Positions 1 through 64,000 of a stretch of DNA of 64,000 bases are shown here, piece after piece. Below the pieces are notes generated by a model, which ran no database searches, had not been told where the DNA came from, and saw nothing but the letters and a program-made list of their open reading frames with translations. Every line of letters begins with the position of its first letter. Position 1 is the stretch's first letter. A program made the position numbers and the translations under genes. The stretch is from Clostridia bacterium (GTDB lineage: Bacteria > Bacillota > Clostridia > TANB77 > CAG-508): contig JAGALX010000050.1 in NCBI GenBank assembly GCA_017625035.1, positions 1-64,000 on the forward strand, read 5' to 3'.

Positions 1-85
1 GCTCTTCAGTCTATCTATACATCTAAAACAATTATAACAAATTATGGTAACGAAATCAAATTTTAAATTTTTAATAAAGATTTGT

Positions 86-115
86 GCCTTCCGCATACGA
101 AGCGTTAGCGAAGGC
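86..115. repeat. Small imperfect hairpin before the first gene
   Basis: GCCTTCCGC at 86-94 pairs with GCGAAGGC at 108-115 with one bulged base, leaving a 13-base loop. It lies just upstream of the Shine-Dalgarno-like AAGGAAGG (116-122) of the first gene. It has no following T-run, so it is not a classic terminator. It could be a leader hairpin or a fragment of a dispersed repeat. No second copy is in the window. Confidence 0.4.
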
Positions 116-136
116 AAGGAAGGAATGAGATTATAT

Positions 137-634
137 ATGGCAAAAGTAATAATAGTATGTGGCAAAATTTGTAGTGGAAAAAGTTATTACTCAAAATTAA
201 TACAAAGCTCTTTAAATGCAGTTATAATTTCTCCAGATGAAGCAACATTTGAATTAATAAACAATGAGCAAGGTGATTTTTACAATATTTTTTCAGAGCG
301 ATTAAATAAATATTTAACAAAAAAAGCAGGAGAAATTGCAAAAGCTGGTGCTAACGTTATTTTTGAAAGATGTCTTTGGACTAAGAAAAGCAGAGAAGAA
401 ATAAGAGAATATTACAAAAATAATGGTATTGATTGCGAAATTCATTATGTATGTGTTGATGATGAAACATGGCAAAGAAATATTGCAGAAAGAAATCAAC
501 GAGTACAAGAGGGAAAAGGAGGTTTTGACTTTTATTTAGATGATGGATTAAGGAAAAAATTAGAATCATTATGGGAAGAGCCAACAGAAGAAGAATATGA
601 CATATTATATAAGGTAGATAGAAATATTAAATAA
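137..634 (+). CDS. P-loop AAA/zeta-toxin-like kinase family protein
   Basis: A 165-residue single-domain P-loop protein. The Walker A motif GKICSGKS is at residues 9-16, directly after the first beta strand, as in small-molecule kinases and the zeta-toxin/chloramphenicol-phosphotransferase-like ATPases. A later strand with IFERCLW and a helix with RNxxRN (around residues 115-125) fit the lid region of this fold. The reading frame is open from base 44, but an ATG at 125 lies almost on top of AAGGAAGG, so 137 (MAKVII) is the preferred start; 125 is possible. The substrate cannot be read from the sequence. It opens a co-directional run of small enzymes, so a role in metabolite salvage is more likely than a toxin role, since no antitoxin is adjacent. 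Confidence 0.7.
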   Translation: MAKVIIVCGKICSGKSYYSKLIQSSLNAVIISPDEATFELINNEQGDFYNIFSERLNKYLTKKAGEIAKAGANVIFERCLWTKKSREEIREYYKNNGIDCEIHYVCVDDETWQRNIAERNQRVQEGKGGFDFYLDDGLRKKLESLWEEPTEEEYDILYKVDRNIK

Positions 635-644
635 AGGAGCTAAA

Positions 645-1232
645 ATGATTAAAAATATTATATTAGACATAGGTGGAGTTATATTTGATGATGGTAATAG
701 AAATTTACAAAAAGTATTAAATATAAGTGCAGAAGAAACAAAAAAATTAAGCAAAATTGCATTTGGAGGAAATTTTAAAAATTGTTTACTAGGAAGAATG
801 AATATAAATAGTCATATAGAAATACTAAAACAAGAATATCCAGAACTATCTAATAAATTAGAATATATATTATCTCCACAAAATTATAATAAAACATTTC
901 CGTTGATGGAAGATACATTAAATTTAATATTAGAAATGAAAAAACAAGGATATAAAATTTATTTATTATCAAATATCACAGAGGCGAGTTTTAAATATAT
1001 AAGTGATACAATTAATTTAGAAAAATACATTGATGGTGGTTTATATTCTTATCAAGAAAAAATGGCAAAGCCAGACTATGAGTTTTTTGAAAAGTTATTT
1101 AAAAAATATAATATTGAAAAAGATGAAAGTATTTTCTTTGATGATAAAGTAAAAAATGTACAAGCTGGAAATGAAATTGGTGTAAAAAGTGTATTGTTTA
1201 AATCAATCGAAGATATAAAAGGAGTGATATAA
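645..1232 (+). CDS. HAD-superfamily hydrolase, subfamily IA (YihX/sEH-N-like)
   Basis: A 195-residue HAD phosphatase. Motif I is LDIGGVIFD (residues 7-15) with the nucleophile Asp8. The usual second Asp is Gly, as in the YihX/soluble-epoxide-hydrolase N-domain group. Motif II is LLSN (near 107), the motif III lysine lies in EKMAKPDYEFF (near 141-150), and motif IV is FFDDK (near 165). A helical cap lies between motifs I and II. The length is normal for the group, which dephosphorylates sugar phosphates and similar small molecules. The start has a good AAAGGAG upstream. It begins 10 bp after the kinase gene and ends 2 bp before the next start, so translation is probably coupled. Confidence 0.85.
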   Translation: MIKNIILDIGGVIFDDGNRNLQKVLNISAEETKKLSKIAFGGNFKNCLLGRMNINSHIEILKQEYPELSNKLEYILSPQNYNKTFPLMEDTLNLILEMKKQGYKIYLLSNITEASFKYISDTINLEKYIDGGLYSYQEKMAKPDYEFFEKLFKKYNIEKDESIFFDDKVKNVQAGNEIGVKSVLFKSIEDIKGVI

Positions 1233-1234
1233 AA

Positions 1235-1852
1235 ATGATTTTATATTTATCGTCAAATAAATTGGGAAATAAAACGGATTTCCTTATAGATTGGATAAAA
1301 AATAATAGTAAAAAAATAGTAATAATTGCAAATGCAAGAGATGCAAAAACTCAAAATGATGAAGAAAAAGAAAAGCTAAATAAAAATATAGAAATGTTAA
1401 AAGAAATAGGATTTGAAGTAAATATATTAGATTTAAAAGATTATTTTGGAAATAATGAATTGTTAAATAAAGAATTAAAAAAATACAATTCTTTTTGTGT
1501 AATTGGAGGAAATGTGTTTGTACTAAGGCGAGCTATGAAATTAAGTGGATTTGATCAATTTTTAATAAATAATCAACATAATCATAAACTATTATATATA
1601 GGATATAGTGCGGGGAGTTGTGTATTAACAAAAAATCTCGATGGTTTTCAATTGGTTGATGAGCCAATTAATCCATATAATGATGAAAATGTAATATATG
1701 AGGGAGTTGGATTATTAGATTACTGTATAGTACCGCATTATAAATCAAACCATAAAGAATCTGCACTTATAGATAATGTTGTACAATATATGGAAGAAAG
1801 AAAAATAAAATATAAAGCTTTATCTGATGGTGATGTTATAATTCAAAAATAA
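1235..1852 (+). CDS. Peptidase E-like (family S51) protein
   Basis: A 205-residue protein with the class I glutamine amidotransferase-like fold of peptidase E (alpha-aspartyl dipeptidase). The nucleophile elbow GYSAGS places Ser125 as the catalytic serine; the upstream strand-loop VIGGNVFVLRRAM is the family's substrate-side GGN segment, and CIVPHYKSN supplies the expected histidine near residue 168. It ends with the typical DGDVII strand. Members cleave Asp-X dipeptides, but many relatives are uncharacterised. A second copy of the same domain sits 2.5 kb downstream, fused to a glyoxalase domain (3772-4812). Start 1235 follows GGAGTG in the end of the preceding gene. Confidence 0.8.
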   Translation: MILYLSSNKLGNKTDFLIDWIKNNSKKIVIIANARDAKTQNDEEKEKLNKNIEMLKEIGFEVNILDLKDYFGNNELLNKELKKYNSFCVIGGNVFVLRRAMKLSGFDQFLINNQHNHKLLYIGYSAGSCVLTKNLDGFQLVDEPINPYNDENVIYEGVGLLDYCIVPHYKSNHKESALIDNVVQYMEERKIKYKALSDGDVIIQK

Positions 1853-1941
1853 AAATTATTGATGTAAATGAAATATTAGAAAATTGTTTAAATAATGAAA
1901 ATTTTATTTATCTAACAAAAATTTGAAAGAGAGTTAATGAT

Positions 1942-2727
1942 ATGGAAATAGATTTTATACTTATAGATAAATTAATAAATTTAATTAAAAAAGCTTATAA
2001 TGAATCTAAAAAAATAAAAAACAAGAATATTAAAAATAAAGAATTAAATGATATTGTAACAGATATAGATATTTTTATGGAAAACAAAATAGTTACAGCT
2101 ATAAAAGAGTGGTTCCCAAATCATTCTATTTATGCAGAAGAGAGTGGAAAAATGAATAATTCTACTGAATATGAATGGCTTATAGATCCAATTGATGGAA
2201 CTATAAATTTTGCATCAGGCATTCCACTTTTTGCTACATCAATTGCATTAAGAAAAAATGGGGATACAATACTAGGAATTATTTTTGATTATAGTCAAGA
2301 TGATGTATATTACTGTATTCAAGGTAAAGGAGCTTTTTGTAATGGTAAACCTATTCATACATCAGATTGTAACAAATTAAATAATAGTATTATTTCCTTC
2401 TGTTTAACCTCACACTATAATGATAAACATATAAAAGATGTATTAAATATAGAAGAAAAGTTAGCTTCGAAAGTAAGAGGTTTACGTTTAATTGTTTCAG
2501 CAGCAATAGAACTTGCTTGGTGTGCTTCTGGAAAAATTGATGGATGCTTAAATGTAAAACCAAGTATAGGTTTAAGTTCAGCAGCAGGCAAATTATTAGT
2601 TCAAGAAGCTGGTGGGAAGGTGACTAATTTGCAAGGTAATATAAGAGAAAATGTAGATACTATGTTGGTTACAAACGGAAAAATTCATGAGGAAATAGTA
2701 GCTGTTATTAATCAGTTAAAGACATAA
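1942..2727 (+). CDS. Inositol monophosphatase family protein with altered metal site
   Basis: A 261-residue member of the FIG/inositol monophosphatase fold (IMPase, SuhB, CysQ). Two of the three metal-binding motifs are intact: AEESG (Glu67) and DPIDGT (Asp82, Ile84, Asp85). The third, normally WDxAAG before the EAGG turn, reads LSSAAG (residues 211-216), so the conserved Trp is Leu and the metal-binding Asp is Ser212. The EAGGKVT turn follows as usual. Substrate is probably a small phosphate ester if active, but the missing Asp may lower or change activity. It is preceded by an 89-bp spacer with no clear promoter and followed by the deaminase gene after 22 bp. Confidence 0.85.
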   Translation: MEIDFILIDKLINLIKKAYNESKKIKNKNIKNKELNDIVTDIDIFMENKIVTAIKEWFPNHSIYAEESGKMNNSTEYEWLIDPIDGTINFASGIPLFATSIALRKNGDTILGIIFDYSQDDVYYCIQGKGAFCNGKPIHTSDCNKLNNSIISFCLTSHYNDKHIKDVLNIEEKLASKVRGLRLIVSAAIELAWCASGKIDGCLNVKPSIGLSSAAGKLLVQEAGGKVTNLQGNIRENVDTMLVTNGKIHEEIVAVINQLKT

Positions 2728-2749
2728 AAAATTTTTAGGAGAGATTTAA

Positions 2750-3202
2750 ATGAACAATGATGAAAAATTTATAGATATCGCAATAGAATTAAGCAAAAAA
2801 TCAATGTATCCCTATGGTGCAATAATTGTAAAAAATGGAGAAATCATTGGTAGAAGTGATGCGGATGTTCCAGTATCAAAAACAGGTTTTTCACATGCTG
2901 AATTAAGAGCAATAGAAAATGCAATGGAGCATATAGGAGGACATTTATGTGCAGAAGGTGGAAAGGGTTGTACAATATATTCTTCTTGTGAACCATGTGC
3001 AATGTGTATGGGAGCAATTTTATATACAGGCATAGAAAGATTAGTATATGGAGCTACTCTCGAAGATTCTAAAAGATGTGTTAATGAGATACTTGCTAAA
3101 GCTGAAGATGTAGCAGATATTTGTAAAAATAGAAAAATTGAAATTATCAAAGAATTACATAGAGATAAGGCTGTAGAAGTATTAAAAAATTGGACCTTAT
3201 AA
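2750..3202 (+). CDS. Nucleoside/guanine deaminase of the cytidine deaminase-like fold
   Basis: A 150-residue zinc deaminase. The zinc ligands and proton shuttle are clear: HAE (His49, Glu51) and PCAMC (Cys83, Cys86), followed by MGAI. The arrangement matches the guanine deaminase/TadA/CMP deaminase group. The length and the lack of the TadA tRNA-binding C-terminus favour free-base or nucleoside deamination over tRNA editing, but the substrate is not certain. A ribosome site TAGGAGAG lies 8 bp upstream. Its neighbours (Nudix, HIT, IMPase-like, kinase) suggest nucleotide salvage. Confidence 0.85.
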   Translation: MNNDEKFIDIAIELSKKSMYPYGAIIVKNGEIIGRSDADVPVSKTGFSHAELRAIENAMEHIGGHLCAEGGKGCTIYSSCEPCAMCMGAILYTGIERLVYGATLEDSKRCVNEILAKAEDVADICKNRKIEIIKELHRDKAVEVLKNWTL

Positions 3203-3227
3203 AGTAAATAATAGGAGGATATTAAGT

Positions 3228-3752
3228 ATGAATGATAATAATTTTGCTGGTAATGCAAGAAGTGCAATTGATTTTTTAGGAAACAAATGGAATTACGACT
3301 GTATGGGATGTGCTATCTCACGAGGAGATATAAAAATCCCAGGTGGAATTATTTATGAAGGAAAACACACATTACTTGGAGCAGATCCAGAAATTCCAAT
3401 ACCGGGATTTTTGATAGTGAATACTAAAAGACATGTTAATTCATTTTCAGAGCTTAACAAGGAAGAGCGAATAGAAGTTGGAAATGTTATAGCATATGCA
3501 GAAAAAGCTTTAAAAGAATTAAATATTGTAAAAGAAGTTACATTAGTGCAAGAAGAGCGTTCGAAACATTTACATATATGGATTTTTCCAACACACGGTT
3601 GGATGATTGAAAAATTTGGAAAAGGAATAAAATATTTAAGAGATATTTCTGAATATGCACAAAAAAATGTAAGTGAAGAAGATATAAAAGAAATATTAAA
3701 TGTTATTGAAAAAATTAAAAAGTATTTTGAGCAACATGATATAAATAATTAA
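3228..3752 (+). CDS. HIT-superfamily protein
   Basis: A 174-residue histidine-triad protein. The signature HLHIWIF (residues 114-120) keeps the first His and the central nucleophile His116 but has Trp118 where classical HIT proteins have the third His. Variants of the third His occur in GalT-like and other HIT branches. The N-terminal strand IPGFLIVNTKRHV with LNKEE is the usual HIT substrate-pocket region. HIT proteins hydrolyse or transfer nucleotidyl groups (AMP from dinucleotides or AMP-amides). A strong AGGAGG lies 9 bp upstream. It is part of the same co-directional run. Confidence 0.8.
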   Translation: MNDNNFAGNARSAIDFLGNKWNYDCMGCAISRGDIKIPGGIIYEGKHTLLGADPEIPIPGFLIVNTKRHVNSFSELNKEERIEVGNVIAYAEKALKELNIVKEVTLVQEERSKHLHIWIFPTHGWMIEKFGKGIKYLRDISEYAQKNVSEEDIKEILNVIEKIKKYFEQHDINN

Positions 3753-3771
3753 GAAAAGATAGGAGATATTT

Positions 3772-4812
3772 ATGGAACTATGTTGTACATATATAGAAAC
3801 AGATAAATTTGAAGAAGTAGTAAAATTTTACGAACAAATTTTACAGGTAAAACCAAATATATATACAAAAGATAGATGGGGAGAATTTAATATTGGAAAC
3901 AAATTAGCAATATACAATATAAATTATGATATCAAGCAACTACAAGATAAAAATAATAAAAATGTAAAATATAATCAAGTATATATAGAAAATTTTAATA
4001 CAAAACAAAAAAAGGCAATCAACAATGTAATAACACTTAATTTTTACACAGAAGATTTAAATAAAGAATATGAAAGAATAAAAAATCTTAACATATGTAA
4101 AGTTTCAGATATAATGTATGTAAATATTACAGAGCCATACTATTATTTTAATATCTATGACCCAGAAGGAAATACTTTAGAAATTTGTGGTGATTATATT
4201 GAAAAATGTAAAAACAATATTATAATTACATCAGCCGGATTTAACACAATTAATAATTATGTATCAGAAGAAAATATAAAATTATTTCAAGAAAAATCAA
4301 AAGATAAAAATGTCATAATTATTTCAAATGCAGCGCCAGAAGGAACAGGTAATTATGTAGCAAGGCAAAATGTAAAAGAGAACTTCTTAAAAGTAGGAGC
4401 TAAACAAGTAGATATAATAGATATTACAGATGAAAACATAGATATAATCCAAAAATATGATGTAATATATATGCTAGGAGGAAATACAACACACTTAATA
4501 GAATTGTGTAAGAACGATAAATTTAAAGAAAATATTTTAAAAGTATTAGAAAATGGTACATATATAGGAGAAAGTGCAGGATCAATTATTTTATCTGATA
4601 ATATTAAATATTACTATGATATAAAAAAAGGTACAAAACCAAAATACGATGTAAATTTAGATTCGTATAAAGGTTTAGGACTTGTAAATAGGTATATATA
4701 TCCGCATTTTCAAAAAGCTAATGATGAAATGAAAATGAAAATTTCAGAATATGAAAAAGAACATAAAATTGAAGTTACTAGAATGTGTGATGGAGATATA
4801 ATTTTTAATTAA
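3772..4812 (+). CDS. VOC/glyoxalase domain fused to peptidase E-like domain
   Basis: A 346-residue two-domain protein. Residues 1-140 form a vicinal-oxygen-chelate (glyoxalase/bleomycin-resistance) domain: two beta-alpha-beta-beta-beta units, with the metal-type Glu in NTLEICGDY near residue 138. Residues 148-346 form a peptidase E/S51 domain with nucleophile Ser268 in GESAGS, the GGN loop LGGNTTHLIE and the histidine in IYPHFQKAND. The second domain is a paralogue of the stand-alone protein at 1235-1852. There is no stop or frame change at the junction, so it is a real single reading frame. I know of no described role for this pairing; the VOC half could bind or present a small substrate to the hydrolase half. 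Confidence 0.75.
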   Translation: MELCCTYIETDKFEEVVKFYEQILQVKPNIYTKDRWGEFNIGNKLAIYNINYDIKQLQDKNNKNVKYNQVYIENFNTKQKKAINNVITLNFYTEDLNKEYERIKNLNICKVSDIMYVNITEPYYYFNIYDPEGNTLEICGDYIEKCKNNIIITSAGFNTINNYVSEENIKLFQEKSKDKNVIIISNAAPEGTGNYVARQNVKENFLKVGAKQVDIIDITDENIDIIQKYDVIYMLGGNTTHLIELCKNDKFKENILKVLENGTYIGESAGSIILSDNIKYYYDIKKGTKPKYDVNLDSYKGLGLVNRYIYPHFQKANDEMKMKISEYEKEHKIEVTRMCDGDIIFN

Positions 4813-4834
4813 TCTGTTAGGAAGGAGAAAAAAT

Positions 4835-5356
4835 ATGGAAGAAAAGTTAGATATATTTACAAGAGAAGGAGAATATTTAGGAATAAAAACAAGAGAAGAA
4901 TGCCATGCATCAAATCCTGGCTTTTATCATAAACCAGCATGGACATGGGCATATAATTCAAAAGGTGAAATACTTGTACAAAAAAGATCTATGCAAAAAA
5001 AGAAATTTCCAGGTTTATGGGACATGCCATGTGCAGGTCATGTAGATGCAGGAGAATCTCCTAAAATAGGAGCTATAAGAGAAGCCAAAGAGGAAATTGG
5101 AATAGATGTAAGCGAAGATGAAATGCAGTTTATGTTTGAATACATAGAAGATGATGCTTGGGAAATAGGTCAAGTATTCTTTTTCAAAACTGATAAAGAA
5201 ATAGAAGATATGACTATTCAAGAAGAGGAAGTTGAATCGGTAAAATGGTTAAGTTTTGAAGAGTTTAAAAAAATATTGTATTCAGATAAATGGGTACCTA
5301 TGGATAAGGAATATAAAGATATAGTGGTTGAAAAATTTGTAGAAATTTTAGGGTAA
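4835..5356 (+). CDS. Nudix hydrolase (IPP isomerase/YfcD-like group)
   Basis: A 173-residue Nudix protein. The Nudix box runs from Gly68 (GHVDAGE) through REAKEEIGI (residues 82-90), with all consensus Glu residues present. The N-terminal part (DIFTREGEYLGIKTREECH, FYHKPAWTW, VQKRSMQKKKFPGLWDMPCAGH) is the layout of Nudix proteins annotated as isopentenyl-diphosphate isomerase-like or YfcD-like. The substrate is probably a nucleoside diphosphate derivative but cannot be fixed. It is the last gene of the first co-directional run; a 686-bp gene-poor stretch follows. A related Nudix gene is at 19830. Confidence 0.85.
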   Translation: MEEKLDIFTREGEYLGIKTREECHASNPGFYHKPAWTWAYNSKGEILVQKRSMQKKKFPGLWDMPCAGHVDAGESPKIGAIREAKEEIGIDVSEDEMQFMFEYIEDDAWEIGQVFFFKTDKEIEDMTIQEEEVESVKWLSFEEFKKILYSDKWVPMDKEYKDIVVEKFVEILG

Positions 5357-6042
5357 AGTATATTAAAAATGATATTGATACCTAAAAATGTCGATATTTT
5401 TTTCAGAAAAATAATTGAATAAAGATATAAAAAATGATACAATACAAATGTTCGTACAAATAAATAAAATATTACTGAGTTATGAGATATTGTTGATAAA
5501 TTTATAAGCCGAAAATTAAAAAAATTGACTTACAAAATTTTATAAGCCGAAAAAAACGAAATTTTCGTCATATAAAAAGCTGTACGCCCAAAAAGATTAA
5601 AAAATTCGTAATATAAAAATTCATATCACGGAGAATTTTATAGATGAAAATTTAGATAAGCAGTAAAATACAATAGTTTGGAGATTGTAATTACATCTAA
5701 GTATGATATAATATCCCAAGAACAGAACATAATTAAAAATAATGATGTTATTAATATAGGAGGCAAAGATTTATGTCTGCCTAATATATATAATAAAACT
5801 TTGTTAGATGAACTTAATTTACAATTTAATAGACATGAATATATTCCTAAAGAGTATCGTTAAAAAACAGTTAACAGTATGAGTTTTCAACGTTTATTGA
5901 TGGAGAGGCAGTAAGAAAAAACAGAAGAATTAAATAAAACGAAGCATTTAATTGTAATAGATAAAGTCAAATTTCAGTTGTTGTGAGTAACGTTATGTTA
6001 ATATAAAAATAGTTATTAAAAATTGGAAGGAGATAATTTAAT
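5357..6042. other. Gene-poor, decayed stretch
   Basis: No convincing gene is present. TTTATAAGCCGAAAA occurs twice (around 5500-5517 and 5540-5555) in a low-complexity AT-rich context with several AAATTTTCGT-type imperfect palindromes. A 61-codon frame from a TTG at 5678 to 5863 has reasonable codon use but lacks a ribosome site and resembles nothing I recognise; it may be a gene fragment. The stretch lies directly upstream of a phage-type BRO gene, so it may be the scar of a degraded mobile element. Confidence 0.4.
5678..5863 (+). other. Possible 61-codon gene fragment, unknown
   Basis: The frame begins with TTG, and an in-frame stop lies only 18 bp further upstream. Residues include INIGGKDLCLPNIYNKTLL and a charged end KEYR. 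No Shine-Dalgarno, domain or neighbour supports translation. I list it only because the composition looks more like protein than the surrounding spacer; it could be chance. Confidence 0.2.
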
Positions 6043-6978
6043 ATGAACGATAATAATAAATTAGAAACAATTTCAAATCTTTTTCAAGGAAAAGAAATAA
6101 GAAGCATTTGGGATGCAGAAAAAGAAGAATACTATTTTAGCGTTGTAGATGTTATTAAAGCTTTGACAGATAGTAATAATCCAAATGATTATTGGTATCG
6201 ATTAAAAAAGAGAATGACGGACGAAGAAAAAAGTGAGATATCGACAAAATGTCGACAACTGAAATTAAAATCAAAAGATGGAAAAAGTTATGCAACTGAC
6301 ACGCTAGATACTAAAGGAATATTAAGATTAATAGAATCTGTACCAAGTTCAAAAGCAGAGCCATTTAAATTATGGTTAGCTCAAATGGGAAAAGAAAGAA
6401 TTGATGAAATTTTTGATCCAGAACTTGCTATAAAAAGAGCAATAGATTATTATAGAAATCGTGGTTACTCAGATAAATGGATAGAAGCAAGGTTAAAAGG
6501 AATACTTGATAGAAATAAATTAACAGATGTATGGAAAGAAAATGGAATTAAAGAAGGTTATGAATTTGCAATTTTAACAAATGAAATATATCAAGCATGG
6601 TCAGGAATGAAGGCATCAGAATATAAAGACTATAAAAATATTAGAAAAGAATCATTAAGGGATAATATGACAGATGTTGAAGTAGCTCTTACTGATTTAG
6701 GAGAAATTGCAACTCGTGAACTTGCCAAAAAGCACAAACCACAAGGATTGAAGGCTAACAGAAAAATTGCAAAAGCTGGAGGAGAAGTAGCTAAAACCGC
6801 TCGTGATGATTTAGAGCAAAAACTTGGAGAGTCTATTATAAGTAGTAACAATAGATTAAATTATCAATATTTAGATGAAATTAAAATGTTAGAAGATAAA
6901 AACGAGACAAAAAATAAACGGGCATATGGGAAAAAAGAGCGGTTTAGAAGAACTATCAGAAGTTATAAAAATAGTTGA
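6043..6978 (+). CDS. BRO-N/DinD-like phage antirepressor, 3' end frameshifted
   Basis: A 311-codon frame. Residues 10-115 form a BRO-N domain (IRSIWDAEKEEYYFSVVDVI, later TKGILRLIESVPSSKAEPFK), and the middle (residues 120-240) matches the DinD-like group with RAIDYYRNRGYSDKWIEARL and the AGGEVAKTARDDLE segment. BRO-N proteins are phage or phage-derived DNA-binding antirepressors; DinD-type members are damage-inducible. The natural C-terminus appears to be in another frame: if the A6 run at 6909-6914 were A5, the protein would end KSGLEELSEVIKIVEE with a stop at 6983-6985, a far more protein-like end than the present arginine-rich tail. The start has AAGGAG 11 bp upstream. It is isolated from other phage genes. 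Confidence 0.75.
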   Translation: MNDNNKLETISNLFQGKEIRSIWDAEKEEYYFSVVDVIKALTDSNNPNDYWYRLKKRMTDEEKSEISTKCRQLKLKSKDGKSYATDTLDTKGILRLIESVPSSKAEPFKLWLAQMGKERIDEIFDPELAIKRAIDYYRNRGYSDKWIEARLKGILDRNKLTDVWKENGIKEGYEFAILTNEIYQAWSGMKASEYKDYKNIRKESLRDNMTDVEVALTDLGEIATRELAKKHKPQGLKANRKIAKAGGEVAKTARDDLEQKLGESIISSNNRLNYQYLDEIKMLEDKNETKNKRAYGKKERFRRTIRSYKNS

Positions 6979-6995
6979 AGAATAATAAACAAAAT

Positions 6996-7030
6996 AAAGA
7001 TTTCATTGTAAAACGATGGAATCTTTATTT
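6996..7030 (+). terminator. Rho-independent terminator after the BRO gene
   Basis: AAAGATTTCAT (6996-7006) pairs with ATGGAATCTTT (7016-7026) with one mismatch, followed by a T-rich ATTTG. It separates the BRO gene from the PHP gene, which has its own promoter. Confidence 0.6.
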
Positions 7031-7076
7031 GTATATCAAAACTCCGTTAAAAACAATAAAAATAATGTTTTGTAGC

Positions 7077-7104
7077 TTGTAAATAAATTCAACTATGATA
7101 TAAT
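7077..7104 (+). promoter_or_regulatory. SigA-type promoter of the PHP gene
   Basis: TTGTAA (7077-7082), a 16-bp spacer, then TATAAT (7099-7104). The AAAAGGAG ribosome site and the ATG at 7139 follow. Confidence 0.55.
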
Positions 7105-7138
7105 TTATATAAAATAAAAAAAGGAGAAACTTAAGCAA

Positions 7139-8023
7139 ATGATTGATTTACACATTCATTCCAATAATTCAGATGGAACAAAAACAGTAAAAGAAATTTT
7201 AATACAAGCGCAAAATTTAAGCTTAAGTACAATATCATTTACAGATCATGAAACATGCTCTGCATATGATGAATTAGAAAAAATTAATATTAAAGATTAC
7301 TTTGCTGGAAAAATAATAAATGGTATTGAACTTAAAAGTCGATATAAAGATATTGTTATGGATATTCTAGGTTATGGAATAGATTACAAAAAAATGAAAA
7401 AATATTTAGCAGAATGCTACAAAGATATGACTAGAGAAAAAATTCAAGAAGAACAATTAAAAAAATTTTACGAAATAGGACAAAAAATCAAATTAACTTT
7501 ACGACCAATTGAAGAATTAAAATGGAATAAAACAAAAGATTGGAGTACTATAGTTTTTTATGATGAAATGAAATCTCATATAGAAAATAAAGAAAAAGTT
7601 CCATCAGATATGTGGGAAAGCTTTAAAAATTTTAAGCAAAATCATTATCATATAAAAGGCGATATTTTTTATATAGATAGGGGAAAGCATTATCCTAAAA
7701 TTGAAACAATAATTGATATTATACATAAATCAGGAGGTAAAGCTTTTGTAGCACATATATATGAGTATAAAGAAATTGAAAATAAAATATCAGAGCTAGA
7801 AAAAATTATAAATAACTATAAAATTGATGGAATTGAATGCTATCATTCTATTTTCTCTGAAAAGGAAAATTTAAATTTATTAGAATTTGCTAAAAAGCAT
7901 GATTTGTTAATAAGTGGTGGAAGTGATTACCATGGAGATAATAAACCAGATATAGAATTAGGTGTTGGAAAAGGAAATTTAAATGTACCAAATGAGATTT
8001 TAGATAAATGGATATTTTGTTAA
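7139..8023 (+). CDS. PHP-domain phosphoesterase (YciV/RNase AM-like)
   Basis: A 294-residue PHP protein. Metal-binding motifs are visible in order: DLHIHSNNSDG (residues 3-13), FTDHET (near 37), a Glu in NGIELK (near 63), FVAHI (near 204), a His in CYHSIF (near 237) and GGSDYHGD (near 260). The layout matches stand-alone PHP phosphoesterases that act on nucleotide 3',5'-bisphosphates or as 5'-3' exonucleases (RNase AM), with an insertion between residues 85 and 190. It starts 35 bp after its promoter and is followed after 16 bp by a metallo-beta-lactamase gene, forming a two-gene unit of phosphoesterases. Confidence 0.8.
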   Translation: MIDLHIHSNNSDGTKTVKEILIQAQNLSLSTISFTDHETCSAYDELEKINIKDYFAGKIINGIELKSRYKDIVMDILGYGIDYKKMKKYLAECYKDMTREKIQEEQLKKFYEIGQKIKLTLRPIEELKWNKTKDWSTIVFYDEMKSHIENKEKVPSDMWESFKNFKQNHYHIKGDIFYIDRGKHYPKIETIIDIIHKSGGKAFVAHIYEYKEIENKISELEKIINNYKIDGIECYHSIFSEKENLNLLEFAKKHDLLISGGSDYHGDNKPDIELGVGKGNLNVPNEILDKWIFC

Positions 8024-8039
8024 TAAAAAGGAGGTATAC

Positions 8040-8843
8040 ATGAAATTAACAATGCTAGGAACAGGAGATGGACTTGCAATAAAATGTTATAATACTTGTT
8101 TTACTTTAAGTGAAAATAACGAGCATTTTTTAGTAGATTGTGGTGGCGGAAATGGTATTTTAAAACAACTAAAAGATTCCAATATAGAAATTAACCAAAT
8201 AAAAAATGTATTTATATCACATACCCATACTGACCATATAATTGGAGCAGTATGGATGCTTAGAATGTTTGGAAGATTATATATAAAAAAGAATTTTAAA
8301 GAAAAAATTAATATTTATGGAAATGACGAAGTAATAAATGCATTAATCACAATGAGAGATATTTTTATACCAGGAAAACTTTTAGAAGCAGTTACGCAAA
8401 ATGTCAACTTTATTGAGGTAAAAGACCATCATACAGTAAAAATTTTAAATAGAAATGTAACATTTTTTGATATAAATGCAGCAAAAGTAAAACAGTTTGG
8501 CTTTTATATAAGTGAAAACAATGAAAAAAAGTTTACCTTCATAGGTGATGAAAATTGTAATCAATTTACTGAAAAATATGTTAAAAACAGTGAATGGTTA
8601 TTTTCGGATGCTCTTATGGCAGGAGAAAAAGCTGAGCTATATAATCCAATGGAAAAACATCACCATAGTTCTGTAAGATATGCTACGGAATTAGCAGAAC
8701 GATTAAATGTGAAAAAATTAATATTGTCACATGTTTGTGATAATGAGTTAGAAATGAGAAAAGAGCGATTTGTGGAAGATGCAAAAAAATATTTTTCAGG
8801 AGAAGTATATGTGCCATATGACTTGGAGGAACTTGAATTATAA
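8040..8843 (+). CDS. Metallo-beta-lactamase fold hydrolase, RNase Z-like group
   Basis: A 267-residue MBL-fold protein. HTHTDH (near residues 61-66) is the zinc motif, with further ligands in GDENCN (near 168), HHHSS (near 207) and LSHV near the C-terminus. The N-terminus MKLTMLGTGDG is typical of the RNase Z/PhnP-like branch. It could be an RNA or phosphodiester hydrolase; without the RNase Z flexible arm it is unlikely to be the housekeeping RNase Z itself. AGGAGG precedes the ATG. It is probably co-transcribed with the PHP gene. Confidence 0.8.
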   Translation: MKLTMLGTGDGLAIKCYNTCFTLSENNEHFLVDCGGGNGILKQLKDSNIEINQIKNVFISHTHTDHIIGAVWMLRMFGRLYIKKNFKEKINIYGNDEVINALITMRDIFIPGKLLEAVTQNVNFIEVKDHHTVKILNRNVTFFDINAAKVKQFGFYISENNEKKFTFIGDENCNQFTEKYVKNSEWLFSDALMAGEKAELYNPMEKHHHSSVRYATELAERLNVKKLILSHVCDNELEMRKERFVEDAKKYFSGEVYVPYDLEELEL

Positions 8844-8846
8844 TTC

Positions 8847-8888
8847 TGCACATTGGGGCTGCGCATTGGGGACGTGAAAAAATGTGCA
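8847..8888. repeat. REP-like palindrome, type 1 (TGGGGACG core)
   Basis: TGCACATTGGGG, a partial duplication GCGCATTGGGGACG, then an A-rich centre and AATGTGCA. The outer TGCACATT/AATGTGCA arms pair. It is one of about nine related copies in the window. Confidence 0.6.
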
Positions 8889-8941
8889 AAAATTATACAA
8901 ATGAAACATAGAAAATCAAATAAAATATATAGGAGAAAATC

Positions 8942-9643
8942 ATGGACAGAATCGATAAAATCATAGTTGCACAAACAAAATATTCACGCAAAGATGTAAA
9001 AAAATTAGTTAACCAAAAAAGAGTACTAGTAAATGGAGAAATAATCTTAAAATCTGATATAAAAGTGGATTCTGAAAAAGACAAAATTACAATAGATGGC
9101 TTAGAACTTACTATAAAAAAGCATATCTACTTAATATTAAACAAACCAAAAGGTTATATTTCAGCAACAGAAGATAGAACTATGCAAACAGTTTTAGATT
9201 TAGTTCCAAAAGAACATTCGCACAGGGATCTTTTTCCAGCAGGACGTTTAGATAAAGATACAACAGGCCTAATGATAATTACAGACGATGGGGAATTTTC
9301 TCACAATATACTATCTCCAAAAAAACATATAAAAAAATTATACAATGTTACAATAGATATTCCCATGAATGAAGATATGGTAGATGGATTTAAAAATGGA
9401 GTTGTATTAAATGACGGAGAATGTAAATCTGCAATTCTTGAAATTACTGGAACAAATACAGGCAGAGTAACTTTAACAGAAGGTAGATATCATCAAATTA
9501 AAAGAATGTTTGGATGTTATGGAGCAAAAGTTATAGAGCTACAAAGAATAGGAATGGGAAATTTTACATTACCAGATAATTTAAAAATGGGAGAATGTAG
9601 AGAATTGACTGAAGAAGAATTGAAAAATATAAAAGAAAATTAA
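8942..9643 (+). CDS. rsuA: 16S rRNA pseudouridine synthase, RsuA family
   Basis: A 233-residue protein with an N-terminal S4 RNA-binding domain (residues 1-50, IVAQTKYSRKDVKKLVNQKRVLVNG) and a pseudouridine synthase domain. The catalytic motif GRLDKDTTGL (near residue 101) contains the nucleophilic Asp; YLILNKPKGYISA and GRYHQIKRMF are the other RsuA/RluB family motifs. The length fits RsuA, which modifies U516 of 16S rRNA, better than RluB or RluF. A TAGGAG ribosome site lies just before the ATG. It follows a REP-like repeat and is probably transcribed on its own or with the next small gene. Confidence 0.85.
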   Translation: MDRIDKIIVAQTKYSRKDVKKLVNQKRVLVNGEIILKSDIKVDSEKDKITIDGLELTIKKHIYLILNKPKGYISATEDRTMQTVLDLVPKEHSHRDLFPAGRLDKDTTGLMIITDDGEFSHNILSPKKHIKKLYNVTIDIPMNEDMVDGFKNGVVLNDGECKSAILEITGTNTGRVTLTEGRYHQIKRMFGCYGAKVIELQRIGMGNFTLPDNLKMGECRELTEEELKNIKEN

Positions 9644-9689
9644 AGGTTAATATATATATACATAAAATGAAATTTACATGGAGGAAAAA

Positions 9690-10184
9690 ATGCCAAATAA
9701 AATACATATTGATATAAAAGACGAGAGCGATTTTATACAAACATATAATGAAAATAAGGTATCAACGAATTTAATAGATTATATAATAGAACAAACAACA
9801 GTAATACGTAAAAAAGAGCAAATTCAAATTGTAGTTAATAAAAAATGTGAAATTCAAAAAAACTGCAAAGAAATGATAATAAATGGATTAAAAGAAGAGC
9901 TTAACAAAAGTAGAAGACAACGCAAAAAAAATAACATAAAACAAATTTGTTTATTAATATTAGGTATTACATTTTTATTCTTATCAACATTAGTTAGTGA
10001 AGATGGAATATGGAAAGAAATATTAATAATTACAGGATGGGTTCCACTATGGGAGACAGTAGAAGTAGAATTATTTCAAGATGTAGCTGGAAGGAAGAAA
10101 AGAAAGATAATAAAAAAATTATTAAAATGCGAAATAATAGAAAAAAGTGATAGGAATGAAAAGTATCTTGTAACACAAAAATAA
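9690..10184 (+). CDS. Hypothetical protein with two central membrane segments
   Basis: A 164-residue protein of unknown function. The N-terminal 85 residues are charged and hydrophilic (EIQKNCKEMIINGLKEELNK, then RRQRKKNN). A hydrophobic segment follows (ICLLILGITFLFLSTLVS), then a short loop and a second moderately hydrophobic stretch (EILIITGWVPLWETVEVEL), and a basic tail (GRKKRKIIKKLLK). This suggests two membrane passes with both ends in the cytoplasm. An upstream ATG at 9678 overlaps the GGAGG at 9680-9684, so 9690 is the likely start. I do not recognise a family. Confidence 0.65.
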   Translation: MPNKIHIDIKDESDFIQTYNENKVSTNLIDYIIEQTTVIRKKEQIQIVVNKKCEIQKNCKEMIINGLKEELNKSRRQRKKNNIKQICLLILGITFLFLSTLVSEDGIWKEILIITGWVPLWETVEVELFQDVAGRKKRKIIKKLLKCEIIEKSDRNEKYLVTQK

Positions 10185-10279
10185 TTTAAAACTGACCCAC
10201 CAGTCTAAAGAAAATTTAAAAAATTTGTGATATAACTATATAGTATTTTATAAAAACACTAAAAGATGAGGAGAAAAAA

Positions 10280-11998
10280 ATGAGTGAAAGATTATATAAT
10301 TATTTACAAATAACTGATTTAAAAGATATGCTAAATAAAACAAAAAAACTTTATGGTGAAAAAACAGCATACAAACTTAGAGATGGCAAAGATAATTATA
10401 AAATAATTACCCACAAAGAAGTAAGAGATATAGTTGATTATTTAGGAACAGCATTAATCAAGCTAGGATTAAAAGGAAAAAGAATTGCTATTATAGGAGA
10501 AAACCGATTCGAATGGGAAATAGCATATTTATCAATTGTTTGTGGAACAGGAACTGTAGTACCATTAGATAAATCATTACCAGAAAATGAATTAGAAAAT
10601 TTAATAAAAAGATCAGAAATAGAAGCAATATTTTTCTCAGAAAAATACACAGAAAGTATTGAAAAAATAAAATATAGCAAAAACAACAAATTAAAACACC
10701 TAATATCAATGGATATGAAATCTAATGCAAATGGAATTTATGCTCAATGTGAACTAATAAAAAGAGGCGAAAATCTTGTAAAAGAAGGAAACAAAGAATT
10801 TATAGATGCAACAATAAATCCAGAAGAAATGAGGATAATGTTATTTACATCTGGAACAACATCTAAGTCAAAAGTTGTTAGTCTTTGCCATAGAAATATA
10901 TGTGCAAATTTAATGGATTTAGCAAGTGTTTTAGATGTTAACTCAGATGATACATTACTTTCTATTTTACCAATACACCATGTTTTTGAATGTACAGTTG
11001 GATTTTTATTTTCATTATACAAAGGAGCTCAAACAGTATTTTGTGATGGAATAAGACATGTGGTAGATAATTTAAAAGAATATCAAGTATCTGTAATGGC
11101 GTGTGTTCCAGGTATATATGAAAGAATATTTGGAATAATTAGAAAACAAATAGAAAAACAAGGAAAGCTTGAAGAAATATTAATGAATGAAGAAAAATAC
11201 AAAAGTGAATCTATGGAAAAAAGAAAAGAAGTATTTAAAGACATTCATGATATGTTGGGCGGAAAAATTAAGTTATTTATAAGCGGAGCTGCGTCTTTAG
11301 ATTCTAAAATAGAAGAAAAATACAGATTATTAGGAATAAACTTAGTTCAAGGTTATGGACTAACAGAAACTTCACCAGTAGTAGGAATAGGAAGCAATAA
11401 ATATAATAAAATCGGATCAATAGGAAAAGCAGTACCAAGTGTAGAAGCAAAAATCATAGATGAAAATGAAGAAGGAATAGGAGAGCTAATTGTAAAAGGT
11501 CCTAGTGTAATGTTAGGTTATTACAATAATGAAGAAGCAACAAAAGAAGTAATAAAAGATGGATGGTTCTATACAGGAGATCTAGCAAAAATTGATGAAG
11601 AAGGTTACATATTTATTTGTGGAAGAAAAAAGAGCGTAATTGTTTTAAAAAATGGAAAAAACATTTTCCCAGAAGAAATGGAACATTTAGTAAATAAAAT
11701 TGAAGGTGTAAAAGAATCATTTATTTTTGGAAAACAACAATCAGATGATGTAAATGATATAAAAATTAATGTTCTAATAGTATTTGATAGAGAAATTGTC
11801 AAAGATGCTTACAAAGTAACAACTGATGAAGAAATTAAAAAGGCATTATCAGAAAAAATAAAAGAAATAAACAAAACCATGCCACGTTATAAATCTATTA
11901 GAGGAATATTATTAACCGAAAATCCACTAATTAAAACAACAACAAATAAAATAAAAAGACAGGCTAATTTAGATGTAATTGAGAAAAGTGAAAATTAG
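10280..11998 (+). CDS. AMP-forming acyl-CoA synthetase (long-chain type)
   Basis: A 572-residue adenylate-forming enzyme. Motif A3 FTSGTTSKSKVV (near residue 190) is the AMP-binding P-loop; GYGLTETSPVV (near 359) is A5; the hinge motifs YTGDLAKIDEEGY and GRKKSVIVLKNGKNIFPEE (near 432-460) are those of long-chain acyl-CoA ligases. The C-terminal lysine region has NKIKRQA. It activates a fatty acid to acyl-CoA via acyl-adenylate, for phospholipid synthesis or fatty acid import. AGGAG lies 8 bp before the ATG. It appears monocistronic: a promoter-bearing small transcript starts right after it. Confidence 0.85.
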   Translation: MSERLYNYLQITDLKDMLNKTKKLYGEKTAYKLRDGKDNYKIITHKEVRDIVDYLGTALIKLGLKGKRIAIIGENRFEWEIAYLSIVCGTGTVVPLDKSLPENELENLIKRSEIEAIFFSEKYTESIEKIKYSKNNKLKHLISMDMKSNANGIYAQCELIKRGENLVKEGNKEFIDATINPEEMRIMLFTSGTTSKSKVVSLCHRNICANLMDLASVLDVNSDDTLLSILPIHHVFECTVGFLFSLYKGAQTVFCDGIRHVVDNLKEYQVSVMACVPGIYERIFGIIRKQIEKQGKLEEILMNEEKYKSESMEKRKEVFKDIHDMLGGKIKLFISGAASLDSKIEEKYRLLGINLVQGYGLTETSPVVGIGSNKYNKIGSIGKAVPSVEAKIIDENEEGIGELIVKGPSVMLGYYNNEEATKEVIKDGWFYTGDLAKIDEEGYIFICGRKKSVIVLKNGKNIFPEEMEHLVNKIEGVKESFIFGKQQSDDVNDIKINVLIVFDREIVKDAYKVTTDEEIKKALSEKIKEINKTMPRYKSIRGILLTENPLIKTTTNKIKRQANLDVIEKSEN

Positions 11999-12033
11999 GC
12001 ACAAAGGGAATGTTTTTTATCTAAATAAAAAAT

Positions 12034-12262
12034 GCTTGACATAAATTACCACATAAGCTATACTAATAAATATAACTCGAATCGAAAGAAGTGATTGAAA
12101 TGAATTTTATGAAGAAAGTAAATAATTTATCAATTATAGCAATAATAATATGAAATACGTGTGTGTCTTATGGCACATGCGCTTTCGTCGTTGTGCTATA
12201 AGAGATAAAGATATAAATTTTACTCGAGTAGCACAATAAAAAAGTGCTACTCGAGTTTTTTG
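12034..12262 (+). ncRNA. Predicted short transcript with leader peptide and terminator
   Basis: A promoter (TTGACA near 12035 with a TATACT about 17 bp on, at 12059-12064) is followed by a 17-codon frame with a ribosome-like AAAGAAGTG, starting ATG at 12100 and ending TGA at 12151-12153. The peptide is MNFMKKVNNLSIIAIII. After it come a hairpin (TCTTATGGCACA with TGTGCTATAAGA, about 12166-12203) and a perfect 13-bp terminator stem (ACTCGAGTAGCAC 12222-12234 with GTGCTACTCGAGT 12244-12256) followed by T6. The transcript would be about 190 nt and end before ileS. It may be an sRNA, a type I toxin-like peptide gene or a remnant leader. The signals are read directly; the function is unknown. Confidence 0.55.
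12222..12262 (+). terminator. Strong terminator of the short transcript
   Basis: A perfect 13-bp stem with arms 12222-12234 and 12244-12256, a 9-base A-rich loop and T6. It isolates the upstream short transcript from ileS. Confidence 0.8.
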
Positions 12263-12266
12263 TTGT

Positions 12267-12376
12267 GGAATTGGGGACGGTTTTCTTTTCCCATTTTGGG
12301 AATTTGAGACAGTCTTTGAAATCATAAACCAATTTCGTTTATATAAAAATTATGAAGACTGTCCCAAATTTCACAC
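12267..12376. repeat. REP-like repeat, type 2, with adjoining long stem
   Basis: TTGGGGACGGTTTTCTTTTC and CCCATTTTGGGAA form the type 2 REP-like unit also seen at 29610 and, inverted, at 54360-54430. It continues into AATTTGAGACAGTCTT, which pairs with AAGACTGTCCCAAATT at 12353-12371 across an AT-rich loop. The whole lies between the short transcript and the ileS promoter. Confidence 0.6.
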
Positions 12377-12422
12377 AAATTCGTTATATTATATCAAAAA
12401 GAAGCCGGCAAAATTATAAATT

Positions 12423-12434
12423 TTTGTGTATAAT
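12423..12434 (+). promoter_or_regulatory. Extended -10 promoter of ileS
   Basis: TGTGTATAAT (TATAAT at 12429-12434) is an extended -10 element with no good -35. No T-box leader (specifier stem, AGGGTGGnACCGCG) is visible in the 70 bases between it and ileS. Confidence 0.5.
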
Positions 12435-12506
12435 ATAAAAAAATCTAGATTTTATTGAACGAAAACTTTCAAACATAATTTTATTTAAAGAAAGGATGAT
12501 AAAAAA

Positions 12507-15500
12507 ATGAATTTAGAAAAACTAGACAATATTCCAGACTTTTCAAAAATGCAAAAAGAAATTTTAGAATTCTGGGAAAAGGAAAAAACATTTGAAAAAT
12601 CAGTAAACAAAAATAAAAATCAAGAAGTTGTTTTTTATGACGGACCTCCATTTCCAACAGGAATGCCACATCATGGTACAGTTCTTGTATCTTTTATTAA
12701 AGATATGATTGCAAGATATTGGACAATGAAAGGATATTCTGTTCCAAGAGTATGGGGATGGGATTGTCATGGATTACCTATTGAAACTCAAGCTGAAAAA
12801 ATTTTAGGAATTACAGATAAAAAACAAATTGAATCAGAATTTGGTGTAGATAGGTTTAATGAGGCATGTTATAGTGTTGTTGTAAATAATAATGATGCGT
12901 GGAAAACATATGTAAAAGAAATGTGTAGATGGGTAGATTATGATAATGCTTATAAAACAATGAATGTAGATTTTATGGAAAGCGTATTATGGGCATTTAA
13001 GCAATGTTATAATAAAGGTTTAATTTATCAAGATTACAGAGTAACTCCATATTGTTATAGATGTGAGACTGCACTGTCAATTTCAGATACAAGAGAATCA
13101 GATTCAACAAGGCCAAAACAAGATACTTGGTGTATTGCTAAATTTAAAACAGAAGAAACATTAAACAATAAACCTGTATATCTTTTAGCTTGGACAACAA
13201 CACCATGGACATTATTTTCAAATATGGCATTAGCTGTAAATTCTGAATTCGAATATGCATATGTAGAAGTTGAAAATGAAATTTATGTTGCAGGAAAATC
13301 AATTTTATCAAAATATGCAAAAATCTTTGGAGAAAATCCAAATATCGTAAAATGCTGCAAAGGAAAAGATTTAGAAAATACAGAATATGAACCAGTATGC
13401 GATTATTTTATGGATAAAAAACAAGAAGGAGCATTTAAAGTAATTTTAGCTGATTTTGTTGAATTAGATGAAGGTGTTGGAATTGTTCATATTGCTCCTG
13501 GATTTGGTGAAGATGATTATTGGGCATCTAAAAACAACAATATTCCATTAGTATGTCCTGTTGATGAAAAGGGAAGATACACTGAGGTTATTAAAGCTTT
13601 TGCAGGAAAAAATGTAATGGAAGCTAATATGGATGTTTTAAGATATTTAAAATCACAAAATAAAGTAATTATGGATGGTTCACTTGTTCATAATTACCCA
13701 CATTGTTGGAGATGTAAAACACCACTAATTTATAAGTCAATGGATGCTTGGTATTTTAATGTAGAAAAAGTAAAAGATAAACTTATTAAATATAATGGAA
13801 AAATCAACTGGATTCCAGAAACTGTAAAAGAAGGTAGATTTGGAAATTGGTTAAAAAATGCAAGAGATTGGAATATTTCTAGAAATAGATATTGGAGTAC
13901 ACCAATTCCAATTTGGGAATGTGTTTGTTGCCATGAAAGAAAAGTACTTGGTAGTATTAAAGAAATTGAAGATGTAAGCAATATTAAACTTGATAATTTA
14001 CATAGACAATATATGGATAAAGTAATATTTAATTGTACATGCGGAGGAACTTTTAAAAGAGTACCTGAAGTACTTGATTGTTGGTTTGAATCAGCCTCTG
14101 TTCCTTTTGCTCAAAAACATTATCCATTTGAAAATAAAGAATGGTTCGATAGTCATTTCCCTTGCGATTTTATTGTAGAATATACTGGGCAAATTAGATG
14201 TTGGTTCTACTATTTACATGTTTTAGCAGTTGCTTTATTTGATAAACCAGCATTTAAAAATTGTGTAGTACATGGAACAATTCTTGCCAAAGATGGAAAA
14301 AAATTATCAAAATCTTCAAAAAATTATACAGACCCAATGGATCTTATGAAACAATATGGAACAGATGCTTTTAGATTGTATTTATTTAGGTCAAATGCAA
14401 TTATTATGAATGATTTGTCTTTTGATGAAAATGGAATTAAAAGCCAAGTACAACAAGTTTTGTTACCACTTTATAACTGTGCAAAATTCTTTAACTCATA
14501 TGCACTTTTAGATAAATTTAATCCAGAAGAAATGAATCTTCCTAAATCTGATAATGAATTAGATAAATGGATTTTGGCTAAATTATATGATACAGAAAAT
14601 AAAATTTCATTAAATATGAAAGATTATCAAATTGATAATTATGTTGAACCAATTATTGAACTAATTGATGGATTTAGCAATTGGTATATTAGACGTTCAA
14701 GAAGAAGATTTTGGAGTTTAGAGCAAACACAAGATAAGAAAAATGCATATGAAACAACATATTATGTATTACTAAATATTTGCAAAATATTAGCACCAAT
14801 TGCTCCTGTAATTTCAGAAAGTTTATATAAACATTTTACCGGAAATGAATCTATTCATTTAAGTAATTGGTCAGAAGTTCCAGAAGAATATAAAAATGAA
14901 GAAATCTTAAAACAAACTGATTTAGTGCAAAGAATTATTACACTTGCAAGATATTTAAGAGAAAAAGAAAATATTAAAAACAGACAACCATTATCAAAAG
15001 TTGAAATTGCATTTACAGATAAAGATTATAGTGAAGTAATTAAAAATTTTAATTCGATTATTTGTGATGAAATTAATGTAAAACAAGTGCAAGTACTACA
15101 AAATATAGAAGAACTTGCAAGTATCGAATATATTCCAAATTTCAAAGCAATTGGTCCTAAATATGGCTCTAAAGTTTCAGAAATTACAAAATTAATTAAA
15201 GCAAATAAAATTCAAAAATGTGATGATGGTTATGTTTTAAATTTAAGTGATGAAACTTTAAAATTAGATATTGAAGATGTAAATATTAGATATTTAGCAA
15301 AAGATGGAAATAAAGTTGAAAATGATAAAGATATTATTGTAAGATTAGATACAGAGCTAACAGAAGAGCTAAAAGATGAAGGTTTAGCCCGTGAAATTGT
15401 AAGAAATATTCAAGATGCAAGAAAACAACTAAATTTAGAAATTGCAGATAGAATTATGCTTGAGTTAGATGGTGAGTTAACTGAAAGTAGTAAAGAATAT

Positions 15501-15605
15501 ATTTGCAATGAAACATTAGCAGATATGACTAGCTTTGAAAATGAAGATTTTAAATGCGAAGTTTTGGCTAATGGAAAAAGGGTTTATGTAAGAATTAAAA
15601 AATAA
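12507..15605 (+). CDS. ileS: Isoleucyl-tRNA synthetase, eukaryote-like (IleRS2) type
   Basis: A 1032-residue class Ia synthetase that charges tRNA-Ile. The HIGH region reads MPHHGT (residues 53-58), so the last His of HIGH is Thr. The KMSKS loop is KKLSKS (near 598-603). The editing domain carries LLAWTTTPWTLFSNMALAVN (near residue 230). The length, PRVWGWDCHGLPIE and the long C-terminal domain (residues 700-1032) are those of the eukaryote-like IleRS2 branch, which is often less sensitive to mupirocin than IleRS1. AAAGGATG precedes the ATG. A bidirectional terminator follows at 15731-15762. It appears monocistronic. Confidence 0.93.
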   Translation: MNLEKLDNIPDFSKMQKEILEFWEKEKTFEKSVNKNKNQEVVFYDGPPFPTGMPHHGTVLVSFIKDMIARYWTMKGYSVPRVWGWDCHGLPIETQAEKILGITDKKQIESEFGVDRFNEACYSVVVNNNDAWKTYVKEMCRWVDYDNAYKTMNVDFMESVLWAFKQCYNKGLIYQDYRVTPYCYRCETALSISDTRESDSTRPKQDTWCIAKFKTEETLNNKPVYLLAWTTTPWTLFSNMALAVNSEFEYAYVEVENEIYVAGKSILSKYAKIFGENPNIVKCCKGKDLENTEYEPVCDYFMDKKQEGAFKVILADFVELDEGVGIVHIAPGFGEDDYWASKNNNIPLVCPVDEKGRYTEVIKAFAGKNVMEANMDVLRYLKSQNKVIMDGSLVHNYPHCWRCKTPLIYKSMDAWYFNVEKVKDKLIKYNGKINWIPETVKEGRFGNWLKNARDWNISRNRYWSTPIPIWECVCCHERKVLGSIKEIEDVSNIKLDNLHRQYMDKVIFNCTCGGTFKRVPEVLDCWFESASVPFAQKHYPFENKEWFDSHFPCDFIVEYTGQIRCWFYYLHVLAVALFDKPAFKNCVVHGTILAKDGKKLSKSSKNYTDPMDLMKQYGTDAFRLYLFRSNAIIMNDLSFDENGIKSQVQQVLLPLYNCAKFFNSYALLDKFNPEEMNLPKSDNELDKWILAKLYDTENKISLNMKDYQIDNYVEPIIELIDGFSNWYIRRSRRRFWSLEQTQDKKNAYETTYYVLLNICKILAPIAPVISESLYKHFTGNESIHLSNWSEVPEEYKNEEILKQTDLVQRIITLARYLREKENIKNRQPLSKVEIAFTDKDYSEVIKNFNSIICDEINVKQVQVLQNIEELASIEYIPNFKAIGPKYGSKVSEITKLIKANKIQKCDDGYVLNLSDETLKLDIEDVNIRYLAKDGNKVENDKDIIVRLDTELTEELKDEGLAREIVRNIQDARKQLNLEIADRIMLELDGELTESSKEYICNETLADMTSFENEDFKCEVLANGKRVYVRIKK

Positions 15606-15730
15606 TTTATACAAGTAGTTAAAAATTTGTAGGGATAGTTAACAATTTGTTTGTATAAATATTGAAATTTATTTTAGATTAGTAAATAAAAAATATAAGA
15701 TGTGAAAATTTTAAAAAATCAAATTGATGC

Positions 15731-15762
15731 AAAAGGAGATATAAATTAATATATCTCCTTTT
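15731..15762. terminator. Bidirectional terminator (ileS and minus-strand sRNA)
   Basis: AAAAGGAGATATA (15731-15743) pairs perfectly with TATATCTCCTTTT (15750-15762). T-runs flank both sides, so it can end ileS on the plus strand and the predicted small RNA 2 on the minus strand. Confidence 0.75.
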
Positions 15763-15814
15763 TGAAAGCGTTTATAAACGAATTAACCACATTTAAATGT
15801 GCAACATTAAATGT
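15731..15814 (-). ncRNA. Predicted small RNA 2 of a tandem pair
   Basis: Read on the minus strand. A -10 element TATACT (plus coordinates 15821-15826) has a weak -35. The predicted start near 15814 gives ACATTTAATGTTGCAC, a first hairpin (self-complementary CACATTTAAATGTG, 15788-15801), a linker and the terminator hairpin 15731-15762, about 84 nt. The promoter-proximal 23 bases (TATAATTACATTTAA to TGTTGCAC) match those of small RNA 1 at 15851-15932, so the two appear to be tandem duplicates with diverged hairpins. No frame of useful length is inside. Confidence 0.5.
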
Positions 15815-15850
15815 AATTATAGTATATGCAAATAAATAAATATTATAACC

Positions 15851-15932
15851 AAAAAAGCGAAGACTAGATTAAGTCTAGTCTTCGAAAAAGAACTTCCACT
15901 CCATTTCATTATGGAGTGCAACAGTTAAATGT
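15851..15932 (-). ncRNA. Predicted small RNA 1 of a tandem pair
   Basis: Read on the minus strand. The promoter is TTGACT (plus 15962-15967), a 17-bp spacer and TACAAT (15939-15944). The transcript would start near 15932 with ACATTTAACTGTTGCAC and form hairpin 1 (CACTCCAT 15897-15904 with ATGGAGTG 15911-15918), a linker GAAGTTCTTTTTC and an 11-bp perfect terminator stem (15858-15868 with 15874-15884) followed by U6 (15851-15856), about 82 nt. This is the layout of a small trans-acting RNA. The exposed UUGCACUCC is partly complementary to Shine-Dalgarno sequences, which hints at mRNA binding but proves nothing. Confidence 0.6.
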
Positions 15933-15938
15933 AATTAT

Positions 15939-15967
15939 ATTGTAAAATATTTTCATTAAATAGTCAA
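15939..15967 (-). promoter_or_regulatory. SigA-type promoter of small RNA 1
   Basis: On the minus strand TTGACT (15967-15962), exactly 17 bp, then TACAAT (15944-15939). It is divergent from the promoter at 16011-16039. Confidence 0.6.
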
Positions 15968-16010
15968 TAAGTTTGATAAATTTAACAGGATAGAATTATA
16001 ACTTTTTCGA

Positions 16011-16039
16011 TTGATAAAGTAACAATTTTATGATATATT
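16011..16039 (+). promoter_or_regulatory. SigA-type promoter of the alpha/beta-hydrolase gene
   Basis: TTGATA (16011-16016), a 17-bp spacer and TATATT (16034-16039), followed by AAGGAG. Confidence 0.5.
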
Positions 16040-16070
16040 AAACACAAAAAAAGGAGTAGTGAAAAAAATT

Positions 16071-16622
16071 ATGGAAAATTATTTTATAATACATGGCTCA
16101 TTTAGCAGCCCATATTCAAATTGGTTTAATTGGTTACAAGACTTTATAACATCTGATGGAAAACAAGTATATGTACCAGATTTTCCTATAGGAGTAGGAT
16201 ACCAAAATTATGAAAATTGGAGTAAATTATTAAAATATTATTTAGATTTAGGATTAATAAATGAAAACACAACAATAATAGGACACAGTATAGCACCAAT
16301 ATTTATATCAAAATTTTTAACAGAAAATAATGTTAAAGTTAAAAAACTAATATTTGTATGTGGATTTAATAACTATTTAGGCATTAATGATGAATATGAT
16401 GCTGTTAATAAATCTATGTATTTTGATAATTTACAAGATGTAAAACAATGTGCTAAAGATATAATTTGTTTTTATACAAACAATGATCCGTATGTAAAAT
16501 ATGAAGTAGAAAAAGATTTTGCAGATAAGATAGCAACAGAGCAAATTTGTATTAATGAAGCAGGTCACATCAACAGCGAAAGTGGATATGATACTTTTGA
16601 AGAAATAGTAAGTTATTTATAA
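16071..16622 (+). CDS. RBBP9/YdeN-family alpha/beta hydrolase
   Basis: A 183-residue serine hydrolase. The N-terminal FIIHGSFSSP is the oxyanion strand-loop; GHSIAP (near residue 70) carries the nucleophilic Ser; NNDPYV (near 140) and EAGHINSESG (near 163) supply Asp and His. The compact size fits the RBBP9/YdeN group of small hydrolases, whose substrates are mostly unknown. The start is ambiguous: a GTG at 16059 lies 2 bp after AAGGAG and would add MKKI, while ATG 16071 begins right before the first strand, so I prefer 16071. The next gene starts 8 bp downstream. Confidence 0.75.
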   Translation: MENYFIIHGSFSSPYSNWFNWLQDFITSDGKQVYVPDFPIGVGYQNYENWSKLLKYYLDLGLINENTTIIGHSIAPIFISKFLTENNVKVKKLIFVCGFNNYLGINDEYDAVNKSMYFDNLQDVKQCAKDIICFYTNNDPYVKYEVEKDFADKIATEQICINEAGHINSESGYDTFEEIVSYL

Positions 16623-16629
16623 AGGAACG

Positions 16630-17295
16630 ATGAGGATGAAAAAAGTAATATTAGTTACAACAATAATTTTAATAATAATACTATTAGGTGCTTTCGGAAT
16701 AAATTTCTATGTAAAAGCATCTACAAAAAAACAAATTATAAAAGATGGTGATTACACTAATTTAAATGATGTAGATTGCATAATCATATTAGGAGCAGGA
16801 ATTTGGGGAGACAAACCAAGTCATATGTTAGAAGATAGATTATTACAAGGAATATCATTATATGAAAAAGGTGTATCTAAAAAAATAATAATGAGTGGAG
16901 ACCACGGAAGAGTAGATTATGATGAAGTAAATTTGATGAAAAATTTTGCAATAGAACGAGGTATTCCATCAGAAGATATTTTCATGGATCATGCAGGTTT
17001 TTCTTCATATGATAGTGTTTACAGAGCAAAAGAAATATTTGGAGCAAAAAAAATAGTAATTGTAACTCAAGAATATCATTTATATAGAGCTTTATATATT
17101 GCAAATCAATTAGGATTAGAGGCATATGGAGTAACAGCAGATCCTAGAAAATATGCTGGACAAACTTATAGAGAATTAAGAGAAATTTTAGCAAGAGACA
17201 AAGATTTTTTCAAATGTATAGTAAAACCAAAACCAACATATTTAGGAGAAACAATTCCAGTTAACGGTAATGGTAATATAACAAATGATAAATAA
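16630..17295 (+). CDS. SanA/YdcF-like DUF218 membrane protein
   Basis: A 221-residue protein with one N-terminal membrane anchor (ILVTTIILIIILLGAFGINF, residues 7-26) and an extracytoplasmic DUF218 domain. IILGAGIWGDKPSHMLEDRL (near 52-70), IIMSGDHG, SSYDSVYRA and VTQEYHLYRALYIA are the conserved polar motifs of the family. SanA of enterobacteria affects envelope permeability to vancomycin; the biochemical role is unclear. Start 16630 is preceded by AAAGGA at the end of the hydrolase gene. It is probably co-transcribed with its neighbours. Confidence 0.8.
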   Translation: MRMKKVILVTTIILIIILLGAFGINFYVKASTKKQIIKDGDYTNLNDVDCIIILGAGIWGDKPSHMLEDRLLQGISLYEKGVSKKIIMSGDHGRVDYDEVNLMKNFAIERGIPSEDIFMDHAGFSSYDSVYRAKEIFGAKKIVIVTQEYHLYRALYIANQLGLEAYGVTADPRKYAGQTYRELREILARDKDFFKCIVKPKPTYLGETIPVNGNGNITNDK

Positions 17296-17337
17296 AATCA
17301 TAAAAATGAATAAATATAAGAGGAGATTAATTCAATA

Positions 17338-18699
17338 ATGGAAAAAGTAAATGATATGGAAACAATGAATATAAAAAAATTAGCAATAAAAATTTCAACA
17401 CCAATGGTAATATCAATGATTTCAATAGCTTTATATGGAATTGTTGATACAATGTTTATATCAGGTATAAGTGGAGAGGCATTAACCGCAATATCATTAG
17501 CAATGCCAATTGTAGCAATTATTACAGCAATAGGTTTAGGAACTGGTGTAGGAGTAAATGCATTACTTGCAAAAACCTTAGGAGAAAAGAAAGAAGAAAA
17601 GTCAAAGAAAATAATAATAACAGGAATAATATTAACTTTTATTAGCTGGATTATTGTCGCAGTAATAGGCTTTTTTGGAGCAAAAGTATTTTTTGAAATA
17701 TTTACAAAAAATGAGCAAATACAAAAATTAGGATGTGAATATTTATCAATAATTTCTATTTTTTCTATAGGAACATTATTTCAAATTTTATTTGAAAAAA
17801 TTCTTGAAGCATATGGTAAATCTAAATTAAGTATGATAATTCAATTTAGTGGAGCAGTAATAAATTTAATATTAGATCCAATTTTTATTTTTGGGTTTGG
17901 GTTTATACCAGCATTTGGAATAAAAGGAGCAGCAATAGCTACTGTAGCAGGACAAATTTTGGGAATGTTAATAGGTGTGTATTTTTTAATTAAAGGAAAG
18001 TTAATACTAAAATCAGATTTTTCTAACTTTAAATTTGAAAAATCTATAATAAAAGATATTTATAAAGTCGGTTTTCCAACAATGATATTAGAAGCAGTAA
18101 CTTCATTTATTACATTAATATTAAATAAAATATTAATTATATTTTCAGAAGCGGCTGTATCTGTATGGGGAATATATTGCCAATTACAAAAATTTGTAAT
18201 AATTATAGTATATGGTTTAAACAATGGTATGATTCCTATAATTGCATATAACTGGGGAGCAAAAAAGAAAGCTAGAGTAAAAGAAGCAATAAGATTTTTC
18301 TTAAAATTAGCAATTGGGGTTACAGCAGTAGGAGCATTAATATTTTTAGTAATACCTGATAAACTCGCATCAATATATAAAATAAGTAGTGAAATTTTAA
18401 ATATTTCAATTCCAGCATTTAGAATATTGGCATTAGGCTTTGTATTTGCAGGTATTAGCATAGTATTATCTGCAAGTTTTCAAGCATTTGGAAATGGAAC
18501 ATATAGCTTAATAATAAACTTATCAAGACAAATAATTTTTGCATTACCATTAATTTTTATATTAAAAAGTTTTATGGGAATATATGCAGTATGGACAGCT
18601 TTTGCAATATCAGAGGTTATAACAATGTTAATTGCGATAATACTGTATAAAAAGATTAATAAAAAAGTAATAGAAAATATATCAGAAGAAAGTGTATAA
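17338..18699 (+). CDS. MATE-family multidrug exporter
   Basis: A 453-residue integral membrane protein with about 12 hydrophobic segments in two homologous halves, the normal MATE size. The opening after the first helix (MVISMISIALYGIVDTMFIS) and the second-half TMILEAVTSFITLILNKILI are typical of the DinF/MepA-like branch, which exports cationic drugs in exchange for sodium or protons. AGAGGAG precedes the ATG. It is followed by a 104-bp spacer before the peptidase gene. Confidence 0.88.
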   Translation: MEKVNDMETMNIKKLAIKISTPMVISMISIALYGIVDTMFISGISGEALTAISLAMPIVAIITAIGLGTGVGVNALLAKTLGEKKEEKSKKIIITGIILTFISWIIVAVIGFFGAKVFFEIFTKNEQIQKLGCEYLSIISIFSIGTLFQILFEKILEAYGKSKLSMIIQFSGAVINLILDPIFIFGFGFIPAFGIKGAAIATVAGQILGMLIGVYFLIKGKLILKSDFSNFKFEKSIIKDIYKVGFPTMILEAVTSFITLILNKILIIFSEAAVSVWGIYCQLQKFVIIIVYGLNNGMIPIIAYNWGAKKKARVKEAIRFFLKLAIGVTAVGALIFLVIPDKLASIYKISSEILNISIPAFRILALGFVFAGISIVLSASFQAFGNGTYSLIINLSRQIIFALPLIFILKSFMGIYAVWTAFAISEVITMLIAIILYKKINKKVIENISEESV

Positions 18700-18803
18700 T
18701 GGTAAAATCAAAAGTAATTAAGAAACGGAAGACCTAAATACACAGAAAAAAATTAAATTGACATATCTAATTACTTTGATACAAAAAAGCGAGGAGGAAA
18801 AAT

Positions 18804-19817
18804 ATGATATATCCACAATTTTTAAAAAACAATTCCCACATAGGTGTTCCAGCACCATCAGATGGAGCATACAATGATTTATATATAAACAGATACAAAA
18901 ATTCTAAACGAAAATTAGAAGAGATGGGATATAAAGTTACACTATCAGAAAATATTTTTAAATCAGATAAAGCAAGAAGTGCTTCAGCAGAAATCAGAGC
19001 CAAAGAGCTAAATGATATGATTGAAAATAAAGACATAAATTTCATAATTTGTGCAGCAGGAGGAGAGTTTTTAGTAGAAATTTTACCATATGTAGATTTT
19101 ACTAAAATAGTAAAAAATCCAAAATTCATACAAGGATTTTCTGATCCAACAGGAATATTATTTCCAATAACGACTAAATATGATATTGCTACAATATACG
19201 GAAATAACTTTGGGGAATACGGAATGGAAAATTACAGCCGAAATGTAGTTGAAAATCTAGAAATATTAAAAGGAAATTGTATAGTACAACAAAGTTATGA
19301 ACTATACGAAGAAGAAAGAGCCGAAAGAGTAACCGGACTAGAAGGTGATAATCTTACAGCCCCAGTAAATTGGAAATTATTAAATGGCAATAAAGCTGAA
19401 ATAACAGGACGAATTATTGGTGGATGCTTCGATATAATATCTGAAATTGCAGGAACAAAATATGATGGCACAAGTATTTTCAATGAAAAATATAAGCAAG
19501 ATGGAATTATATGGTATTTCGATAATTGTGAATTATCAAAAGAAGAGCTTATCCGTACATTATGGAAATTAAACGAATTTGAATATTTTAAATATGCTAA
19601 AGCTATAATATTTGGAAGAAATGGAGTAGAAAAATCTTATTTAGAATATACAATGGAAGAAGCATTAAAAGATAGTGTAATTTCAAAATTAAATATACCA
19701 ATAATATATGATGCAGATATATCACACAAAAGTCCATCACTAACAATAATAAATGGTGCAATTGCAACAGTGCAAACTAATAATGGAAAAGGAAGTATTT
19801 CTTTTAAACTTAAATAA
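18804..19817 (+). CDS. LD-carboxypeptidase family (S66, MccF-like) protein
   Basis: A 337-residue S66 peptidase. The nucleophile Ser113 lies in QGFSDPTGIL; the charge-relay Glu is in FDNCELS (near 240) and His in DISHKSPS (near 308). The opening IGVPAPSDGAYND and the FIICAAGGEFLVEILPYVDF strand are the family's N-terminal domain. Members trim L-D peptide bonds in murein tripeptides/tetrapeptides, or (MccF branch) cleave microcin C-type acyl-sulfamoyl adenylates; the two cannot be separated here. A candidate promoter TTGACA (18758-18763) with TACAAA (18780) sits inside an inverted repeat AAAGTAATTA/TAATTACTTT (18711-18776). Confidence 0.83.
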   Translation: MIYPQFLKNNSHIGVPAPSDGAYNDLYINRYKNSKRKLEEMGYKVTLSENIFKSDKARSASAEIRAKELNDMIENKDINFIICAAGGEFLVEILPYVDFTKIVKNPKFIQGFSDPTGILFPITTKYDIATIYGNNFGEYGMENYSRNVVENLEILKGNCIVQQSYELYEEERAERVTGLEGDNLTAPVNWKLLNGNKAEITGRIIGGCFDIISEIAGTKYDGTSIFNEKYKQDGIIWYFDNCELSKEELIRTLWKLNEFEYFKYAKAIIFGRNGVEKSYLEYTMEEALKDSVISKLNIPIIYDADISHKSPSLTIINGAIATVQTNNGKGSISFKLK

Positions 19818-19829
19818 CAGGAGGAGTTT

Positions 19830-20357
19830 ATGGAAGAATATGTGGATGTTTTAGATGAAAATGGAAAAAATACAGGAGAAGTTACTACGAGAAAAATAGC
19901 ACATCAAAAAGGTTTATGCCATAAAATAAGTATAGTGGCTTTAATTGATGAAAATGGTAAATTATTAATGCAACAAAGATCTATAAATAAGGATACAGAA
20001 CCCGGAAAATGGGATTTATCAGCTGCAGGTCATGTTGATGCAGGTCAAACATCAGAAGAAACTGCCGTTCGTGAAACATACGAAGAATTAGGAATAAAAA
20101 TCAATACAAATGAATTAAAAAAAGTTTCATCTTTTAAATATATTATTAAAATAAATGAAAATTTATTAGTAAATCATTTTTCAGATTTATACATAGTAAA
20201 AAGACCTAATATAGATATTAAAAATATAAAAATGCAAGAAAGTGAAGTACAACAAATAAAAATGTGTGGACTTCAAGAATTTCAAACAATGCTAGATAAT
20301 AACGATACAGTTGTAGCAACCAATTATTGTAAAGAAATAATGAAATATATGAAATAA
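19830..20357 (+). CDS. Nudix hydrolase
   Basis: A 175-residue Nudix protein. The box GHVDAGQTSEETAVRETYEE (near residues 68-87) keeps the Glu ligands. The N-terminal VDVLDENGKNTGEVTTRKIAH and LLMQQRS place it with the same IPP isomerase-like/YfcD-like Nudix group as the gene at 4835, and the two are probably paralogues. AGGAGG lies 8 bp before the ATG. It sits 12 bp after the S66 peptidase gene and 17 bp before the Ppx-like gene, so the three are likely one operon. Confidence 0.85.
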   Translation: MEEYVDVLDENGKNTGEVTTRKIAHQKGLCHKISIVALIDENGKLLMQQRSINKDTEPGKWDLSAAGHVDAGQTSEETAVRETYEELGIKINTNELKKVSSFKYIIKINENLLVNHFSDLYIVKRPNIDIKNIKMQESEVQQIKMCGLQEFQTMLDNNDTVVATNYCKEIMKYMK

Positions 20358-20374
20358 TAAGAGGAAGGTGTGTT

Positions 20375-21238
20375 ATGAAAAAAATAATAATAGAAGTAGG
20401 TTCAACAAATACAAAAATAGATAAATATGATGGAAAGAACATAAAGAATTTAGGAACTGAAACAATAGAATTCAAAAAAAATTATAAAAAAGAAAACAAG
20501 TTACAAGAAAAAGATGTAGAAAAATTAATAAATTTAGTAAATCAATCAAAAAAAGATGCAGACAATATATATGTATGTGGTACAAGCGTTTTTAGAGATT
20601 TAAATGAAAAGCAAAAAGATGAATTTTTAAATAGATTCAAACTAAATACAGGAATACAGTTTGAAATAATATCATCTCAAAAAGAAAATGAATTAACTGT
20701 AGCAGGTGCAACAAAAAAAGTAAATAGTAAAGTAGCAGTATTTGTAGGTGGAGGTGGTTCAACTGAAATTGCTATATATGATAATGGAATAAAAGAAATG
20801 GTAAATACTCCTATTGGTGTTATGGATATAATGGACAAATTTCCTGATTTGGCAGAAAACTTAGCAACAACAAATTTAGAAGATGTAAAAAAGTTTATAA
20901 AAGAAAGATTAAATCTTCCAAAGTATAAAGCAGATATATTAATATTAGCAGGTGGAGCGCATAAGAAATTCGCAATTGAATCGGGTGTTCGCTACGAAAA
21001 AAATAGTTTATATGAAGATGAATTACAACCAATACAAATGGATATAGAAACTAGAATAAACGAAACACAAAGATATTATAAAGAAATTTCTCTTGATGAA
21101 ATTAGAAATAAATCTAATAATCCAAATTGGTGGTATGGGACAAGAGCAATGTGTGCTTTTGTCTTGGTTGTAGCAGAAGAAATCGGTGCAAAATATGTAG
21201 TACCAACAGATCTGTCGATGGTATATGGATTAATTTAA
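20375..21238 (+). CDS. Ppx/GppA-like phosphatase domain protein
   Basis: A 287-residue ASKHA-fold protein of the exopolyphosphatase/guanosine-pentaphosphatase type. The first phosphate loop is IEVGSTNTKID (residues 5-15) and the second is VGGGGSTEIAIYDNG (near 128-142); an ENELTVAG segment (near 107) matches the Glu-containing motif EExxLxxxG. It is at the short end for the family, with only the two actin-like lobes and no C-terminal HD domain. It may hydrolyse polyphosphate or pppGpp, or have another phosphate substrate. AGAGGAAGG precedes the ATG. Confidence 0.7.
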   Translation: MKKIIIEVGSTNTKIDKYDGKNIKNLGTETIEFKKNYKKENKLQEKDVEKLINLVNQSKKDADNIYVCGTSVFRDLNEKQKDEFLNRFKLNTGIQFEIISSQKENELTVAGATKKVNSKVAVFVGGGGSTEIAIYDNGIKEMVNTPIGVMDIMDKFPDLAENLATTNLEDVKKFIKERLNLPKYKADILILAGGAHKKFAIESGVRYEKNSLYEDELQPIQMDIETRINETQRYYKEISLDEIRNKSNNPNWWYGTRAMCAFVLVVAEEIGAKYVVPTDLSMVYGLI

Positions 21239-21273
21239 TAAAAATATAAAAAAAGTAAAAGGGGAAAGACACA

Positions 21274-22769
21274 ATGAAAAAATATAGATTTGAAGCTATT
21301 TTGTTTGTTGTAGATGCAATATGCATGATTTTAGAGCTTATAGCCTCAAGAGTTATATCACCATATTTTGGCAATTCAAATGTAGTATGGACAAGTGTTA
21401 TAGGAATAATTTTATTAAGTGGAAGTATAGGAAATTATTTTGGAGGAATAATTGCTGATAAAGATTATACAGATAAAAAATTAAAAGTTATATTGTTTTT
21501 ATCTGCAATATATGTATTTATAATACCATTAATACAAGAATATGTACTGATTGGAATTACTAATATTACTTCAAACATTAAAATAGGTGCAATATTGGCA
21601 ACTATAATGTTATTTTTTATTCCATCAGTATTAATGGGATTAATAACACCAATTATCGTAAAATTAAAATTAGAAAGTCTGACAACAGCAGGAAAAGTAT
21701 CTGGAAAAATTAATGCAATAGCAACAATCGGAGGAATATCTGGAACTTTTCTAGGAGGTTTTTTCTTAATTCCAAATTTTGGAAGTGTACAGCTTTTATT
21801 TGGTTTAGCAATAGTTTTATTAGTTTTAATTCCATTAGTTGATTTTAAACTAAAATCTAAAAGTACACTGTTTATAACAATAATGATTATAATATCTATA
21901 ATTTTTATGAATTTTTTTATAGTTGAGAATAATAAAAATGGAGAAGCCGTTTTAAATGGAAATACAAATAAATATGTAAGTTATGACACTCAATATGGAA
22001 GAGTACTAATATACAATGGAAAAAGAGATAATAAAAATGTAAGAATATTAAATATAGATAGTGGATATGAATCAGCAACATATACTGATGAAAATGAAAT
22101 AAATGAACTTGTTTTTGAATATACAAAATATTATGATTTAATGTTTAAATCAAGCAATGAAATACAAAATACTTTATTAATTGGTGGAGCAGGATATTCA
22201 TATCCTAAATATTATATAAGTCATTACGAAAATAAAAATATGGATGTTGTAGAAATAGATGGTGAAATTACTGAACTTGCTAAAAAATATTTTTATCTAG
22301 ATAAATTAATAAAAGATTATAATCTTGAAGAAAATAAAAGATTAAATTTAATTACAGAAGATGGAAGAACTTATCTAAATAATAACACTAAAAAATATGA
22401 CGCAATATTAAATGATGCTTTTTCTGGATCATCACCAGCAAAAACTTTAACAACAATGGAGGCAGCTCAAAATATAAAAAAATCTTTAAATGAAAACGGT
22501 ATTTATTTAACAAATGTTATATCTTCTTTAGAGGGAGAAAATTCTAAATTTTAAGGGCAGAAGTAAATACTTTAAAAAAAGTGTTTAAAAATGTATATGT
22601 AGTACCATGCAAAGAATCATTTGAGTCAAATACAACTATGAATAATATGGTAATTGCTACAGATGATATTCTTATATTAGAAAATGCATATGATTTAAAT
22701 ATAGAACAAGACGAAATTGTATTGACAGATGATTATTGTCCAGTTGAATCGTTAATACCACAGAGATAG
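21274..22769 (+). pseudogene. Membrane-fused spermidine synthase-like protein, frameshifted
   Basis: Two abutting frames make one protein. The first (21274-22554, 426 residues) has about seven N-terminal membrane helices (residues 1-215) and a soluble Rossmann domain with LLIGGAGYSYPKYYI, VVEIDGEITELAKKYF and the NDAFSGSSPA motif of spermidine synthase-like methyltransferase folds. It stops after GENSKF. Restoring one T to the T4 run at 22549-22552 continues the frame as LRAEVNTLKKVFKNVYVVPC to a stop ending at 22769, which supplies the missing C-terminal strands. These fused proteins are widespread in bacteria and their substrate is often unknown. A truncated product may still be made; a sequencing error is also possible. 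Confidence 0.75.
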
Positions 22770-22788
22770 GGAAAAGGGAACCGTACTT
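22768..22788. repeat. Partial REP-like type 2 fragment
   Basis: AGGGAAAAGGGAACCGTACT resembles the inverted type 2 unit seen complete at 54405-54430 (GGGAAAAGAGAACCGTCCCC). It overlaps the end of the spermidine synthase-like gene and adjoins a modular repeat, a pairing also seen at 30560, 52255 and 54048. Confidence 0.45.
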
Positions 22789-22802
22789 AAGTTAATATAT
22801 TT

Positions 22803-22955
22803 TATATAATAGGAAAATTTAACCAATTATGCTTTCCTATTATATAAAATCCATTGCACACAAATTTTTGCGAAATTTGGTGCGCGAACAATTACACGTG
22901 GTGCATAATACAATTTGAAAGAAGTTAGAATCTTTCAAATGCGCCACTATTGTTC
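22803..22955. repeat. Modular palindromic repeat, copy 1 (right hairpin B1)
   Basis: Left hairpin TATATAATAGGAAA (22803-22816) with TTTCCTATTATATA (22833-22846); a linker CATTGCACACAA with the small AATTTTTGCGAAATT stem; then right hairpin B1 from GAACAAT (22886-22892) to ATTGTTC (22949-22955), which contains GTGGTGCAT pairing with ATGCGCCAC. It belongs to a five-copy family (also 30632, 30800, 52319, 53866). It contains no gene and is the main content of the stretch between the spermidine synthase-like gene and nrdG. Confidence 0.75.
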
Positions 22956-23015
22956 TAAGCAAGAGATTGATAGTAAGTAAATGAAATATTAAAACAATAC
23001 CAATTATTTAAATTT

Positions 23016-23078
23016 TAAAACTTGCATAAAAAATAACAAACGCTAATTCAGCGTTTGTTATTTTTTATGCAAGTTTTA
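23016..23078. terminator. 30-bp near-perfect palindrome, bidirectional terminator at nrdG end
   Basis: The arms 23017-23044 and 23050-23077 are perfectly complementary over 28 bp (the stem extends to about 30) with a 5-base loop AATTC. The right arm contains the last codons and the TAA stop (23065-23067) of nrdG. Stretches of six T flank the core on both strands, so it probably ends nrdDG transcription and any from the left. Confidence 0.7.
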
Positions 23079-23589
23079 ACTCAACTATTTGATTTTCTTT
23101 TAAAGACTCTTTAACATCAATAATTCTTTGATTAGAAGATCCTCTAAAACGTAATTTCAAATCTTTCTTATCTTGCTCAAATTTACCATCAACAACAACA
23201 TCAAGATATTTTATAAGTTCATTAGAAACAATGCTTTCTTGAGCCATTTTTCCAACTACATCTTTTTCAAAATCAAAACCTGTATAACACCAAATATTTT
23301 TATTTGGAAATTTCTCTTTAACTTTTCTTACTAAAGGAAGTAAACCTTCTTGATTTTGTGGCTCTAAAGGTTCTCCTCCAAGAAGAGATAAGCCAGCAAT
23401 ATAATCGTGATCTAAATAATTTATAACTTTATCAATTTCTTCATCAGTAAATTTGTTTCCATAATTAAAGTCCCATGCACATCTATTAAAGCAACCTTCA
23501 CAGTGATGATTACATCCACTAACAAAAACAGAAACTCTAACTCCTTCGCCATTGGCAACATCTACTCTTTTTATATCAGCATAATTCAT
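23065..23589 (-). CDS. nrdG: Anaerobic ribonucleotide reductase activating protein
   Basis: A 174-residue radical SAM activase. The [4Fe-4S] motif is CNHHCEGC (near residues 26-33, CxxxCxxC), followed by the typical FNRCAWDF. GLSLLGGEPL (near 61-70) is the SAM-binding GGE motif. It generates the glycyl radical in NrdD using SAM under anoxic conditions. It lies 119 bp downstream of nrdD with a REP-like repeat between them. AGGAAGAG precedes the ATG. The stop codon is inside the terminator palindrome. Confidence 0.93.
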   Translation of the reverse strand: MNYADIKRVDVANGEGVRVSVFVSGCNHHCEGCFNRCAWDFNYGNKFTDEEIDKVINYLDHDYIAGLSLLGGEPLEPQNQEGLLPLVRKVKEKFPNKNIWCYTGFDFEKDVVGKMAQESIVSNELIKYLDVVVDGKFEQDKKDLKLRFRGSSNQRIIDVKESLKENQIVELKLA

Positions 23590-23620
23590 TTGTATCTCTT
23601 CCTTTCTATCGTATATTTTC

Positions 23621-23699
23621 GCACATTGGGGACGTTAAAATTGTGCACCCAATGTGCAAGTTGGGTAGGGGAAAAAGAAAAAATAATGTGTCCCCAAAA
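23621..23699. repeat. REP-like repeats between nrdD and nrdG
   Basis: GCACATTGGGGACGTTAAAA then TTGTGCACCCAATGTGC (type 1 unit plus a partial inverted unit), followed by a diverged GTAGGGGAAAAAG...TGTCCCC segment of type 2 character. It interrupts the nrdDG operon without breaking either gene. Confidence 0.6.
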
Positions 23700-23708
23700 G
23701 TACTTTTT

Positions 23709-25835
23709 TTATAAGTGTAGTACCCTTTGTTTTATTTCTTTAGTTTTTCCAGCGTTCCAGAAATTTTCGCCTAAATATCCGCAAGTTCTACGAACTACTG
23801 TTAATTTTGAACGGTTTTTGTTTCCACAATTTGGACATTCCCATTCATTGTTGTCATTTATTATAATTTCACCATCAAATCCACATTCATGGCAGAAGTC
23901 TGATTTTGTATTGAATTCAGCATATTGAATATTGTCATAGATAAATTTAACAACTTCTTCAAGTGCTGGTACATTGTTTTGCATATTTGGTATTTCAACA
24001 TATGAAATAGCTCCACCATTAGATATTTTTTGGAATTCGCTTTCAAATGATAATTTTTCGAATGCATCTATTTTTTCTCTTACATCTACGTGATATGAAT
24101 TTGTGTAATATCCTTTATCTGTTATATCTTCAATTGTTCCAAATTTTTCTTTATCTAATCTTGCAAATTTGTAGCATAAACTTTCTGCTGGAGTTCCATA
24201 TAAAGCAAATCCTATGTTTGTTTCAGCTCTCCATTTGTCTACAGTATTTCTTAAGTGGTTCATAACTCTTAAAGCAAATTCATGACCTACTGGTTCTGTT
24301 TGAGAAACACCTGTCATTAATTTTGTTGTTTCATAAATTCCGATATATCCTAAAGATATACTTGAATATCCACCATAAAGTAATTTATCTATTTTTTCAC
24401 CTTTTCCTAAGCGAGATATTGCTCCATATTGCCAATGTATAGGGCTTATGTCTGAATGTGTTCCAAGTAGAGAATAATGTCTACACATTAAAGCTTCTTT
24501 ACAAAGTTCTAATCTTTCATCAAATAATTTCCAGAATGCATCTTCATTACCATCAGCAATAATAGCTATTTGAGGTAAATTGATACTTACTACACCTTGA
24601 TTAAATCTTCCTTCAAATTTATATTCTCCGTTTTCATCTTTCCAAGGAGATAAGAAACTTCTACAACCCATAGGGCTAAATACGTTTCCTTCGTAGTTTT
24701 CACGCATTTTTTTAGCTGAAATATAGTCTGGATACATTCTTTTTGAAGAACATTTTACAGCAAGTTTTGTTAGGTAGTCATATTCTCCACCTTGTAAGCA
24801 GTTAAGTTCATCTAATACATATACAAGTTTAGGAAATGCAGGTGTTACATAAACTCCAGCTTCATTTTTTATTCCTTCATATCTTTGTCTTAAAACTTCT
24901 TCGATAATCATTGCATTTTCTTTTATGTATGGATCATTTGGCTCTAAGTGTAAGAATAATGTAACGAAAGGAGATTGACCATTTGTTGTCATTAATGTAT
25001 TTATTTGATATTGTATTGTTTGAACACCAGCTTTTAATTCAGCTTTTAGTCTATCTTGAACAATATCTTCTATATATTTTTCATCAATTTTTCCACTGTA
25101 TTTGTTTGTAATTTCTGTTTTGAATTTGTTATAACTTTTTCTTAAGTATTTTCCTAAGTGTTTCATATCTACTGATTGTCCACCATATTGGTTACTTGCA
25201 ACAGCAGCTATTATTTGAGTTGTTACAGTACATGCAACTTGGAAACTTTTTGGGCTTTCAATCATTTTTCCATTCATAACTGTTCCATTATCTAGCATAT
25301 CTGAAATATTAATTAAACAGCAGTTAAATATTGGTTGAACAAAATAGTCTGCATCATGGAAATGAAGGATTCCTTCTTCATGAGCTTTAGAAATTTTTTC
25401 TGGTAATAATAATCTTTTTGTTAGGTCTCTTGAAACTTCACCTGCTATATAATCTCTTTGTGTTGAAGCAAGCATTGTATTTTTGTTTGAGTTTTCTTCA
25501 GCAAGTTCTTTGTTTTCATTTCTGATTATTCCTAAAATTGTTTCGTCTGTAGTGTTTTGTTTTCTAATAAGGGCTCTATTATATCTATATACTATATATT
25601 TTTTTGCAAGTTCAAATTTTTCAAATTCCATTAATTTTTGTTCAATTATATCTTGAATATCTTCAACTAGCATTCTTTTTTTGCCTAAATCTTCGATATA
25701 AGCAACAATTGATTTTATATCTTCTTTACTAGCTTTTTGTCTTCCTTTAACTTCTTCGTTAGCTTTTTCAATTGCTATCATAATTTTTTGTCTGTCGTAA
25801 TCTACTATTCTTCCATCTCTTTTGATTATTTTCAT
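23709..25835 (-). CDS. nrdD: Anaerobic ribonucleoside-triphosphate reductase (class III)
   Basis: A 708-residue glycyl-radical enzyme that reduces ribonucleoside triphosphates. Residues 1-90 form an ATP-cone (IKRDGRIVDYDRQKIMIAI), which senses ATP/dATP. The C-terminus has the zinc motif CHECG/CPNCG (near 640-670) and the radical loop RRTCGYLGENFWNAGK, with the glycyl radical site in CGYLG (near 684). FNCCLINISDML and MGCRSFLSPW carry the active-site cysteines. AAGGAGG lies 10 bp before ATG 25835; a TTG at 25841 is an alternative start only 4 bp from it. It is divergent from the Crp/Fnr-family gene. Confidence 0.95.
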   Translation of the reverse strand: MKIIKRDGRIVDYDRQKIMIAIEKANEEVKGRQKASKEDIKSIVAYIEDLGKKRMLVEDIQDIIEQKLMEFEKFELAKKYIVYRYNRALIRKQNTTDETILGIIRNENKELAEENSNKNTMLASTQRDYIAGEVSRDLTKRLLLPEKISKAHEEGILHFHDADYFVQPIFNCCLINISDMLDNGTVMNGKMIESPKSFQVACTVTTQIIAAVASNQYGGQSVDMKHLGKYLRKSYNKFKTEITNKYSGKIDEKYIEDIVQDRLKAELKAGVQTIQYQINTLMTTNGQSPFVTLFLHLEPNDPYIKENAMIIEEVLRQRYEGIKNEAGVYVTPAFPKLVYVLDELNCLQGGEYDYLTKLAVKCSSKRMYPDYISAKKMRENYEGNVFSPMGCRSFLSPWKDENGEYKFEGRFNQGVVSINLPQIAIIADGNEDAFWKLFDERLELCKEALMCRHYSLLGTHSDISPIHWQYGAISRLGKGEKIDKLLYGGYSSISLGYIGIYETTKLMTGVSQTEPVGHEFALRVMNHLRNTVDKWRAETNIGFALYGTPAESLCYKFARLDKEKFGTIEDITDKGYYTNSYHVDVREKIDAFEKLSFESEFQKISNGGAISYVEIPNMQNNVPALEEVVKFIYDNIQYAEFNTKSDFCHECGFDGEIIINDNNEWECPNCGNKNRSKLTVVRRTCGYLGENFWNAGKTKEIKQRVLHL

Positions 25836-25895
25836 TTCCAAGTTACCTCCTTCAATTTGTATGTGTTTATTATATATTAACTTTTATAGTTTTCT

Positions 25896-25908
25896 GTTGC
25901 AAAAGCAC
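25896..25908. promoter_or_regulatory. Candidate half-conserved operator upstream of nrdD
   Basis: GTTGCAAAAGCACC (25896-25909) resembles the perfect GTTGCA-TT-TGCAAC palindrome at 25994-26007, with the right half degenerate. It lies about 60 bp upstream of the nrdD start. It could be a second site for the divergently encoded regulator. Confidence 0.35.
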
Positions 25909-25993
25909 CAATTTTGGAAAAAAATTTAAAAAAATCATCTAACCCTCAATTGTCTAAGTAAAAAAAATTATTACAAATTTATTACATTGTTTT

Positions 25994-26023
25994 GTTGCAT
26001 TTGCAACTGAAATATTGTATAAT
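25994..26023 (+). promoter_or_regulatory. Promoter of the Crp/Fnr gene with overlapping palindrome
   Basis: TTGCAT (25995-26000), exactly 17 bp, then TATAAT (26018-26023). The -35 is embedded in the perfect palindrome GTTGCA-TT-TGCAAC (25994-26007), an arrangement expected for autorepression. Confidence 0.6.
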
Positions 26024-26052
26024 TCATGCCGTAAGGCGAGGAGAGATTTCAA

Positions 26053-26685
26053 ATGGATATTGAGTTAAATATAGAAGAATTTCTACAAGAATTTTCTAAT
26101 AACTGTAAAAATGTACAAAAGAAATATTTTAAAAAAAATCAAATAATTACAACATATATTCAAAAGAGAAATCAAATTTGTATTCTTCTAAGGGGAGAAG
26201 CCGATTTAGTTAGATATGATTTAAATGGTGTAAAATCAATAATAGAGCATTTTACAAAAGATGATATTTTTGGAGATGCTTTTTATATTGTCAGTGTTAA
26301 TAATGAATTATCTGTAGAAGCAAAGAAAAACTGTGAAGTTCTATTTTTTTCATATGATAATATTTATAAACAATGTAAAAATGATTGTAAATTTCATAAA
26401 TTATTAAATGAGCATTTTTCTAGAATTATTGTTAGCAAAATTAAAACTTTAAATACAAGAATTGAGGTTTTAACCAAAAGAACTATTCGTGATAAACTAC
26501 TAGGATATTTTTCAATTTTATCGACAAGAAATTTATCCAGAAGTTTTATAATTCCATTTTCATTAACTGATTTAGCCGATTATTTAAGTGTAGATAGAAG
26601 TGCGATGATGAGAGAGATTAAGAATTTGAAAGAAGAAGGATTTATTGAGAAAGAAGGAAATAAGTTTACTTTGAAATCATTGTAA
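26053..26685 (+). CDS. Crp/Fnr-family transcriptional regulator
   Basis: A 210-residue regulator with a cyclic-nucleotide-binding-like beta-roll (residues 25-120; LLRGEADLVRYDLNGVKSII, KDDIFGDAFYIV), a dimer helix and a winged HTH (residues 145-208; LADYLSVDRSAMMREIKNLK is the recognition helix region). Cys residues are present (18, near 100, 116, 120) but not in the N-terminal cluster pattern of classical Fnr, so direct Fe-S oxygen sensing is not evident. It is divergent from nrdDG across 211 bp with a palindrome overlapping its own -35, so it likely controls itself and perhaps nrdDG. AGGAGAG precedes the ATG. Confidence 0.85.
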   Translation: MDIELNIEEFLQEFSNNCKNVQKKYFKKNQIITTYIQKRNQICILLRGEADLVRYDLNGVKSIIEHFTKDDIFGDAFYIVSVNNELSVEAKKNCEVLFFSYDNIYKQCKNDCKFHKLLNEHFSRIIVSKIKTLNTRIEVLTKRTIRDKLLGYFSILSTRNLSRSFIIPFSLTDLADYLSVDRSAMMREIKNLKEEGFIEKEGNKFTLKSL

Positions 26686-26715
26686 GTGGATTTAAAGATA
26701 AAAATAATATTTTAA

Positions 26716-26744
26716 TTGAAAAAAATAAATTAATTAAGTATAAT
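26716..26744 (+). promoter_or_regulatory. SigA-type promoter of the MntA-like gene
   Basis: TTGAAA (26716-26721), a 17-bp spacer and TATAAT (26739-26744). Transcription would begin near 26751, which argues for the ATG at 26764 as the gene start. Confidence 0.55.
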
Positions 26745-26763
26745 ACAGATGGTGATGGAAATG

Positions 26764-27048
26764 AAGTACGGATTATCAGAAGAAATATGTATAATGATAG
26801 AAAATATAATAAATAAATACAAAAAATATACATTTAAAATATTTGGATCAAGAGCAAGAGGAGATTATAAATACAATTCAGATATAGATATTGCAGTAGA
26901 AGGAACTATAAATAAAGATGATGAGCTTAAAATATTAAACGAGTTTGATTTATTACAAATTCCATACACAGTAGATGTCGTTTTTGTAAATAATATAAAC
27001 AAAGAAGAACTAATTGATTCAATAAATAGGGAAGGAGTTGAATTTTAA
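26764..27048 (+). CDS. MntA-like minimal nucleotidyltransferase
   Basis: A 94-residue minimal nucleotidyltransferase. The signature GSRARGD and SDIDIAVEG (residues 29-47) is the GSxARG...DxD active site; a further Asp lies in VDVVFV. Such proteins are the MntA antitoxins that AMPylate HepT (HEPN) toxins. Upstream ATGs at 26749 and 26755 would fall at or before the predicted transcription start, so 26764 is preferred. The next gene overlaps in layout (27049, immediately after the stop) and is the expected HepT partner but is truncated. Confidence 0.8.
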   Translation, partial: KYGLSEEICIMIENIINKYKKYTFKIFGSRARGDYKYNSDIDIAVEGTINKDDELKILNEFDLLQIPYTVDVVFVNNINKEELIDSINREGVEF

Positions 27049-27234
27049 ATGACACGTTTTGAACAAAGAAAACAAGACTATTATAAAGCTTATGAAAGAT
27101 TAAATGAGGCAACAAAAGAGCCTGTCAGTGATATTGTAACAAATGGTAATTTATGTGAATTCTTCATGAACAATAACATCTATTTATTGACAATTCAAAA
27201 AATGTTTAATAAACTAACTAATGCAATTATATAA
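27049..27234 (+). pseudogene. Truncated HEPN/HI0074-type partner of the nucleotidyltransferase
   Basis: 61 codons beginning MTRFEQRKQDYYKAYERLNEA, which matches the opening of HI0074-like nucleotidyltransferase substrate-binding (HEPN-type) proteins. Those proteins run to about 130 residues and continue with an RFEFTFELAWK-like helix and an RNxxxH-type motif, neither of which appears here. The frame ends in an unrelated hydrophobic tail 21 bp before the next gene. It is most likely a deletion remnant. No simple one-base shift restores the family sequence. Confidence 0.55.
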
Positions 27235-27255
27235 TAAAATTATGGAGGAAAATTA

Positions 27256-29610
27256 ATGTTAAAACTAAAAAACATAAAGAAAAGTTACAAAACAGGCGAC
27301 TTTGTGCAACAAGCATTAAAAGGTGTAAGCTTAGACTTTAGAGAAAACGAATTCGTAGCTATACTTGGAACAAGTGGTAGCGGAAAAACAACATTACTAA
27401 ACATTATAGGTGGACTAGATAGATATGATTCAGGAGACCTAATAATAAATGGTAAATCTACAAAAGATTTTAAAGATAAAGACTGGGACTCATATAGAAA
27501 TAATTCAGTTGGATTCATATTTCAAAGCTATAATTTAATAGGTCATATTTCAGTACTTGCAAATGTAGAAATGAGTATGACACTAAGTGGTGTTTCTTCA
27601 AAAGAAAAAAGAAAAAGGGCTTTAGAAGTTCTTGAAAAAGTTGGATTAAAAGATCATGCAAACAAAAAGCCAAACCAATTATCAGGTGGTCAAATGCAAA
27701 GAGTTGCAATTGCAAGAGCACTAGTAAATAATCCAGAAATAATATTAGCAGATGAACCAACAGGAGCCTTAGATTCTACAACATCAGTTCAAATTATGGA
27801 ACTAATTAAAGAAATTGCTAAAGAAAAACTAGTAATAATGGTAACACATAATCCAGAACTTGCTAGGGATTATGCAACAAGAATTGTGAATGTAAAAGAT
27901 GGAGAAATAATAAGTGATTCTAATCCAGTAAACGAAGAAGAAACTGGAAAAGAACAATACAAATTAAAGAAAACATCTATGGGATTTTTCACTGCACTAA
28001 AATTATCATTTACAAACATATGGACTAAAAAAGGAAGAACATTATTAACAGCACTTGCATCTAGTATTGGAATTATAGGTATTGCTGTAATCCTAAGCCT
28101 ATCAACAGGATTTCAAGCCAAAATAGATGAATACATGAAAGATGCAATGGACCAATTTCCTATTATAATAAATGCTACAGTAGCACAAGTTGATGAAGAA
28201 ACTATGAAGCAGCATTCAGAAGAAATGTCTAGCATAATGAATGGAACTGCAGAATATGCAAATACAGATGAAGTTATTTTATATGATTCATCTTTTAATT
28301 CATTAATTCACAAAAATGTACTTTCAGACGAATATAGAGAATATTTAAATAATATAGATAAAGATACTTGTAGTAGTATAGGTTATATTCGAATAGCTTC
28401 TATGAATGTTTTAAGAAAAATTGATAATAAAGTAGTTCCAGTTTCTTTTTCAGCAGGAATTAACCAAGAAGCTCAAAGTAGTGCTAGTGGTATGACAAAT
28501 ATGTCTGCAACAACATATCCAACAATGCTTGATGAAAATAGAAATTATTTACATGAATATTATGATGTTTTAGCAGGTGAATATCCTAAAAATACAACAG
28601 ATGTAGTATTAGTAGTAGATTCTAAAAATAGAGTAGATATTAATACAATGAAAAGTTTAGGATATGATACTGAAAATTTAGAAACAATCAAATTTAACGA
28701 TATTATAGGAACAGAAATGAAATTAGTTTCGAATAATGATTATTATTCAAAAACACAAATGGGAACATTTGCTCCAAATAGTGATTATGAAACAATGTAT
28801 AATGAAGAAGATAATATTACTCTAAAAGTTGTTGGGGTTATTAGATCAAAACAAGATGTAAAAATTTCATTATTAGCAGGAGGAATTGCATATAGTAATG
28901 AATTATCAGAAATGGTAATACAAAAAAACCTAGATTCTGATATAGTAAAAGCCCAAAATGAAGCGAATTATAACATTTTTACAAGACAAAGTTTTTCTAC
29001 TGAAGATGAAAAAGAGCAAATGATATGGTATTTAGGAGGAACTACAGTTCCAGCAGCAGCAATTATTTATCCTACATCATTTGATAAAAAAGAAGATTTA
29101 ATAAATTATTTAGACAAATATAATGAAGGAAAAGACCTTGAAAATCAAGTTATTTACACTGACTTATCAGAAACAATAACAGGTATGACTTCTGGAATTA
29201 TGGATGCAATAACAATAGTATTAGTTGCATTTTCTGCAATTTCACTTGTAGTATCTACAATAATGATTGCCATAATAACTTATATTTCTGTACTAGAAAG
29301 AACAAAAGAAATAGGTATATTACGTGCAATGGGGGCTAGAAAGAAAGACATAACAAGAGTATTCAATGCAGAAACATTTATAATAGGTCTATGCTCAGGA
29401 GCACTAGGAATTTTAATTGCATATCTATTAACAATACCAATAAATAATGTAATAAAAAATCTAACAGAATTAGAAAATGTAGCAAATTTAAATCCAATAC
29501 ATGCAATACTTCTAGTTGCAATCAGCATAATCCTAACACTAATAGGTGGATGGATACCAGCAAAAATGGCAGCAAAAAAAGATCCAGTAAATGCTTTAAG
29601 AACAGAATAG
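27256..29610 (+). CDS. MacB/LolD-like ABC transporter, ATPase fused to FtsX permease
   Basis: A 784-residue fusion. Residues 1-235 form the ATPase: Walker A GTSGSGKT (near 38), LSGGQ (near 140), Walker B ILADEPTGALD (near 161), H-loop VTH. Residues 255-784 are the MacB/FtsX permease: one helix near 265-285 (LTALASSIGIIGIAVILSLS), a large extracytoplasmic domain to about 640, then three helices at 645-780 with ERTKEIGILRAMGARKKD. Type VII ABC proteins of this form use mechanotransmission for peptide or antibiotic export or resistance in Gram-positives. AGGAGG is upstream. It seems to stand alone. Confidence 0.9.
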   Translation: MLKLKNIKKSYKTGDFVQQALKGVSLDFRENEFVAILGTSGSGKTTLLNIIGGLDRYDSGDLIINGKSTKDFKDKDWDSYRNNSVGFIFQSYNLIGHISVLANVEMSMTLSGVSSKEKRKRALEVLEKVGLKDHANKKPNQLSGGQMQRVAIARALVNNPEIILADEPTGALDSTTSVQIMELIKEIAKEKLVIMVTHNPELARDYATRIVNVKDGEIISDSNPVNEEETGKEQYKLKKTSMGFFTALKLSFTNIWTKKGRTLLTALASSIGIIGIAVILSLSTGFQAKIDEYMKDAMDQFPIIINATVAQVDEETMKQHSEEMSSIMNGTAEYANTDEVILYDSSFNSLIHKNVLSDEYREYLNNIDKDTCSSIGYIRIASMNVLRKIDNKVVPVSFSAGINQEAQSSASGMTNMSATTYPTMLDENRNYLHEYYDVLAGEYPKNTTDVVLVVDSKNRVDINTMKSLGYDTENLETIKFNDIIGTEMKLVSNNDYYSKTQMGTFAPNSDYETMYNEEDNITLKVVGVIRSKQDVKISLLAGGIAYSNELSEMVIQKNLDSDIVKAQNEANYNIFTRQSFSTEDEKEQMIWYLGGTTVPAAAIIYPTSFDKKEDLINYLDKYNEGKDLENQVIYTDLSETITGMTSGIMDAITIVLVAFSAISLVVSTIMIAIITYISVLERTKEIGILRAMGARKKDITRVFNAETFIIGLCSGALGILIAYLLTIPINNVIKNLTELENVANLNPIHAILLVAISIILTLIGGWIPAKMAAKKDPVNALRTE

Positions 29611-29660
29611 GGAAATGGGGACGGTTTTAATTTCCCAGATTTGGGAAATTGGGACATAGC
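29610..29660. repeat. REP-like repeat, type 2
   Basis: GGGAAATGGGGACGGTTTTA and ATTTCCCAGATTTGGGAAAT followed by TGGGACA. It starts at the stop codon of the ABC gene. The TTTCCC/GGGAAA arms pair. Same type as 12267 and 54405-54430. Confidence 0.6.
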
Positions 29661-29835
29661 TTGAAGATTTTTAATGTCAAATGACCCCATCCCAATGACA
29701 GCTTTTAATTGGATAATATTGTCCGAGATGTTTTCGATGAACATAAATAATTTTAGAATTATGTTGAAAAAAATAAAATTGTTAAGTATACTTTCATATG
29801 TATAACATAAGAAAAATATAAAAGGGGAGATAAAC

Positions 29836-30516
29836 ATGAATTATGAATTAATAGGAAAAACAGTTCCAGCAGTAGAAGTTACATTAAATAAAGGTGAATC
29901 TATGTATTCGCAAAAAGGTGGAATGGCTTGGCAAACAGAAGGAATAACAATGAAAACAAATGCCAGAGGTGGAGTTATGAAAAGCCTAGGTAGAATGTTT
30001 ACTGGTGAGTCTATTTTTATGAATACATTTACTGCTGAAAAAGATGGAGCAAAAGTTGCATTCGCAACAACTGTACCAGGAGATGTAATTGGAATTAATA
30101 TGGAAAAACATCCAAATGGGTTTATGTTACAAAAACATGCATTTTTATGTGCTCAGCCAAGTGTAGATATAAAAGTAGCATTTACAAAAAGATTTTCAGC
30201 AGGATTTTTTGGTGGAGAAGGATTTATTTTACAAAAAGCTCAAGGTAATGGAATGTTATTTTTAGAAGTAGATGGAGATCCAGTAATAAGAAAATTAGCT
30301 CCAGGAGAAGTGCTAAAAGTTGATACAGGAAATGTTGTAGGATTTGAATCTTCTGTATCATATGAAATAGAGATGGTAAAAGGATTAGGAAATATATTCT
30401 TAGGAGGAGAAGGTCTATTTTTAACAAAATTAACTGGACCAGGAAAAGTTATAATACAATCACAAAACTTCGGTGATTTTGCAGGAAGAATATTAGGATT
30501 AATGCCTAAAAAATAA
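29836..30516 (+). CDS. AIM24/TIGR00266-family protein
   Basis: A 226-residue all-beta protein of the TIGR00266/AIM24 family. It is rich in glycine turns typical of the double-psi-like beta fold: KGGMAWQTEGITMKT, GRMFTGESIFMNTFTA, FFGGEGFILQKAQGNGMLFL and FLGGEGLFLTKLTGPGKVII. Family members are trimeric and of unknown biochemical function. The full length is present. A weak promoter candidate (TTGTTA then TATAAC, about 29776-29804) and AAAGGGGAG precede it. It ends 44 bp before an inverted REP-like pair that probably terminates it. Confidence 0.85.
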   Translation: MNYELIGKTVPAVEVTLNKGESMYSQKGGMAWQTEGITMKTNARGGVMKSLGRMFTGESIFMNTFTAEKDGAKVAFATTVPGDVIGINMEKHPNGFMLQKHAFLCAQPSVDIKVAFTKRFSAGFFGGEGFILQKAQGNGMLFLEVDGDPVIRKLAPGEVLKVDTGNVVGFESSVSYEIEMVKGLGNIFLGGEGLFLTKLTGPGKVIIQSQNFGDFAGRILGLMPKK

Positions 30517-30559
30517 ATTATATAATTGTACTAGGTCATTTCATTGAGGATGAGGACAG

Positions 30560-30629
30560 TGCACATTGAGGATGTTAAAAATATGCAAGATTTTTGCACA
30601 TTTTTAACGTCCTCAATGTGCATTTTTTT
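30560..30629. repeat. Head-to-head pair of REP-like type 1 units, terminator-like
   Basis: TGCACATTGAGGATGTTAAA at 30560 pairs with TTTAACGTCCTCAATGTGCA ending at 30622, with a short AGATTT-type loop. The 28-bp stem is followed by T7 (30623-30629), so on the plus strand it can terminate the AIM24-like gene. The compensating A/T and G/C differences between arms suggest the pairing is conserved. Confidence 0.65.
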
Positions 30630-30631
30630 CG

Positions 30632-30799
30632 TATAATAGGAAAGTTCAACATAAGAGAAAATTTTAACTATAAATACTTTCCTATTATAAAAAAACATTG
30701 CACACAATTTTTTGCAAAAATTGTCGCACGAACAATTACACGTGGCGCATAATATAATTTGAAAAAAATTAGAATGTTTTAAATGCGCCAGTATTGTTC
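30632..30799. repeat. Modular palindromic repeat, copy 2 (right hairpin B1)
   Basis: Left hairpin TATAATAGGAAAGTT with ACTTTCCTATTATA; the linker CATTGCACACAATTTTTTGC; then B1 from GAACAATTACACGTGGCGCAT to ATGCGCCAGTATTGTTC. Copy 3 begins at the next base, giving a head-to-tail tandem. Confidence 0.78.
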
Positions 30800-30963
30800 T
30801 ATAATAGGAAAGTTCAACATAAGAGTAAAGATTAACTACGAATATTTTCCTATTATAGAAAAACATTGCACACAATTTTTTGCAAAAATTGGCGCACGAA
30901 CAAAGACGCGGACGAAAAAATGACATAAACAGATTCGAATTTAAATATGTCCGCTTTTGTTCT
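30800..30963. repeat. Modular palindromic repeat, copy 3 (right hairpin B2)
   Basis: The left half is nearly identical to copy 2. After the shared GCGCACGAACAA, the right half switches to B2: AGACGCGGACGAAAAAATGA to ATGTCCGCTTTTGTTC, where GCGGAC pairs with GTCCGC and GAACAA with TTGTTC. The same B2 occurs in copy 5 at 53866. Confidence 0.78.
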
Positions 30964-31002
30964 CATCCACGAATAAAGTTTTAACAAAAAATTGTCAGGC
31001 TA

Positions 31003-31031
31003 TTGACATTTTCCAAATATCATCATATTAT
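31003..31031 (+). promoter_or_regulatory. SigA-type promoter of the MarR-ABC operon
   Basis: TTGACA (31003-31008), a 17-bp spacer and TATTAT (31026-31031). Transcription would start about 30 bp before the MarR gene. Confidence 0.6.
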
Positions 31032-31065
31032 ATAACTTACAACAGATTTAAATAAAGGAGGCTTT

Positions 31066-31521
31066 ATGAAAAATAATAAAATTTTATTTAAAATAAAAAC
31101 TCTAGAAAAAATGATTATAAGAACATTATTTAATGATAAATGCATGTTTGAACAAAAGACAAAATCAATACCAACCCCAACTCAAATGCAAATAATAGAG
31201 TATATATTAGAGCATAGAGATGAAGATGTTTATCAAAAAGATTTAGAAGAAGTTTTAAAACTTAGAAGAGCTACTGTTTCAGGCGTTTTGCAAACAATGG
31301 AAAAAAATAATCTTATAGTCAGAGTTATTAATTCTGATGATAGTAGAACAAAAAAAATTATTTTAAATGAAAATGCAAAAAAAACATTTTTGGAAAATGA
31401 AAAAAAGATGGAAAATTTAGAAAAAATTATTATATCTGATATTTCAGAAGAAGAACTAGATATTTTTTCAAATGTTATTGAAAAAATGAAGAAAAATATA
31501 AGTAAAATGAATATTAATTAA
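31066..31521 (+). CDS. MarR-family transcriptional regulator
   Basis: A 151-residue winged-helix regulator. PTPTQMQIIEYILEH and VYQKDLEEVLKLRRATVSGV (residues 35-80) form the HTH; the wing has NSDDSRTKKIIL. The length is normal for MarR. It directly precedes two ABC exporter half-genes, the common arrangement for drug-responsive local control. A consensus promoter is upstream and AAAGGAGG precedes the ATG. Confidence 0.88.
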   Translation: MKNNKILFKIKTLEKMIIRTLFNDKCMFEQKTKSIPTPTQMQIIEYILEHRDEDVYQKDLEEVLKLRRATVSGVLQTMEKNNLIVRVINSDDSRTKKIILNENAKKTFLENEKKMENLEKIIISDISEEELDIFSNVIEKMKKNISKMNIN

Positions 31522-31561
31522 AATTATAAAGTTATTTTACGCAAAAGAAAGGATTGTTTAT

Positions 31562-33328
31562 ATGATAAAACTTTTAAAAAATTTAGGCAAAAGAGAATGG
31601 CTATTAGCAATAATAGCTTTTATATTAATAATAGGTCAAGTTTGGCTAGAGCTTAAAATGCCAGATTACATGTCTCAAATTACTGTACTTGTAAAAACAG
31701 AAGGTAGTAAAATGAGTGATATATTGCAAAATGGTGGATATATGCTTGCATGTGCATTTGGAAGTCTTGTTTCTGCTATATTAGTGGGATATTTAGTTTC
31801 AAGCATAGCTGCAAATCTTTCTAAAAATATTAGAAAAAGTTTATTTGATAAAGTTCAAAATTTAGCTATAAATGAAGTTAAAATGTTTTCAACAAGTAGT
31901 TTAATAACAAGATCAACAAATGATATTACACAAGTTCAAATGCTAATTGCAATGGGAATGCAATTAATGATTAAAGCACCAATTACAGCTATTTGGGCAA
32001 TTACCAAAATTTTAAATAAAGGTTGGCAATGGAGTACAGCTACAGGTATTGCAGTTGTTATATTATTATCAGTAGTAGCTATGTTAATGGTTATAGTATT
32101 ACCTAAATTTAAAATTGTGCAAAAATTAACTGATAAAATAAACGGAGTCACAAGAGAAAACTTAACAGGTATTCGTGTAGTAAGAGCTTTTAATGCAGAA
32201 CAATATCAAGAAGATAAATTTGAAGATGTGAATACAAAACTAACAAATCAACAATTATTTAATCAAAAAAAGTTTGCAATTATGCAACCAACAATGTATT
32301 TAGTAATGCATGCATTAACACTTGCAATTTATTTTATAGGAGCAATTTTAATAAAAGAATCAGTACTTGCTGACAAATTAACTCTTTTTGGCGATATGGT
32401 AGTATTTAGCTCATATGCAATGCAAGTTATAATGTCTTTCTTAATGCTTGCCTTGATTTTTATGATGTTACCACGTGCCCAAGTTTCTGCAAAACGTATT
32501 AATGAAGTTATGGATACAGAAATAACTATTAAAGATGGAAAAATAGATAAAGATGTAACTTCAGATAGAGGAACAGTAGAATTTAGGAATGTTTCATTTA
32601 AATATCCTGATGCAGATGAATATTTATTAAAAAATATTTCATTTGAAGCAAAAAAAGGTGAAACAGTTGCTTTTATAGGTTCAACAGGAAGCGGAAAATC
32701 AACATTAATTAATCTAGTTCCAAGATTTTATGATGCTACAGAAGGTGAAGTTTTAGTAGATGGTGTTAATGTAAAAGAATATACACAAGAATTTTTGCAT
32801 AACAAAATCGGATATGTTCCTCAAAAAGCTGTAATGTTTGACGGAACTGTAAAAGAAAATGTTTCTTACGGTGATAATGGAAAAGGTAATATTACAGAAG
32901 AAAAAGTAAAAGAAGCGATTCACATTGCACAAGCAACTGATTTTGTTGAGAAAATGGATGATAAATACAATACACATATAGCTCAAGGAGGAACAAATGT
33001 ATCTGGTGGTCAAAAACAAAGACTTGCAATAGCAAGAGCAATTGCAAGAGACCCAGAAATTTATATTTTTGATGATAGTTTTTCTGCATTAGATTACAAA
33101 ACAGATTCAATTTTAAGAAAAGAGCTTAAAAATTACACTAAAGATGCTACAAGTTTAATAGTTGCACAAAGAATAGGAACTATTATGAATGCAGATAAAA
33201 TAATTGTTTTAGACGAAGGTGAAATTGTCGGAAAAGGAACACATAAAGAATTACTAAAAAATTGTAAAGTATATAAGCAAATTGCTTTATCACAATTATC
33301 AAAAGACGAGTTAGATGTCCAAGAATAA
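31562..33328 (+). CDS. ABC exporter half, degenerate-site subunit
   Basis: A 588-residue type IV ABC half-transporter. Residues 1-310 hold six membrane helices; residues 335-570 the ATPase with Walker A GSTGSGKS (near 378) and signature VSGGQ. Walker B is IFDDSFSALD, so the catalytic Glu is Asp, which marks this as the degenerate-site partner of a heterodimer (TM287/BmrC/LmrC type). Its partner is the next gene 44 bp downstream. The pair likely exports drugs or peptides under the control of the MarR gene. Confidence 0.9.
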   Translation: MIKLLKNLGKREWLLAIIAFILIIGQVWLELKMPDYMSQITVLVKTEGSKMSDILQNGGYMLACAFGSLVSAILVGYLVSSIAANLSKNIRKSLFDKVQNLAINEVKMFSTSSLITRSTNDITQVQMLIAMGMQLMIKAPITAIWAITKILNKGWQWSTATGIAVVILLSVVAMLMVIVLPKFKIVQKLTDKINGVTRENLTGIRVVRAFNAEQYQEDKFEDVNTKLTNQQLFNQKKFAIMQPTMYLVMHALTLAIYFIGAILIKESVLADKLTLFGDMVVFSSYAMQVIMSFLMLALIFMMLPRAQVSAKRINEVMDTEITIKDGKIDKDVTSDRGTVEFRNVSFKYPDADEYLLKNISFEAKKGETVAFIGSTGSGKSTLINLVPRFYDATEGEVLVDGVNVKEYTQEFLHNKIGYVPQKAVMFDGTVKENVSYGDNGKGNITEEKVKEAIHIAQATDFVEKMDDKYNTHIAQGGTNVSGGQKQRLAIARAIARDPEIYIFDDSFSALDYKTDSILRKELKNYTKDATSLIVAQRIGTIMNADKIIVLDEGEIVGKGTHKELLKNCKVYKQIALSQLSKDELDVQE

Positions 33329-33372
33329 TAAACATTACATACAACTCGTACTAGAAAGGTAGGAATTTAAAA

Positions 33373-35772
33373 ATGCATAATAAAAACGAAATAAGAACTC
33401 CTAGAAGTGGTCCTAAAGGTTTTGGAGGTCCAGGTAGACCTGGAATGAAAGCAGGTGAAAAAGCTAAAAATTTCAAAAGTGCAATAACTAGATTATTTAA
33501 AGAGCTTAAAGGATTTTGGTTAGGTATAATAATAGCATTATTACTAGCATTGTTCGGAGCAGGTTTATCAGTTAATGCTCCAAATGAATTATCAAAGCTA
33601 ACTGATGAAATATCACTTGGTTTAGTAATAAATAAATCAAACATAGAAGAATTATCAAGCAAAATAACTTCTAATATAAAATCAGATGAAACTAAAAATA
33701 AAATATCAGAATTATTACAATTAAATTTATCACAGGAAAATTTAGAAAAAATAAATAAAGATGAAAATATTTCTAATGAAGATAAATTAAAATTTCAAGA
33801 AATATTATCAAACATGAGTACTACGACAAATAATGAAAATGACACATCAAACAACTTAAAATATTTGTCTGAAATTCCAGAAAGTATTTTTAAAGTATTA
33901 TTAACAGATTCAAAATATAATGAAACAAATATTTCTATAGATGATAAAATTGTTTTAATTAAAAGTATAGCAAAATTATATAATTTTGAAACTTCAAATT
34001 TAGTTGTTCCAGAAAGTATGGTAAATATATTATTTTCAGAACTTGAAATAGATGGACAAAAAATATGTGCAGAAGATCAATACAAATTTTTAACAACAAT
34101 GAGCAGTATGAGTGGTTCTACAGATGCTAATTTAATATATTCAAAAATTAGCGAATTACCAGAATCAATTCAAAAAATCGTTGAACCTGTTATGAACATG
34201 AATAACATAAAAGCTATAACAATACTTTTAGCTATTATGTATATATGTAGTGCTATATTTACATATATACAAGCAATTATAATGACAAATGTTTCAAATA
34301 AATTTGCCCAAAAATTAAGAAGCAGAATTTCAAGAAAAATAAATAAATTACCATTAAAATATTTTAACAGACATCAAACAGGAGATATTTTATCTAGAGT
34401 AACAAATGATGTTGATACAATAGCTCAATCAATGAACCAATCTTTAGGAACTTTAGTGACATCTGTAACATTATTTTTTGGATCTATTATAATGATGTTT
34501 GTCACAAATTGGATTATGGCTTTTACTGCAATATTATCTAGTTTAATTGGATTTATAGGAATGACTTCAATACTAAAAAAATCTCAAAAATACTTTGTTG
34601 CAAGACAAACAGAACTTGGAAATTTAAATGGACATATAGAAGAAATTTATTCAGGTTTAAATGTTGTAAAAGTGTATAATGGAAAGAAAAAAGCTGATGA
34701 AGAATTTGATAAATTAAATCAAAAAGTTTGTGAAAGCAATCGTAAAAGTCAATTTTTATCAGGACTTATGCAGCCACTTATGGGATTTATTGGTAATTTT
34801 GGATATGTTGCGGTTTGTATAGTTGGAGCTTTACTTGCTATGAATAATAAAATATCATTTGGTGTAATTGTTGCATTTATGACATATGTAAGATTATTTA
34901 CAAATCCATTATCTCAAATTGCTCAAGCAATGACTGCTCTTCAAACAACTGCTGCTGCTAGTGAAAGAGTATTTGAATTTATTGATGAAGAAGAAATGGA
35001 TAATCAAAATAATATAACAATACACCTAGATAAAAGCAAAGTAAAAGGAAAAATTGAATTTGAAGATGTAGTTTTCCAATATGATAATAATGATAAGCCA
35101 ACAATAAAGAATTTTACAGCAACTGCAAATCCAGGACAAAAAATTGCTATAGTAGGACCAACAGGTGCTGGAAAAACTACAATGGTAAATCTTCTTATGA
35201 AATTTTATAATATAAATTCTGGAGATATAAAAATTGATGGTGTATCTACAAAAGAATTATCTAGAGAAAATATACACGATTTATTTACAATGGTTCTTCA
35301 AGATACATGGTTATTTGAAGGTACAATAAAAGAAAATATTATTTATAATAGAAAAAATATTTCAGATGCAAGAGTAGAAGAAGTTTGCAAAGAAGTTGGA
35401 TTACATCATTTTATAAAAACACTTCCACACGGATATGATTCAAAACTTTCCGAAAATGATGGTGTATCAGCAGGTCAAAGACAATTATTAACAATCGCCA
35501 GAGGTATGATTGAAGATTCTCCATTTTTAATATTAGATGAAGCAACTTCAAATGTAGATACAAGAACAGAAGAGCTTGTTCAAGAAGCTATGGATAAATT
35601 AACTGAAGGGAAAACATCATTTATAATAGCACATAGATTATCAACAATAAAAAATGCAGATATGATTTTAGTAATGAAAGAAGGTAATATAATAGAGCAA
35701 GGAAACCATGAGGAACTTATTAATAAAAAAGGGTTTTATGCTGATTTATATAATTCACAGTTTGAATTATAA
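33373..35772 (+). CDS. ABC exporter half, catalytic subunit with large extracellular insert
   Basis: A 799-residue ABC half-transporter, about 190 residues longer than usual. The N-terminal GPKGFGGPGRPGMKAGEKAK linker and helix 1 (residues 55-80) are followed by an inserted hydrophilic, helix-rich domain (about residues 80-275) before helix 2. The ATPase has Walker A GPTGAGKT (near 598), signature VSAGQ instead of VSGGQ, and a full Walker B ILDEATSNVD. The altered signature belongs with the degenerate site formed with the other subunit. BmrD also carries an extracellular domain between helices 1 and 2; this insert is larger. Confidence 0.9.
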   Translation: MHNKNEIRTPRSGPKGFGGPGRPGMKAGEKAKNFKSAITRLFKELKGFWLGIIIALLLALFGAGLSVNAPNELSKLTDEISLGLVINKSNIEELSSKITSNIKSDETKNKISELLQLNLSQENLEKINKDENISNEDKLKFQEILSNMSTTTNNENDTSNNLKYLSEIPESIFKVLLTDSKYNETNISIDDKIVLIKSIAKLYNFETSNLVVPESMVNILFSELEIDGQKICAEDQYKFLTTMSSMSGSTDANLIYSKISELPESIQKIVEPVMNMNNIKAITILLAIMYICSAIFTYIQAIIMTNVSNKFAQKLRSRISRKINKLPLKYFNRHQTGDILSRVTNDVDTIAQSMNQSLGTLVTSVTLFFGSIIMMFVTNWIMAFTAILSSLIGFIGMTSILKKSQKYFVARQTELGNLNGHIEEIYSGLNVVKVYNGKKKADEEFDKLNQKVCESNRKSQFLSGLMQPLMGFIGNFGYVAVCIVGALLAMNNKISFGVIVAFMTYVRLFTNPLSQIAQAMTALQTTAAASERVFEFIDEEEMDNQNNITIHLDKSKVKGKIEFEDVVFQYDNNDKPTIKNFTATANPGQKIAIVGPTGAGKTTMVNLLMKFYNINSGDIKIDGVSTKELSRENIHDLFTMVLQDTWLFEGTIKENIIYNRKNISDARVEEVCKEVGLHHFIKTLPHGYDSKLSENDGVSAGQRQLLTIARGMIEDSPFLILDEATSNVDTRTEELVQEAMDKLTEGKTSFIIAHRLSTIKNADMILVMKEGNIIEQGNHEELINKKGFYADLYNSQFEL

Positions 35773-35887
35773 ATTATTACCGCATTTTTCTTTTTGTGCC
35801 AAATAACGAAATTTTTGTTGTGTAAATAAAATCTTTATTATATAATAATAAAGAATAAAATAAAAAAATATACAAAAGAGGTATAAA

Positions 35888-37327
35888 ATGAGAAAAAAAG
35901 TATTATCAATTTTTCTTATAATGTCTTTTATAGCATTATATTTTACAACATATGCAACAACAATATCACAATACCAATCTCAAAAAAAAGAAACAGAAGA
36001 AGCTAAACAACAACAAGAAGAAAATTTAGAAAATATAACACAGCAAAAAAAGACTGTTCAAGAAGAAGTATCAAATTTAAACTCTTCTATATCAGAGGTT
36101 CAAGCAGAATTAAGCGATTTAGAAGATAAAATTTATAGTCTAGATGAATCTATAAAAATTAAAGAAGAAGACTTAAAAGAAAAACAAGTATTATTAGATG
36201 AAAGATTATCTGTAATGTATATGCAAGGAAATAATACATATCTTGAAGCTTTATTTACAGGAGGATTAATAAATTTTATATCAAATTATGATATGATAAA
36301 ACAAGTTGCAGAATATGACAATAATTTAATTAATCAAGTAAAAATAGCAAAAACAGATTTAGAAAATGAAAAAACAGACCTAGAAGGAACCAAAGCTCAA
36401 GTTGAAGAAAAAAAATCGGAATTAGAAAATCAAAAATCTGAAAGAGAAGAAAAAGTAAAATCTTTATCGGACGAAGAAAAAGCAATACAAGCTCAAATTG
36501 AAGAAAAAGAGGAAGAATTAAATAAAATAAATCAAGCTGTAAAAGAAGAACAAAAAAGGATAGAAGAACAACAAAAAAAGGAAGCAGAAGAGGCAGCTAA
36601 AAAAGCAAATAGTGCAACATCTAATAAGCCTACTAGCTCAAGTTCATCAACATCGTCATCATCTTCAACCAAACCAGACACATCACAATCAACAACATCA
36701 TCTTCAACTAAGCCAGACACATCACAATCAACAACATCATCTTCAACAAAACCAAATACATCACAATCGACAACATCTTCAACAACAAATCAATCAACAT
36801 CAAAACCAAGCACATCACAATCAAATTCATCATCTAGTTCTTCAAGCAATTCAGGAACTACAACAACTTCAGCAAGTATGACTTGGCCAACAAGATTAAC
36901 ACATAAAGTAAATTCCGTTTATGCACCAGGTGGTAGAAATGATACAACAGGGTATGTAGGAACAGCTCACAAAGGGCTTGATATATATGCACCAGCAGGA
37001 GCTCCGATATATGCAGCTAAAAGTGGAACAGTTGTATATGTAAATTACAGCGGATATGGAGGCGGTTGGGGCCTTTATGTAGTAATTTATCATGGAAAAG
37101 ATAGTAACGGAAAGTCAATATATACAAGATATGCCCATGCAAGTGCAATAGCATCTGGAATAGCTGTTGGAACAAAAGTAACAACAAATACAGTAATAAT
37201 GTATTCAGGAAATACTGGGGCATCTGAAGGAGCTCATTTACATTTTGAAGTATGTTTAAATAGTATGTACAATCAAGTAAATCCTTGTCCATATTTAGGT
37301 GTTTCAAATACAAGGGGAAATCATTAA
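35888..37327 (+). CDS. Secreted M23 peptidoglycan hydrolase with coiled coil
   Basis: A 479-residue secreted protein. A signal peptide (residues 1-24) ends before TTISQYQ. Residues 28-240 form an EnvC/PcsB-like coiled coil. A low-complexity Ser/Thr linker follows (about 245-345), including near-identical 14-residue units (SSSTKPDTSQSTTS) repeated about three times. The M23 domain (about 350-470) has HKGLD (near 361) and HLHFEV (near 450), the zinc ligands of lysostaphin-type endopeptidases. It probably cleaves peptide cross-links during division or growth. The start follows AAAGAGG. It appears monocistronic. Confidence 0.88.
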   Translation: MRKKVLSIFLIMSFIALYFTTYATTISQYQSQKKETEEAKQQQEENLENITQQKKTVQEEVSNLNSSISEVQAELSDLEDKIYSLDESIKIKEEDLKEKQVLLDERLSVMYMQGNNTYLEALFTGGLINFISNYDMIKQVAEYDNNLINQVKIAKTDLENEKTDLEGTKAQVEEKKSELENQKSEREEKVKSLSDEEKAIQAQIEEKEEELNKINQAVKEEQKRIEEQQKKEAEEAAKKANSATSNKPTSSSSSTSSSSSTKPDTSQSTTSSSTKPDTSQSTTSSSTKPNTSQSTTSSTTNQSTSKPSTSQSNSSSSSSSNSGTTTTSASMTWPTRLTHKVNSVYAPGGRNDTTGYVGTAHKGLDIYAPAGAPIYAAKSGTVVYVNYSGYGGGWGLYVVIYHGKDSNGKSIYTRYAHASAIASGIAVGTKVTTNTVIMYSGNTGASEGAHLHFEVCLNSMYNQVNPCPYLGVSNTRGNH

Positions 37328-37576
37328 TATAAGTCAGAACCTTAACAGTATTTTTGTATAAAGAATGAAAAAATTTTTCATATTGGACATTCATAAAGTA
37401 ATATCATTAATTAAGGAGGACTTTATGAAAATTTTTGCCTTAAAAAAGAAAAATATATTAAAATCGATAATATAGGAGCAGTAAGTAAAAAGTATGTAAA
37501 AGCAATTTATCCAAGCTCTTCAAGCACAGGAAATAGTCAGAATAGTCAAACTGGCACAAGTACACAAATAGGAACG

Positions 37577-37960
37577 ATGAATTCAGATGAAAAAGAAGTT
37601 TTTGAGTTAATAAACAAACAAAGAACTAATAATGGGCTTCAACCTTTAAAAATAGATGAGGAAGTGCAAAGAGTTGCCAGAATAAAAGCCCAGGACATGG
37701 TAAATAGTAATTATTTTTCACATAATTCGCCAACATATGGATCACCATTTGATATGCTAAAAAGTTTTAAAATATCATATAAAACAGCAGGCGAAAATAT
37801 AGCTGCAAATTCAAGTAATAGTGGAGCTGTAAATGCATGGATGAATTCTTCAGGACATAAAGCCAATATTTTAAATAGTAATTTTACTTATACTGGTATA
37901 GGCGTTGTGAGTAGTCCAAAATATGGAAAAGTTTATGTTCAGATGTTTATTGGAAAGTAA
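37577..37960 (+). CDS. CAP/SCP-domain protein, N-terminus frameshifted
   Basis: 127 codons covering a full bacterial CAP domain: LINKQRTNNGLQPLKID, VARIKAQDMVNSNYFSHNS (His and Glu/Asp site), AGENIAANSS, WMNSSGHKANILN and a final GKVYVQMFIGK. The best ribosome site (AAGGAGG near 37413) serves an ATG at 37425, whose frame stops after 16 codons. Adding one A to the A6 run at 37442-37447 joins MKIFALKKEKYIKIDNIGAV to the CAP frame through a Ser/Asn/Gln-rich linker (about 178 residues). So the gene as read is either frameshifted or started internally. No signal peptide is evident in the restored form. Confidence 0.7.
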   Translation: MNSDEKEVFELINKQRTNNGLQPLKIDEEVQRVARIKAQDMVNSNYFSHNSPTYGSPFDMLKSFKISYKTAGENIAANSSNSGAVNAWMNSSGHKANILNSNFTYTGIGVVSSPKYGKVYVQMFIGK

Positions 37961-37967
37961 ATTTATA

Positions 37968-37996
37968 TTGACAAAACAATAAACAAAAACTATAAT
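37968..37996 (+). promoter_or_regulatory. Consensus SigA promoter of metK
   Basis: TTGACA (37968-37973), exactly 17 bp, TATAAT (37991-37996). The SAM riboswitch follows directly. Confidence 0.8.
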
Positions 37997-38005
37997 AATT
38001 ACAAT

Positions 38006-38100
38006 ATGTTATCAAGAGTGGACGAGAGAATCGGCTCAATGACTCCACAGCAACCTGTTAAAAAATAAGGTGCTAATACCGACAAAGCAAAGTGGCTTTG
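38006..38100 (+). promoter_or_regulatory. SAM-I (S-box) riboswitch aptamer
   Basis: The S-box core is recognisable: TTATCAAGAGTGGACGAG (38009-38026), ATCGGCTCAATGACTCC, GCAACCTG, AAGGTGCTAATACCGACA. P1 closes with the AAAGCA/GGCTTTGG region, and a terminator follows at 38131. It senses S-adenosylmethionine and should turn off metK when SAM is plentiful. Confidence 0.9.
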
Positions 38101-38130
38101 GTTGATGATTTTTGTATAATCGAAATTATT

Positions 38131-38163
38131 AACCTTTGGCACTAAATTGTCAAAGGTTTTTTG
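38131..38163 (+). terminator. Riboswitch terminator
   Basis: AACCTTTG (38131-38138) pairs with CAAAGGTT (38151-38158), followed by T6. It is the expression platform of the SAM riboswitch. Confidence 0.8.
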
Positions 38164-38261
38164 ATTCAAAAAAAATAATTAACAAAAAAACTTCAAAAGC
38201 TATCACAATGCAAAATTTAATAAATTAACATATAAATTTATAAAAGAAAGAAGGAAAATTT

Positions 38262-39407
38262 ATGAAAAAATTATTTACATCAGAAAGTGTAACTGAAGGA
38301 CATCCAGATAAATTATGTGATTACATATCAGATAGTATATTGGATAGCTATTTAGAAAAAGATCCAAATGCAAGAGTAGCATGCGAAACCGTAGCAGGTA
38401 AAGGACAAATTTTAGTAACAGGAGAAATTACCTCAACAGCAAAAGATATTAATATTGAAAATATCGTAAAACAAGCAATTAAAGAAATTGGCTATGATAA
38501 TAGTGACACAGATATGGATTATAGAACATGCAAAATTAATTTAAATATATCAAAACAATCACCAGATATAGCAATAGGAGTAAATAAATCATTAGAGCAA
38601 AAAGAAGGGGAAAATATAATTTCAGAAGGTGCTGGAGATCAAGGCCTTATGTTTGGATTTGCCTGTGACGAAACAGCAGAGCTAATGCCACTTCCAATTT
38701 CACTAGCGCACAAATTAGCAGAAAGATTAGCTTATGTAAGAAAACAAAATATAATAGATTATTTAAGACCAGATGGAAAAGTACAAGTAACAATTGAATA
38801 TGAAGATGAAACTCCAATAAGAGTAGACACAATAGTTATATCAACTCAACATAAAGAAGAAGTGGACCTAGAAACTCTAAAAAAAGATATAAAACAAAAA
38901 GTAATAAACGAAATTGTACCAAAAGAACTGCTTGATGAAAATACAAAGTATTATATAAATCCAACAGGAAGATTTGTAATAGGAGGTCCACTTGGAGATA
39001 GTGGATTAACTGGAAGAAAAATAATAGTAGATACTTATGGTGGTTATGCAAGACATGGAGGAGGAGCCTTTTCAGGAAAAGATTCAACAAAAGTAGACAG
39101 ATCAGCAGCATATATAGCAAGACATTTAGCTAAAAACATAGTAGCAAATAAACTTGCAAAAAAATGCGAAATACAATTATCATATGCAATAGGAGTTGCA
39201 AAACCAATATCAATTTATGTTGAAACATTCGGAACAAATACAATTCCAGTAGAAGAAATTGTAGAAAGAATTTACAATAAATTTGATTTAACACCAAGAG
39301 GAATAATAAATTATTTGAATCTACAAACTCCAATATTTAGAAAAACTACTAACTATGGTCATTTCGGCAAGGAATATTTGCCTTGGGAGAGAATTGTTGA
39401 AATATAA
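38262..39407 (+). CDS. metK: S-adenosylmethionine synthetase
   Basis: A 381-residue MetK, which makes SAM from methionine and [21 protein letters not shown] (residues 5-22) is the first signature with the catalytic His; [10 protein letters not shown] (near 122-131) is the ATP-binding motif; [19 protein letters not shown] (near 266-284) is the phosphate-binding P-loop-like motif. The length is normal. AGAAGGA is upstream, and the gene is under a SAM-I riboswitch. It is monocistronic, with a 19-bp hairpin right after the stop. Confidence 0.96.
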
Positions 39408-39412
39408 AAACT

Positions 39413-39456
39413 GGAGACGGAGAAGTTGATTTAATTGAATCAATTTCTCCGTCTCC
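39413..39456. terminator. 19-bp hairpin after metK
   Basis: GGAGACGGAGAA (39413-39424) pairs with TTCTCCGTCTCC (39445-39456), and the stem continues through TTGATT/AATCAA. There is no T-run on either side. The TGGAGACGG edge is close to the REP-like core TGGGGACGG, so this may be a relative of that repeat family acting as an RNA stabiliser or terminator. Confidence 0.55.
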
Positions 39457-39465
39457 AATTCCCAT

Positions 39466-39494
39466 TTGACAAAAATATCAAAAAAATATAATAT
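39466..39494 (+). promoter_or_regulatory. SigA-type promoter of the CNNM/CorC gene
   Basis: TTGACA (39466-39471) with TAATAT (39489-39494) at 17 bp, or TATAAT (39487-39492) at 15 bp. Confidence 0.5.
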
Positions 39495-39542
39495 AAAATC
39501 TGTAAATGTATAAACTATTAAAAAGGAGAATAAAAAATAATT

Positions 39543-40850
39543 ATGTCCCAAATAATAATATTAGTAATATTAATTTTAATCAATGCCTTTTTTGCAGCAA
39601 CAGAAATTTCATTCATATCATTAAATGATGCCAAAATAGATAAAAAAGTTAAAGAAGGTAATAAAAAGGCAACTCAAATATCAAAAATGCTAAAAAATCC
39701 AAGTAAATTTTTAGCAACAATCCAAATAGGAATTACACTTGCAGGATTTTTATCAAGTGCCTTTGCATCAGACGCATTTGCAGAAAAACTAGCACCAATT
39801 TTAAATGACTTAGTTCCAAGCGTAGGAATAGGCACATGGAAAGGCATTTCAATAGTTATAATAACAATGATATTATCATATTTCACACTAGTTTTTGGAG
39901 AGCTAGTTCCAAAAAGATTAGGAATGAAATATCATGAAAAATTTGCATATGTTACTATAGGAATAATAAAAGCAATATCTATCGTAACAGCACCATTTGT
40001 AAAATTATTAACAGCCTCAACAAACATAATCTCAAAAATATTTGGTGTAAGCGAAAATGAAGAAGAAATAGTAACCGAAGAAGAAATAAGAATGATGGTA
40101 GATGTTGGAGAAGAAAAAGGTTCAATAGATGAAGAAGAAAAAGAGCTAATAAACAATGTTTTTGAATTTAATGACAAAACAGTATCAGAAATAATGACTC
40201 ACAGAAAAGATATATATGCAATAGAAATTTCAGAAGACATAAACGAAAAATTAGATGAATTAGATGAATATAAATACAGTAGAATTCCAGTATATGATGA
40301 AACAATAGACGAAATAAAAGGAATTATATATATAAAGGACATTTTAAAATATATAAGTGCAAACAAAAAAGTTCAAATAAAAGATATAATGAGGGAAGCA
40401 TATTTTGTTTCTGAAAATAAGCTTATAAATGAACTTTTTAAAGAGTTACAAAAAAATAAAAAACAAATAGCAATAGTATTAGACGAATATGGTGGAACAG
40501 CAGGACTTGTATCTATGGAAGACATAATAGAAGAATTAGTTGGAAATATATTTGACGAATATGATGAAATAGAAAACGACTACGAAAAAATAGATGATAA
40601 CACATTTAAAATATCTGGAAGTGTTACAATAGCAGAACTTAAAAAAATATTAGGAGTAAAAATACCAGAAGGTGAATATGACACATTATCCGGATACCTT
40701 ACAGAAGAGCTAGGAAGAATACCAGAAGATGGTGAAAAACCAATTATTGAAACCGAAGATATAACATATAAAGTTGAAGAATATGAAGATAAGAGAATTT
40801 TGTGGGTAAAAGCTTGTAAAAATAGAAATGAAGAAAATGTGGAGCAATAA
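39543..40850 (+). CDS. CNNM/CorC (HlyC)-type membrane transporter
   Basis: A 435-residue protein with a DUF21/CNNM transmembrane domain (residues 1-180; NAFFAATEISFISLNDAKI and FGELVPKRLGMKY are signature motifs), a CBS pair (about 200-330; MTHRKDIYAIE, YSRIPVYDETIDEIKGIIYIKD) and a C-terminal CorC_HlyC domain (345-425, ISGSVTIAELKK). Relatives transport magnesium, often by efflux; older haemolysin labels are misleading. Domain order and length are normal. It has its own promoter and a terminator at 40885. Confidence 0.9.
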   Translation: MSQIIILVILILINAFFAATEISFISLNDAKIDKKVKEGNKKATQISKMLKNPSKFLATIQIGITLAGFLSSAFASDAFAEKLAPILNDLVPSVGIGTWKGISIVIITMILSYFTLVFGELVPKRLGMKYHEKFAYVTIGIIKAISIVTAPFVKLLTASTNIISKIFGVSENEEEIVTEEEIRMMVDVGEEKGSIDEEEKELINNVFEFNDKTVSEIMTHRKDIYAIEISEDINEKLDELDEYKYSRIPVYDETIDEIKGIIYIKDILKYISANKKVQIKDIMREAYFVSENKLINELFKELQKNKKQIAIVLDEYGGTAGLVSMEDIIEELVGNIFDEYDEIENDYEKIDDNTFKISGSVTIAELKKILGVKIPEGEYDTLSGYLTEELGRIPEDGEKPIIETEDITYKVEEYEDKRILWVKACKNRNEENVEQ

Positions 40851-40884
40851 ATATTTTTATCATAATTTAATATTCTTCACAAAA

Positions 40885-40924
40885 AAGCATGCAACTATTA
40901 TTTAAGTCAGTTGCATGTTTTTTT
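40885..40924 (+). terminator. Terminator after the CNNM/CorC gene
   Basis: CATGCAACT (40888-40896) pairs with AGTTGCATG (40909-40917), followed by T7. A-rich sequence on the left also allows minus-strand function. Confidence 0.75.
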
Positions 40925-41033
40925 GCTCTGTTAAATAAATAAAAATTTTTCTAACATATTGAAAAAAACATACTGCACTGATATAATTTCCAATAGAAAA
41001 ATTATCAAAAAAGAAACAAAGGTGAAAATAAAA

Positions 41034-41579
41034 ATGGGAGATATAAATGTATACACAGGACCAATGAAATGCGGCAAAAGTAAAAAAATAATAGAAGAAG
41101 CAAAAAGACAAATGATAGCAGGAAAACAAATAAAAATTTTTAAACCCAAAATAGATACAAGATTTGCCGAAAATTATATAATGGATAGAAGCGGAAACAA
41201 ACTAGAATCTGTAAATATAAACTGTATCGAAGATATAAAAAAGTATGATGCAGATGTATATATAATAGATGAATTTCAATTTTTAGAAGGCGATATAAAA
41301 TGCATTGAAGAAATGGCAGCAACTGGAAAAAAATTTTTCATAGCAGGACTTAATTTAACTTCAGAAAATAAGCCATTCGGAAAAATGGGCGATTTACTTT
41401 GTGTATCAGATAATGTACAAACAATGACATCAATATGCGAAATATGCAAAAGAGACAATGCAATATTTAGTTATTATAAATCAAATGATAAGAATGGAGA
41501 TATAAAAATAGGTGATTCACAATATATTCCAGTATGCAGAAATTGCTATAATGAATTAAAAAATAAAATTAAAGTGTAA
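41034..41579 (+). CDS. tdk: Thymidine kinase (type II)
   Basis: A 181-residue type II thymidine kinase. The P-loop is GPMKCGKS (residues 8-15), the Walker B-like YIIDEFQFL (near 79-87) holds the DExQF-type motif, and the zinc lasso is CEICKRDN and CRNC (near 141 and 170). The frame is open from an ATG at 40959, but an AAAGGTGA at 41018-41025 places the start at 41034. The last codons and the following terminator are duplicated 4.2 kb downstream (45777-45958). Confidence 0.88.
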   Translation: MGDINVYTGPMKCGKSKKIIEEAKRQMIAGKQIKIFKPKIDTRFAENYIMDRSGNKLESVNINCIEDIKKYDADVYIIDEFQFLEGDIKCIEEMAATGKKFFIAGLNLTSENKPFGKMGDLLCVSDNVQTMTSICEICKRDNAIFSYYKSNDKNGDIKIGDSQYIPVCRNCYNELKNKIKV

Positions 41580-41737
41580 ATTTAATGAGTACATAAAAAA
41601 TAGCTTGTGAGCTAAGACTAAAGTTGTTAAAGAAATATATTTAACAATATAAGTTTTAGTTTGGAAGCTATTTTTTTGCAAATGTTAAAAAATGCGGATA
41701 TGTGAGAATAGTATGTTGTAAAAATCAAGGATATGTG
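41555..41737 (+). repeat. 183-bp direct repeat, left copy
   Basis: It spans the last eight codons of tdk, a complex terminator and about 60 bp beyond. It recurs at 45777-45958 with only a few differences, the main one being TTTTTTTGCAAATG against TTTTTTGGTGATG. Inside the repeat, GGATATGTGAGAATA is echoed at its right edge as GGATATGTGGGAATA. The two copies bracket the helicase island. Confidence 0.9.
41596..41680 (+). terminator. Long structured terminator of tdk
   Basis: The outer stem AAAAAATAGCTT (41596-41607) pairs with AAGCTATTTTTT near 41667-41678; inner arms ACTAAA/TTTAGT and GTTAAA/TTTAAC extend the fold. It is followed by T7. It is part of the duplicated segment. Confidence 0.65.
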
Positions 41738-41778
41738 GGAATATACAAATAAAGTACAGGATAAAGTATAGGATAAAA

Positions 41779-41865
41779 GCAATTTTTATTAATTCGTGGT
41801 CAAGACAAGTAGGAAAAACATTTATTATAGAGCAATTTTACGAAAAAATCATACAACAGTAAAAC
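41779..41865 (+). pseudogene. Remnant of a DUF4143-type AAA ATPase
   Basis: The translation AIFINSWSRQVGKTFIIEQF followed by YEKIIQQ and a stop matches the Walker A region of the intact ATPase at 45993 (ALLIDGARRIGKSYIVEQF). The rest of the gene is missing: the helicase gene starts 100 bp later. The remnant stands in the same position relative to the left direct repeat as the intact gene does relative to the right one. Confidence 0.6.
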
Positions 41866-41961
41866 ATCTATAAATATTGAAGAAATAGTTGCTAGTGCAG
41901 GATATGTTTGTTAAAATATTATTAGAAGAATTTTTTATAAAATTAAGAAGGAATGATAATT

Positions 41962-44900
41962 ATGGCAAATATTCAAAATAATATATTGAAATTAGAGCCT
42001 CATCAAGTAGAGGCATATGATAATGTTGAAAAATTTTTTAGTGAAAGCAAAAAAGCTGCAGTAATATTTCCAACTGGCTGTGGAAAATCGTTTGTAACTT
42101 TAGAATATATATTAAATCATCCTGATGAGAGAATTTTAGTTTTATCACCAAGAAATGCTATAAAAGACCAAATGTATGAATATATAATTAGGTATATTGG
42201 AGGGGATTTAAGACCGACTGAGGAAATAATAAAAGAATATGGCAATAAAGGCAGTGTAAGTTTAAGATCAGCTGCTAAAAAATATATTCCAAACATTGAG
42301 TGCATGTTATATCAAACTATATCTGGATATGGAGAAAGGGAAAGTATAAATAAAGTGCTTGCTCGATTAAAACCAAATATAATCGTTATTGATGAGATGC
42401 ATCATTTAAAAACTAAATCAATGCAAGAAGCTTCAAGGGAAAACATTATATATGATGATATTTGGGTTGAAGAAGATGATGAGAAAATAAGAACTCAAGA
42501 AACAGAACAACAAAACAAATGGGGAGAGAAGTTCGATAAATTCCTTCAAGATAATCCTCAATCTAAATTATTAGGTTTATCAGCAACTCCAATAAGAACA
42601 GATGGGGCGAATGTAGTTGAAAGAATTTTCGATGGAAGTATTGCTAGTGAAATATCTTTGGTAGAAGCTATAGAACAAGGAATTATTTATCCGCCTAAAT
42701 ATATTATACCAGATTTTTTAAGAGAAGATGAATTAGAAACATTATTACAAAAGATAGAACAAGCAGAAAGTACAGATAAAGAAGAACTAAAAAGAAAATA
42801 TGACGAATTAGTAAGAAATTCAACTAATGCTCCAGGAATACCAGAATTAATGCAAAATCATATTGAAGAAAAAGATGGTAAATACATTATCTATTGCAAA
42901 GATATTAATGATATGCAAGAAAAAATGCAAAAAGCCAAAGAGTGGTTTGGAAAAATAGATGAAGAGCCTGAAGTATATGGAATTCATTCAAAAGAAAAAA
43001 CAAGCGCTAAGCAGTTGCAGCAGTTTAAAAAATCAAATTCGGAGCATTTAAAATTAATGTATTGTGTTGGAATGATAGATGAAGGAGTGCATTTAAGCAA
43101 CATATCAGGCGTTATTTTTGCAACAAAAACTGGAAGTAGAATTACATATTTGCAAAGAATAGGAAGAGGAATTGCTTCAGAAAAAGATAAAAAACAAGCG
43201 GTTGTCATAGACTTGTTTAATAACAATGAAATTTTATATGATAGCAAAGTTCAACCAGGATATGAAGTAAATGATTTAGAATTACTACAAGCATTACTTG
43301 AATGGGTTAATAATAATGACGGAGAGTTGCCAAAATTTTCTGAAGAAAAGACTGTAAAAGAAAGAACATTGGCAAAGAGATTAGCTAGAATTAATAATAA
43401 GTACCTAAAATATATTGAGGACGCAAGATTGTTAGATGTTCTAGATGATGATAGGCAAAAACAGATAAAAAAAATAATTGAACTTGGTAGTACAATTGGT
43501 ATGTTTGAGAGTTTTATTGAATTAAGTTTAAGTGAAGAAGATAAGAAAGTAAATAATCTAATAGATAGTTTTTTTGAAAATATCGAAATTAAGGGTGTAA
43601 GAAGAGAACTTAGAGATATACTAACTCAAGATATAGGAGTGCCTGTTTTATTAAAAAATACATTAAAAATACAAAAATGGTGTAAAGAAAATTTTGGAGA
43701 TAGAGAATTATGGAACAGAAAATTGCCAAGTGTAGCTGCAAAAGATATAAAAGAAAAAAGACTAGGAAAAGCATTATGGTGCATAAGACAGAAGATTAAA
43801 CCGTATGAAGGGAAAGAATTAGAATCGATAGAAAATAAAGAAGATAGAAAAATTGTAGAAATAATAAGAAAATTAGATGAAGAGTATGGTTTAGGAACAG
43901 CTTTAAAAAAAGCCTTACAAATAGAAAATTGGTGTAAAGAAACGTTTAAGGATCGAGAAATATGTGATAGGAAATTGCCCAGTGTAACTGCAAATAATGA
44001 AACAGAAAAAAGACTAGGGGGAGCCTTAAGCGAAATAAGGAAGAAGATCAAACCGTATGAAGGAAAAGAACTAGAAGATATAGCAGATCAAGAGGATAGA
44101 GAAATTGTAAAAATAATAAGAAAATTAGATGAAGAGTATGGTTTAGGAGAATCTTTAAAAAATGCCTTACAAATAGAAAATTGGTGTAGAGAAACGTTTC
44201 TGTATCGAGAAATATGGGATAGGAGATTGCCAAGAGGAAATGCAAAAGATGAAACAGAAAAAAGACTAGGAAAAGCATTATGGAGCATAAGGCAGAAGAT
44301 AAAACCGTATGAAGGAAAAGAGCTATATGAGATATCAAATCAAGAGGATAGAGAAATTGTAAAAATAATAAGAAAATTAGATGAAGAGTATGGTTTAGGA
44401 AAATCTTTAAAAAATGCCTTACAAATAGAAAATTGGTGTAGAGAAACGTTTCTGCATCGAGAAATATGGGATAAGAGGTTGCCAAGAGGAAATGCAAAAG
44501 ATGAAACAGAAAAAAGACTAGGAAAAGCATTACATACCATAAAGATAAAGATCAAACCGTATGAAGGAAAAGAACTAGAAGATATAGCAGATAAAGAGGA
44601 TAGAGAAATTGTAAAAATAATAAGAAAATTAGACGAAGAGTATGGTTTAGGAGAATCTTTAAAAAATGCCTTACAAATAGAAAATTGGTGTAAAGTGATG
44701 TTTAAAGATTCAGAAATATGGGATAAGAGATTGCCAAGAGAAAAAGCAAAAGATGAAACAGAAAAAAGACTAGGAAGAGCCTTAAGCGAATTAAGGCAGA
44801 AGATAAAACCGTATGAAGAAAAAGAGCTAGAAGCGATAGCAAATCAAGAGGATAAAGAAATTGTAAAAATAATAAGAAAATTAGATGAAGAGTATGGTTT

Positions 44901-45291
44901 AGGAGAACCTTTAAAAAATGCCTTACAAATAGAAAATTGGTGTAAAGAAATGTTTAAAGATTCAGAAATATGGGATAAGAGGTTGCCAAGAGGAAATGCA
45001 AAAGATGAATCAGAAAAAAGACTAGGAAGAGCATTAGAGTACATAATGCAGAAGATAAAACCGTATGAAGGAAAAGGGCTAGAAGCGATAACAAATCAAG
45101 AGGATAGAGAAATTGTAAGAATAATAAGAAAATTAGATGAAGAGTATAATTATAGAAACAAGAAAACAGAAGAATTACATAAAGCAAAACGAGAACACGC
45201 TAGAGCCAAGGCAAAAAATAAAGAGACAAAACTATTAGAATATAAAGTAGAACAGTTAACCGAAAGAGGTGAAAAACATGAAAAAAAATAA
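41962..45291 (+). CDS. SF2 helicase with six tandem helicase-associated-like repeats
   Basis: A 1109-residue protein. Residues 1-230 form helicase domain 1: a Q-like HQVEAYDNVEKF, Walker A FPTGCGKS (near 37-44), IDEMHH (motif II, DEMH) and LLGLSATP (motif III). Residues 270-470 form domain 2 with GIHSKEKTSAKQLQQF and LQRIGRGI (motif VI). From about residue 558 to 1063 there are six tandem units of exactly 84 residues with WCKE, REIWDRxLP, EKRLGKAL, KIKPYEGKELE and EDREIVKIIRKLDEEYG. They resemble HA (helicase-associated) domains with their LG-x-x-L...R core. A lysine-rich tail follows. ATG 41962 has AAGGA 9 bp upstream; ATG 41953 touches the Shine-Dalgarno. The gene sits between 183-bp direct repeats. 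Confidence 0.85.
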   Translation: MANIQNNILKLEPHQVEAYDNVEKFFSESKKAAVIFPTGCGKSFVTLEYILNHPDERILVLSPRNAIKDQMYEYIIRYIGGDLRPTEEIIKEYGNKGSVSLRSAAKKYIPNIECMLYQTISGYGERESINKVLARLKPNIIVIDEMHHLKTKSMQEASRENIIYDDIWVEEDDEKIRTQETEQQNKWGEKFDKFLQDNPQSKLLGLSATPIRTDGANVVERIFDGSIASEISLVEAIEQGIIYPPKYIIPDFLREDELETLLQKIEQAESTDKEELKRKYDELVRNSTNAPGIPELMQNHIEEKDGKYIIYCKDINDMQEKMQKAKEWFGKIDEEPEVYGIHSKEKTSAKQLQQFKKSNSEHLKLMYCVGMIDEGVHLSNISGVIFATKTGSRITYLQRIGRGIASEKDKKQAVVIDLFNNNEILYDSKVQPGYEVNDLELLQALLEWVNNNDGELPKFSEEKTVKERTLAKRLARINNKYLKYIEDARLLDVLDDDRQKQIKKIIELGSTIGMFESFIELSLSEEDKKVNNLIDSFFENIEIKGVRRELRDILTQDIGVPVLLKNTLKIQKWCKENFGDRELWNRKLPSVAAKDIKEKRLGKALWCIRQKIKPYEGKELESIENKEDRKIVEIIRKLDEEYGLGTALKKALQIENWCKETFKDREICDRKLPSVTANNETEKRLGGALSEIRKKIKPYEGKELEDIADQEDREIVKIIRKLDEEYGLGESLKNALQIENWCRETFLYREIWDRRLPRGNAKDETEKRLGKALWSIRQKIKPYEGKELYEISNQEDREIVKIIRKLDEEYGLGKSLKNALQIENWCRETFLHREIWDKRLPRGNAKDETEKRLGKALHTIKIKIKPYEGKELEDIADKEDREIVKIIRKLDEEYGLGESLKNALQIENWCKVMFKDSEIWDKRLPREKAKDETEKRLGRALSELRQKIKPYEEKELEAIANQEDKEIVKIIRKLDEEYGLGEPLKNALQIENWCKEMFKDSEIWDKRLPRGNAKDESEKRLGRALEYIMQKIKPYEGKGLEAITNQEDREIVRIIRKLDEEYNYRNKKTEELHKAKREHARAKAKNKETKLLEYKVEQLTERGEKHEKK
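43636..45150 (+). repeat. Six in-frame 252-bp tandem repeats
   Basis: The ATAGAAAATTGGTGT-type anchor occurs at 43669 (diverged), 43921, 44173, 44425, 44677 and 44929, each exactly 252 bp apart. Units 2-6 are near identical over long stretches, while unit 1 is the most diverged. The regular spacing and high identity point to recent unequal exchange or gene conversion. It is coding throughout. Confidence 0.95.
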
Positions 45292-45643
45292 ATTAATAGT
45301 ATATAAAGAAAGTACGATTAATAAAATATCAAAATTCTTAAAAAATATGTTTCATATAGCAAATAAGGAAGAGAATCAAGTTATTTTGGATAATGCTAAT
45401 AAAAATCTAAAAAAAGAAAATTTTATTGATAAAATAGTAATAAAAGAAAATAAAGTAGAAAAAGTTTTAAAAGAATTGAAAATTAAATATGAAAATGGAG
45501 ATATTAATGAAGATGAAATGTCACTTAAAGATATGGATAGACTTATAAAAATGTACAAAGATGAAACAGAAAAATTGAATAAAGATACAGAAAAAAGAAA
45601 AATCCGTATTTCTAAAATGTTAAATAAATTGAATGTTCCATAA
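45278..45643 (+). CDS. Small charged coiled-coil protein downstream of the helicase
   Basis: A 121-residue, highly charged, alpha-helical protein with no recognised domain. Residues 45-115 are a predicted coiled coil (EKVLKELKIKYENGDINEDE, then LIKMYKDETEKLNKDTEKRK). The start lies inside the last codons of the helicase (stop 45289-45291), preceded by GAAAGAGG, so the two are translationally coupled. A GTG at 45269 is an alternative start. The similar length of charged tail at the end of the helicase suggests the two proteins may interact. Confidence 0.6.
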   Translation: MKKNKLIVYKESTINKISKFLKNMFHIANKEENQVILDNANKNLKKENFIDKIVIKENKVEKVLKELKIKYENGDINEDEMSLKDMDRLIKMYKDETEKLNKDTEKRKIRISKMLNKLNVP

Positions 45644-45776
45644 TTATTGATATTTAATCCTAGAAAGATTTATGTTTTTATTATATAATATGTAGTAATT
45701 TTTATAAATTATACTGGTATAATAGTGGAACATTTAAAAAGTAATAAAAAATTTGAATTTTGTGGAGGTAGAAATT

Positions 45777-45958
45777 ATTAAAAAATAAAATTAAAGTGTA
45801 AATTTAATGAGTACATAAAAAATAGCTTGTGAGCTAAGACTAAAGTTGTTAAAGAAATATATTTAACAATATAAGTTTTAGTTTGGAAGCTATTTTTTGG
45901 TGATGTTAAAAAATGCGGATATGTGAGAATAGTATGTTGTAAAAATCAAGGATATGTG
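45777..45958 (+). repeat. 183-bp direct repeat, right copy
   Basis: It duplicates 41555-41737, including the tdk 3' codons (here not part of any gene) and the complex terminator. It starts right after GTGGAGGTAGAAATT and ends 35 bp before the intact ATPase gene. Confidence 0.9.
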
Positions 45959-45992
45959 ATACACTATACATAAATAGTTAGGAGGAACTGCT

Positions 45993-47345
45993 ATGAAAAG
46001 AAAAATCTATGATGAATTATTAAAATGGAAAAAAGACAGTAACGGAGAAGTTGCTTTATTAATAGATGGAGCAAGGCGTATAGGAAAAAGTTATATAGTA
46101 GAGCAATTTGCAAAGGAAAACTATAAATCATATATATTAATAGACTTTAATAAAATTGGAGATGATATAAAAAAATTATTTGACAATTATTTAAATGATC
46201 TAGATACACTTTTTATGTATCTATCTAGCTTTTATAAAGTCGATTTACATGAAAGAGAAAGCTTAATTATTTTTGATGAAGTACAATTATGTCCTAGAGC
46301 AAGAAGTGCTATAAAATATTTAGTAGCAGATGGAAGATATGACTATATAGAAACTGGTTCATTAATATCAATTAAAAAGAACGTAGAAAACATTTTAATC
46401 CCTTCCGAAGAGCGCCATTTATATATGTATCCAATGGATTTTGAAGAATTTCTATGGGCAATGGGAAATAATAATTTAATGAATATAATAAAAAAATGTT
46501 TCGAAGAAAAAAAGCCATTAGGCCAATTAATGCATCGCCAAGCAATGGATTACTTTAAACAATATATGATTATTGGTGGAATGCCACAAGCAGTAGAAAA
46601 ATACATTAACACTAAAGATTTTAAAGAAGTGGATATTATTAAAAGAGATATACTTAATTTATATAAAGAAGATATTGCAAAATATGCTGGAGAAGATACA
46701 AACAGAGTACAAAGCATATTTGAAGAAATTCCATCACAATTGCAAAAACACGAAAAAAGATTTAAGTTTACTTCTTTAAATAAAAATGCAAGATATAGAG
46801 AATATAGTGGAGCATTTTTCTGGCTACAAGAATCAATGATAGTAAATATTGCCTATAATACAACAGAACCTAATATTGGATTAAGATTAAATAGAGAATC
46901 TAGTGCTTTAAAGTGTTATATGGGAGATACAGGTTTACTTCTTTCACTTGCATTTGATGAAAAAGGTTTGATGGATGAAGATATTTATAAAAAAATATTA
47001 TTTAATAAACTATCATTTAATGAAGGAATGATAATGGAAAACATTGTAGCGCAAATGCTTGTTTCTTCAGGAAGAAAATTGTATTTCTATTTTAAATATG
47101 ATAAAGAAAATAGTGCTAATAATATGGAAATCGATTTTTTAATAGCAAAAAATAAAATAACATCAAAACATAATGTCTCACCAATAGAAGTAAAATCAGG
47201 TAAAAATTACACATATTCATCATTAAATAAGTTTAAAGCAAAATATGCAGATTATTTATATACAAATTATATTTTGCATATTAATGATTTAAAAGAGGAA
47301 AATGGAATAGTGTTTTTACCAATATATATGGCTGGTTTGCTATAA
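45993..47345 (+). CDS. AAA ATPase with DUF4143 C-terminal domain
   Basis: A 450-residue ATPase of the large bacterial/archaeal AAA_14-DUF4143 family. Walker A is GARRIGKS (residues 26-33), Walker B LIIFDEVQLCPRA (near 88-100), sensor-like ETGSLI (near 121). The C-terminal half (residues 200-440) is the DUF4143 nuclease-like domain with EIDFLIAKN and PIEVKSGKNY (the D...ExK pattern of restriction-like folds). Function is unproven in this family; members are abundant, strain-variable genes. AGGAGG lies 10 bp before the ATG. A remnant of a related gene lies beyond the helicase island. Confidence 0.85.
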   Translation: MKRKIYDELLKWKKDSNGEVALLIDGARRIGKSYIVEQFAKENYKSYILIDFNKIGDDIKKLFDNYLNDLDTLFMYLSSFYKVDLHERESLIIFDEVQLCPRARSAIKYLVADGRYDYIETGSLISIKKNVENILIPSEERHLYMYPMDFEEFLWAMGNNNLMNIIKKCFEEKKPLGQLMHRQAMDYFKQYMIIGGMPQAVEKYINTKDFKEVDIIKRDILNLYKEDIAKYAGEDTNRVQSIFEEIPSQLQKHEKRFKFTSLNKNARYREYSGAFFWLQESMIVNIAYNTTEPNIGLRLNRESSALKCYMGDTGLLLSLAFDEKGLMDEDIYKKILFNKLSFNEGMIMENIVAQMLVSSGRKLYFYFKYDKENSANNMEIDFLIAKNKITSKHNVSPIEVKSGKNYTYSSLNKFKAKYADYLYTNYILHINDLKEENGIVFLPIYMAGLL

Positions 47346-47468
47346 AGAGTACATCGGATATCCAAAATTTCTTCAAAAAACATTCATCTAAAATTCAAAA
47401 AATAGCATAAAAAATTTCCTTTTTGACATAATAAAACTATACATTACAAATAAAGGAGGGAATATAAA

Positions 47469-48023
47469 TTGAAAGCAACTGGAGTTGTTAGAAGAATTGA
47501 TGATTTAGGTAGAATTGTAATACCAAAAGAAATAAGAAAAACACTTAGAATAAAAGAAGGAGATCCACTAGAAATATTTACAGATAGAGAAGGTGGAATT
47601 ATATTAAAAAAATATTCTCCAATAGGAGAGCTTTCAGAATTTGCTACAGAATATGCAGAAACTTTAGCCAAAACAACAGGTCATATAGCATGTATAACAG
47701 ACAAAGATACTGTAATTGCAATTTCTGGAGGATCTAAAAAAGATTATTTAGAAAAAAGTGTAAGTAAACAATTAGAACAAATAATGGATGATAAAGAAAA
47801 CTATGCAAGCAAAGATAATAATAATACAGCTATACCAATAACAGATAACGAAAATACAGATAAATCAAAAAATGCACAAGTTGTATATCCAATTATAGTA
47901 GATGGAGAATCAATAGGTAGTGTAATATTACTTTCAAAAGAGCCAAATGGACAAATGACAGAAGTTGAACAAAAAGTAGTTCAATCAGCAGCTAGTTTTT
48001 TAAGTACACAAATGGAAATTTAA
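47469..48023 (+). CDS. spoVT: Stage V sporulation protein T
   Basis: A 184-residue regulator. Residues 1-50 form the AbrB-type swapped-hairpin DNA-binding domain (MKATGVVRRIDDLGRIVIPK, EGDPLEIFTDREGGIILKKY), residues 55-184 a GAF domain (IACITDKDTVIAISGGSKK, SIGSVILLS). The length and both domains match SpoVT, which tunes SigG-dependent genes in the forespore. The start is TTG at 47469 with GGAGGG 9 bp upstream. It supports a spore-forming host and fits with the gerABC operon 6.4 kb away. Confidence 0.9.
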   Translation: MKATGVVRRIDDLGRIVIPKEIRKTLRIKEGDPLEIFTDREGGIILKKYSPIGELSEFATEYAETLAKTTGHIACITDKDTVIAISGGSKKDYLEKSVSKQLEQIMDDKENYASKDNNNTAIPITDNENTDKSKNAQVVYPIIVDGESIGSVILLSKEPNGQMTEVEQKVVQSAASFLSTQMEI

Positions 48024-48051
48024 ATTTTTTATTTAATAAAACAAAAAAATA

Positions 48052-48094
48052 AATAGGACGGAGTTTCTGTGTAAAAAACAAAAAACTTTGTCCT
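48052..48094 (+). terminator. Terminator after spoVT
   Basis: AATAGGAC (48052-48059) with GAGTTT pairs with AAACTTTGTCCTATT (ending about 48088), followed by a T-rich stretch. Confidence 0.6.
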
Positions 48095-48151
48095 ATTATT
48101 TTCTTGTAATTTATGATGCAATGTTTTATAATTCCACAAGGAGGAAAAAAT

Positions 48152-48313
48152 ATGTATATTAAAATAGGCGATCTAAAATTATTAAAAATAAAAGTAATAC
48201 AAAATGAAAATATAATATATGAAGGCATGGTAGAAGATGCACCAGATGAGCTAAAACAAACAAATTATAAATCAGCAAACTTCGATAGTGGATATGTAAT
48301 TATACAAATTTAA
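48152..48313 (+). CDS. Small hypothetical protein, 53 residues
   Basis: MYIKIGDLKLLKIKVIQNEN to a C-terminal VIIQI. It looks like a small beta-strand-rich protein with an acidic middle (EDAPDE). An excellent AAGGAGG (48138-48144) lies 7 bp upstream, so it is likely translated. No family is recognised. It lies alone between spoVT and alr. Confidence 0.6.
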   Translation: MYIKIGDLKLLKIKVIQNENIIYEGMVEDAPDELKQTNYKSANFDSGYVIIQI

Positions 48314-48434
48314 TAAATTCGGTAAAGTAATCTATTAAATTAATATTGGCTAAAAAACAAAAGATAGTGTAAAGTAGTTTATGAAAAAATAAATTACAAA
48401 AACACTAAACAAAGATAGAGGAGAATTAATAAAA

Positions 48435-49502
48435 ATGGACTTATTAAGAAAAACATATGCAGAAATAAATATAAAAAACGTAAAAGAAAATGTACAAAAA
48501 ATAATCAATAAATACAATGATTATAAATATTATTTTGGAGTAGTAAAAGCTGATTGTTATGGTCATGGATACTTAAAAACTGTACAAGCAATTTTAGACG
48601 GTGGATGTAATTATTTAGCAGTTGCAACATTAGAAGAAGCATTGCAAATAAGATTGGCATATAAAAATATCCCAATATTATGTTTAGGAGTAATTGATCC
48701 AAAACATATTTCATTATGCATAAAAAATAATATTACAATAACAATCAACTCATTAGAATATTTAAAACAAATAGATATGAAAAAATTAAAAAAAATAAAC
48801 GTGCATTTAAAAATAAATACTGGAATGAACAGACTAGGAATATCTAATAATACTAATTTATTAGAATGTTATAAAATTTTAGAAAAAAATAATATACAAA
48901 TAGAAGGAATATATACGCATATATATAATGCATTAAATAAAGAGCATTACGAAAATCAAGTAAAAAACTTCAAAAAAATAACAGAAAATATAGATTTAAA
49001 TAAAATAAAAATAGTTCATATTTCAGCAAGTGAAGCAACAATAAATTATCCAAAATTAGATTTCGCCAATGGTTGTAGATTAGGAATAGCAATGTATGGA
49101 TTTCATACACCAAAAGAACTTGAATTAAAATCTACATTTTCTTTAAAAAGTGAAGTTATACAAGTAAACGAATTAAAAAAGGGAGAAACTGTAGGATATA
49201 ATGCAACATATACTGCAAAACAGGATGAAAAAATTGCAGTTATTGCAATTGGATATGCAGATGGAATAATAAGAAAAAATAAAGGTAGATATGTGTATAT
49301 AAATAATAAAAAGTACGAAATTGTAGGAAATATATGTATGGATATGATGTTTGTAAAAGTAGATGAAAATGTAAAAGTTCATGATATTGTTGAAATTTTA
49401 AAAGATAATGAACATATTGAATATGTTGCAAAACATCTAGAGACAATTCCGTATGAAGTAATTTGTTTGATCGGCAAAAGGGTTAATAGAGTGTACCTTT
49501 AG
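48435..49502 (+). CDS. alr: Alanine racemase
   Basis: A 355-residue fold-type III PLP enzyme that makes D-alanine for peptidoglycan. The PLP lysine is Lys38 in VVKADCYGHG; KINTGMNRLG (near 129-138), HISASEAT and ANGCRLGIAMYG (PLP phosphate contacts) follow; the catalytic Tyr is in ETVGYNATY (near 255-263), and CMDMMFV (near 298) is the C-terminal domain motif. The length is slightly short for Alr but complete. AGAGGAG precedes the ATG. It could instead be a serine or related racemase, though the motifs favour Alr. Confidence 0.9.
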   Translation: MDLLRKTYAEINIKNVKENVQKIINKYNDYKYYFGVVKADCYGHGYLKTVQAILDGGCNYLAVATLEEALQIRLAYKNIPILCLGVIDPKHISLCIKNNITITINSLEYLKQIDMKKLKKINVHLKINTGMNRLGISNNTNLLECYKILEKNNIQIEGIYTHIYNALNKEHYENQVKNFKKITENIDLNKIKIVHISASEATINYPKLDFANGCRLGIAMYGFHTPKELELKSTFSLKSEVIQVNELKKGETVGYNATYTAKQDEKIAVIAIGYADGIIRKNKGRYVYINNKKYEIVGNICMDMMFVKVDENVKVHDIVEILKDNEHIEYVAKHLETIPYEVICLIGKRVNRVYL

Positions 49503-49523
49503 TAAGAAAAATTTTTATTGCAC

Positions 49524-49552
49524 TTGCAATTACTGAAATAATATGGTAAAAT
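49524..49552 (+). promoter_or_regulatory. SigA-type promoter of rpsO
   Basis: TTGCAA (49524-49529), a 17-bp spacer, then TAAAAT (49547-49552) with a TGG extended -10. A leader of about 90 nt follows with a small stem (AAGTA/TACTT) before rpsO; S15 leaders are often autoregulatory, but no known motif can be confirmed here. Confidence 0.55.
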
Positions 49553-49649
49553 AACCAAGTAAAAAGTATTCCTTATACTTAGTTATAGGACAAATTAACA
49601 CCACTTTAACTCAGTTTAAGGAGAAAAAAATAAACGGAGGTGCAAAAAA

Positions 49650-49913
49650 ATGACAAAGGAAAGAAAACAAGAAATAATCAATACTTATAAAAGAGAAGCA
49701 AACGACACTGGTTCACCAGAAGTTCAAATAGCTCTTTTAACAGAAAGAATTAACGAATTAACAGAACATCTAAAAGTTCACAAAAAAGATAATCATTCAA
49801 GAAGAGGACTTTTAAAAATGGTAGGAAGTAGAAGAAACTTACTTAACTACTTAGTAAAAAAAGATGTTCAAAGATACAGAGACATCGTAGAAAAACTAGG
49901 ATTAAGAAAATAA
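49650..49913 (+). CDS. rpsO: 30S ribosomal protein S15
   Basis: An 87-residue S15: [20 protein letters not shown] (residues 13-32), [20 protein letters not shown] (33-52) and [15 protein letters not shown] match the 16S rRNA-binding surface. The length is one or two residues under the common 88-89. It is followed by pnp, the conserved bacterial order, but a strong terminator lies between them. CGGAGGTG is 9 bp before the ATG. Confidence 0.97.
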
Positions 49914-49920
49914 AACTTTT

Positions 49921-49953
49921 GGACGTTTGCACAATATTGTAAACGTCCATTTT
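49921..49953 (+). terminator. Terminator after rpsO
   Basis: GGACGTTT (49921-49928) pairs with AAACGTCC (49941-49948), followed by ATTTT. Confidence 0.75.
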
Positions 49954-49967
49954 AAATTAATTAGAAC

Positions 49968-50084
49968 GCTTAAAAATTAGTAAGTAGCTTGGATAAATTA
50001 CTTTAAATAAAAGTATATAAATCATAAATTTTGGTGAAATTAAAATAATAAAGTAACTTATCGAGGTTACAGCTAATTTTAAGC
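49968..50084 (+). promoter_or_regulatory. Structured leader of pnp
   Basis: GCTTAAAAATTAG (49968-49980) pairs with CTAATTTTAAGC (50073-50084), enclosing the hairpin GTAAC-TTATCGAG-GTTAC (50053-50070). PNPase mRNAs in some bacteria carry a 5' stem that is cut in autoregulation; this could be a similar device, but that is inference. Confidence 0.4.
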
Positions 50085-50120
50085 AAAAAACAATATTAAC
50101 AGTAAAGGAGAAATGTATTT

Positions 50121-52247
50121 ATGTTTAAAACTTATGAAACAGAATTAGCTGGAAGAAAATTAATTATCGAAAATGGAAAAATTGCAGAACTTGCAAATGG
50201 TAGTGTAATGGTAAGATATGGAGAAACTGTAGTTATGGTAAACGTAACAGCAGCCAAAGAGCCAAAAGAAGGAATCGACTTTTTCCCACTATCAGTAGAT
50301 TATGAAGAAAAATTATATGCTGTAGGAAAAATACCAGGAAGCTTTACAAAAAGAGAAGGTAAACCTGCAGATAAAGCAATATTAACATCAAGAGCAATAG
50401 ATAGACCAATAAGACCATTATTCCCAAAAGATTTTAGAAATGATGTATGTGTTGTTGCAACAGTATTATCTGTAGAGCAAGACAACTCTCCAGAAGTATG
50501 TGCTATGATTGGTGCATCAGCAGCACTTGCAATATCTGATATACCATTTGGTGGACCAACAGCAGCTGTAAATGTTGGATATGTAGATGGTGAAATTGTA
50601 ATAAATCCAACAGTAGAGCAAAGAGAAAATAGCAAACTTCGTTTAACTGTAGCTGGAACATTAGAAAAAATAACAATGATAGAAGCAGGAGCAGACGAAA
50701 TATCAAATGAAATAATGTTACAAGCAATTAAAAAAGGTCACGAAGAAATTAAAAAATTATGTGATTTTATATCAAAAATTCAATCAGAAATAGGAAAAAC
50801 TAAATTTGAATATAAATCATTTGCTACAGACAAGGATATATTAGAAGAAATAAAAACAAACTTTAAAGCTAGATTATATCAAGATGTTCAAGCAGTTGAT
50901 AAAACGGTAAGAGACGAAAATATAGTAAAAATAACAGAAGATATTACAAATTATTTTATAGAAAAATATGGAGAAGAATTTGCAGAAGAAAAGAAAACAG
51001 ATATAGCAGATAGCATTCACGACCTAGAAAAAGAATGCGTAAGAGAAATGATTTTAGAAGAGCATAAAAGACCAGATGGAAGAAGTTTAGAAGACTTAAG
51101 ACCATTATCATGTGAAGTAGGATTATTACCAAGAGTTCACGGAAGCGCAATATTTACAAGAGGTCAAACTCAAGTAATGTCAATCGTAACTTTAGGTATG
51201 AAAAGTGAAGAGCAATTATTAGATGGATTAGATGAAGAAGATGGAAAAAGATATATGCATCAATATAACTTCCCATCATACAGTGTTGGAGAAGCAAGAC
51301 CATCAAGAGGTCCAGGAAGAAGAGAAGTTGGACATGGAGCTTTAGCAGAAAAAGCATTAGTTCCAGTAATTCCATCAGAAGAAGAATTCCCATATGCAAT
51401 AAGAGTTGTATCAGAAGTATTAAGCTCAAATGGATCAACATCACAAGCAAGTATTTGTGGAAGTACACTTGCATTAATGGATGCAGGGGTTCCAATTAAA
51501 AAGCCAGTAGCAGGTATATCAACAGGTCTAGTAACAGATAAAAATGACCCAAACAGATATGTAATGTTAACAGACATTCAAGGAATAGAAGACTTCTTTG
51601 GAGACATGGACTTTAAAGTTGGTGGAACAAAAGATGGTATAACAGCTATACAAGTTGACATCAAAATAGATGGTTTAACATATGATATAATAGAGCAAGC
51701 ATTTGAAAGAACAGAAAAAGCAAGACACTATATATTAGATGAAATAATGTTAAAACAAATACCAGAGCCAAGAGCAGAAATATCAAGATATGCACCAAAA
51801 ATTTTAACAACAAAAATAAGTGTTGATAAAATAAAAGATGTAATAGGTACAGGAGGAAAAGTAATTAACAAAATAATTGCAGAAACTAATGTAAAAATAG
51901 ACATTGAAGAAGATGGTTCAGTATGTGTATATTCAAATGATACAAAAAATGCAGAAGCTGCAATGAAAATGATAGAAGATATAGCAAGAGAAATAGAACC
52001 AGGTGAAATTTATGATGGTGTTGTAACAAAAATAATGCCATTCGGAGCATTTGTTGATTTAGGAGGAAAAGAAGGATTACTTCATATATCAAAAATATCA
52101 AGCAAAAGAGTAGATAAAGTAGAAGATGTGTTATCAATAGGAGATGAAATAAGAGTAAAAGTTTCTGATATAGATAGCCAAGGAAGAATAAATTTAAGCA
52201 TGAAAGATTTAGAATCTATAGCTCAAGAAGAAATAGTACAAGAATAA
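50121..52247 (+). CDS. pnp: Polyribonucleotide nucleotidyltransferase (PNPase)
   Basis: A 708-residue PNPase. It has two RNase PH domains (residues 10-215 and 300-540; GSFTKREGKPADKAILTSR and FPSYSVGEARPSRGPGRREV are signature motifs), the helical linker (240-300), a KH domain (about 550-610, DVIGTGGKVINKII) and an S1 domain (about 620-695, GEIYDGVVTKIMPFGAFVDL). It degrades RNA 3' to 5' by phosphorolysis and is a degradosome component. AAAGGAG precedes the ATG. REP-like and modular repeats follow directly. Confidence 0.97.
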   Translation: MFKTYETELAGRKLIIENGKIAELANGSVMVRYGETVVMVNVTAAKEPKEGIDFFPLSVDYEEKLYAVGKIPGSFTKREGKPADKAILTSRAIDRPIRPLFPKDFRNDVCVVATVLSVEQDNSPEVCAMIGASAALAISDIPFGGPTAAVNVGYVDGEIVINPTVEQRENSKLRLTVAGTLEKITMIEAGADEISNEIMLQAIKKGHEEIKKLCDFISKIQSEIGKTKFEYKSFATDKDILEEIKTNFKARLYQDVQAVDKTVRDENIVKITEDITNYFIEKYGEEFAEEKKTDIADSIHDLEKECVREMILEEHKRPDGRSLEDLRPLSCEVGLLPRVHGSAIFTRGQTQVMSIVTLGMKSEEQLLDGLDEEDGKRYMHQYNFPSYSVGEARPSRGPGRREVGHGALAEKALVPVIPSEEEFPYAIRVVSEVLSSNGSTSQASICGSTLALMDAGVPIKKPVAGISTGLVTDKNDPNRYVMLTDIQGIEDFFGDMDFKVGGTKDGITAIQVDIKIDGLTYDIIEQAFERTEKARHYILDEIMLKQIPEPRAEISRYAPKILTTKISVDKIKDVIGTGGKVINKIIAETNVKIDIEEDGSVCVYSNDTKNAEAAMKMIEDIAREIEPGEIYDGVVTKIMPFGAFVDLGGKEGLLHISKISSKRVDKVEDVLSIGDEIRVKVSDIDSQGRINLSMKDLESIAQEEIVQE

Positions 52248-52254
52248 AAAAATA

Positions 52255-52313
52255 TGCACATTAGCGACGTTTGCGCACATTGGGCGCACATTGGGGACGT
52301 TAAAAATGTGCAT
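52255..52313. repeat. Stacked REP-like type 1 units after pnp
   Basis: Three successive starts of the unit (TGCACATTAGCGACGTT, GCGCACATTGGG, GCGCACATTGGGGACG) end in one complete AATGTGCA arm followed by T6. It looks like repeated insertion or slippage at the 5' arm. Confidence 0.6.
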
Positions 52314-52318
52314 TTTTT

Positions 52319-52488
52319 ATATAACAGGAAAGTTCTATTGTGGAGTAAAGTTTAACTGCGAATACTTTCCTATTATAAAAAATTCATTGCACACAATTTT
52401 TTTCAAAAATTGGCGCGCGAACAATTACACGTGGCGCATAATATAATTTGAAAAAAGTTAGAATATTTTAAATGCGCCACTATTGTTC
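52319..52488. repeat. Modular palindromic repeat, copy 4 (right hairpin B1)
   Basis: Left hairpin TATAACAGGAAAGTT with ACTTTCCTATTATA; linker; then B1 from GAACAATTACACGTGGCGCAT to ATGCGCCACTATTGTTC. The next bases TATAATAG (52490-52497) are the start of another left module that is then lost. Confidence 0.78.
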
Positions 52489-52551
52489 TATAATAGCATA
52501 ATTTGAAGCAAAATGTAAAAAACAAATAATGTAAAAAAAACAAATAAAATG

Positions 52552-52580
52552 TTGAAAAAAGTAATACGAACAAGTATAAT
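52552..52580 (+). promoter_or_regulatory. SigA-type promoter of the glycosyltransferase gene
   Basis: TTGAAA (52552-52557), a 17-bp spacer and TATAAT (52575-52580). Confidence 0.6.
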
Positions 52581-52623
52581 ATATATATGTATATTTTTAA
52601 ATTATAAAATTAAGGAGTAAAAA

Positions 52624-53850
52624 ATGGAATATTTATTTATTTTGCAACAGGCACTAGTCTGGATTGTAACAATATATTGGGTATATCAATTTATAATTAC
52701 CTTATGTTCTTTTCTTAAGGTTAAAGATAAACCATTAAAAGAAGAAAAACAACATCGATTTATGGCAATAATACCAGCACACAATGAAGAAGCTGTTGTA
52801 GGAAATTTAGTAGAAAGTTTAAATAAGTTAAAATATCCAAAAGAACTATATGATATATATGTAATAGCAGACAACTGCACAGATAAAACAGCAGAAGTTG
52901 CAAAAAATGCAGGAGCTATTGTATACGAAAGATTTGACGAAAAGCATAAAACCAAAGGTCATGCTTTACAATGGTTTTTTAAGCAAAAAATAGAAGAAGA
53001 TGCACCATATGATGCTTTTTGTATATTCGATGCAGATAATATTGTAGATGAAAACTTTTTAAATGTTATGAACAAAAAATTATGTCAAGGCGAAGATGTT
53101 GTTCAAGGATATAAAGATATAAAAAATCCATCAGCAAGTTGGGTATCAGCAGGATATGCAATATTTTATTGGACAATGCACAGATTTTATCATTTAGCAA
53201 GATACAATATAGGGTTATCTCCATTAATGAATGGTACAGGATTTATGGTAAAATTTGATGTTATAAAACCACATGGATGGGATACTAAAACATTAACAGA
53301 AGATATTGAGTTTTCTTTAAAAAGAATTATATCTGGAAAAAAATTAGGTTGGGCAAGAGATGCTATAGTATATGATGAACAACCAGTAGGATTTAAACAA
53401 TCTTGGACTCAAAGATCAAGATGGACAGTTGGTCATATGCAATGTTTAAAAGAATATACAAAACCACTAGCAGCAGCAGTTGTAAAAAATAAAACTGTAA
53501 TGAATTTTGATGGTTTATTATATATGTTAGGAACAGCTCCAATGCTGGTATTAACTGTAGTTTTATTAATATTAAATTTTGTTCTATTTATACAAGGTGG
53601 AATAGGTGTATCAGATTTATTTATATCAACATTAAAATATGTAATACCAACTTTAATATTACCAATATTTACAGGTGTAATTGTAATGTTCTTAGAAAAG
53701 AAACCAATAAAGCCTATGATAAAAGGTTTGGCTTTATATCCATTATTTATGGGATCTTGGTTATTAATTAATATAAAATGCTTATTTAAGAGAGATACTG
53801 AGTGGAAGAAAATTGAACATGTTGATAGTAAAAAAATAGAAGATGTTTAA
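52624..53850 (+). CDS. Membrane-bound family 2 glycosyltransferase
   Basis: A 408-residue GT2 enzyme. An N-terminal helix (residues 5-28) is followed by the GT-A domain (45-290): AIIPAHNEEAVVGNLVESL, VIADNCTDKTAEVA, FDADNIVD (DxD, near 140), TEDIEF (catalytic Asp, near 222) and QRSRW (near 260). Three to four C-terminal helices (295-395) follow. The QxxRW motif marks processive or polymerising members of the cellulose/hyaluronan synthase type, so it may make an exopolysaccharide or a glycolipid. GGAG precedes the ATG. A terminator stem overlaps its stop codon. Confidence 0.87.
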   Translation: MEYLFILQQALVWIVTIYWVYQFIITLCSFLKVKDKPLKEEKQHRFMAIIPAHNEEAVVGNLVESLNKLKYPKELYDIYVIADNCTDKTAEVAKNAGAIVYERFDEKHKTKGHALQWFFKQKIEEDAPYDAFCIFDADNIVDENFLNVMNKKLCQGEDVVQGYKDIKNPSASWVSAGYAIFYWTMHRFYHLARYNIGLSPLMNGTGFMVKFDVIKPHGWDTKTLTEDIEFSLKRIISGKKLGWARDAIVYDEQPVGFKQSWTQRSRWTVGHMQCLKEYTKPLAAAVVKNKTVMNFDGLLYMLGTAPMLVLTVVLLILNFVLFIQGGIGVSDLFISTLKYVIPTLILPIFTGVIVMFLEKKPIKPMIKGLALYPLFMGSWLLINIKCLFKRDTEWKKIEHVDSKKIEDV

Positions 53851-53866
53851 AAACATCTTCTATTTT
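53831..53866 (+). terminator. Terminator overlapping the glycosyltransferase stop codon
   Basis: ATAGAAGATGTTT (53836-53848) pairs with AAACATCTTCTAT (53851-53863), then TTTA. The TAA stop (53848-53850) lies at the loop. Confidence 0.7.
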
Positions 53867-54030
53867 ATAATAGGAAAGTTCGATATATGAGTAAAAGTTA
53901 ACTAATAATACTTTCCTATTATAAAAAATTCATTGCACACAATTTTTTTGCAAAAATTGGCGCGCGAACAAAGACGCGGACGAAAAAATGACATAAACAG
54001 ATTCGAATTTAAATATGTCCGCTTTTGTTC
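53866..54030. repeat. Modular palindromic repeat, copy 5 (right hairpin B2)
   Basis: Left hairpin TATAATAGGAAAGTT with ACTTTCCTATTATA; linker ATTCATTGCACACAATTT; B2 from GAACAAAGACGCGGACG to ATGTCCGCTTTTGTTC, nearly base-identical to the B2 of copy 3. The following TTTTCTATCAGGAAAA resembles a decayed start of a further left module. Confidence 0.78.
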
Positions 54031-54047
54031 TTTTCTATCAGGAAAAA

Positions 54048-54088
54048 TGCACATAGGGGACGTTAAAAAATGTGCACCCAATATGCAT
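54048..54088. repeat. REP-like type 1 unit
   Basis: TGCACATAGGGGACGTTAAA then AAATGTGCACCCAATATGCA. It adjoins modular repeat copy 5. Confidence 0.6.
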
Positions 54089-54102
54089 TTAATTCTAGTT
54101 TT

Positions 54103-54273
54103 CTACCGGACTAAAGAAAGAACAACACATAGCTTGTAAATATACATTGAGCAATTCCAAGAAAACATACAGTTATCCCACCGAACTTTATTTTTTTGTT
54201 TAAATTCGTAAATTGAATAACTAATAGAACTTATAAGAATATAAATTGTTGTAATTAAAACTAAAATTTTCAT
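54103..54273 (-). CDS. Small membrane protein, C-terminus frameshifted
   Basis: 56 codons beginning MKILVLITTIYILISSISYS, one membrane helix, preceded by AAGGAAGG on the minus strand. Beyond residue 27 the read frame is polar and odd. If the T7 run (plus coordinates 54191-54197, A7 in the gene) were one base shorter, the protein would end as KFGGITVCFLGIAQCIFTSY and VLFFL with stop at 54111-54113, giving a clean two-helix protein of about 53 residues. It is probably a broken or phase-variable small membrane gene. Function unknown. Confidence 0.5.
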   Translation of the reverse strand: MKILVLITTIYILISSISYSIYEFKQKNKVRWDNCMFSWNCSMYIYKLCVVLSLVR

Positions 54274-54302
54274 ATACAAACCTTCCTTATTATGAGTTAA
54301 TC

Positions 54303-54430
54303 TGCACATTTTTAACGTCCCCAATGTGCAACCTGATGTGCAACCTGATGTGCACGTTCCAAATGTGCATACATTGGCAAGATGTGTCCCAAATTCCCAA
54401 AAATGGGAAAAGAGAACCGTCCCCATTTCC
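54303..54430. repeat. Inverted REP-like cluster, types 1 and 2 together
   Basis: On the minus strand: a type 2 unit (AATGGGGACGGTTCTCTTTT, CCCATTTTTGGGAATTTGGG), followed by TGCACATTTGGAACG, two copies of TTGCACATCAGG, and a full type 1 unit TGCACATTGGGGACGTTAAA...AATGTGCA. It lies just beyond the gerC stop and is the clearest case of both types side by side. Confidence 0.65.
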
Positions 54431-54434
54431 AATT

Positions 54435-55658
54435 TTAGGTTCGAGCGAACATATTACCAGATTTCATGATTAAATCTACATTAACATCAAAAAAAGAATC
54501 TTTATAGTTTTCTAGCCAATTTGATTTATACCATTCATCTAATGTAAGATAATCGGTTACTGCATATCTACCAAAACCGCATATATCTGCATTATATTTT
54601 TTCGATGTTTTATATAAATAATCTTTAATTTGACTTTTGATATATTTTTCTGCATAATTTTCAACTAATTTCAATGATTCAGCTGAATTATAAGATGTAT
54701 CATCGTTAAGAGATAATCCGTATCCAATTAAATAAACATTGACTGTTATTAATGGTGATGAATTAATTTGGGTTACAGAGCACTTAGCTTTTTTTTCAGT
54801 AGTTATACTAAGATCTAAATACTTTTCGTCTTCAAATGGACTCGGAATTGAAAGTGTACAAGAATCTAAATCATTATTAACAATTAAATGGCAAATACTA
54901 TCTAATCCTGTAAGTTCTCCAACTAATTTATCACCATGAAATACTGCAATTCCCAAATTTTCAATAACATCTTTATCTTCTATAGGGCTTTCGCCAGCTG
55001 TATAATCAGCATTTAGCTGAGCATTGTTTTTTGAAGATGTATTATTAATTCCACCTAATATCGCATAAGCTTGTGAATAGCTATCTTTTACATTAGAATA
55101 AAATTCAGATAAATTCACATCAACAGTATAGCCTGTATATTGTGTAGAGTTTAATGAAGCTTCATAGTATCTAGCAGTTAATGTTTCTAAAGAAGGTTTT
55201 ACATTCTTTAAATAATCTTTAGCGCTGCATTTTGATATTACAATACTGCAATCAGTTCTTAGTTCAATATTATTAGCAAAAGTATCTAAAAACTCAGAAA
55301 GCCCTAGATATGCTAGCTTTTCAGAAACTATTATTTTTTGGCAATGTGATAAATTTACTTTTTTACTTATATGACTATTTATTGAAGCTATTCCAGAATT
55401 TATAGAAGCACACTTTATAGATGTCATAGTTGTACTTGTTAATTGAGATGAATTAGAAGAGCTTCCAGATGAATCATTACCTCCAGAAGTTGCAAATTGT
55501 AAAGTTAATTCTAGTTCATTATCTTCAGAAACATCGAGTCCAATAGCAATTACATATGCCAATTCTTCAATTCCCCTGGCATCATAGCATCCTGTCAAAT
55601 TAAATAATGTTATTAATAATAAAATTAATAACAAAAAATTTTTAAAAATTTTCTTCAT
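54435..55658 (-). CDS. gerC: Spore germination lipoprotein, Ger(x)C family
   Basis: A 407-residue lipoprotein. The signal peptide ends in the lipobox LTGC with Cys24, followed by the family opening YDARGIEELAYVIAIGLDVS. The rest matches the three-domain GerC fold (GQ...ISKKVNLSHCQKIIVSEKLA; LNAD...VFHGDKLVGELTG; C-terminal IKSQIKDYLYKTSKKYNADI). It is the C subunit of a GerA-type germinant receptor on the inner spore membrane. It is the last gene of gerABC, 22 bp after the permease gene. Confidence 0.92.
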   Translation of the reverse strand: MKKIFKNFLLLILLLITLFNLTGCYDARGIEELAYVIAIGLDVSEDNELELTLQFATSGGNDSSGSSSNSSQLTSTTMTSIKCASINSGIASINSHISKKVNLSHCQKIIVSEKLAYLGLSEFLDTFANNIELRTDCSIVISKCSAKDYLKNVKPSLETLTARYYEASLNSTQYTGYTVDVNLSEFYSNVKDSYSQAYAILGGINNTSSKNNAQLNADYTAGESPIEDKDVIENLGIAVFHGDKLVGELTGLDSICHLIVNNDLDSCTLSIPSPFEDEKYLDLSITTEKKAKCSVTQINSSPLITVNVYLIGYGLSLNDDTSYNSAESLKLVENYAEKYIKSQIKDYLYKTSKKYNADICGFGRYAVTDYLTLDEWYKSNWLENYKDSFFDVNVDLIMKSGNMFART

Positions 55659-55680
55659 AAATATCCTTCCAATAAATTTT

Positions 55681-56772
55681 CTATTTTTTCTTTAAAAATT
55701 TGTATTTTAAATTTGCTAATATTAATATTAGTATACTTATACCAAAAATTAAAATCAAAGATGTAATTCTAAATGTTTTTTCAAAAACTGCTAGAAAACC
55801 AGCAAAATCTTGAAATAACATAGTTACAGCTAATATAATTGAGCCATAACAATAAGTTAATGTATTTGTATTTGTCAAATTAGTAAGCTTTTTCGTAATA
55901 TGTGTAGCGAAAAATAAAGTAATACTAATATAAGAAATAATAGATAAAATCCAAATAAATATAAATAATGCATTAACTCTTTGTATTACATCACCATATC
56001 TAACCATTCTTGTAAGCAAATAAATTGATACATTTTCATTTGCATCAATAACAAAAGAAAATACTAATAATAAACAAGTAACACTTAAGCATAGAAGTAT
56101 ACTAGATATAACAAATGATATAATTGAAATTTTTTTGAAATCTTTATTATTTTTCAGTAATGGTTGCAAAAAAAGTAAATATGCTAATCCAGTAAATCCA
56201 AATAAATTTGTAAGCCCACTAAAAAAAGTTTCATTAACTCCATATCCTAATATAGGAAATAGTCGTTGTGGAATGAAATTTTTTATTGTAGAAAAAAATA
56301 TTACAAAAATACTAATAAATACAGCAGGTGCAATTATTAAATTAATTTTTGAAATTACTTTAATTCCAAATTTATTTGTAATGCATGCAGCTATAACAAA
56401 AAATAGTATTAAAAAAATAATTGGTGATGTGGTAAAATATATTATTTTTAATGTTTCAGAAAAATTTCTAATTATTAATATACATATAATAATAAAAAAT
56501 AAAATATAAAGTATACCTACCGAGGCTTTTAAAAACTTGCCACCTAAATAATTAGAAACATCTAATATATCTTGACCAGAAAAATTTTTAAATAAACGAG
56601 TCACTACATATGCAAATAAAATTGCAATAAGACTTACATAAATGCTATTTAACCAACCAGCAGAACCTGTAGAAGTAATGATACTTTTAGGAAGATTTAA
56701 TATAATTTTATTTGCCATGATAATTACAATTAAGGCGATTGCTTCTAATGTTTCTAATTTTGATAAACGCAT
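55681..56772 (-). CDS. gerB: Spore germination permease, GerB family
   Basis: A 363-residue integral membrane protein with about ten hydrophobic segments, of the APC-like endospore germination permease family (GerAB). ISKLETLEAIALIVIIMANK-like opening, GYGVNETFFSGLTNLFGFTG and a basic end (KYKFLKKK) fit. It is thought to bind the germinant amino acid or sugar. The ATG is 1 bp from the GerA stop, so the three subunits are made from one mRNA in the A-B-C order. Confidence 0.92.
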   Translation of the reverse strand: MRLSKLETLEAIALIVIIMANKIILNLPKSIITSTGSAGWLNSIYVSLIAILFAYVVTRLFKNFSGQDILDVSNYLGGKFLKASVGILYILFFIIICILIIRNFSETLKIIYFTTSPIIFLILFFVIAACITNKFGIKVISKINLIIAPAVFISIFVIFFSTIKNFIPQRLFPILGYGVNETFFSGLTNLFGFTGLAYLLFLQPLLKNNKDFKKISIISFVISSILLCLSVTCLLLVFSFVIDANENVSIYLLTRMVRYGDVIQRVNALFIFIWILSIISYISITLFFATHITKKLTNLTNTNTLTYCYGSIILAVTMLFQDFAGFLAVFEKTFRITSLILIFGISILILILANLKYKFLKKK

Positions 56773-56773
56773 A

Positions 56774-58495
56774 TTATTTTTTCCTCCAAACCATACTTAT
56801 TTTTCTTTGTGAATATTTTTTCTGTGCATGCACAAATTCTGAATTTCGTTCTCTTTTCCAAATTGGCGGAACAAAATAAGTAGAAATACTTCTTTTGTTT
56901 TTATTTAGTGAAAATGGAGTAATATATGGTGAGCCAAATGATTGTAAATTACACATTAATGCAAGTTGAATAAATAATCCAAAACCAATTCCTAAAAATC
57001 CAGCAAGATATCCTAAAATAATATAAACAAATCTATATATTCTAAATGTAAAACTTAAAGAAAAATCAGGAATACTAAAAGAGCAAATGGCTGTAATTGC
57101 AACAACTATTATTAAAACAGGGCTAACAAGTGAAGCGGAAACTGCAGCTTCTCCTAAAATGAGGGCACCAACAATACCTATTGTTGAGCCAAGTGGAGTA
57201 GGAACTCTAAGTCCAGCTTCACGAATAAGCTCAAATGAAATTTCCATAAGTAATATTTCTATAAAAGTAGGGAAAGGAACTGAATCTCTAGCTGCTGCAA
57301 TTGTAAATAATAGTTCTGTTGGAATGAGTTCCTGATGGAAGTTCGTTATGGCAATATATAATGCTGGTAATAAAAGGGCTAGTGTCATAGCAAATAGTCT
57401 TATTATTTTTTCTAAATTAGCAAATTGAAATTTTAAATTTAAATCTTCAGGAGAAGATAAAAAATCTGAAAAAACCCCAGGTATTATAAGAGCATAGGGA
57501 CTTCCATTTACTAAAATAACAACCCTTCCTTCTAGTAAAAAATTAGTAACTTTATCTGGTCTTTCAGTAGCCATCATTTGTGGAAATAAGCTACTTGGAG
57601 AATCTTGTATTAATTGCTCTAATTGACCAGAAGATATAAGGTAATCTATGTCTAAATTATTAATTCTAAATGCTGCTTCAGAAACTAAGTCTTGATTTGC
57701 AATACCTTTTATATATCCAATAGAAACCTGTGTTTTTGTGATTTTTCCAACTTTTATAGTTTGAAAAACTAAATTCTCATTATTAATAATTCTTCTTATC
57801 ATAGAAGTATTGGTTCTTATATTTTCAACAAAAGCTTCTTGAGAACCTCTTATAACAATTTCATTATTAGGTGTATCTATACTTCTTTGCTTAAAACCTT
57901 TTACATCTATACCAAATGCAATATTGAGTGAATCTATAAAAAGAATGCAATCGCCCATATTTATTGCATTAAACACATCAGAAAATACTGAAAGTTTATT
58001 AACACTATTTTGTGGAACAAGGGTATTATAAATGGTTTCTGCCAAATTAGATTCTTTTTCATTTTTAGTTTTTTTAATTTTTACTTTATCAATAGTTTGC
58101 TCACAAATAAATTTTTTTTGTTTTTCATCAAATGTATTTGCCATATTTCTCATCATAAGTGGAGTTAATATAAATTCATTTATAGATGGAGAATGAACCA
58201 TTCCTTCAATATATATAATAAATGAATTATATTGTGTATTATTAGCAAGTAAAGAAAATTCACGAAATTTTATATCAGGAGAAATTAAAGCATTATATTT
58301 ATATTTTAAAAAATCTAGATTTTCTGACAATTTCGAGAAAATCTTTTTTGGTTCCACAGATTCTGGTGAGCTAGAGTCTGATGTGCTAGAATCATTAGTT
58401 TCTTTGTCCGAGCTATCAGTATCAATACTAAAATTATAGTTTGTATACGGTTTATATTCAAAAAATCTTTTAAAAAAATTGTAAAATTTATTCAT
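56774..58495 (-). CDS. gerA: Spore germination protein, GerA family
   Basis: A 573-residue GerAA-type subunit. The N-terminus (residues 1-75) is acidic and Ser-rich (DSSDKETNDSSTSDSSSPES). The conserved soluble domain (80-370) has FIIYIEGMVHSPSINEFILT, RGSQEAFVENIRTNTSMIRR and QLIQDSPSSLFPQMMATERPDK. Five C-terminal helices (375-530) include PTFIEILLMEISFELIREAG and TPLGSTIGIVGALILGEAAV. It is the A subunit of a germinant receptor. A SigG-like promoter candidate lies 44-72 bp upstream. GAGAGGAT precedes the start. Confidence 0.94.
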   Translation of the reverse strand: MNKFYNFFKRFFEYKPYTNYNFSIDTDSSDKETNDSSTSDSSSPESVEPKKIFSKLSENLDFLKYKYNALISPDIKFREFSLLANNTQYNSFIIYIEGMVHSPSINEFILTPLMMRNMANTFDEKQKKFICEQTIDKVKIKKTKNEKESNLAETIYNTLVPQNSVNKLSVFSDVFNAINMGDCILFIDSLNIAFGIDVKGFKQRSIDTPNNEIVIRGSQEAFVENIRTNTSMIRRIINNENLVFQTIKVGKITKTQVSIGYIKGIANQDLVSEAAFRINNLDIDYLISSGQLEQLIQDSPSSLFPQMMATERPDKVTNFLLEGRVVILVNGSPYALIIPGVFSDFLSSPEDLNLKFQFANLEKIIRLFAMTLALLLPALYIAITNFHQELIPTELLFTIAAARDSVPFPTFIEILLMEISFELIREAGLRVPTPLGSTIGIVGALILGEAAVSASLVSPVLIIVVAITAICSFSIPDFSLSFTFRIYRFVYIILGYLAGFLGIGFGLFIQLALMCNLQSFGSPYITPFSLNKNKRSISTYFVPPIWKRERNSEFVHAQKKYSQRKISMVWRKK

Positions 58496-58538
58496 AAGGT
58501 AAATCCTCTCAAAATATAGAAAATATATTTAGTAATTG

Positions 58539-58567
58539 TAGTATTTACCAAAATTTTAGAAATATAC
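58539..58567 (-). promoter_or_regulatory. Candidate SigG promoter of gerABC
   Basis: On the minus strand GTATA (58567-58563), 17 bp, then AATACTA (58545-58539). This fits the SigG pattern GHATR then CATWMTA except the first -10 base, and forespore expression is expected for ger operons. Confidence 0.4.
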
Positions 58568-58579
58568 AGATGATTTTTG

Positions 58580-58608
58580 TTGTAATTTATTTGTAAGGTT
58601 GCTATAAT
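58580..58608 (+). promoter_or_regulatory. SigA-type promoter of the DUF4190-like gene
   Basis: TTGTAA (58580-58585), a 17-bp spacer and TATAAT (58603-58608). It is divergent from the gerABC promoter. An 80-nt leader follows. Confidence 0.6.
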
Positions 58609-58691
58609 ATGAGGAGAAAGTTACAAAAGAAAATGAATTAAAAAATTCTGTATCTTTTGAAGAAGTTCTAGAAAGAGAGGGGGGAATATAA

Positions 58692-59117
58692 ATGGAAAAT
58701 TATGAAGAAATCAATCAAAATTCAAACACTAATCAAAACTCAAACGATAACACTTCTGCTACAGTATCAATGGTATTAGGTATTATATCAGTTGTATTAT
58801 GCTGGGTACCAATAATAGGACTTATATTAGCTATTATAGCACTAGTATTAGCAGTTAAAGGGCTAAAAAAATCAAAAATTATAAATAAAGGAAAAGGCTT
58901 TTCAATAACTGGAATTTCTTGTGGTTCTGTAGGAATTGCACTAAATATTATCTATACTATAGTATGGATTGCTATGGGCTTTGTGATGAAATACACATAT
59001 GATGTAATTGAAAATGAAGTTGATAGTAATTTATATAGATATAATAGTAGTTATAACAGAAATTATGACAGTGATTACAATGATATAAGTGACATATTAG
59101 ATGATTTTGAAATTTAA
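58692..59117 (+). CDS. DUF4190-like small membrane protein
   Basis: A 141-residue protein. An Asn/Gln-rich cytoplasmic start (ENYEEINQNSNTNQNSN) precedes two membrane segments: ATVSMVLGIISVVLCWVPII plus GLILAIIALVLAVKGLK (a DUF4190 signature, residues 24-60) and GISCGSVGIALNIIYTIVWI (75-98). The tail is Tyr/Asp/Asn-rich (SSYNRNYDSDYNDISDILDD). Function is unknown; such proteins often appear in envelope contexts. GAGGGGGG lies close upstream. A terminator follows the stop. Confidence 0.75.
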   Translation: MENYEEINQNSNTNQNSNDNTSATVSMVLGIISVVLCWVPIIGLILAIIALVLAVKGLKKSKIINKGKGFSITGISCGSVGIALNIIYTIVWIAMGFVMKYTYDVIENEVDSNLYRYNSSYNRNYDSDYNDISDILDDFEI

Positions 59118-59121
59118 GATA

Positions 59122-59159
59122 AAAAGATATGACCAAATTAAACTTGCTCATATCTTTTT
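59122..59159 (+). terminator. Terminator after the DUF4190-like gene
   Basis: AAAAGATATGA (59122-59132) pairs with TCATATCTTTT (59149-59159), followed by T-run. A REP-like type 1 unit begins 2 bp later. Confidence 0.7.
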
Positions 59160-59160
59160 T

Positions 59161-59190
59161 TGCACATTGGGGACGTAAAAAAAGTGCACA
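59161..59190. repeat. REP-like type 1 unit, left part
   Basis: TGCACATTGGGGACGTAAAA and AAGTGCAC; a distant AAATGTGCA (59253-59261) may be the original right arm displaced by about 60 bp of other sequence. The rest of the 59190-59354 stretch shows nothing else I can support. Confidence 0.5.
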
Positions 59191-59354
59191 ATTAAGTTAA
59201 CCTACCAATTGTAGAGTTGATTTTTTAAAAATTGTATACACTTTTCATATTCTCAAATGTGCATTTTATAAACTTTAAGAATATCATAATTCATATATCA
59301 AATCAATACAAAAATAAAAAATGTATAATTTTTACAAAATGAAGGAAGATATAC

Positions 59355-59383
59355 TTGAAAACTGCCTTATTTTGGTATACAAT
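59355..59383 (+). promoter_or_regulatory. SigA-type promoter of the glycolytic genes
   Basis: TTGAAA (59355-59360), a 17-bp spacer and TACAAT (59378-59383), about 65 bp before gap. Confidence 0.65.
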
Positions 59384-59449
59384 GAACACGGTTAAAAAAT
59401 TAATCATTTTACAAGATGTTAAAAAACATCAGAATGGAGGAAAAATTTT

Positions 59450-60466
59450 ATGTCAGTAAAAGTAGCTATTAACGGATTTGGACGCATAGGACGTCTAGCA
59501 TTTAGACAAATGTTTGGAGCAGAAGGGTATGAAATCGTTGCAATAAACGATTTAACAAGTCCTAAAATGTTAGCTCATTTATTAAAATATGATTCTGCAC
59601 AAGGAAGATACGAAAAAGCAGATACAGTTGTAGCAGGAGAAGATTCTATAACAGTTGATGGAAAAGAAATTAAAATATATGCAAAAGCAAATGCAGCAGA
59701 ATTACCATGGGGAGAAATAGGAGTAGATGTAGTATTAGAATGTACAGGATTCTACACATCAAAAGAAAAATCACAAGCTCATATTGATGCAGGAGCTAAA
59801 AAAGTTGTTATATCAGCACCAGCTGGAAATGATTTACCAACAGTAGTATTTGGTGTTAACGAAAATATTTTAACAGCAGATGATAAAATAATATCAGCAG
59901 CATCTTGTACAACAAACTGTTTAGCACCAATGGCAAATGCTTTAAATAAATTTGCGGAAATTCAATCAGGAATAATGTCAACAATACATGCATACACAGG
60001 AGATCAAATGGTACTAGATGGACCACACAGAAAAGGTGATTTAAGAAGAGCTCGTGCAGCAGCAGTAAATATTGTACCAAATTCAACAGGTGCAGCAAAA
60101 GCTATAGGATTAGTTATTCCAGAATTAAATGGAAAATTAATAGGATCAGCACAAAGAGTTCCAGTACCAACAGGATCAACAACTATATTAACAGCAGTTG
60201 TTAAAGGGACAGATGTAACTGTAGAAGGAATAAATGCAGCAATGAAAGCAGCATCTAACCAATCTTTCGGATATACAGAAGAACCATTAGTTTCTTCAGA
60301 TATAATTGGAATTAGATATGGATCATTATTCGATAGCACACAAACAATGGTAACAAAAGTGTCAGAAGATTTATACCAAGTTCAAGTTGTATCATGGTAT
60401 GATAACGAAAATTCATATACAAGCCAAATGGTAAGAACAATAAAATACTTTGCAGAATTAGCATAG
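59450..60466 (+). CDS. gap: Glyceraldehyde-3-phosphate dehydrogenase
   Basis: A 338-residue GAPDH. The NAD-binding start [15 protein letters not shown] (residues 6-20) with GxGRxGR, the catalytic SCTTNCLAP (Cys near 154), [20 protein letters not shown] (catalytic His near 181) and VPVPTGSTT are all present. It catalyses the NAD-linked oxidation of glyceraldehyde 3-phosphate in glycolysis. The length is normal. GGAGG precedes the ATG. It has its own promoter and a strong terminator; pgk follows after 216 bp. Confidence 0.97.
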
Positions 60467-60486
60467 TTAATATAAAAAATGGTAAT

Positions 60487-60515
60487 GAGGCAGAGCAGGG
60501 TTCTCTGCCTCTCTT
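60487..60515 (+). terminator. Terminator after gap
   Basis: GAGGCAGAG (60487-60495) pairs with CTCTGCCTC (60503-60511), followed by a short T-rich TCTT. It may be partial, allowing read-through into pgk. Confidence 0.7.
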
Positions 60516-60558
60516 ATAATTAAAAAATTATTTTTTTAGTTTAAGGAAATAATGAAGC

Positions 60559-60622
60559 ATGAAAAATAATAAGGACCACGTATAATCATAATATCATTAA
60601 TTATTAATATATTATTTTTCAT
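60559..60622 (+). promoter_or_regulatory. Stem-loop in the gap-pgk spacer
   Basis: ATGAAAAATAATA (60559-60571) pairs perfectly with TATTATTTTTCAT (60610-60622) around a 38-base loop. There is no T-run, so it is not a terminator; it may stabilise or process the mRNA, or enclose regulatory sequence. Confidence 0.35.
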
Positions 60623-60682
60623 AATATTATGGAATCTCATATTGCGTGAAAAAAAAACAAAAAAGTAAGGAGAAAAATAATT

Positions 60683-61870
60683 ATGAACAAGAAAACAGTT
60701 AAAGACATAGATCTAAAAAACAAAAAAGTATTTGTTAGATGTGACTTCAATGTACCACTTAATGAAGATGGAAAAATAACTGATAACAGAAGAATCGTAG
60801 GAGCATTAGAAACTATCAAATACTTATTAGAAAATAATTGTAAAGTAGTTTTATGTTCACATCTTGGAAGACCAAAAGGAGAAGTAAAACCAGAGTTTTC
60901 TTTAGCACCAGTAGCTGCTGAATTATCAAAACTATTAGGTACAGAAGTAAAACTTGCTAAAGATGTAGTAGGAGAAAGTGCAAAACAACTAACATCTAAT
61001 ATGCAAAACGGAGAAGTTGTATTATTAGAAAATGTTAGATATGACGCAAGAGAAGAAAAAAATGATCCAGAATTTTCAAAAGAATTAGCATCAATGGCAG
61101 AAATATTTGTAAATGATGCATTCGGAACAGCACACAGAGCACACAGCTCAACAGCAGGTATAGCAGATTATTTACCAGCAGTATCAGGATTTTTAATTGA
61201 AAAAGAGCTAAAATTCTTAGGCTCAAGCTTAGAAAATCCACAAAGACCATTTGTAGCAATATTAGGAGGAAAAAAAGTTTCTGATAAAATAGGTGTTATA
61301 AATAGTTTACTAGAAAAAGTTGATACTTTAATGATTGGTGGAGCAATGGCATATACATTCTTCAAAGCACAAGGATATGGTGTCGGAAATTCAATTTGCG
61401 AATTAGATAAATTAGATTTAGCAAAAGAACTTATGGCAAAAGCAGAAGAAAAAGGTGTAAAACTAATGCTTCCAGTAGACACAAGATTAGGAAAAGAATT
61501 TGATCCAAATACAGAAACAAAAGTAGTAGATTGGACAGAAATTCCTGATGGATGGGAAGGTTTTGACATAGGAGATAAAACAATAGAAATGTATACACAA
61601 GAATTAAAATCAGCAAAAACTGTTATATGGAATGGTCCAGTAGGATTATTTGAATTTGATAAATTTGCAATAGGAACAAATGCAGTTGCAAAAACTTTAT
61701 CAGAAATGGAAGACGCAACAACAATTATTGGTGGGGGAGATTCAGCAGCAGCAGTTGAAAAAGCAGGACTTGCAGAAAAATTCACTCATATTTCAACAGG
61801 TGGAGGAGCTTCACTTGAATTCTTAGAAGGAAAAAAATTACCAGGAATTGAATGTTTAATGAATAAATAA
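60683..61870 (+). CDS. pgk: Phosphoglycerate kinase
   Basis: A 395-residue [23 protein letters not shown] (residues 15-34) is the substrate-binding signature, [10 protein letters not shown] and [16 protein letters not shown] follow, and the nucleotide-binding domain has [15 protein letters not shown] (near 192) and [16 protein letters not shown] (near 350). It makes ATP from 1,3-bisphosphoglycerate. The length is normal. AAGGAG precedes the start. Confidence 0.97.
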
Positions 61871-61948
61871 TTGAAGTTAAATTATTCGTAAATTTATTTT
61901 CAAAACTGTTAAAAATGAAAATAAAAAAGTTAAGGAGGGATAAAAACC

Positions 61949-62701
61949 ATGAGAAAAAAAGTTATCGCTGGAAACTGGAAAATGAATATGCTTCCAAACG
62001 AAGCAATAAGCATGATTACAGAATTAGCACCACTTGTAAAAGATACAAACAGTGAAGTAATTCTTTGTGTGCCATACACAGATTTATTTTACGCATTATT
62101 AACAGCACAAGAAACAAACATAAAAATAGGTGCCCAAAATATGCATTGGGAAGAAAAGGGTGCATATACAGGAGAAGTTTCTGGACAAATGCTAAAATCA
62201 ATAGGAGTAGAATATGTTATAATAGGTCATTCTGAAAGAAGACAATATTTTGCAGAAACAGATGAAACAGTAAACAAAAAAATAAAAGCTGCTTTTGCAA
62301 ATGGCTTAAAACCGATAGTATGTGTTGGAGAAACATTGGAGCAAAAAGAAGCTGGAATAACTGAGCAAATCATAACAAATCAAACAAAACTTGCTCTAGA
62401 AGGATTAACAAATGAGCAAGTTAAAAATACAATAATTGCATATGAACCAATTTGGGCAATAGGAACAGGAAAAACTGCAACATCAGAAGATGCAAATAAT
62501 AGCATAAAAGCAATAAGAAATAAAATTTTAGAAATATATGGAAATGAAGTAGCAGAAGATGTTATAATACAATACGGTGGAAGTGTAAAATCTTCTAATG
62601 CCAAAGAATTATTTGGGGCATCAGATATAGATGGTGGATTAGTAGGAGGAGCAAGCTTAAAAGCAGAAGAATTTAGCAAAATAGTAAATTATGACAAATA
62701 A
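61949..62701 (+). CDS. tpiA: Triosephosphate isomerase
   Basis: A 250-residue TIM barrel. The catalytic Lys in GNWKMN (residue 11), His in IIGHSERR (near 95) and Glu in AYEPIWAIGTGKTA (near 167) are present, as is the phosphate loop IQYGGSVKSSNA. It interconverts DHAP and glyceraldehyde 3-phosphate. GGAGG precedes the ATG. It lies 78 bp after pgk and 47 bp before gpmI, so these are probably one operon. Confidence 0.97.
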   Translation: MRKKVIAGNWKMNMLPNEAISMITELAPLVKDTNSEVILCVPYTDLFYALLTAQETNIKIGAQNMHWEEKGAYTGEVSGQMLKSIGVEYVIIGHSERRQYFAETDETVNKKIKAAFANGLKPIVCVGETLEQKEAGITEQIITNQTKLALEGLTNEQVKNTIIAYEPIWAIGTGKTATSEDANNSIKAIRNKILEIYGNEVAEDVIIQYGGSVKSSNAKELFGASDIDGGLVGGASLKAEEFSKIVNYDK

Positions 62702-62748
62702 TCCACTAAAATGTAAAAATTAATGTGTATAAAAGGATGGTATAAAAA

Positions 62749-64000
62749 ATGGATAAAAAAACAACAATGCTAATGATATTAGATGGTTTTGGTATTAATG
62801 AAAATCAAAATGGTAATGCCATTAATACAGCAAATACCCCTAATATAGATAAACTAATGAAAACATGTCCTACTACTCAAATCTATACAAGTGGGTTAAA
62901 TGTAGGTTTACCAGATGGACAAATGGGAAATTCAGAAGTTGGGCATACAAACATAGGAGCTGGAAGAATTGTATATCAAGAGCTTACAAGAATAACAAAA
63001 TCAATCGAAGATGGTGATTTTTTCAGTATTCCAGAGTTTATAGAGGCAATAGAAAACTGTAAGAAAAATAATTCAAAATTACACATAATGGGACTATTAT
63101 CAGATGGTGGTGTACACAGTCATATGCGTCATCTTTTTGGATTGTTAGAATTAGCTAAAAGAAAAGATTTCGAAGACGTATATGTTCATTGTTTCTTAGA
63201 TGGAAGAGATACACCTCCTGCATCAGCAGAGGGATATATCATAAAATTAGAAGAAAAAATGAAACAAAAAGGTGTTGGAAAAATAGCATCAATTTCTGGT
63301 AGATTCTATAGCATGGATAGAGATAAAAGATGGAACAGAATTCAAAAAGCATACGATGCAATGGTAAATGGAATTGGAGAAAAACATACATCTGCTGTAA
63401 CTGCAATCGAAAGCTCATATCAAAAAGAGGTTTTTGATGAATTTGTAGAGCCAACTGTTATTTATAGTGGTGAAAATCCAATTGCAACAATTTCAAAAAA
63501 TGATTCTATAATATTCTTCAACTTTAGACCAGATAGAGCCAGAGAAATAACAAGAGTATTAGTTGATAAAGAATTTTCAGAATTTGAAACTAAAAAAGAT
63601 TTAAATTTATTCTTTGTTTGCATGACTCAATATGATGAAACAATGCCAAATGTAAAAATAGCATTTAGACCAACAAAATTAGTTAATACTTTTGGTGAAT
63701 ATATAAGTAATAAAGGTTTAACACAATTAAGAATTGCTGAAACTGAAAAATATGCTCATGTTACATTCTTCTTTAATGGAGGAGAAGAACAACAATATGA
63801 GGGAGAAGATAGAATTTTAATTCCATCTCCTAAAGTTGAAACATATGATTTAAAACCTGAAATGAGTGCACCAGAAGTTACAGAAAAAGTTATTGAGGCA
63901 ATCAAATCTAAAAAATATGATTCTATAATTTTAAATTATGCTAACCCAGATATGGTTGGTCATACTGGTAGCCTAGAAGCAGCTGTTAAAGCAATTGAAA
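62749..64000 (+). CDS. gpmI: Phosphoglycerate mutase, cofactor-independent (partial, runs off the window)
   Basis: The first 417 residues of a protein usually about 510 long; the gene continues past base 64000. MILDGFGINENQNGNAINTA (residues 9-28) is the first metal motif, and the catalytic serine is Ser62 in GQMGNSEVGH. Also seen are IMGLLSDGGVHSHMRHL, VHCFLDGRDTPPASAEGY and FFNFRPDRAREITR; MVGHTG near the cut edge is the beginning of the last metal motif. It converts 3- to 2-phosphoglycerate with two Mn ions. An AAAGGATGG lies upstream. Confidence 0.96.
   Translation, partial: MDKKTTMLMILDGFGINENQNGNAINTANTPNIDKLMKTCPTTQIYTSGLNVGLPDGQMGNSEVGHTNIGAGRIVYQELTRITKSIEDGDFFSIPEFIEAIENCKKNNSKLHIMGLLSDGGVHSHMRHLFGLLELAKRKDFEDVYVHCFLDGRDTPPASAEGYIIKLEEKMKQKGVGKIASISGRFYSMDRDKRWNRIQKAYDAMVNGIGEKHTSAVTAIESSYQKEVFDEFVEPTVIYSGENPIATISKNDSIIFFNFRPDRAREITRVLVDKEFSEFETKKDLNLFFVCMTQYDETMPNVKIAFRPTKLVNTFGEYISNKGLTQLRIAETEKYAHVTFFFNGGEEQQYEGEDRILIPSPKVETYDLKPEMSAPEVTEKVIEAIKSKKYDSIILNYANPDMVGHTGSLEAAVKAIE

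Follow-up and report, generated by a model that had tools for sequence, protein, structure and literature searches.

Tandem small RNAs U1 and U2 of a Clostridia genome as candidate orphan RNA antitoxins of a PemK-linked module

The RNA pair and its surroundings

A 64,000-nucleotide stretch of a Clostridia bacterium genome (hereafter the window) carries two small RNAs, U1 and U2, in a row on the minus strand. An initial annotation had described such a tandem pair with a common start, hairpins and terminators, and both units are indeed present, with folds well below those of shuffled sequences (z = −5.8 for U1 and −4.4 for U2). U1 (15851..15932, minus strand, ~82 nt), delimited by its folds, by covariance model R1 and by covariation, consists from 5′ to 3′ of ACAUUUAACUGUUGCAC, a first hairpin (CACTCCA..TGGAGTG), the linker GGAAGTTCTTTTTC, and an 11-bp terminator followed by U6. 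Its promoter (15939..15967, minus strand) was read from the sequence as a −35 element TTGACT, a 17-nt spacer and a −10 element TACAAT; this promoter and the 11-bp stem with its T6 run had also been named in the annotation, and both were found. U2 (15730..15814, minus strand, ~85 nt), delimited by its fold and covariance model R2, consists of ACAUUUAAUGUUGCAC, a first hairpin (CACAU-UUAA-AUGUG), the palindrome CGTTTATAAACG, and a 13-bp terminator hairpin (AAAAGGAGATATA..TATATCTCCTTTT). This palindrome is the third small palindrome of U2, is nearly invariant in relatives, and is absent from U1. For the −10 element of U2, the sequence and its alignment with relatives point to TATACT (15821..15826, minus strand) and not to TATAAT. 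Inspection of the sequence gave no good −35 for U2 in the window, and upstream of its −10 most tandem relatives conserve ATTTGCATA.

Of the shared start, ATTACATTTAA-(C)-TGTTGCAC, the window has two exact copies, the same two as in the whole genome, against 0 expected from shuffled sequences. In both units the predicted +1 is an A, 7 nt after the −10 (at 15932 and 15814), so that much of the shared start is the −10/+1 region, and the predicted 5′ ends of U1 and U2 are ACAUUUAA.UGUUGCAC. Using models whose training sets include the window copies, R1 matched U1 at 15852-15934 (87.7 bits, E 9.1e-18) and R2 matched U2 at 15767-15816 (81.7 bits, E 1.1e-16). The window copies have drifted in hairpin 1 of U1 and in the terminator of U2. 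A third R1 match in the window (59121-59200, E 0.09) is weak and was rejected after inspection.

The pair had been called non-coding and had not been matched to a named family, which agrees with our searches of Rfam: at the gathering threshold the window gave a SAM riboswitch and nothing for U1 or U2, and E-value scans of U1/U2, solo U2 copies, and the toxin-linked loci described below gave nothing credible. The SAM riboswitch (38006-38111, plus strand, 80.9 bits) is an ordinary one. Divergent from U1 is a serine hydrolase gene (PF06821, Pfam E 2.5e-17; 16059..16622, plus strand), and related genes lie near these RNAs in 8 of 36 loci, as recurrent neighbors rather than fixed partners. Convergent with U2 is ileS (12507..15605, plus strand), an incidental neighbor: a conserved link to ileS, suggested as a check in the initial annotation, was rejected, as the neighbors of U1/U2 differ among the sampled relatives and are ileS in none of them.

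Conservation and structure of the RNA family

Relatives of U2 were found both inside and outside the window's genome. By blastn, 50–65 nt of U2 are 87–92% identical to sequences on another contig of the same genome (G000:C37) and in genomes G011 and G031, and a 50-nt U2 core is 92% identical to G000:C37:3296-3345. Of 390 genomes of the family, 18, spread over 11 genera, matched an exact pattern of this core, and a scan of 84,980 species gave 34 stretches, all titled as uncultured Clostridia or Eubacteriales MAGs. Most loci with the pattern have U1 ~110 nt upstream of U2, and the tandem is conserved in approximately 25 gut Clostridia genomes; such locus counts, here and below, come from related sequences and are not independent events. 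The promoter of U1 is found at the same position in relatives, as TTGACT or TTGACC, a 17-nt spacer, and TATAAT. A lack of conservation of promoter and start, which had been named as evidence against the pair, was not what we saw, and both are conserved across many genera. The U2 covariance model also found more orphan copies and a third subtype, U3 (TTACATTAATTGTTGCACACTT..AAGTGTGGAGTTTGTTTCATCTTTTATAAAGATGCT), in which another palindrome takes the place of the second hairpin.

Covariation in the stems, proposed earlier as a check, was found as paired changes that 0 of 500 shuffles equaled. In U1, nine pairs have changed on both sides, 99% of cells are paired, and the pair count was reached by 0 of 500 shuffles. 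Hairpin 1, taken over U1, U2 and U3 together, is 97.5% paired, and its covariation score was likewise equaled in 0 of 500. Because compensatory pair changes and high pairing exceed those of shuffled alignments, U1 and U2 are RNAs whose structure is under selection. Within U2, the terminator varies most.

We searched for these RNAs on mobile DNA as well. The exact pattern had no match in IMG/VR, and blastn against phages and plasmids gave no credible match for the RNAs; on these results, a phage or plasmid origin of the RNAs themselves was rejected. Some observations on the surroundings of the copies are recorded here for their own sake. In three loci (L076, L093, L101), a solo U2 stands under a U1 promoter, an arrangement that resembles a deletion by recombination between the shared starts. 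In many genomes (L065, L067, L198, L203, and others), a long inverted repeat (TGTCGGAAACTYTCGTAAAT..ATTTACGARAGTTTCCGACA), possibly a mobile or REP-like element, lies just 3′ of U2 or of the RNA E described below; it is absent from the window.

PemK-like toxins and the RNAs downstream of them

In relatives, the tandem RNAs belong to a module read from one strand in the order c1, c0, U1, U2, with each RNA having its own promoter and terminator. The gene c0, upstream of U1-U2 on the same strand, encodes a PemK/MazF-like protein (PF02452 PemK_toxin, E 9.7e-11), and c1, of ~73 aa, precedes it in all 20 loci collected. U1-U2 come after c1-c0 in each of these 20, directly in 19 and past a 1.4-kb insertion in one. 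A c0 profile searched against 380 genomes of the family gave 12 strong matches (E < 1e-100), all of them followed by U1-U2, including three in which U2 is too changed for the exact pattern. Only once was c0 seen without the RNAs, in G341, where four stops make it a pseudogene. The reverse is more common: the tandem occurs without an intact c0 in the window, in L089, in L060 (a deletion fusion of c1 and c0), and in L180 (c0 reduced to aa 1-53), and approximately 15 loci hold a solo U2 without a toxin. The c0 profile found no c0 in the window's genome, whose assembly is 95% complete, such that a c0 is possible in the unsequenced part. As a control, 17 further PemK-like loci from this family of genomes gave no significant match to U1, U2 or E. 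Since c0 copies are 76–86% identical and several host genomes are close relatives, the association between U1-U2 and c0 could reflect one recently spread island.

The relation between c1 and c0 has its own peculiarities. Their overlap is a constant 49 nt in 20 loci (for example, L065:8962-9697) with c0 in the +1 frame of c1, c0 has no conserved canonical start codon, and in five loci a stop lies upstream of the shared region. Because of the constant overlap, the +1 frame, and the missing conserved start, the sequences suggest programmed +1 frameshifting or an unusual coupled start for c0. Family scans gave c1 no resemblance to MazE or other antitoxins, and its AlphaFold model (mean pLDDT 72) had a best Foldseek match at E 0.4, which is uninformative; the c0 model (pLDDT 49) was too poor for use. 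At or before the −35 of toxin promoters, a LexA-like box (GAACAAATGTGTTG) is seen upstream of c1 (L065, at ~8800) and of some copies of a second toxin gene, c0b (L194, L201), and similar boxes (CGAACATTTGTATTG) precede genes divergent from solo U2 or U3 copies. These promoters are possibly under SOS control, judging from the boxes.

This second PemK-like toxin, c0b (PF02452, E 2.5e-11), is 32% identical to c0 over 107 aa, and two U3 loci lie 3′ of it. A search of the 380 genomes found c0b in 23 of them, 24 copies in all, including one in the window's genome (G000:C39), and an order-level search placed c0b proper in the same family only. A stand-alone RNA, E, follows c0b in 24 of 24 copies, a count that includes one E cut by a contig end (L214) and one c0b pseudogene that has kept its E (L212). 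E carries its own promoter (TTGATT-17-TATCAT) and terminator. No protein neighbor is conserved across the 24 loci, the next commonest family being present in 6. In several loci an E-like element also forms the 5′ leader of c1-c0, there without a U-run. U1/U2 and E are unrelated in sequence, so the argument that they have the same role rests on position. E lacks the (U)ACAU motif of U1/U2. In four further loci (L173, L175, L189, L190), E-U3 pairs lie beside, and divergent from, genes that, judged by eye from their translations, are AbiEi/AbiEii-like, and these loci have no PemK gene.

Homologues of these toxins also occur on plasmids beyond Clostridia. One, on a Heyndrickxia oleronia plasmid, is a c0b homologue (45% identity) with no antitoxin gene adjoining it; after it come a promoter, an E-like RNA (R3 E 0.0044 over 16 kb) and a second unit resembling the first. 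The Bacillus subtilis plasmid pSX01705-2 carries a more distant homologue; TTGACT-17-TATAGT lies 2 nt beyond it, and the structured sequence that comes next closes with a terminator. Five more plasmid homologues (Sutcliffiella, Rummeliibacillus, B. weihaiensis, Natranaerobius, and Acinetobacter) have hairpin-bearing non-coding DNA 3′ of the toxin, and the motif TGCCCTT..TGCGGTC is common to four of the Bacilli plasmid homologues. Plasmid PemK genes of this kind are annotated as “type II” without a visible antitoxin gene. A strict promoter-plus-terminator rule was passed by 2 of 7 plasmid toxins vs. 0 of 213 random segments, and with 2 of 7 passing, the extension of the toxin-then-RNA layout to plasmids is suggestive. 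After the PemK genes of B. weihaiensis and Natranaerobius (L231, L232), we noted two hairpin repeats in tandem that end in GGTCC or AGTCC (for example, CTTGACCCTTTTAGGGTCC / CTTGACTTAACTATAAAGTTAGGTCC), which recall type III repeats. Among viral contigs, searches gave no relatives of c0, and one c0b-like fragment only.

Candidate RNA antitoxins and competing explanations

We propose that U1 and U2 are RNA antitoxin copies of a type III-like module that persist in the window without their toxin, a reading that we hold to be probable, with considerable room for doubt. Its two parts differ in strength. That U1/U2 derive from the c0-linked module is very likely, and that they neutralize a PemK toxin as RNA is favored somewhat over the contrary, on the pattern of genes and RNAs. 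The antitoxin role fits because the toxin always comes with an RNA while the RNA often comes without the toxin, because c0b has no protein partner, and because the RNAs have their own promoters, that of U1 being strong. In such a mechanism, U1/U2 would be transcribed in excess and would bind the toxin through their shared 5′ part, ACAUUUAA.UGUUGCAC plus hairpin 1, and the bound toxin would stay inactive until transcription stops. U^ACAU is the cut site of several Gram-positive MazFs (PMC10893535), and the same letters, as (U)ACAU, stand invariant at the 5′ end predicted for U1, U2 and U3. It may be speculated that the RNA is held by the toxin as a decoy or product mimic, and we regard the identity of the two motifs as at most a suggestive coincidence. 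Orphan copies like the window's might guard the cell against a toxin that comes in on mobile DNA, or might be decaying relics.

One alternative is that U1/U2 act as antisense-type regulators with the logic of type I systems, pairing with the c1-c0 mRNA or other mRNAs and blocking translation. They are small and end in terminators, some of their unpaired segments are conserved (GGAAGUUGUUUUUC in U1 and UUAGUUCGUUUAUAAACGC in U2), and pairing in trans is compatible with a position beside the toxin on the same strand. However, a duplex search against the c1-c0 leader and coding region in 13 loci gave z-scores from −2.1 to +1.1 with the best site unconserved, and a search of E against c0b, over its first 200 nt in 10 loci, again gave no conserved site. 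Antisense pairing of U1/U2 with c1-c0 mRNA or of E with c0b was set aside on these searches, and in the 13 c0 and 10 c0b loci neither U1/U2 nor E showed, as a conserved or significant duplex, the extended complementarity to toxin mRNA that characterizes type I systems. Antisense regulation, of the toxin mRNA or of others, seems unlikely to us. The initial annotation had leaned in this direction, taking the pair for trans-acting regulators: its conserved start and variable body are borne out, and the duplex search found no conserved pairing site in the toxin mRNA. Since the constant partner is a toxin gene and a site in its mRNA was not found, an RNA antitoxin is a better reading than a seed-pairing regulator, and the lack of a conserved antisense site argues for RNA–protein inhibition, as in type III, over type I pairing. 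With inhibition of that kind, the shared 5′ part of U1, U2 and U3 would be the natural toxin-binding region.

It could also be that c1 is a protein antitoxin, c1-c0 an ordinary type II system, and U1/U2 small RNAs or regulators unconnected with it that travel on the same mobile island. The placement of c1 before c0 in every locus with a constant overlap is a type II-like layout, and U2 stands alone in many places, which would suit RNAs with a life of their own. Against this, c1 has neither antitoxin resemblance nor a confident fold match, intact c0 was never seen without U1-U2, and c0b has neither c1 nor a conserved protein partner, yet always has an RNA; we consider such an arrangement rather improbable. 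Finally, U1/U2 might be mainly features of the DNA or of transcription, namely bidirectional terminators between convergent genes, or recombination or att sites at cassette edges. Most U2 copies do sit where a convergent gene ends, they often have an inverted repeat (TGTCGGAAACT..AGTTTCCGACA) behind them, and the solo copies that join a U1 promoter to a U2 body look as if recombined. But such a role would need no conserved −10, fixed +1, conserved 50-nt body, or constant placement after PemK, and a terminator function sits poorly with a terminator that varies more than the rest of U2, making this the least plausible explanation and a very improbable one.

The proposed modules resemble type III systems (ToxIN, CptIN, TenpIN) in having a small non-coding RNA partner and Rho-independent terminators, and in having no protein antitoxin, which is clear for c0b. 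The toxins are alike in fold family too, as type III toxins share the MazF/Kid-like fold (PMC5086642). However, in type III systems a single promoter serves the toxin and an RNA encoded upstream of it (PMC5086642), whereas U1-U2 and E come after the toxin and have promoters of their own. Type III repeats are tight and are cut by the toxin into pseudoknotted monomers; U1/U2, which were modeled by nested folding, stand in tandem and have their start and hairpin 1 in common, yet each is transcribed as a predicted unit of its own and their 3′ halves differ. The toxins differ as well, being ToxN, CptN, or TenpN in type III and PF02452 PemK for c0 and c0b, and Pfam and NCBIfam scans, in libraries that may not hold all three families, reported no type III toxin family. 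The PF02452 domain is shared with the type II systems MazEF and PemIK (Kis-Kid). Unlike those, the modules have no MazE/PemI-like gene and a conserved RNA gene in its place. At c0b no protein gene beside the toxin is conserved; at c0 the adjacent c1 matches no antitoxin family, though it may still be the antitoxin of c0. Both c0 and c0b also have an N-terminal extension of ~60–85 aa. AvcID offers a precedent, as it is called type III though its toxin is not ToxN-like, and its RNA antitoxin binds the toxin, inhibits it, and disappears once transcription stops (PMC10511110). It differs in its toxin, a deoxycytidylate deaminase rather than a PemK, in its RNA, a single AvcI of ~300 nt with a functional minimum of ~171 compared with 82–85 nt for U1/U2, and in that no terminator is predicted between avcI and avcD (PMC10511110).

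A broader proposal is more tentative. The usual assumption for PemK/MazF toxins is a protein antitoxin. It is possible, though we would not put it as the likelier case, that there is an undescribed, widespread toxin–antitoxin class in which a solitary PemK/MazF RNase is held by downstream stand-alone RNAs with their own promoters, with orphan RNAs serving as immunity against addiction or mobile elements. That class would span unrelated RNA families: U1/U2/U3, E, and the plasmid family in Bacilli. Our literature search, in open-access PMC full text, turned up no PemK toxin whose antitoxin is an RNA encoded downstream. If the RNA just downstream is truly the partner, many “type II” annotations of PemK genes would be incomplete, and the border between type II and type III would be an evolutionary continuum, given a fold already common to both. 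The candidate on the Bacillus subtilis plasmid makes the idea testable in a laboratory species, and orphan RNAs like U1/U2 would become a testable case of RNA immunity to incoming toxin modules.
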